From a virus, in the IMG/VR virus record IMGVR_UViG_3300030060_000992, positions 1-23,419 of that record: a stretch of 23,419 bases of DNA. One strand, written 5' to 3'. The notes under the pieces were generated by a model that made no database searches, was not told the origin of the DNA, and worked only from the letters and a program-made list of their open reading frames with translations. The position numbers and the translations under genes were made by a program. Shown here one piece after another: positions 1 to 23,419 of this stretch. Position 1 is the first letter of the stretch. The number at the start of each line of letters is the position of its first letter.

Positions 1-1730
1 ATTTAGTTTTAGATGACGATACCGGCACTACAGACGATACCGGCACTACAGACGATACCACTTCTACTGAAACCGTTGATCTTAGCGACATAACTGACGC
101 GGATACTGTTACAGACACTTCTGGCACTGACTTAACTACAGACGATTCAGCCGTTTCTGCAATTGACCCAAACATTCGTGGTATAGCAGGGGCAGATCTA
201 TCTAAGTTATACGAGGGTGTAACTCTAAACGACGATGGTTCTTATACATGGCGGGGGATAAACATGTCTCCCGAAGTTATGGCGCGAACGATTGCTAATA
301 GCGATCCTAGCATGTTCCCCGAAAAGCCAGACCGCTTAGACACTATAGAGTCCAACCTCACAGGTAACTTATCTGCTGTAGAAACTAACTTATTAGAACA
401 AATAGCAGCTAATGAAAAAGCTGGCTTAGGCCGCGACGAAGCACTCGCTAAAGCAATAGAAACGGTATCTGATAACTTAGGAATTACAGAGACTAACTTA
501 AAAGAAGCTATATCTGACTCAGAATCGGCACTATCAACAGAAATAAGTAATTTAGCTACAGATATTGCTACAGACCTTGGCAATGTAGAAGCAAACCTAC
601 TAGAAGAAATAGCCAATAACGAAGAAGCTGGGCTAGACCGCGATCAAGCTCTAGCTGAAGCAATAGAAACGGTATCTGATAATTTAGGTATCACAGAAGA
701 TAATCTTCTAGACGCTATATCCGATTCAGAATCGGCATTGTCAGACGAAATTGATGACCTAGCTACAGACGTTGCTACAGATCTTGGCAATGTAGAGAAG
801 AATATACTTGAAGAAGTAGCAGCCAATGAAGAGGCTGGGTTAGACCGTGACAAGGCGCTTGCTGAAGCAATAGAGACTGTATCTGATAATTTAGGTATTA
901 CAGAAGACAACCTAACCAAGATTATAGAGGCGGGCGATACTGCACTTTCTGATGAGATAGCTGATGTAGGCACTGCTGTAGACGACCTTGCTGGTGAATT
1001 AGGTGTAACAAAAGACGAGCTTCTTGGCACTATAGGGCAAACGGAAGAAGACCTACTTGCAGCATTAGGCGAGACAGAAACAGCATTAGGCGGCGAGATT
1101 GACACCATAGCCGCAGTGCTAGGTAAACCCGCTCAAGACGTAACGTCTGCTGACGTTGACTTTGTTACTGATCTTATTGCACAACAAGAAGCACTAGCTG
1201 ATCCGTCTACATTTGCGTTTACTGAGGCGCAGCTAGGCTATGATGTAACAGGTGATGGGGTTGTAGATGTTACAGACCTTAATTTACTGCAAGACGTACT
1301 AGCTGGCGACCAAACACTAGACCCACTTACAGATAACCGCTTTGCCGCAACAGGTGTGTTCGCTTCGCAGTTACAGCAACAACAAGAACTGCAACAGCAG
1401 CTACAACAGCAACAACAGCAGCAGATGCAGCAACAAATGCAAATGGAGCAGCAAGCCAAACAACGTGCAAAGGAGTCGTCCGCAAGAGATTTTTTAAGTA
1501 TGCTCTTAGCTTCTGAAGAGGGTAGAGTAGATGTAGGGCAGTCGCCCCTTGCGCAGTTAGAGCCAGCCTATGACTTTGGTAGTATTTTTGGTACGCCTCA
1601 GAACACTGCAAGTAGTCCTTATGGGGGCTATGCTAGTTCTAACCCGTTTGGACAGCCTCCAAGACGTATAGCACAAGGTGGTATCATAGAAAGCAATGAA
1701 GAATTGTTGCGACTACTTGGGAAAGGTTAA
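1..1730 (+). CDS. Fibre-like virion protein with coiled-coil repeats and EF-hand/dockerin loop (5' truncated)
   Basis: The reading frame is open to the left window edge (first complete codon at base 3), so the ATG at 264 is internal and the gene starts outside. Visible parts in order: a Thr/Asp-rich stretch with DDTGTT repeats; three tandem 69-residue helical repeats (bases 387-1007) each with the core IETVSDNLGITE, followed by degenerate continuation; a calcium-loop-like motif DVTGDGVVDVTD (bases 1242-1277) as in dockerin/EF-hand loops; a Gln-rich tract (about 1371-1463); and a C-terminus with IAQGGI. The combination of helical repeats, one EF-hand loop, then an LDP...TG...poly-Q helix is one I associate with marine podophage virion proteins. 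An elongated, trimeric or tail-associated role is inference. It overlaps the next gene by one base (TAATG), indicating translational coupling. No enzymatic motif is seen. Confidence 0.8.
   Translation, partial: LVLDDDTGTTDDTGTTDDTTSTETVDLSDITDADTVTDTSGTDLTTDDSAVSAIDPNIRGIAGADLSKLYEGVTLNDDGSYTWRGINMSPEVMARTIANSDPSMFPEKPDRLDTIESNLTGNLSAVETNLLEQIAANEKAGLGRDEALAKAIETVSDNLGITETNLKEAISDSESALSTEISNLATDIATDLGNVEANLLEEIANNEEAGLDRDQALAEAIETVSDNLGITEDNLLDAISDSESALSDEIDDLATDVATDLGNVEKNILEEVAANEEAGLDRDKALAEAIETVSDNLGITEDNLTKIIEAGDTALSDEIADVGTAVDDLAGELGVTKDELLGTIGQTEEDLLAALGETETALGGEIDTIAAVLGKPAQDVTSADVDFVTDLIAQQEALADPSTFAFTEAQLGYDVTGDGVVDVTDLNLLQDVLAGDQTLDPLTDNRFAATGVFASQLQQQQELQQQLQQQQQQQMQQQMQMEQQAKQRAKESSARDFLSMLLASEEGRVDVGQSPLAQLEPAYDFGSIFGTPQNTASSPYGGYASSNPFGQPPRRIAQGGIIESNEELLRLLGKG
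15..59 (+). repeat. 18-bp tandem repeat (2.5 copies) encoding DDTGTT
   Basis: GACGATACCGGCACTACA occurs at 15-32 and 33-50 without mismatch, followed by a half copy at 51-59. The copies are in frame with the fibre-like CDS and encode a DDTGTT repeat. Perfect identity suggests recent slippage or expansion. More copies may lie left of the window edge. Confidence 0.85.
387..1007 (+). repeat. Three tandem 207-bp (69-residue) coding repeats
   Basis: Copies at about 387-593, 594-800 and 801-1007. The landmark CAATAGA starts at 454, 661 and 868, giving exact 207-base spacing. The encoded core AIETVSDNLGITE is identical in all three, while the DNA differs mostly at third codon positions. The repeats have therefore diverged at the DNA level under protein-level selection. 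The third copy decays in its last third, and weaker, shorter echoes (GELGVTKDELL, LGETETALGGEI) follow. Confidence 0.9.
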
Positions 1731-2434
1731 TGAGCACATTTTTTAGTGATTTAGTTGATAAGTTTGCGGGCAAAGAAGATGCCAGCTTTACAGACTTTAT
1801 TACCAGTGACGCCGGTTCTGCACTTGCCGGACTTGGTATATCTGCTCTAGGTAACAAGTTTGCCCCAGACTTTTTTAACCCTCAAATGCAATCCACTGGC
1901 TATCAAGGCGAAATACCTCGATACGCCGCAGTGCGTGAGAGGGTAGCAATGCCTGAAAGACAACCTATACCCGAGGGCGGTGTTGATCCGAATCGTCGCC
2001 CCGGTTCCGCAGGTCGTCGTTACTTTAGCGACACCATCTACGCAAAACAGCCAGAAACCACTCCAATGTCTATTGCAGAAGCCCGCGCCAAAGCTAAAGA
2101 GCAAGCGGAAGGCATAGCAGCTTTACAAGGTGGTACAGGTATGGCAGCGGGGGGTATTTTATCTCTGAAGGAAGGCTCACCCGGACGGTATTTAGATGGC
2201 TCTACTGATGGTATGGCCGATAGAGTCCCTGCACGAATTGATAATGGGCAAGAAGCAAGATTAAGTGACGGTGAGTTTGTTATACCTGCGGATGTAGTAA
2301 GTCATCTAGGCAATGGCAACTCAGAGGCGGGCGCAAAAGTTTTACACCAAATGATGAACCGAGTACGCAAAGAACGTACTGGAAACAAAAAACAGGGTAA
2401 AGAAATAGACCCTATGGGGATGCTACCAGTATGA
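1730..2434 (+). CDS. Virion-associated protein with DGEFVIPADVV motif
   Basis: The 234-residue protein has no enzymatic motif. The N-terminal part is short and mixed helical; residues 57-65 read TGYQGEIPR. Residues 138-144 are MAAGGIL, and residues 160-212 carry a conserved block including ARLSDGEFVIPADVV and LGNGN, ending in a basic MMNRVRKERTG stretch. I recognise this C-terminal block as recurrent in structural-region proteins of marine phages; its function is not established to my knowledge. The start ATG shares a base with the upstream stop (TAATG), and its own stop overlaps the next ATG (ATGA), placing it firmly in the virion operon. A minor tail or internal-core role is inference. Confidence 0.75.
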   Translation: MSTFFSDLVDKFAGKEDASFTDFITSDAGSALAGLGISALGNKFAPDFFNPQMQSTGYQGEIPRYAAVRERVAMPERQPIPEGGVDPNRRPGSAGRRYFSDTIYAKQPETTPMSIAEARAKAKEQAEGIAALQGGTGMAAGGILSLKEGSPGRYLDGSTDGMADRVPARIDNGQEARLSDGEFVIPADVVSHLGNGNSEAGAKVLHQMMNRVRKERTGNKKQGKEIDPMGMLPV

Positions 2435-3405
2435 GTATATTAAGGTATCAAAACGGCGGTGATGTCACTCAAGACCCGCTAGTAGGTCAGCAAACAGGGT
2501 ATCAAGGTGCGCTAGCGGAGTTTGCTGGCGACTACGTAACTGATTTTCTAGGTAAAGGTCGTGCTCTAGCTGACCAAGGTTACCAAGCCTACACAGGGCC
2601 GCTTACTGCAGGGCAATCTCAACTGCAAGACACCGCTTTTGCAGGTCTGGGTAATCTTGTTGTACCCACCACTGAGCAGATGTCTTTTACTCCCGGAACC
2701 TTTAGTGCTATGGAAGCACCTACTGCCACTGCTGATGCGCCCGCCGCAGGAGGCACTAACGTCAACCAGTATATGAACCCCTATCTGTCAGCGGTATTAC
2801 AGCCACAGCTAGCAGAAGCTCGTAGACAGTCAGAGATTAGCCGATTAGCTGATGAGGGCAGGCTGACTCAGGCAGGTGCTTTTGGTGGGTCTCGTCAGGC
2901 CGTTATGGATCTAGAACGTGAAAACATATTAAACAGAAATCTAGCGGAACTGACAGGTCAAGGCTACGCACAAGCCTTTCAACAAGGCAGAGATCAGTTC
3001 AACTTAGAGCAGCAACGACAGCAAACAGCCACCGATGCGGCTAGACGGTTTGGGCTTGAGTCATTAGCGGCGCAGGCGGGTGCGGGGCGTACGCAAAGAG
3101 ATATAGAACAAGCGGGTATATTGGCGGACAGAGAACAATTTGAAGAGGAAAGAGACTTCCCATACAAGCAACTGCAATACCAGCGTTCACTGCTGCAAGG
3201 ACTACCAATCGCTGCAAGGTCTTACTCTGTAACGCAGCCTAGCGGTCTTAGCGCACTATTAGGCAGCACAGGTGATGTGTCTTCGTTAATTAGCTCGTTA
3301 TTTGGCTTAGGTGGTACGGAGAAAAAAGACGATTCTGGTAGCGGTATGACCGCAGAAGAAATAGCTGATTTTATAGCTAAGAGAGACGCGGGAGGGGCTG
3401 CATAA
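2431..3405 (+). CDS. Virion structural/DNA-ejection-type protein (MNPY...GAFGGSRQ family)
   Basis: The 324-residue protein has the family signature MNPYLSAVLQPQLAEARRQ (residues 115-133), a helical stretch, AGAFGGSRQAV (residues 148-158) and a Gln-rich helix (QQGRDQFNLEQQRQQ, 184-198). I associate this pattern with conserved structural proteins just upstream of giant ejection proteins in marine podophages. It resembles internal virion or DNA-transfer proteins in composition (long amphipathic helices, Gln/Ala-rich). The extreme N-terminus has YQNGG, and residues 21-25 TGYQG, which is shared with the upstream protein. Its start overlaps the upstream stop by four bases (ATGA), and its stop shares a base with the next start. 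Exact role, whether core, nozzle or ejected protein, cannot be decided from the sequence. Confidence 0.78.
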   Translation: MSILRYQNGGDVTQDPLVGQQTGYQGALAEFAGDYVTDFLGKGRALADQGYQAYTGPLTAGQSQLQDTAFAGLGNLVVPTTEQMSFTPGTFSAMEAPTATADAPAAGGTNVNQYMNPYLSAVLQPQLAEARRQSEISRLADEGRLTQAGAFGGSRQAVMDLERENILNRNLAELTGQGYAQAFQQGRDQFNLEQQRQQTATDAARRFGLESLAAQAGAGRTQRDIEQAGILADREQFEEERDFPYKQLQYQRSLLQGLPIAARSYSVTQPSGLSALLGSTGDVSSLISSLFGLGGTEKKDDSGSGMTAEEIADFIAKRDAGGAA

Positions 3406-5255
3406 TGATAGCTAATTCCTCACAAGGCATAGTGGAGATGATACAGCGTAAAAAAGACGCATATCAGGACAATCCACAAGCATTACAACAGCGGTATCAA
3501 CAGAACAAACAGCTTACTGACTTGCTAGCACTGCAGCAGCTAAAGACAGAAAAAGAAGCCGCGGCACGCGACATACAGCTAAAAATGCAACAGAACCCCC
3601 AGACCATTGCACAGCAACGTGAGCAAGAAGTCTTAGGCCTTATCAAACAAGAGCAAGGGCGTAATCTAGGCGAAGTTACTCAACAGGTAGGTGGCGTTCT
3701 AGGGCAGCGTCAAAAAGAAGCCATGCAACGGCGACAACGCATGGGTATGGCCCAAGGCGGCATCGTTGGGTTTCAGTCTGGCGAGATAGTAGACGGAGAA
3801 AAAGCAGAAACAATAAGTGTTGCGGATGCTATAGCGGAGTTAGGCGAGGAAGCCTTTAACTACATAAAGGAAAATCCAGCAGAAGCCGCGCTACAGCTTG
3901 GGCTTATAGTCGTTCCCGGCGGGCTTGCCGTAAGAGGCGGATTAGCTGCATTAAAGGCGGCAGGAGTAACATCTAAGCTAAAGAACCTAATGCGGGGCAA
4001 GAAGCCTGACTTTGAAATCACTCCTAAAGGCACCGCAGTACCCACAGATAGGTCTGGGATAATTTCTAAGTCTAAAGAACTTATGCCGTCTGGCCCTATA
4101 GAAGCTGGTAAACAGCTAGTGCCTTATGGAAGAGGGGCGTCGATGACTCGCCCGACAGCAGCTTTGACTGCTGCAGGTGCGCTTGGGTTAGGTAGCTTAA
4201 CTGGTGACGAAAAAGTTGCTGACGACGAAGGAAAGAAAGATCCCGGCCCTTATGGGCCTCCGTTACCACCAGTTAAACCCAACATTCCCGGTGTTGACAC
4301 TATTGATAAAGATGCGCTGTTTGACGAGCTTGAAGTCGAAACACCAACACTAGACATTGGCACTACTAGGCAAGACGCTGCGAAGGGCATTTTAACTGAC
4401 ATAGGCTTAGATACACGAGCCGGTAGAGATCCAGATGCAGTGCGAAAAGCTAGAATGGCTGACGTTAAAGAAGAGATGGGTCTTGCAGGAATACAGACTA
4501 AGAAGCAAAGCCAGATAGATAGGCTACGCACACAACAAGAACAACTTGCAGAACGCGATCCGTTTGAGGCATTTATAGCTGGCACAGTGGGCGCTGCTCA
4601 ACGTGGTGGGCCGGGAGGTTTTGCTGCGGGATATATGGGTAAGTTGTCTCAACAACGCGCACAGCAGCGACAAAACCTTAAAGACGAGTTTGGTATAGAG
4701 AACGAGCTTTTAGATCTTGAGCAAACTGTGTTGAGTAAAGGCATCGACAGTGCAGATAAAGCAGTGCAAGTGCTATCAACAGAAAAACAAGCATACGCAA
4801 ACATCATGTCTAAGGCTTCTGAAGGTGATATTTCTGATGCTCAAGAACAGGCGAATCGCGTGCTCGATGCAGATGTACAGAACATTAAGACGAAGCTAGA
4901 TTTGTTAGGACAAGAAACTGACCGTGCAATAGCGTCTGCTGAACTGCGCGGAGCCGCATTAGAAGACATGCAAGAACTACTACAGAAAGAAGTAGAACGT
5001 CGTGATGAACTACTTTCACCTGTAATAACTGCATTAGTAAACGATGCTCAATCAGGGTACGGCGATGTAGAAAGCGCAGTGAACAGAGCGGGCATAACTA
5101 AAGGCTTTATCTTGCAAGCCAGCGGTATATTTGAAAGAGAAGAGGATTTGTTACGGCGCATAGAAGCATTAGGAGGAGATGTTTCTTCTCAGAGATCCGC
5201 CTTAGCTGAACAGCGAAAGCGAGTTGAGCTTATGGGTCAGTATCTACAGCAGTAA
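3405..5255 (+). CDS. Internal-virion-like protein with hydrophobic segments
   Basis: The 616-residue protein starts with a Gln/Lys-rich helical region (residues 10-115), then MAQGGIVGF (115-123), a hydrophobic Gly/Ala-rich segment (about 160-187, AALQLGLIVVPGGLAV), a second one (about 251-267, TAALTAAGALGLGSL), a Pro-rich linker (about 275-300) and a long predicted coiled-coil C-terminal half (about 340-616). Large helical proteins with short membrane-active segments placed before a giant ejection protein fit an internal core or injected protein in a podophage; this is inference from layout and composition, not a recognised domain. It is coupled on both sides by TAATG junctions. No catalytic motif was seen. 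Confidence 0.72.
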   Translation: MIANSSQGIVEMIQRKKDAYQDNPQALQQRYQQNKQLTDLLALQQLKTEKEAAARDIQLKMQQNPQTIAQQREQEVLGLIKQEQGRNLGEVTQQVGGVLGQRQKEAMQRRQRMGMAQGGIVGFQSGEIVDGEKAETISVADAIAELGEEAFNYIKENPAEAALQLGLIVVPGGLAVRGGLAALKAAGVTSKLKNLMRGKKPDFEITPKGTAVPTDRSGIISKSKELMPSGPIEAGKQLVPYGRGASMTRPTAALTAAGALGLGSLTGDEKVADDEGKKDPGPYGPPLPPVKPNIPGVDTIDKDALFDELEVETPTLDIGTTRQDAAKGILTDIGLDTRAGRDPDAVRKARMADVKEEMGLAGIQTKKQSQIDRLRTQQEQLAERDPFEAFIAGTVGAAQRGGPGGFAAGYMGKLSQQRAQQRQNLKDEFGIENELLDLEQTVLSKGIDSADKAVQVLSTEKQAYANIMSKASEGDISDAQEQANRVLDADVQNIKTKLDLLGQETDRAIASAELRGAALEDMQELLQKEVERRDELLSPVITALVNDAQSGYGDVESAVNRAGITKGFILQASGIFEREEDLLRRIEALGGDVSSQRSALAEQRKRVELMGQYLQQ

Positions 5256-8200
5256 TGCAAACTCATTCTTTAGAGCAAGTACAAACGGCGATTAGAAACG
5301 CCCAAGCTGCGGGGGACGCTGGAGCAGTAGCAGCCCTCAAAGACTACGAAGAAGACATAAAAAGAGACATAGCAATGCTACGTGCTCTTGCTCCACGTAA
5401 AGAAGCTGGTGTAGTAGAGAACATTACTTCTGGAATCGGCGCGGGTATTGTTGATGTAGGCGAACTTGCATTACTAGGTGGTGCAGCCGCACTAGAAGAA
5501 GACGCTGAACTTGTTGCTCGCGAAAAAATTAAAGCGGGCGCTGCGTCTTTACGTCCAGAAGGCGGTGATCCCGATTCTATTAGCTACCAAATAAGTCAAG
5601 CACTTGGTTCTATTACAGGACTTGCTGCCGTACCTGCAGCCGCTGCAGTTGCTGGTGCCTCCGGAACCGCTGCTATAGGCCTCGGTGCGCTAGCTGCTGC
5701 CGGTGCCGGTGCTGGTGAGGCGAGTGAGCGAGCACGGTCTGCTGATGCTACTGAAGAAGAGCGAGCCACTGCTACCATGCGAGGCGCAGGAATCGGTTTA
5801 CTTGACATACTGCCAATCGCAAGGGTGGTTAAGTTTGTTGATCTACCCGCTCTCAACAAGATATTAGATAAAATACCGCCCGAAAAAGTAGAGACTATAG
5901 GCGAGCGTATACGTAGCGCGGGAGTAACGGGCGGTGCAGAAGCCGCACAGGAAGCAGCGTCTAACGTACTACAAAACTTAAACGCTAGAGAGTATGACGC
6001 TCTAGCAGAAGCGTTCGACATAACCACCGCTCAAGAAGCGGCACTGGGCGGTTCCGCAGGGGCTATTTTACAAGGGCTTGTAGACCTATTTACTTCACGT
6101 AAACGCGGTAAAACTGTTGCTGAAGTAGCAGAAGAACAAGCAGATAACCCTGAAATTGCAGGGTTATTAGAGTTCAAGCCAGAAAGACCGACACAGCTAG
6201 AGTTATTTGATCGTGGTGATATTGAAGGGCCACGAGGAGATTCAACAGCACAAGCTGAAAGAGACAGGCTGTTTGAAGAAGAACCTAGCAGAGCCGTATC
6301 GCCAGACCAAGAATCGTTGCCGGGGTTAGAGCCAAAACGAGTAGGCCCACAACTGCAGGGGTTGCCTGCACCAGAAGGCGAAACAGTAGCGGGTGAAACA
6401 CTAGCTGTTACACCAGAAGGTCAGGCACTTACTAGAGAAGAAGTATTAGCTCGTATTAACCAGAGGGATAAAGAACAGCAACTTACTGAGCAGCCTGTAT
6501 CTGATGAAGCTCGAACAGGTAGAGAACGCGCTGAGATTGCTAAGCGAGAGCAAGGTGATCTGTTTCCAACTGAATTAGCAGTAGCAGAACAAGAAGCACA
6601 ACGTCGTGCAGAGGAGCCTACCCCTACGCCTAAAGCTGTTACTGAAGAAGCCTTGACTACCGCTGGGTTTGCGCCTAACGCCGCAATACGAAAACGTATT
6701 GTAGGTAAGGATCTGAACGCTCTAGAAGTACAAACAGATCTCACAGAAACAGCAAACAAACTCAAGTCTAAAAAAATTAAACGAGGAGTTACTCGTCTTT
6801 TAGCGGAGGTGCCAAGTGAGCAACGTGATCTATCTTTCCCAACTCGACGTGCTAGACAAGGAACTGACGAAGCAGGAAGTAGAGTCGGCGTTCCAAGTGA
6901 TTTACAGCGTGTGGAGGACGACCAACCACGTAGAAGTACCGAAGCACCTGCGGCATCTGTCAGAGAAGAGCTGGGAGTTTTTGATAGCGGCGTTGGGCAA
7001 GTTACTGGACGAGAAGGAACACAACGCAGTGCACTAATGCGCAGAGCGATGGCTAAAGCTAGAGGCGAGCGAGCAGCCACGAAGAGAAAGGCACCTGTCG
7101 TCAGAGAACCAGAAGCGGAAGAATTTACGTTAGCAGATGCGGATGTAGACACGCAGGCGGCTGAGCTTAACGCTAGGGTTGAGCAGTTACAGAGTGAGCA
7201 AGAAGCTGCGGCACCTGAGTCGAAAAGTGTAGTGGGGGCTAGAGTAGCCCCGCCGCAGGAGCTACGAGATCTAGCCGCTCAACTACGAGAAGAGAACCCA
7301 AATCTCAGTCTTGCAAGAGCAAACGACTTAGCTAGGCAGGAATTAGAGGGCGCTCCAGAAGTTCGTGTGCAAGCGGGTGACAGAGACAAGTACCTAATGC
7401 ACGTCAAGGACATGGAAGTTGATCCAAGACTTGCTGCACGGATGATAGAGACTTCGCGAACCGCCCCAATGTTCGGCTCTACCAACGCAGCCGAAGCTAT
7501 TGATATGCCCCTACAGGATTCGGTGATTGCCAAGATAAACGCGGGGGACACTCGCGGTGCCTTGGAAGCACTGGCAAAGACAGTCAAAGACAGACGACTT
7601 GCAAGGGTTGCTAGGAAGTTAATGAAGTATGTCGGTTCGACTGCAACAGATGTCGTAAACATACAACCCCTGCAGGCTACCAGCACCGTGCGTGACGCTA
7701 ACAATATACGCAGTATGCTGGACGCTAAAGATAAGTATGGGCAGAACCCGTTAGGTCTTTTTGTACCTAAAGAGAACAGAATCCTGCTCAACACAGACGG
7801 TGGCCTAAACGGGACAGTTTTCTTACATGAGATGACTCATGCGGCTACTTTATATGAGATAGCTACAAAACCAAAAAGCAGCACAGTTGTAGAGCTTGAC
7901 CGTATATACCAAGCCGCAAAAGAAGTGCTGGGTGATAACTTCTACGGCACAAAAGACCTAAAAGAGTTTGTAGCTGAGGCTTTCGCCAACCCTAGATTTC
8001 AACGTGACCTTGCTCGTATCAATGCAAAGGGCGAGCCGCTAAGTTTATTTCAAAGGTTCAAGGGGGCTATTGCTCGGTTTCTTGGGTTCGATAATTACAG
8101 TGTTTTTGGTGACACGTCAGCGCAAGCCGAAGTTAATCGTCTAGTAGATAAGATATTAGCTACTGCACCAGAACGTGCGGGTCTAGACAACATACCGTCG

Positions 8201-11155
8201 CTATCCACCAAAGATGGCGTGCAGTTCGTAGCAGACAAAATAAACTCCGTTAAGTCAGGCCTAACTAGCAAACAATCACGCGAGAAAATAAAGCGTGATT
8301 TTTTTGGGCTGTTCAGCAAAGACATGAACCCACGTATGCGAAAACTCATGCGTGGCACGCTGGGCGTTCTTCCTAATCAAGCGGTCTTTCTTGATATAGC
8401 AGAGAAAACTGGGATTACGGGAGCAACTGAACTTAACAACGCAATTCTGGAGCAGCGGGGGGCGTTAACTAAAGCTGAAGAGAATGTAAAGCGGACTCTA
8501 GAGCCTATAGTGAGTTGGGCATCGAAAGCGCCAAAGAAGACCATAGATGCTTTTAACAACCTTGTGCACGACAGCACCATAGATGAGGTAGACCCACAGC
8601 TCACGTTAAAACAAGCTACTGACAAGTATGGTCGGCAGACTGTAGAGGGCACAAACCAACTAAAAATAGATCGCTATAAAGAACTTCGTAAGATATACGA
8701 CAGTGCCGATTTAGGTAGAGGCGGTAGACAGGCATACACTAAATTACGTGGCCTGTACGCTGACATCTATGCAGAATTAAGAGGGTCGCTGCTGGGCCGC
8801 ATAGATGGCCTCAACGTAGACGAAGGAGTTAAGACCAGCTTAAAAAATGATTTGTTTGCCAGAATGCTTGAAGCGGCAAAGATAGAGCCATACTTCCCTC
8901 TCACACGTAAAGGTAAATACTGGTTGGTGGTGCAGAACCCTGCAGATGGTGAGCGTGCGGTGGTTACCTATGAGAGCTTAGGTGATCGTGACTTTGCCAG
9001 AGGCGAGTTTGAAAATATGGGGTACGGCGTTGAGACCATAGACCCCGACAACATGAGGAAATATGTAGGCCCAGACGCTCCTTCTGGGTCTTTTGTGGCA
9101 CAAGTTCTGAACACGCTAAATGACGCTAAGATACCGCAGTCCACGCGAGAACAGATTGCTAGGCTATATATTGAAGCACTGCCCGAGGCGTCTTTTACTA
9201 AGTCGCTTCTAAAACGTAAGAAAACACTTGGCTATGATATAGATGCAGTAGGAGCGGCAAGAACTAAGGCATATGACTTAGCCAGACAGTCCGCAAGAAT
9301 ACGTAGTAGTAATAAGATAGAGGCTGTGAGAACGGCCATGCGAGAGGAGTTCTACGCAAGGGAGCTTGATTCTGAAGGTAAGCCAACCAGAGAGTTTGTC
9401 CGTTCAGACCTACAAAACGACAGGGACAAGGGCATACTTGAAGAAATGGAAGATCGCGCTGATTTTGCCATAAGCCCCCCTGCGGATAACTACGCTAAAG
9501 CTGCGAACAGAGGAGCTTTCTTTTTTACAATCGGGTTCAACGCTTCCTCCGCACTGGTTAACTTGTCACAGGTGCCTCTATTTGCCTACCCAATGCTGGC
9601 GGGTCAGTATGGCTACGGTAAAAGTAAAGACGCAATACTAGGCGCACAGAAGCTGTTTATGAGCAGCTACGTGCCTCATGCTAAAGAGAAGTTTGTTAAC
9701 GACCCAGAAGAAGGCGCTAAGTTCAGCGACAAGTACACAACGCCATCGCTTGATAACTACTATGTGCGGACTGCAACAGAAGATGGTGGGTCTACATTTT
9801 CAATTCGCACAGACCTAGACATTCCCAATGACAAGAGAAGGCAGTTAGAGCGCATACGTCCACTTATAGAACTAGCAGCCGATAGAGGTGAACTAAACAC
9901 GTCATTTTTAGCTGAGACATTAAGTGTAGATCAGTCGGGCCGTGAGACGGGTTTTTGGGACAAGGTTACTAATTTGTCCGCTGTTATGTTCCACAACGCA
10001 GAAATAATGAACCGCCAAACCACAATGGTGGCGGCTTACGAGCTTGAACTAAGTAAGCTAGCAAAAGGACGTGAACCTACCCTAAAGCAGAAGCAAGCTG
10101 CGGCAGAAGAAGCCCTTTACCAAACTCAACAAATCAACGGCGGTGCCACATTAGAAACTGGCCCTCGCCTTGCTCGTAAAGGGTTAGGGCGTGTTGCGTT
10201 GATGTACAAGAGCTATGGTATTCAGATGTATTACACCATGCTCAAAACAGCTAAGGAAATGTCCGACGCAGCTTTTGCAGGAGACACAGCAGCGGCGAAA
10301 ACAGCGTTTAAGCAACTGGCTGGCATACACCTATCAGCACTGTTGTTTGCTGGTGTGCAAGGGCTACCGCTGTACGGTGCGGTGTCTATGATCTACGACA
10401 TGTTCCAAGAAGACTATGAAGAAGACGCCGATACAGCGTTACGTAGTTATTTAGATAACGACATACTATACAAAGGCCTGTTATCTGAGGTGACTGGGTT
10501 AGACGTGTCGCAGCGTGTCAAGTTGACCGACCTACTATTTGAGGCCGACAGGTTTAACAGTGATCCGTCGCCAGAGGAAAGTTTCTTGCATCTCTTTGGT
10601 GGCCCCGCTTGGAGTGTAGGGTCAAGATTTTATGAGGGTGCGCAAGAAGTTATAGAAGGCGAAAATATGGAACGCGGTGCAGAGTCCATGATGCCGGGTG
10701 CTCTGCGTAACTTGTATAAAGCTGTTATTAGATACCCGAGAGACGAGGGCATTCTTACTCGCCGTGGCGACCCTATATACGATGACTTAACTTTTGGCGA
10801 CATAACCACGCAGATATTGGGTTTTCCTCCTGTTAAATACACAAGGCAGATAGAGGAAGCGTCCGCAGCCAAAGGCATGGAAGCCGCTGCGCGGGATAAA
10901 CGCGCCAAACTACTCAAGCGGTACTACATAGCTAGACGATTCGGCGATTACGAAGAAGCTAGGAGAATGCGCCGTGCTATGAACGAGTTTAACCGCACGA
11001 ATGTTGTCACTAGGCGCGACCCTTCTTTACGTATAACAAGTGACACCATTGACAGATCCATGCGGCGGCACGAAACCACCAGTGCAAAGATGGTCAACGG
11101 CATCTTGTTATCGCCCTACATGAGCCGCGAAGTAAAAGAGACTGGGTATTTATAA
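5255..11155 (+). CDS. Giant polyvalent/ejection protein with HEMTH zincin-like motif
   Basis: At 1966 residues this is by far the largest gene. Residues 5-35 form an Ala-rich helix. Residues 115-155 are a strongly hydrophobic Ala/Gly-rich segment followed by GEASERAR, typical of ejected phage proteins that insert in membranes. Residues about 300-720 are charged, low-complexity linker. HEMTH (858-862) followed by EFVAEAF (904-910) looks like a gluzincin-type zinc metallopeptidase of the kind found in large polyvalent phage proteins. The C-terminal 900 residues include a FNASSALVNLSQVP block and a YKSYGIQMYYTML block, which I associate with large polyvalent protein-associated domains (LPD38-like; assignment tentative). 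Inferred role: packaged in the virion and ejected with DNA, possibly cleaving a host or virion protein. It contains an out-of-frame ORF at 6816-7037. It is the last gene of the + operon. Confidence 0.82.
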   Translation: MQTHSLEQVQTAIRNAQAAGDAGAVAALKDYEEDIKRDIAMLRALAPRKEAGVVENITSGIGAGIVDVGELALLGGAAALEEDAELVAREKIKAGAASLRPEGGDPDSISYQISQALGSITGLAAVPAAAAVAGASGTAAIGLGALAAAGAGAGEASERARSADATEEERATATMRGAGIGLLDILPIARVVKFVDLPALNKILDKIPPEKVETIGERIRSAGVTGGAEAAQEAASNVLQNLNAREYDALAEAFDITTAQEAALGGSAGAILQGLVDLFTSRKRGKTVAEVAEEQADNPEIAGLLEFKPERPTQLELFDRGDIEGPRGDSTAQAERDRLFEEEPSRAVSPDQESLPGLEPKRVGPQLQGLPAPEGETVAGETLAVTPEGQALTREEVLARINQRDKEQQLTEQPVSDEARTGRERAEIAKREQGDLFPTELAVAEQEAQRRAEEPTPTPKAVTEEALTTAGFAPNAAIRKRIVGKDLNALEVQTDLTETANKLKSKKIKRGVTRLLAEVPSEQRDLSFPTRRARQGTDEAGSRVGVPSDLQRVEDDQPRRSTEAPAASVREELGVFDSGVGQVTGREGTQRSALMRRAMAKARGERAATKRKAPVVREPEAEEFTLADADVDTQAAELNARVEQLQSEQEAAAPESKSVVGARVAPPQELRDLAAQLREENPNLSLARANDLARQELEGAPEVRVQAGDRDKYLMHVKDMEVDPRLAARMIETSRTAPMFGSTNAAEAIDMPLQDSVIAKINAGDTRGALEALAKTVKDRRLARVARKLMKYVGSTATDVVNIQPLQATSTVRDANNIRSMLDAKDKYGQNPLGLFVPKENRILLNTDGGLNGTVFLHEMTHAATLYEIATKPKSSTVVELDRIYQAAKEVLGDNFYGTKDLKEFVAEAFANPRFQRDLARINAKGEPLSLFQRFKGAIARFLGFDNYSVFGDTSAQAEVNRLVDKILATAPERAGLDNIPSLSTKDGVQFVADKINSVKSGLTSKQSREKIKRDFFGLFSKDMNPRMRKLMRGTLGVLPNQAVFLDIAEKTGITGATELNNAILEQRGALTKAEENVKRTLEPIVSWASKAPKKTIDAFNNLVHDSTIDEVDPQLTLKQATDKYGRQTVEGTNQLKIDRYKELRKIYDSADLGRGGRQAYTKLRGLYADIYAELRGSLLGRIDGLNVDEGVKTSLKNDLFARMLEAAKIEPYFPLTRKGKYWLVVQNPADGERAVVTYESLGDRDFARGEFENMGYGVETIDPDNMRKYVGPDAPSGSFVAQVLNTLNDAKIPQSTREQIARLYIEALPEASFTKSLLKRKKTLGYDIDAVGAARTKAYDLARQSARIRSSNKIEAVRTAMREEFYARELDSEGKPTREFVRSDLQNDRDKGILEEMEDRADFAISPPADNYAKAANRGAFFFTIGFNASSALVNLSQVPLFAYPMLAGQYGYGKSKDAILGAQKLFMSSYVPHAKEKFVNDPEEGAKFSDKYTTPSLDNYYVRTATEDGGSTFSIRTDLDIPNDKRRQLERIRPLIELAADRGELNTSFLAETLSVDQSGRETGFWDKVTNLSAVMFHNAEIMNRQTTMVAAYELELSKLAKGREPTLKQKQAAAEEALYQTQQINGGATLETGPRLARKGLGRVALMYKSYGIQMYYTMLKTAKEMSDAAFAGDTAAAKTAFKQLAGIHLSALLFAGVQGLPLYGAVSMIYDMFQEDYEEDADTALRSYLDNDILYKGLLSEVTGLDVSQRVKLTDLLFEADRFNSDPSPEESFLHLFGGPAWSVGSRFYEGAQEVIEGENMERGAESMMPGALRNLYKAVIRYPRDEGILTRRGDPIYDDLTFGDITTQILGFPPVKYTRQIEEASAAKGMEAAARDKRAKLLKRYYIARRFGDYEEARRMRRAMNEFNRTNVVTRRDPSLRITSDTIDRSMRRHETTSAKMVNGILLSPYMSREVKETGYL
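6805..6818 (+). promoter_or_regulatory. Strong internal Shine-Dalgarno and GTG start inside the giant gene
   Basis: GGAGGT at 6805-6810 lies five bases before GTG at 6816-6818, in a frame different from the surrounding CDS. None of the annotated starts of the + operon that I checked has an equally strong ribosome-binding site, because those genes rely on stop/start overlaps. An in-frame TAG at 6801-6803 closes the embedded frame just upstream, so 6816 is its natural start. Confidence 0.6.
6816..7037 (+). CDS. Putative overprinted 73-aa gene embedded in the giant protein gene
   Basis: The ORF lies entirely within the 1966-codon gene in another forward frame. It begins with GTG behind a GGAGGT site and ends with TAA, which overlaps an ATG of the host frame (TAATG at 7035-7039). 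The product looks globular: mixed hydrophobic and charged, with three Trp/Tyr-containing helices (VIYSVWRTTNHVEVPKHL, SWEFLIAALGKLLDEKEH), unlike the Arg/Gly/Glu-rich disordered-looking host translation of the same bases (host residues about 521-595). It reminds me loosely of small phage proteins with a ...KHLRHLSEKSW... pattern, but I cannot name a family. Against it: one short ORF in a long gene can occur by chance. For it: strong ribosome-binding site, stop/start overlap, and protein-like composition. Confidence 0.5.
   Translation: MSNVIYLSQLDVLDKELTKQEVESAFQVIYSVWRTTNHVEVPKHLRHLSEKSWEFLIAALGKLLDEKEHNAVH
7035..7039 (+). other. TAATG junction: possible internal restart of the giant protein
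   Basis: The stop of the embedded ORF (TAA, 7035-7037) shares its last base with ATG 7037-7039, which is in frame with the giant CDS. This TAATG form is the same coupling used between four of the five virion genes here (1730, 3405, 5255). If used, it would give a 1372-residue C-terminal isoform (residues 595-1966) that keeps the zincin-like and C-terminal regions but lacks the hydrophobic N-terminus. This is inference from sequence only. Confidence 0.4.
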
Positions 11156-11193
11156 AAAACCCCTCGCCGCAGGGTGGGCCACGACGAGGGGTT
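11154..11193 (-). terminator. Rho-independent terminator for leftward (replication) transcripts
   Basis: AACCCCTCG (11158-11166) is perfectly complementary to CGAGGGGTT (11185-11193), with two further C:G pairs inside after one mismatch. On the - strand the stem is followed by a run of T (complement of A at 11154-11159), the classic intrinsic terminator layout. On the + strand the stem is followed only by TTGAAGGG, so termination of the virion transcript here would be weaker or rely on another mechanism. The T tract overlaps the stop codon of the giant protein gene. Confidence 0.82.
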
Positions 11194-11279
11194 GAAGGGA
11201 GATAAGACCTATGGAGTAGGAGACCGCCGACCTTATCGGGGCGGATCGTACCATATGGGTCTATGTTGTCCAGTGCTGT

Positions 11280-11319
11280 CCGTAAAGTACCATAAAGTTC
11301 CATAAACCTCCGTAAACTA
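11280..11319. repeat. Four phased 10-bp direct repeats (CCRTAAASTW-like)
   Basis: CCGTAAAGTA, CCATAAAGTT, CCATAAACCT and CCGTAAACTA follow each other without spacer at 11280, 11290, 11300 and 11310; a further TAAA follows. The core CCRTAAA is kept in all four. A 10-base period places each unit on nearly the same face of the helix, as expected for a cooperative protein-binding array. The array lies between the convergent operons and covers the stop codon of the 76-aa gene. The function is unknown: iteron-like origin, recombinase arm site or regulator site are all possible. Confidence 0.65.
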
Positions 11320-11547
11320 TAAAATTCGCCAAACACGCACTCCCAAAAAGTCACTCTCCACGCAACTCTTAGCTTTAATCTCCCAACCCATTCGCTCCAC
11401 ACAAATACCCCTGACTTGTTGCAGTGCTTTGTCAGTGTTTATGCACGGTACGAACACCGAACTGCCAACCACCATAGAAGGCCAGTCAACCACGATGCGT
11501 ACGCCATCAGGGTTTAAATCGTCTAATTTGAGAACAGTGTCGTTCAC
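11317..11547 (-). CDS. Small hypothetical protein, last gene of the replication operon
   Basis: This is a 76-residue protein with no recognised domain. It contains VDWPSMVVGSSVFVPC (residues 20-35) and ends with a short beta-rich LGVRVWRIL. It starts with GTG, which overlaps the stop of the primase-helicase gene by four bases (GTGA), so it should be translated by coupling and probably belongs to the replisome module. Small all-beta proteins of this kind follow replication genes in other marine phages as far as I recall, but no function is known to me. Its stop codon lies inside the 10-bp repeat array. Confidence 0.7.
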   Translation of the reverse strand: MNDTVLKLDDLNPDGVRIVVDWPSMVVGSSVFVPCINTDKALQQVRGICVERMGWEIKAKSCVESDFLGVRVWRIL

Positions 11548-14423
11548 TCGTTGCCAGCTTCACTACCAACGCCGTATAGATTGTCCTCGTCAGTAGGTTC
11601 ATCAAACGTGTTACATGGAACTGCTATGACACTGCTCGGAGGCAGCTTGTAGTTGGTGCCCTTGCCCAGACGTATTTTCGTGCGCTTAGCCCCTAGCTTG
11701 CTCACCAAGTCATCAACAAAAGACGAATAGTTTATCTGCTGCCGCCCACACCACGCTTTCAAAGGAGCCGGTACGAGGTACGCTTTCTTCAAGTCAGTCT
11801 CGTAACGTGCTATCAACTTACCTCGGGGCAGTGCGTCAGGTATCACGATGCTGTCCAGCCCGTTGTTGCTTTGTTTGCGCAAGTCATCAGTGCTCTTAAT
11901 CATCAAGATATTGCTAAAGTTGTCGTTCATATAGTCGTTTAGTGTCTGCTCTACTGATACACCCATGTCGCTTACTGACCTCAAGTTTGCTTTTAATAAT
12001 TGAATTACCCAGTCGAATAGCTTAGTAGTGTCGTAGTCCACTAAACCTAAGTTGCTCGCTATGATTGCTCCACTCATGGTGCAGGCTGTGCCTGCTGACC
12101 AAAATCTGTTCTCAGGTGTTAACCCTGCTGCTTTATCTATTTCCAGTTGTGTATCGCGAACCAGTTGCTGCACTGTACTTAGGTTCTGCATGACCCACTG
12201 TATGTACACAACCCCTGCATGACCGTAGTGGTTATCTAACTGTTTCTCAAAATGATCGGTCATCTCTTTTTGTTTGGTTTCTTTAAATATCTGTTTAGCC
12301 CGTATCTCCATGATCCGCTGTGCTTCTGCTTTCGGCATAGACTTATACAAAGATATTTTCTCAATCGCGCTCATGTTACCTGTGGTAACAGCTAACAACT
12401 TCCACGGATCGCCCCGTTCTCGTTCTATGTTAGAGCCGCTACTCATACGCCCCCGCTGCTGACCACCTGATAGCTGATAGGCAATGTCGCTCATCTCTTT
12501 TTCTGGAGTGTTGGTAAGCTCGTCTATGTAAAACGGTAGGTTGTGCAACACTTCTCCACGGTTCATCTTCATCGCAGTTGTGTCTTGATCGTCCAACATC
12601 AGTGCCTTGAAGTGACCCCATACCGAAGCACCTACCTTCATAGCGGCTGTCTTACCCGCACCACCGGCCTTATCGTGTAGGTGTAGGGTTGAACAGTTTT
12701 GCGGTAAAAACTGCATCAGAGGCGAACCGAAAGCTGTACACACTACGTACTGGTGCATTTCTAACCCTTCTTTAGTGGTGTAGAAGTTCGCCATATCTTT
12801 CCACCCCTCCAACGTACCTTTCGGTTTGAAGTAGTGCATGATTGCAGCGGTTGGTGTCGTGGGTGGGTTGTGTGTAATACCGTCTGGTCTTATTTCTTTG
12901 CTACCAACAACGAACGCTTTGCAGTCGTCGTCAGTCCAACCGAACTGCCGGTGTGCTGTGTCTGCTGTGGCAGATGCCTGTAATTCATTTACCCATGTGG
13001 TCATATATTGCATTAGGTCATCCATCTTAGTTACTGCGACACCTTGCATTGCCATTTGCTTACGGAACTCGTCGCGAGATGTGACAGCCGTTAAAGGCAT
13101 CGTAAACTCGCGGACTCCATCTCTAGGCAGATGTAGCTTCGCTACGACAGATTCACCATCCTCCTTATCTAATAATCTACGTGTGACATATAAATCATTG
13201 TGATAGATGACTCGTTCGTCAACTTCACCATCTATGCTGGTGCTACGGACGTACACACCACCGTTCATCCCTCTGAAATATGGCCGTGGGTAGGCTGGGA
13301 TAACGTGTTCTGAGGAAATACCTTCACCCCCAATCTCCGGGTCGTCTGTACTTTCAAACCCAAAGTCTTCACTATAAGTGCCATCTTCGTTCAATTCGGC
13401 TTCCGCAATTTTTCTACCTAATATCAGCGGCGACTTGATTTTGCCCCAGTGAGGGCACTCAGTGCATATACCTGTCTCGTTCTCATCAAACGTAGTACAT
13501 CGGTACGGCCCTTTAATAAAATCTAATTTTTTTAACGTAAGTTCTGGTGTGTATTCGGGGTGCTTCTCTGATATTTTCTGTGCCGCTTTTTCACCATCTT
13601 CGCAGAACTTAGCTATGGACAGCCCTGCCCTCCACATAGGCTCGCTTGCTTCAGCTTGCCCACTCACTATACGTTTTATCTGGCGACACCCTGCACCCTC
13701 TTGCGACTTCAACAATATAGTCTTGAAACTGTATTTAATGTTGCGCATAAGCGCGTCACGTAGGCTCGCTGGCCCATCAGCACCCATACGCTTTTGGGGA
13801 ACTGGTATCGTGTCCATCCCCAGCTTGCTAGCAAAGTAATCGAAGTTGACTGTATCGGGCGGTGCGCTGATTGCATGTACTGAGGCAGGGGTATCAGGTT
13901 TATGGTTGTGTGTACCTACCACGCGCAACACCCGCGCGGTATCGGCTGGCACTGACGTGTCTATATCAAAACTGTGTTCGTTGCATTTGCGCTTAAACTG
14001 TTCAGCTACCGGCTTCCACTGCTCCACTGCAACAGGTTCTGACAACACCCAGTAGACGTGTACGCCGCGCCCAGAGTTGACCATAAGAGGTTTTGGTAAA
14101 TCCAACGCAGTGCAGAACGCGCGTAGTTGATCTAAAGCCTCCGTCTGAGTAGAGAACTCCTTGCTTGGCCCACAGTCTAAATCCAGAAAGAACGCCTTTA
14201 TTTGTTTAGCGTCCTCCCCCTTGCGCGTACCCTCTTTCTTGTAGTTACTTACAGCAAAGTAAGTATCCCACCCCTCGCTGTCGTAGTAGTCGGCGGCTTC
14301 CGCAAGCTCATCTAAAGAATGGAAGTACGCTTGCCGGTGTCTTCCTTGAGCCAGACTGCTGCGAAATAAAACATACACCCCCTCATAGGGCAGTACATGC
14401 CGTAAAAATTCTATTGTATTCAT
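11544..14423 (-). CDS. PrimPol-type primase fused to DUF927-like AAA+ helicase
   Basis: The 959-residue protein is a fusion. Residues 1-190 resemble archaeo-eukaryotic primase/RepB-like PrimPol: FFLDLDCG with D81 and D83, SGRGVHVYW with H122, and a DID...ARVLRVVGTHNHK block (152-175). A zinc-binding cluster follows (C309, C320, C323, H325). The C-terminal half has the DUF927-like helicase pattern: HRQFGW (491-496), Walker A GGAGKT (587-592) and Walker B FYIDE (631-635), then a TTGN sensor (680-683). Likely role: synthesising primers and unwinding the fork ahead of the family A polymerase encoded in the same operon. The ATG lacks a strong Shine-Dalgarno site (GGGTG at best) and lies 22 bases after a structured leader. 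The downstream 76-aa gene overlaps it by four bases. Confidence 0.87.
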   Translation of the reverse strand: MNTIEFLRHVLPYEGVYVLFRSSLAQGRHRQAYFHSLDELAEAADYYDSEGWDTYFAVSNYKKEGTRKGEDAKQIKAFFLDLDCGPSKEFSTQTEALDQLRAFCTALDLPKPLMVNSGRGVHVYWVLSEPVAVEQWKPVAEQFKRKCNEHSFDIDTSVPADTARVLRVVGTHNHKPDTPASVHAISAPPDTVNFDYFASKLGMDTIPVPQKRMGADGPASLRDALMRNIKYSFKTILLKSQEGAGCRQIKRIVSGQAEASEPMWRAGLSIAKFCEDGEKAAQKISEKHPEYTPELTLKKLDFIKGPYRCTTFDENETGICTECPHWGKIKSPLILGRKIAEAELNEDGTYSEDFGFESTDDPEIGGEGISSEHVIPAYPRPYFRGMNGGVYVRSTSIDGEVDERVIYHNDLYVTRRLLDKEDGESVVAKLHLPRDGVREFTMPLTAVTSRDEFRKQMAMQGVAVTKMDDLMQYMTTWVNELQASATADTAHRQFGWTDDDCKAFVVGSKEIRPDGITHNPPTTPTAAIMHYFKPKGTLEGWKDMANFYTTKEGLEMHQYVVCTAFGSPLMQFLPQNCSTLHLHDKAGGAGKTAAMKVGASVWGHFKALMLDDQDTTAMKMNRGEVLHNLPFYIDELTNTPEKEMSDIAYQLSGGQQRGRMSSGSNIERERGDPWKLLAVTTGNMSAIEKISLYKSMPKAEAQRIMEIRAKQIFKETKQKEMTDHFEKQLDNHYGHAGVVYIQWVMQNLSTVQQLVRDTQLEIDKAAGLTPENRFWSAGTACTMSGAIIASNLGLVDYDTTKLFDWVIQLLKANLRSVSDMGVSVEQTLNDYMNDNFSNILMIKSTDDLRKQSNNGLDSIVIPDALPRGKLIARYETDLKKAYLVPAPLKAWCGRQQINYSSFVDDLVSKLGAKRTKIRLGKGTNYKLPPSSVIAVPCNTFDEPTDEDNLYGVGSEAGNE

Positions 14424-14445
14424 GTTTGCACCCAGTGCCGAGAGA

Positions 14446-14497
14446 CACTATGGCAGGGATGTCGGCACATCCTTTTCGGTGCGACCTAGCCATAGTG
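14446..14497 (-). promoter_or_regulatory. Structured leader (three-way-junction-like) between SSB and primase-helicase genes
   Basis: CACTATGGC (14446-14454) is perfectly complementary to GCCATAGTG (14489-14497). Inside it, GGATGT/ACATCC (14457-14462 / 14467-14472) forms a second perfect hairpin with a four-base loop, and GGT/ACC (14478-14480 / 14484-14486) may form a third, weak arm. There is no T-run after the outer stem, so it is not a standard terminator. It ends 22 bases before the primase-helicase ATG in the only sizeable gap within the right-most replication genes (14424-14513). A processing site, attenuator or translational control element is inferred. Confidence 0.6.
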
Positions 14498-14513
14498 GAG
14501 CTATTGCTAAAAG

Positions 14514-15248
14514 TTAGTCATCCCAATCTTCAACAATAGAACTCAGGTCTTCATCGTCCGAGGGTGCGGGTGCGGACTTCTTGACGACCTTCTTAGGTTC
14601 CTCCACTGCTGGAGTATCTGGCTCATTGCCAAATATGTCATCTGAATCGTCATCATCAGATTCAGACTGTGTGCTTGTAGTATCACTAAACGGATTATCA
14701 GGTTGCGCTACGTAGCCATCAACGACACCGAAGGGCGAACGTGATTGCAGTGGCTTGTAGTCAATTACCTGTACGCCGTTCAAACGTAGGCTCACCCCGC
14801 TGTCCCGCATTGAGTACGGTACAAAAGTAAACGCGAGGTTAACGATGCTGCCGGTGGTCAACTGAAAGTCCTTTGGTAGCTCGTTGTTTTTCGCATCCAC
14901 TTGCAATGGGGGTTTTGTCAGGTCGGTGCCGTAAGCACCTTTCAACTTTGCCTTACCGATGAAGTTCCCGTCATCGTTTTTCTTGAACGGTAGGGGAAAC
15001 TTATCAGGCCAGCTTTTTTCGCGTTTAACGTCGTACGCAGCCTTCATTGCTTTAAACAATCCTTTAGCTTCTGCGTTAGACATTACGAAGGACAACTCGT
15101 ATGCCGCACCATCGTCCAGCGGATCGCACTTAACAGAACCACCTTTCCCACCGTTTGCCTTTTGGTCAAACTTGTAAGTGGCGTTAATCCTTGGGTAGAG
15201 AGCTTCTACGTTCTCTAGTGTGTAATACATATTTACTTCTTCAGCCAT
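14514..15248 (-). CDS. Single-stranded DNA-binding protein, T7 gp2.5-like
   Basis: The 244-residue protein has an N-terminal OB-fold-like domain (about 1-180) followed by a long acidic, disordered tail (QSESDDDDSDDIFG, then a Lys-rich patch) ending in ...VEDWDD. An acidic C-terminus with a terminal aromatic residue is the hallmark of phage gp2.5-type SSBs, where it docks polymerase and primase-helicase. The N-terminal region (TLENVEALYPRINATYKFD; KLKGAYGTD; NLAFTFVPYSM) matches that type in my recognition, though without an alignment. Start ATG 15248 is preceded by the leader AAGGAGACCGAT. It lies between a zinc-ribbon-like gene and the primase-helicase gene, consistent with a replisome role. 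Identification is good but the exact family is not proven. Confidence 0.8.
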   Translation of the reverse strand: MAEEVNMYYTLENVEALYPRINATYKFDQKANGGKGGSVKCDPLDDGAAYELSFVMSNAEAKGLFKAMKAAYDVKREKSWPDKFPLPFKKNDDGNFIGKAKLKGAYGTDLTKPPLQVDAKNNELPKDFQLTTGSIVNLAFTFVPYSMRDSGVSLRLNGVQVIDYKPLQSRSPFGVVDGYVAQPDNPFSDTTSTQSESDDDDSDDIFGNEPDTPAVEEPKKVVKKSAPAPSDDEDLSSIVEDWDD

Positions 15249-15261
15249 ATCGGTCTCCTTA
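15249..15261 (-). promoter_or_regulatory. Extended ribosome-binding leader TAAGGAGACCGAT before SSB
   Basis: On the - strand TAAGGAGACCGA immediately follows or includes the stop codon (TAA) of the upstream zinc-ribbon-like gene and precedes the SSB ATG by one base. The core AGGAGACCGA is repeated before the 54-aa gene and the DUF3310-like gene. It is stronger than the signals at the overlapping genes and probably sets high translation. Confidence 0.65.
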
Positions 15262-15918
15262 ATTTAGGCTAGTTATGTCAAACCCTGTTGTCTCAGTAAA
15301 CGGTGAACCCCTGCCGCCAAAAGCACTTACACTAAATGTAATAGCCTCTAACGTATCATCGTGATCCACCATGAACCGAACCTCATCGAGTTCTTGTTCT
15401 TCTAATGGTCGCTGTGGGTAGAAGAACAGTTTAGGTACGCGACTCGCGTCATCAAAACTTATCCTAGTAACCACAGCTAATGAGGGCGTACCATGCCCAC
15501 TCAAAAATTTGGCGTAAGCCTGTAGTGGCATCGCCCCCCTACCTCGCTCTTTACCAAAAATAGATGAAGCAGGCACTTGTAACTGGTACACCGTATCTAA
15601 CGCTTGCTCTTCAACAACCGCCAGTCTTTGATGAAACCTACAAGACCTGCCACCTCCATTGCCTGACCCCCTGACATTGTGCACACAGTCCATACAACGT
15701 GCGCTCTGCCGCTGGTCATCAGGCACTTCGGATGCAGGTGTCTGGGTATTAGCTGACCAACAATATGGTAGTTTTCTAGCCCTTGGGTTGTATTCACCTT
15801 TGTAATACGAGCGAGATACTTCTGCCGCATTAACTATGACTACATCTATTGACTTACTACCATCTGGCTGAACCTCCAAGCCAGTAAACCTGCTACCCTT
15901 GATACTGATTCGGCGCAC
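15259..15918 (-). CDS. Zinc-ribbon-like replication-module protein of unknown function
   Basis: The 219-residue protein has a putative metal site: C53, then C75-x2-C78, then C93-x2-H96 in a Gly-rich loop (RGSGNGGG). The N-terminus (RRISIKGSRFTGLEV) and C-terminal region (FDDASRVPKLFFYPQRPL) look like beta-rich OB-type folds. I recognise the overall pattern (VVIVNAAEVSRSYY, CWSANTQTP, DDQRQSARCMDC) as a conserved protein placed next to SSB genes in marine phages, without known function. A nucleic-acid-binding replication accessory is inferred from the zinc ribbon and from its position directly upstream of SSB. The start is GTG, sharing a base with the stop of the HTH gene (TAGTG). Confidence 0.72.
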   Translation of the reverse strand: MRRISIKGSRFTGLEVQPDGSKSIDVVIVNAAEVSRSYYKGEYNPRARKLPYCWSANTQTPASEVPDDQRQSARCMDCVHNVRGSGNGGGRSCRFHQRLAVVEEQALDTVYQLQVPASSIFGKERGRGAMPLQAYAKFLSGHGTPSLAVVTRISFDDASRVPKLFFYPQRPLEEQELDEVRFMVDHDDTLEAITFSVSAFGGRGSPFTETTGFDITSLN

Positions 15919-16175
15919 TAAACATCCGCGTCAGGGTCAAACGACGATGGGTCAAACTCATCGTCTACATCAGACTCCTCTAATCGCGGCTTAGATACGC
16001 TGCTGTCATAAGACATCAGTGCCTTTGTTACATCAGGCAGAGAAAACCTATGGGTTTTGCCTACTCTTATGTAAACATTGTTGGGTATTACTGCATCCCG
16101 TACCCACTTACGGGCCGTAGATACTGACACATTAAAGTGCTTAGCAACATCCTCAATCGGGACTAACTGCTCCAT
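15918..16175 (-). CDS. Excisionase/MerR-like helix-turn-helix protein
   Basis: This is an 85-residue protein. Residues 4-60 form a winged helix-turn-helix of the excisionase/MerR-like DNA-binding type: IEDVAKHFNVSVSTARKWV as helices 2 and 3, then a wing YIRVGKTHRFSLPDVTKAL. The acidic tail (ESDVDDEFDPSSFDPDADV) is unusual for an excisionase and resembles a protein-protein contact region. I chose ATG 16175, which overlaps the upstream stop (TGATG) and has AAGGA seven bases before; GTG 16178 would add one residue. It may bind the phage origin, regulate transcription or act as a recombination directionality factor. No integrase is seen nearby, so the excisionase role is not supported by context. 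Confidence 0.75.
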   Translation of the reverse strand: MEQLVPIEDVAKHFNVSVSTARKWVRDAVIPNNVYIRVGKTHRFSLPDVTKALMSYDSSVSKPRLEESDVDDEFDPSSFDPDADV

Positions 16176-16585
16176 CACGCCTTCCTTATAGTTAACGCGA
16201 ACTCTGCATCGACGTTTAGACCTTTCGGAAGAAGATCAGGGTTTTCCTCAAGGAACTCCCGTACGTTCTTCTGGTTCAGCCGCTTGTCTAAGAACTCAGG
16301 CACCTCATGCTCTAAGATAAACTTATGCATTGACTCCCAATCGCTAGTCCAATACTTCTGCTTGACCGTACGGTAAAACGTACCCACATCAGTCTTGACA
16401 CTTTTGATGTCGTTCTCTTTCAAATAGCCGAGCAGTGCGCTCTTAATTTTATTTTGCTGACTAATTAGTTTTTCGTCAGCTTCCCTAAATTCAGCGGACA
16501 GCTTTTCCCGTTTATCTTTTATCTTGAGGTAAACCTCAGTCATCTTTTTCAAGGGAATACCGCTTACTTCTTTCGCATCAGCCAT
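16175..16585 (-). CDS. Helical hypothetical protein of the replication module
   Basis: The 136-residue protein starts with a long charged helix (residues 10-55; coiled-coil-like: KIKDKREKLSAEFREADEKL) followed by a compact mixed region with VGTFYRTVKQKYWTSDW (67-83) and NVREFLEENPDLLPKGLN (104-121). I recognise the last two blocks as conserved in marine phage proteins of unknown function, located near SNF2 and SSB genes. Nothing points to an enzyme. It begins at ATG 16585 behind TAAGGA, whose first bases sit in a hairpin arm (see the hairpin entry), and overlaps the HTH gene. A DNA- or protein-binding accessory role is only inferred. Confidence 0.72.
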   Translation of the reverse strand: MADAKEVSGIPLKKMTEVYLKIKDKREKLSAEFREADEKLISQQNKIKSALLGYLKENDIKSVKTDVGTFYRTVKQKYWTSDWESMHKFILEHEVPEFLDKRLNQKNVREFLEENPDLLPKGLNVDAEFALTIRKA

Positions 16586-16594
16586 GACCTATCC

Positions 16595-16615
16595 TTACAT
16601 TGCCGAGAAATGTAA
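16595..16615 (-). promoter_or_regulatory. Small hairpin abutting the ribosome-binding site of the 136-aa gene
   Basis: TTACAT (16595-16600) pairs perfectly with ATGTAA (16610-16615) over a nine-base loop. On the - strand the 3' arm runs into TAAGGA, the Shine-Dalgarno region of the gene starting at 16585. The hairpin lies in the 49-base gap after the SNF2 gene. Folding could tune access to the ribosome site; the stem is short, so this is tentative. Confidence 0.4.
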
Positions 16616-16634
16616 TATAGAGTTAGCTTGTTAG

Positions 16635-18170
16635 CTATTCAAGTATTTCCTTGTATAGATCAATAATTTTTGTATGTGTGTGTATTTTGTTACCAAGTAA
16701 TGCGTACACACGCTTTTCTATATGCGATCCTTGTAACTGAACCACGGTGCACTTGTGATCTTGCCCCGCTCTATGCACGCGAGCGTTTGCCTGTGCATAA
16801 GTTTCTACAGAACTCGTTGGCCCCCACCAGACCACTGTGTTGGCTGCGGTTAACGTAACGCCGTGCGCGGCAGCTTGTGGCTGTATCACTAGCACTCTGG
16901 GCTTGTCTGTTTCTTGAAACTCTTTGAATATGCGAGTGCGTTCTCCTGCTTTCACTGCACCGCTAATTACGTTAGTGGGTATCTTGTCTTTGCGTAGCTT
17001 GTCAGCGAGTAACTGGATCGTGTGTCTGAACGGCACGAACACCAAAACCTTTTTACTTGATTCATCTATGACCTCGCGCAGCACCTTGTATCGGTGCTTG
17101 ATGTCAAACTCTATGGTGTCACCAGAATCGGTGTACACAGCCCCAGAACTGATTTGTAGGAGCTTGTTCATGTTCACGGCAGCGGTAGCAGCGGTAACGT
17201 CTTCGCCAGCCGCTTGCATAATCATCTTGTCTTTTAGTTCTTTGTAATACTTTTCTTGCTGGCGCGTTAACGGTATGTCGCGGGTGGTGTAAACCATATC
17301 TGGCAGATCCAGACACTCATCTTTGGTAAACCTAATAGCTGGTTGCAGTGCTTTAAATACCGTCGCTGTCGCATCGGGCTTGGGCACCCACTTGAAGTTG
17401 GTCACCTTGTACATGACCTGATCGCGAAACGAACCAAAGAATCGCGGTACGCCCTTCGGGTTAACAAGTTTAGCTAGTCCGTACGCATCTACAGGGCTTT
17501 GCGCTGCTGGAGTACCTGTCATCATCCACAACCATGTTTCGTTGTTTAGTATCTTGCTTAAGGTCTTCCACCTGTTTGTCTGCGCGTTTTTGTAGTGTGT
17601 CGCTTCATCAACAATAATCAGGTCAAACCCACCGTTGGCTATGTCGTCCGCGATTATCTCTACACCGTCGTAATTTATTATGACGAACTCTGCTTCACTA
17701 TTTATCACGGCAGCGCGTTTCTTCGCTGAGCCGTAAGCTACATCTACTTTGCGGTGCATAGCAAAATCAAACAGGTCATTGCGCCACGCAGAGTCCATAA
17801 TAGATAGCGGACATATCACCAACACGCGCTTGATGCGGCCTTGGTTCATCAAGAAATCTGCCGCCCATATAGCACTGGCTGTCTTGCCTGTGCCTTGCTC
17901 GTTAAAGCAAAACGCTCGTTTGTTTAGTGTGAGAAATCCTGCGGTGGTCTTCTGGTGCTTGAATGGTTTGTGCTTGCCTGTCCACCTGTATTTACCCTCT
18001 ATAGGCGACGGTGCGTTGATGTTTAGGTTTTTGAGTACGTGCGCCTCATCCACACCCCAGTTGACTACAACACGATTGCCAGACAGTTCTTTGCTTTTTG
18101 GTATGACATCAGTGACTCTGCGCGGGTCGCGTAAGCGCATAAGCAGAGCTTTCCCTTCTACAACTTTCAT
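16635..18170 (-). CDS. SNF2-family DEAD/DEAH-like DNA helicase/translocase
   Basis: The 511-residue protein shows both RecA-like halves of an SNF2/SF2 helicase: KHQ at the Q-motif position (71-73), Walker A EQGTGKT (91-97), motif II VDEATHYKN (187-195), motif III TGTP (218-221), and motif VI QANARVHRAGQ near residue 463-473. It is short, with no extra accessory domain, like phage SNF2 proteins. Phages encode such helicases in replication or recombination modules, where they may remodel forks or repair intermediates; the substrate cannot be told here. The ATG is preceded by GAGGT and follows the stop of the 88-aa gene by nine bases. Confidence 0.9.
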   Translation of the reverse strand: MKVVEGKALLMRLRDPRRVTDVIPKSKELSGNRVVVNWGVDEAHVLKNLNINAPSPIEGKYRWTGKHKPFKHQKTTAGFLTLNKRAFCFNEQGTGKTASAIWAADFLMNQGRIKRVLVICPLSIMDSAWRNDLFDFAMHRKVDVAYGSAKKRAAVINSEAEFVIINYDGVEIIADDIANGGFDLIIVDEATHYKNAQTNRWKTLSKILNNETWLWMMTGTPAAQSPVDAYGLAKLVNPKGVPRFFGSFRDQVMYKVTNFKWVPKPDATATVFKALQPAIRFTKDECLDLPDMVYTTRDIPLTRQQEKYYKELKDKMIMQAAGEDVTAATAAVNMNKLLQISSGAVYTDSGDTIEFDIKHRYKVLREVIDESSKKVLVFVPFRHTIQLLADKLRKDKIPTNVISGAVKAGERTRIFKEFQETDKPRVLVIQPQAAAHGVTLTAANTVVWWGPTSSVETYAQANARVHRAGQDHKCTVVQLQGSHIEKRVYALLGNKIHTHTKIIDLYKEILE

Positions 18171-18179
18171 TACGTACCT

Positions 18180-18446
18180 CTAACCTAGCCATTTGTACCA
18201 TCGGGTTCCGTTCTTAACATCAATAAGAATGTAACGCTGCTTCACGTTGTAGACTGTCTGCACTGGCACATCAACTTCCTTTGCAATGTGCATAGACGGG
18301 ATACGTTGCTCTTGCAGAGTTAGTATCTGCATAATTGTAGAGTCCTTCATCGGCTCTCTTTTTTCAGGCAATGTTTTTGGTCTTGGGGGCTTTTCTTTTT
18401 TATGCCATGTTTGTTGTGCTTTTATCGCCGCTAGAAAATTACTCAT
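18180..18446 (-). CDS. Small basic helix-turn-helix protein
   Basis: The 88-residue protein has a Lys/Pro-rich N-terminus (residues 10-34; KKEKPPRPKTLPEKREP) and a helix-turn-helix-like region at 36-72 (TIMQILTLQEQRIPSMHIAKEVDVPVQTVYNVKQRY), in the style of transposase or sigma-like HTHs: IPSMHIAKEVDVPVQTV has the Ala-Gly/Val turn pattern. A DNA-binding role is inferred. It overlaps the stop of the 54-aa gene by two bases (ATGA) and is followed closely by the SNF2 gene. It may regulate the operon or help to load the helicase; no evidence separates these. Confidence 0.7.
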   Translation of the reverse strand: MSNFLAAIKAQQTWHKKEKPPRPKTLPEKREPMKDSTIMQILTLQEQRIPSMHIAKEVDVPVQTVYNVKQRYILIDVKNGTRWYKWLG

Positions 18447-18607
18447 CGCTTGGTTTCTTTATTAGTTTCGTTTTCGGGAACGCGGACGGTGTTAAACATC
18501 ATGTAATAAGTTTTACCATCAACCACAAAACTGCTCTCCCTCCAACCAAAAGGACGAAAAACATAGTCTTTTGGAACTCTAAAAATATCTCGCGCATCAC
18601 TCATCAT
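18443..18607 (-). CDS. 54-aa hypothetical protein (first gene after the hairpin spacer)
   Basis: Short gene: ATG 18607 (or the second ATG 18604) preceded by TTTAAGGAGACCGA, one of three copies of the shared leader. It encodes a 54-residue soluble protein with aromatic-rich core (IFRVPKDYVFRPFGW, then VVDGKTYYMMF) ending in a charged tail; no domain recognised. The stop TGA overlaps the next ATG (ATGA), so it is coupled to the HTH gene. The strong leader, overlap and sensible composition support a real gene. It is the first gene transcribed after the repeat-bearing spacer. Confidence 0.68.
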   Translation of the reverse strand: MMSDARDIFRVPKDYVFRPFGWRESSFVVDGKTYYMMFNTVRVPENETNKETKR

Positions 18608-18618
18608 TCGGTCTCCTT
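18608..18618 (-). promoter_or_regulatory. Extended ribosome-binding leader AAGGAGACCGA before the 54-aa gene
   Basis: The - strand reads AAGGAGACCGA directly before ATG 18607, identical to the leader of SSB apart from one base before the ATG. It begins four bases after the last hairpin repeat (18621-18655), so repeat folding could affect ribosome access. Confidence 0.65.
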
Positions 18619-18620
18619 AA

Positions 18621-18880
18621 AGTCCCGCCTTCGACCACGCGGACGGGGACGCGCTGCAATCGGCGAGGGTTCGCCTTGGTCTAAACAGTCCCGCCTTCGG
18701 TCATAGACGGACGGGAACGCCCAAGTGGGGTGGCGTACTTAGACCACCCTGACCTAAACAGTCCCGCCTTCGACCACGCGGACGGGGACGCGCTTACCAC
18801 AAACCCAGTCAACAAAGGAGAAAACCAAGGTCTGTCGGTCTAAACAAGCCCGTCTTTCGGCCACACTGACGGGTAAGTGC
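18621..18880 (-). repeat. Four hairpin-forming repeats in the non-coding spacer 18608-18905
   Basis: The 298-base spacer holds no supported gene. It contains four copies of an about 35-base element (core GTCCCGCCTTCG...GGACGGGGACGC on the + strand) at 18621-18655, 18687-18720, 18760-18794 and 18845-18880; copies 1 and 3 are identical. Copies 2-4 are preceded on the + strand by CTAAAC. Each can fold: GTCCCGCC pairs with GGACGGGGAC with bulges, and copy 4 has a perfect CCCGTC/GACGGG stem, so the pairing is kept while bases change. Two further hairpins sit between them (18662-18675; 18728-18749). Spacing is irregular. An origin, RNA leader control or mobile palindromic element are possible. I see no clear -35/-10 promoter. 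Confidence 0.75.
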
Positions 18881-18905
18881 TAAACAGGTAGGATATACCT
18901 TGGCC

Positions 18906-19184
18906 TTATCTTGTTCGCTTTGGCCTTTTGCCGTTACGACTTCTATTTTTGCTGGCGCTTTCTATGCGGACGCCATGCTTATTGCTCCCCCCTTTACTGA
19001 GCATCTTGTTGTGACTGACATCTTTGCCCTCACGCTTATCTGCTCTGCCATCCTTATTGGCATCACGCCCAGCTTTATCCATTGCTCGTCTAGCGCGTTG
19101 GCGCTCCATACGAGCTTCATGTGCTTTGCTGCCCACTGGTGGGTTCTTCTGTTTTTTCCTATCCGCTTTATTTTTATAAGGCAT
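18906..19184 (-). CDS. Small basic protein with degenerate HNH-like motif
   Basis: I chose ATG 19184, which shares a base with the upstream stop (TAATG), giving 92 residues (MPYKNKADRKKQK...); the frame is open further upstream but would overlap the exonuclease gene. The C-terminal half reads KDVSHNKMLSKGGSNKHGV...SASKNRS, matching the D-x-x-H ... L-S-K-G-G ... N core of HNH nucleases, without the usual Cys pairs. The MPYKN start is also usual for phage HNH-like proteins. It is very rich in Lys/Arg, so DNA binding is likely. Whether it cuts DNA is uncertain because the second half of the HNH fold is short. It is the last gene before the hairpin spacer. Confidence 0.65.
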   Translation of the reverse strand: MPYKNKADRKKQKNPPVGSKAHEARMERQRARRAMDKAGRDANKDGRADKREGKDVSHNKMLSKGGSNKHGVRIESASKNRSRNGKRPKRTR

Positions 19185-19855
19185 TAGTTCTTTCCGTTGT
19201 GCGGACACTCTAATACGGGACACCATGCTTTACACAACCCGCTAGGGTTTGGGTTCCACGTATCATTCTCAAAAGCTATTTCCATATCTCTGTACTTATC
19301 TAGCCACTTGACCCACAGCCTATCTTCTTCATCTACCGTGTAACGGTCTCGTATAAGATCGTTGCTGACTACAAACAGCAGCCCTGCTCTCACGGTTTCT
19401 ACTTCGGGGTAGTGTTTGAACGTAGCCATCGCCATCAGTTCTAGCTGCCCCTTATCTGCATATCTTGCCGACTTTCCTGTCTTGTAGTCAATGACCCAAG
19501 CTAATTTATCTTCACTATTTAATATCAATAAGTCTGCGATACCACGAAACCATACGTTACGGGCAAAGAAGTTACATGCTTCTAGGTCTTCAGTCAGACC
19601 CATCTTTATCTCGCACAGCTTCTCGCCTTTCTTAGCGTTCAGCGCATCAAGCACACCCTTGGCGTAGTTAAAGCGTGGGTCTAGTTCACCTCCATCACGA
19701 ATGTACTCTTCTGCGGCTTCGTGAAAAGCTGTTCCATACAACGTAGCCTCAGACTCTCTGAATGGGTACTGCTTGAGCACTTTTTCGTGGTAGAACTGTT
19801 TAGGGCATTGTTGGAATGCCTTAACTTTACTGAACGACCACGGCGCTACACTCAT
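19184..19855 (-). CDS. Cas4/RecB-like PD-(D/E)XK exonuclease
   Basis: The 223-residue protein contains the order of motifs of RecB/Cas4-like nucleases: SFSKVKAFQQCPKQF (7-21, with C17), GTAFHEAAE (41-49, H45), FRGIADLLI (103-111, D108), VIDYKTGK (121-128; D123 and K125) and QLELMAMA (137-144). The C-terminus has C208, C212 and C217, which with C17 could bind a 4Fe-4S cluster as in Cas4 and AddB. Likely role: 5'-3' or single-strand exonuclease in phage recombination, end processing or host DNA degradation. It overlaps the upstream 71-aa gene by four bases (ATGA). No Cas1, Cas2 or CRISPR repeat is nearby, so it is a phage nuclease rather than a CRISPR part. Confidence 0.88.
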   Translation of the reverse strand: MSVAPWSFSKVKAFQQCPKQFYHEKVLKQYPFRESEATLYGTAFHEAAEEYIRDGGELDPRFNYAKGVLDALNAKKGEKLCEIKMGLTEDLEACNFFARNVWFRGIADLLILNSEDKLAWVIDYKTGKSARYADKGQLELMAMATFKHYPEVETVRAGLLFVVSNDLIRDRYTVDEEDRLWVKWLDKYRDMEIAFENDTWNPNPSGLCKAWCPVLECPHNGKN

Positions 19856-20067
19856 GCGGACGTTAGATTTGATGCCTTCAAAGTTTCTTTATGGTCAGCC
19901 CAAAATATGTCATCAGACAAAACAAAGTTAGGCGATACTTGCGCCCACTCAATCCGTAAGTTGGGGAACCGTTCTCTGTGACGATGCAACGCCTCATACA
20001 GAGCTTCCATACTCATATAGTTGCCATCCATATAAGGTGTGCCAATGAATAAGATTACATACTTCAT
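19852..20067 (-). CDS. 71-aa hypothetical protein between polymerase and exonuclease
   Basis: The 71-residue protein is not recognised. It begins with a hydrophobic beta strand plus Gly turn (MKYVILFIGTPYMDG), then a helix (SMEALYEALHRHRERFP) and a second strand-like part (LRIEWAQVSPNFVL), giving a plausible small alpha/beta fold. It starts at ATG 20067, sharing a base with the polymerase stop (TAATG), and overlaps the exonuclease start by four bases. This tight coupling on both sides suggests a real gene that works with these enzymes, but no function can be stated. Confidence 0.68.
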   Translation of the reverse strand: MKYVILFIGTPYMDGNYMSMEALYEALHRHRERFPNLRIEWAQVSPNFVLSDDIFWADHKETLKASNLTSA

Positions 20068-21896
20068 TATTCACAGTCTCCATAAGCCACTGCTACGCCA
20101 CTTTCGCACGCTAGAGGTAGTCCCTTCGCCCACTTCGGTACGTAACGCATACACTTCTCAATGTATTGTTTAGCTTCTTCGGCCTCATCTTTCAGCACAC
20201 ACCCAATAACTGAGTCGTGCACAGTCAGAACTGCGCGATACTTCTTTGCTATAAGTAGCATCTGCTCACCAATTATACAACGAGCCAGAGCTTGGCAGAC
20301 GTTCTCTATCACCTTGCCACCATAGATCCGCGTTCGGCCTCGGCGTGTGTTATAGGTGTACTCAACCCCCTGCGCGTTTTGCTCGGCTTGTAGATCGTCA
20401 TAACGCATTAGGAGGTTAGATGGTAGGCATATCGCCCTTTGCTTTCCTATAACTTTAACCACACCCTCTTTGCCAAACTGTACCGTATCGCCGCGCTCCA
20501 TGTTAACAATCATGTTTTGAGCTTCACGCCACACATGGCTGATTCGCCAGTTAGTGTCTCGGTAGATGTTTATGATGCGCCGCGCCTCGTCCAGTTCTAT
20601 GTCTGTACCAAACGTCTTTAGCTGTGCTTGAAACTTCACCGCACCCATGCCATAGCCAGCGCCAAGTATTGTGGTCTTACCTACGAACCGCTGTTGCTTG
20701 TCCACTTGATCTTCCGGTATGTCGTAGATCCGTGCGGCCATCTTGACGTAGACATCTTCCTTGTTGCGGAATGCTTCGGTCAGATCATCTTGCCCCGCAA
20801 ACCACGCCAACACACGCGCCTCAATCTGCGATGAGTCACAGTCAATCAGCGTGTAGCCGTCAGGTGCGACTATACTTCTCTTTAACATCTTACCGTCAGG
20901 CCCACGACTCGGTAGGTTCTGTAGGTTGATCTTGTCATCCCCACCCCACCGACCAGTGTGGGCTGCGTAGTACCTCACAGGAACCGGCAAAGTTCCACGC
21001 TTCGCAATGTCTATGAATCGTTGAGTGCGTGTCTCTTCCAACGTGCTCTTGTTGCCCAGCCGCGCAGCCACTAACGCTTGCACCTCTGCATTTTCGTGCT
21101 CTATAAGGCTCTTGAAAGCCTCATCGGTCTTAGCGAATGCGTAGGTCTTTTTGCCGGTGGTTAGGCTGATCTTGGTAGGAGGTGTTACACCTTTAGAGCG
21201 TAATAATTCTGCAAACTTATCGTTACTCATCAGCTCCTTGCGATCTTCTACACCAGCATCTCTTAACAACTTATCCTTACGGAGTTTGATGTCGTATAGA
21301 TGATCCTCAAGTAAATCGCAATCTAGAACTAACAGCGGATGTATAAACATACGCAGAGTGCAGTCGATGATCTTTAGCTCTTGTTTAGGGAATCCCCGCA
21401 CCATGATGCCAAACAACTTGTAGGTAAGTTCAACATCATTGATGCAGTAATCCCCATAGCGATCTAGCTCATCTTCGGTAAAGCCCTCACGACGTTTACC
21501 CAAAGCATTGAGTATCTCAGTGCCTTTCTCCCCTATCTCATAGCGTTTAGCTAAGGCTTTGAGGCTACCACCGACTTCAACTCCGTGTACGGCTCTGCCC
21601 ATACATAGAGTATCAGCCCATACTTTAGGTTTAATGCCGAACAGCCAAGAAAGAATAGCACCATCAAACATAGTGTTATGTGCCAGAACCATACTGGAAG
21701 CCCAATCAAACTCAGCAAGATACTCTGCAAGCTCCGCATGAGTGCCACTAGCCCATTCTGTCGGCCCATTGTTGACCTTTACGCCTACACCTACTATTTC
21801 AAACCTAGAATCTCGTATGTATTCTTCGGTTGTCATTTTTGTGAGTGAAAAGTCTTTGTCGTAAAAAGTCTCAAAGTCTAGAGTTATAAGATCCAC
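20067..21896 (-). CDS. polA: Family A DNA polymerase with 3'-5' exonuclease (Leu at position 762 equivalent)
   Basis: 609-residue replicative polymerase. The proofreading domain has DFE (D7, E9), HNTMFD (D78) and YCIND (Y150, D154). The polymerase domain has motif A CDSSQIEAR (D354, E359), motif B RFVGKTTILGAGYG (R403, K407, Y415) and motif C VHDS (H560, D561). The motif B residue equivalent to E. coli Pol I F762 is L411. In viral surveys that position has been linked to replication speed and lifestyle, Leu with slower and often temperate phages. There is no 5'-3' exonuclease domain, as in phage T7. The GTG start (21896) shares a base with the upstream stop (TAGTG). It is expected to copy the phage genome with the SSB and primase-helicase encoded downstream. 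Confidence 0.95.
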   Translation of the reverse strand: MDLITLDFETFYDKDFSLTKMTTEEYIRDSRFEIVGVGVKVNNGPTEWASGTHAELAEYLAEFDWASSMVLAHNTMFDGAILSWLFGIKPKVWADTLCMGRAVHGVEVGGSLKALAKRYEIGEKGTEILNALGKRREGFTEDELDRYGDYCINDVELTYKLFGIMVRGFPKQELKIIDCTLRMFIHPLLVLDCDLLEDHLYDIKLRKDKLLRDAGVEDRKELMSNDKFAELLRSKGVTPPTKISLTTGKKTYAFAKTDEAFKSLIEHENAEVQALVAARLGNKSTLEETRTQRFIDIAKRGTLPVPVRYYAAHTGRWGGDDKINLQNLPSRGPDGKMLKRSIVAPDGYTLIDCDSSQIEARVLAWFAGQDDLTEAFRNKEDVYVKMAARIYDIPEDQVDKQQRFVGKTTILGAGYGMGAVKFQAQLKTFGTDIELDEARRIINIYRDTNWRISHVWREAQNMIVNMERGDTVQFGKEGVVKVIGKQRAICLPSNLLMRYDDLQAEQNAQGVEYTYNTRRGRTRIYGGKVIENVCQALARCIIGEQMLLIAKKYRAVLTVHDSVIGCVLKDEAEEAKQYIEKCMRYVPKWAKGLPLACESGVAVAYGDCE

Positions 21897-22072
21897 TACT
21901 CTGACTCCTCTACCTCAAGCACTTGCTGTATCTCACACCGCACGATCTTGGGCATCTCTAAGAAGTTACCCTCACCATCTTCAGCAGCAAAGCGAGCTTC
22001 TTCCTCGTTCTTAGCCTCGACCTGTACGCGCCTACGCACAGTCTCTTCCAGCATGATGTTGTACTTTTTCAT
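21896..22072 (-). CDS. 58-aa DpnD/PcfM-like small protein
   Basis: 58 residues from ATG 22072 to TAG at 21896-21898. The start overlaps the preceding stop by four bases (ATGA) and the stop shares a base with the polymerase GTG. Its single beta-strand plus helix pattern (YNIMLEETVRRRVQVEAKNEEEARFAAE) is like the small DpnD/PcfM-type or similar phage proteins with V-x-A-x-x-x-x-E-A-R-x-A-A. The function of that family is unknown to me. Double coupling supports the gene strongly despite its size. Confidence 0.72.
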   Translation of the reverse strand: MKKYNIMLEETVRRRVQVEAKNEEEARFAAEDGEGNFLEMPKIVRCEIQQVLEVEESE

Positions 22073-22275
22073 GCCTCACCTTCATCGCCGTTGAGGATGT
22101 CCAGCGCCTTCCTGTGGCTGTCTCGTATACCCTCTGCCATCTCTAATCCCATCTTGATGGCTTCCATATCTTCAGCGGCTACTCCAGCTTCGATCAAATG
22201 AAAACCAGCCAGCTTCATAGTGGTATCGCCCAGTGCCTCTCTCAGATCTTTGATTTGTTTGTCAATAGATTTCAC
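22069..22275 (-). CDS. 68-aa helical hypothetical protein
   Basis: The 68-residue, all-helical protein (IDKQIKDLREALGD; AIKMGLEMAEGIRDSHRKAL) has an acidic end. GTG start at 22275, one base after the upstream stop, preceded by GAGGAAGTAAC, a good ribosome-binding site. The end overlaps the 58-aa gene by four bases (ATGA). No domain recognised. Perhaps a small adaptor or nuclease inhibitor, but nothing in the sequence shows it. Confidence 0.68.
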   Translation of the reverse strand: MKSIDKQIKDLREALGDTTMKLAGFHLIEAGVAAEDMEAIKMGLEMAEGIRDSHRKALDILNGDEGEA

Positions 22276-22276
22276 G

Positions 22277-22972
22277 TTACTTCCTCAGTAGGCGTTCGAT
22301 CTCAGCGTCAATATAGAAGCGGATCTTCTTAGCATCGCGTAGCTCATCACTATGCGAAGCTTCACCCATGCGATAACACGCTCGGAATATCTCACCAATC
22401 TGCGAGTTCATGTTCTTGTGCGAGATCAAGTCTTGCAGTTCATGCGCTCCATCAGGTAACTCGTAATAGGATGCAGTGCTACCGTCGCTCACCTGTGCAC
22501 CTTTCTCCTGCTCCGTCACCAACGGCGGTGTTTTAGTTACCTGTGGCTCGAGAACACTCTTGTTGGTTTCTTCTGTAGAAGCTGTTACACGTCCAAGTTT
22601 TCTCTCTTTCACCATCTTCATTATCGCGCCTAGATCTAGGTCGGGATCGGTCAAGAGGTCTAGCAGTGCGTCTTCTTTCTCGACTGGTGTTTCTATTTGT
22701 AGTGCACTGACTCTAGGTTTGCAGTGCTTGGCGCGAAACACCTCTTTCACTGGCTCGGGATCTGGCACATCAAACTTGGCGAAAGGTATCATTGCCTCCC
22801 TACCGTGTTTCTCAACATCCGTCTTCGTCGCCCATGCCACGTTGTATGACGCTCCAGTTGCATTAGCAACCATACGTGCGCTGGCATCTGGGTTCCTCAA
22901 AACGTATCTAAGACACTTGAGTGCTTTGCTTGGCCCTTTAGCCCACATGTGATAACCACTTGATAGTTCCAT
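22277..22972 (-). CDS. DUF3310-like protein with N-terminal winged-helix-like region
   Basis: 231-residue protein. The N-terminus (residues 15-55: KALKCLRYVLRNPDASARMV, then NATGASYNVAWATKTDV) looks like a winged helix. The middle (75-160) is charged and loosely structured, and the C-terminus (about 168-230) has the DUF3310-type pattern: YELPDGAHELQDLI, MNSQIGEIFRACYRMG, DELRDAKKIRFYIDAEIERL. DUF3310 occurs in phage replication regions and is usually annotated as a nucleotide-kinase-like protein; function is unproven. Fusion to a DNA-binding region is unusual and may mark a regulator. The ATG is preceded by GTAGGAGACCGAA, the shared leader. Confidence 0.68.
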   Translation of the reverse strand: MELSSGYHMWAKGPSKALKCLRYVLRNPDASARMVANATGASYNVAWATKTDVEKHGREAMIPFAKFDVPDPEPVKEVFRAKHCKPRVSALQIETPVEKEDALLDLLTDPDLDLGAIMKMVKERKLGRVTASTEETNKSVLEPQVTKTPPLVTEQEKGAQVSDGSTASYYELPDGAHELQDLISHKNMNSQIGEIFRACYRMGEASHSDELRDAKKIRFYIDAEIERLLRK

Positions 22973-22985
22973 TTCGGTCTCCTAC
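22973..22985 (-). promoter_or_regulatory. Extended ribosome-binding leader TAGGAGACCGAA before the DUF3310-like gene
   Basis: The - strand reads TAGGAGACCGAA before ATG 22972. It is a third copy of the leader seen before SSB and the 54-aa gene, and starts at the stop of the VRR-NUC gene. Confidence 0.6.
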
Positions 22986-22988
22986 TTA

Positions 22989-23312
22989 TTAAAAATCGAA
23001 CGCTAATTGCCGTTCGCTTACTTCCCTTCCATTGAGGATGTCCGCGACTGTGTGCACGTTGTCCTCGTTCACTACGGCAGAGATACCACCCGCTGCCATA
23101 ATCTGTTTTAAGTTCATTTCTTGTAATGCGGTGGTCTTACCTTTGCCAGCCTTGCATTCAATACCAAAGAACTTCCCTTCATAACATCCAACTATATCTG
23201 GCACACCACTTCTACCATACCCACCAGTTACGGGGTAGAAGTAATAAGCTCCTAGCTTCTTTAGCGCATCAGCTACTTTCTTCTTTACCTTTGCCTCCGG
23301 TGTCATTGCCAT
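22989..23312 (-). CDS. VRR-NUC domain nuclease
   Basis: The 107-residue protein spans a single VRR-NUC (PD-(D/E)XK superfamily) domain. GVPDIVG (36-42, D39), FFGIECKAG (48-56, E52 and K54) and TALQ (61-64, Q64) are the catalytic set. Such stand-alone phage nucleases are related to Holliday-junction resolvases and the FAN1 nuclease domain, and probably process branched or end DNA during replication or packaging. ATG 23312 is preceded by GGAGGA at eight bases, a good ribosome-binding site. It overlaps the 48-aa ORF by 44 bases. Confidence 0.9.
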   Translation of the reverse strand: MAMTPEAKVKKKVADALKKLGAYYFYPVTGGYGRSGVPDIVGCYEGKFFGIECKAGKGKTTALQEMNLKQIMAAGGISAVVNEDNVHTVADILNGREVSERQLAFDF

Positions 23313-23415
23313 TCTTAAATTCCTCCAATAGCTTCGCTACATTTGCGGTGAGTTTTTTAATCTCACGGTTATTTGCAGTGATAGCTTTGGACAGATAATT
23401 AAAGTTTTCGCACAT
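23269..23415 (-). CDS. 48-aa coiled-coil-like small protein overlapping VRR-NUC
   Basis: A short ORF from ATG 23415 to TGA 23269-23271 encodes 48 residues: a helical, Lys/Asn-rich segment (AITANNREIKKLTANVAKLL) and a Gly/Lys-rich tail. A TGA two bases before the ATG (23417-23419) may be the stop of the next gene upstream, the usual spacing here. It overlaps the VRR-NUC gene by 44 bases, longer than other junctions, which leaves doubt. The ribosome site would lie outside the window. Confidence 0.45.
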   Translation of the reverse strand: MCENFNYLSKAITANNREIKKLTANVAKLLEEFKNGNDTGGKGKEESS

Positions 23416-23419
23416 GTCA

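Follow-up and report, generated by a model that had tools for sequence, protein, structure and literature searches.

A short open reading frame (ORF) preceded by a strong ribosome-binding site and lying inside the gene of a giant phage protein raises the question of whether the same bases encode a second protein and, if they do, what this protein may do for the phage. The DNA analysed here, hereafter the window, is the whole 23,419-nt stretch of the IMG/VR record IMGVR_UViG_3300030060_000992 (record size, 43,357 bases), and all positions are given in window numbering. A previous sequence-only reading had pointed to a 73-codon ORF in another forward frame with a GGAGGT five bases before a GTG start, and its coordinates proved exact: the nested, or overprinted, gene occupies positions 6816-7037 of the + strand, in the +1 frame of the gene at 5255-11155, and runs from a GTG codon (6816-6818) to a TAA stop (7035-7037), encoding 73 aa. 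The Shine-Dalgarno (SD) site GGAGGT (6805-6810, + strand) stands 5 nt from the GTG and displays a duplex energy of -10.8 kcal/mol, compared with -2.2 for the giant's own start. It had been called the strongest ribosome site of the + strand operon, and strong it is, but it shares the first place with that of the gene at 3405 (-10.8 kcal/mol). In addition, an in-frame TAG (6801-6803, + strand) ends 12 nt before the GTG, which argues against a product read through from upstream. No sigma-70-like promoter was found in 5200-7300, inside the giant gene just upstream of the nested gene, and transcription as part of the late operon is therefore assumed.

The carrier gene (5255-11155, + strand) encodes a giant PLxRFG/tail-700 (DarB-like, LPD39) polyvalent protein of 1,966 aa, with matches to NCBIfam NF032893 (tail-700/PLxRFG; E=2.4e-100, 337 bits against a cut-off of 100), to PHROG 10089 (DarB-like antirestriction; E=6e-43) and to Pfam LPD39 (E=2e-8). 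Since the first of these exceeds its cut-off, the Tail-700/PLxRFG C-terminal module is present. The carrier is the final gene of a late-type run on the + strand that corresponds to the structural operon. Polyvalent proteins of this kind, which occur in phages and conjugative elements, are believed to enter the virion and to be injected from it (PMC5512222). Based on this family membership and on the late-gene context, the carrier is probably packaged and injected with the DNA, and the label of giant ejection protein given to it earlier is corrected to this polyvalent identity, with ejection itself no more than probable. A HEMTH sequence, an HExxH zinc-metallopeptidase-like motif, is found at residue 858 of the giant (7826-7840), and metallopeptidase domains have been reported in polyvalent proteins. 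Elsewhere in this phage, the large terminase is nearest to those of the Pelagibacter phages HTVC027P and HTVC023P, phage 023Pt_psg01 and phage DSL-LC04 (about 46% identity), and a GroES co-chaperonin is encoded both here and in relatives of the terminase-matched group. The first protein of the window (3-1730, + strand) contains imperfect repeats of ~60 residues (..DRDQALAEAIETVSDNLGITEDNL..) as well as a segment rich in Gln around 1374-1386, and its C-terminal part weakly matches a PHROG head-tail adaptor.

Over the overlap, the host frame displays 14.9% Arg vs 8.0% and 10.8% Gly vs 7.5%, and is also richer in Ser. The linker had been described as rich in Arg, Gly and Glu, which stands for the first two residues, but the excess of Glu is only slight. 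The shift towards GGA for glycine that had been reported is evident, as this codon accounts for 5/8 of the host-frame Gly codons in the overlap vs 19/147 in the whole gene. The linker of the giant over the nested gene is Arg/Gly/Ser/Thr/Asp-rich and probably disordered. Upon synonymous shuffling of the host frame, the nested stretch was kept open in 0-13% of the trials per sequence, and for most sequences an equally long +1 ORF appeared somewhere in the giant gene in roughly 10-70% of the shuffles; the length of the ORF in a single sequence was not significant and was dropped as evidence. Since length alone is unremarkable and conservation across relatives goes beyond chance, it is the comparison that decides the matter. 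A 243-codon antisense ORF (6421-7152, - strand) also overlaps the nested gene, and antisense ORFs in the same area of relatives vary widely, reaching 526 codons in locus L054 and 964 codons in the giant of locus L147; judging by these variable lengths, it looks like an effect of composition.

Relatives were sought by scanning with the 73-aa protein, by scanning with the giant and by tblastn of the small protein on the loci bearing a giant, and the set was later enlarged by scans with alignments of the small protein and with the C-terminus of the giant. The 73-aa protein alone retrieved one near-identical contig, while the giant retrieved many relatives, and tblastn on these loci uncovered full-length nested homologues of 35-47% identity at the homologous place of giants that are themselves about 50% identical. 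In total, 61 distinct nested sequences were obtained from IMG/VR contigs of uncultivated phages, the window's included, with the very diverged copies of L188 and L187 among them, and all (61/61) are embedded in a homologue of the giant, in its +1 frame. An ATG, GTG or TTG start preceded by an SD-like site is present in nearly all, in sequence surroundings that vary by clade; under simple scoring, the start is weak or unclear in a few, e.g. L177, L082 and L085. Across 59 aligned members (numbering of the L007 protein), P39, L42, L45, W50 and L60 are invariant and L14, E20, A22, L57 and H70 nearly so, and conservation persists down to about 23-40% amino-acid identity. One very broad alignment proved too diverse to serve in pattern scans.

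Diversity was compared by codon position. In the whole-gene alignment of 27 giants, host third-position diversity falls to 0.248 in the overlap vs 0.622 elsewhere, and none of the 1,683 other blocks of 72 codons, which overlap one another, goes below the minimum of 0.534. Host positions 1 and 2, on the other hand, retain the gene average over the same codons (0.447 and 0.393 vs 0.461 and 0.388). Counted in the nested frame, codon positions 1, 2 and 3 have diversities of 0.373, 0.202 and 0.448, the normal order for coding sequence. Likewise, in another set of 15 giants, of which nearly all represent distant clades and one (L060) also belongs to the first set, third-position diversity drops to 0.25-0.33 exactly over the nested gene vs a mean of 0.616. 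Moreover, in 99.7% of 741 pairs the nested proteins are more alike than the host-frame translations of the shared bases (mean identity, 0.585 vs 0.370). A dip at position 3 with positions 1 and 2 unchanged is the signature of protein coding in a second frame. That the ORF arose by chance in low-complexity sequence, or that the bases encode no protein but act as a signal in RNA or DNA, has a practically negligible probability: length is indeed not significant in one sequence, but the constraint is three-base periodic in the nested frame, is replicated in the two sets of giants and is accompanied by amino-acid conservation among highly diverged members, and a non-coding signal would have lowered diversity at host positions 1 and 2 as well.

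It is also very improbable that the nested frame is entered by programmed frameshifting out of the giant frame, which would yield a truncated giant with an alternative tail. A few relatives (L016, L022 and L046) keep the nested frame open for longer before the start, but a stop codon shortly precedes the start in the window and in most relatives; this stop, the kept SD-like site and the start contexts that differ between clades all argue against it. We therefore consider, with a probability of roughly 0.93, that 6816-7037 is a genuine, independently translated protein-coding gene wholly inside the giant gene, and the comparative evidence supports selection on the nested amino-acid sequence together with maintenance of its SD-bearing start site. 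Dual coding in the linker, as had been proposed, is thus borne out by the constraint being confined to the overlapped codons, and frame breaks at neutral rates or a lack of dual-frame constraint, which would have spoken against it, were looked for and the opposite was found.

The proposal that this would be a new or relocated gene, in contrast, is unlikely, given its age within the giant family and the failure to find a stand-alone source. In fact, no stand-alone homologue was found in INPHARED by tblastn with seven different queries (best E about 0.6), in a collection of bacterial and archaeal genomes, or in eight related isolate records, this last search having had no positive control, and no copy outside the giant was found elsewhere on any of the loci examined. 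These negative results are bounded by the sensitivity of tblastn and of peptide patterns for a 70-residue protein, which highly diverged copies would escape.

Giants devoid of the nested gene do exist: those of L004, L006 and L009 can be aligned across the linker in the host frame, but their +1 frame there holds many stops. The tree built from giant C-termini (34 with and 12 without the gene) requires at least five gain or loss changes, on a topology with no outgroup and some long branches, and with a sampling biased by the use of the small protein as query in several scans. As even the most divergent members carry the gene, the simplest reading is that it arose early and was lost repeatedly, or that the linker was exchanged, the direction of change being presumed on this unrooted tree. 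One recent loss is directly visible. In L124, a close relative of the window's giant, the +1 frame reads KAYQPDNVLYLLALKKSQ, matching AYRPDNVIYLPQAKEN of L119, and then breaks, while the host frame of the giant (3297-9692) is open and the linker after the relict has been replaced by an Asp-Thr repeat; by its sequence, this is a natural knockout of the nested gene. The giant of L020 (1426-7860) lacks the nested gene and has a C-terminus almost the same as that of L084, which carries it, and the pair suggests either recent loss or exchange of the N-terminal half of the giant. To judge from the complete giants without it and from the L124 relict, the nested gene is dispensable to some lineages.

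The product is predicted to be soluble, with no membrane segment and with a pI mostly of 4.1-5.0 across members (5.9 for the window copy). The maximum 19-residue Kyte-Doolittle hydropathy is below 1.4 in all 34 members tested and 0.29 in the window. AlphaFold predicts, with moderate confidence (pLDDT 73-76, pTM about 0.55), models of two to three helices, with an amphipathic helix and a long second helix connected by a Pro-containing segment, and a Foldseek search returned no fold match for them. No known family was found in Pfam, PHROGs, NCBIfam, PADLOC or PDB sequences, where only weak and inconsistent matches appeared; DUF2922, detected in some close rows (E=2e-4), was rejected upon fading in distant rows.

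Nested genes of lysis proteins offered two precedents. In lambda-type Rz/Rz1, the o-spanin gene lies within the i-spanin gene in another frame, and Rz1 is a secreted lysis lipoprotein; gene E of the tiny ssDNA phage PhiX174, within gene D, encodes a lysis protein of the membrane. The present case resembles the former in being a small gene inside a larger one, in another forward frame, in a large dsDNA phage and with its own start site, and the latter in that the overprinted gene is nested in full and has an initiation site of its own. However, direct reading of the sequence revealed no lipobox, signal peptide or N-terminal hydrophobic stretch, and the carrier is not a spanin; an identity with Rz1 is excluded, as there is no lipoprotein signal with a lipobox and a Pro-rich mature part. 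In contrast to PhiX174 E, the product is predicted to be soluble and the phage is a large dsDNA one, and an amurin of the E type is excluded by the missing transmembrane segment in the 34 members tested.

With regard to mechanism, we infer that the nested gene would be translated by independent internal initiation at its own start on the late structural mRNA. The second base of a codon largely sets hydropathy, and with a +1 offset this base of every nested codon coincides with the wobble base of a giant codon. Hence the hydropathy of the small protein is specified mainly at sites where changes are almost silent for the giant, and a probably disordered linker can in this way carry a folded protein cheaply. 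The gene has been inherited, always nested, while the giant family diversified.

The role that we favour for the product, tentatively, is that of a cytoplasmic cognate helper of the giant, acting in its solubility, folding or loading into the virion. In phage P1, loss of DarA or of Hdf, a 203-residue protein, keeps other Dar proteins out of the head (PMC12810830). The nested product would work like Hdf does for the Dar proteins, or like an acidic secretion chaperone; the giant family counts DarB among its named relatives, but the parallel with Hdf is a functional analogy only and no homology is claimed. In agreement with such a helper, the nested gene was never found apart from a giant, and its product has no membrane segment, a mostly acidic pI and a helical model. 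On the other hand, some lineages lack the gene, so it is not essential for every giant, no fold or family match informs its function, and the confidence of the models is moderate.

Two other roles come close as near rivals. The gene may be real and its product directed at the host cell or its defences, for instance as a small acidic inhibitor or nucleic-acid mimic made late or co-ejected, with nesting serving co-expression, which is quite possible, if short of an even chance. Many phage factors for host takeover and antirestriction are small acidic proteins, and the repeated loss and divergence are in line with an accessory gene driven by conflict, but no PADLOC, PHROG, Pfam or NCBIfam family is matched, the operon is a late one and the window copy is only mildly acidic (pI 5.9). 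Alternatively, the product could belong to the virion or tail machine as a minor structural part whose synthesis is matched to that of the giant, as its place within the structural operon, its conserved helices and a conserved C-terminal His might suggest; no virion protein resembles it in sequence or fold, and we hold this to be rather unlikely. Returning to the helper, the fuller proposition that an old, obligately nested family is the dedicated partner of the giant ejected protein, with its hydropathy largely in the wobble positions of the latter, is put forward with somewhat more reserve than the helper role itself.

Overprinted genes are usually regarded as young, local and typical of tiny genomes. 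As a kind they are well known and have been reviewed (PMC8227390), and the carrier belongs to the polyvalent proteins (PLxRFG/tail-700, LPD39), for which no nested gene was found described in PMC5512222, a text that does not contain the word 'overlapping'. No description of the nested family was found in the literature searched, nor in Pfam, PHROGs, NCBIfam or PADLOC. What is new is the protein family, its age, its strict nesting in a gene of large dsDNA phages and its possible link to a polyvalent ejected protein. A real and old phage protein family has been missed by genome annotation and by the family libraries searched, and it is kept across a broad set of tailed phages, in records of up to about 60 kb. 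The dips of period three in synonymous diversity that expose it can reveal such genes in metagenomic alignments without expression data. It also offers a case for studying how long two frames stay jointly maintained and, as in L124, how such genes vanish. Furthermore, it suggests that giant polyvalent proteins, already of interest in anti-defence, have an unrecognised small companion, and, if the partner reading is true, the two would constitute, in large dsDNA phages, a deeply conserved interacting pair whose genes share their bases.
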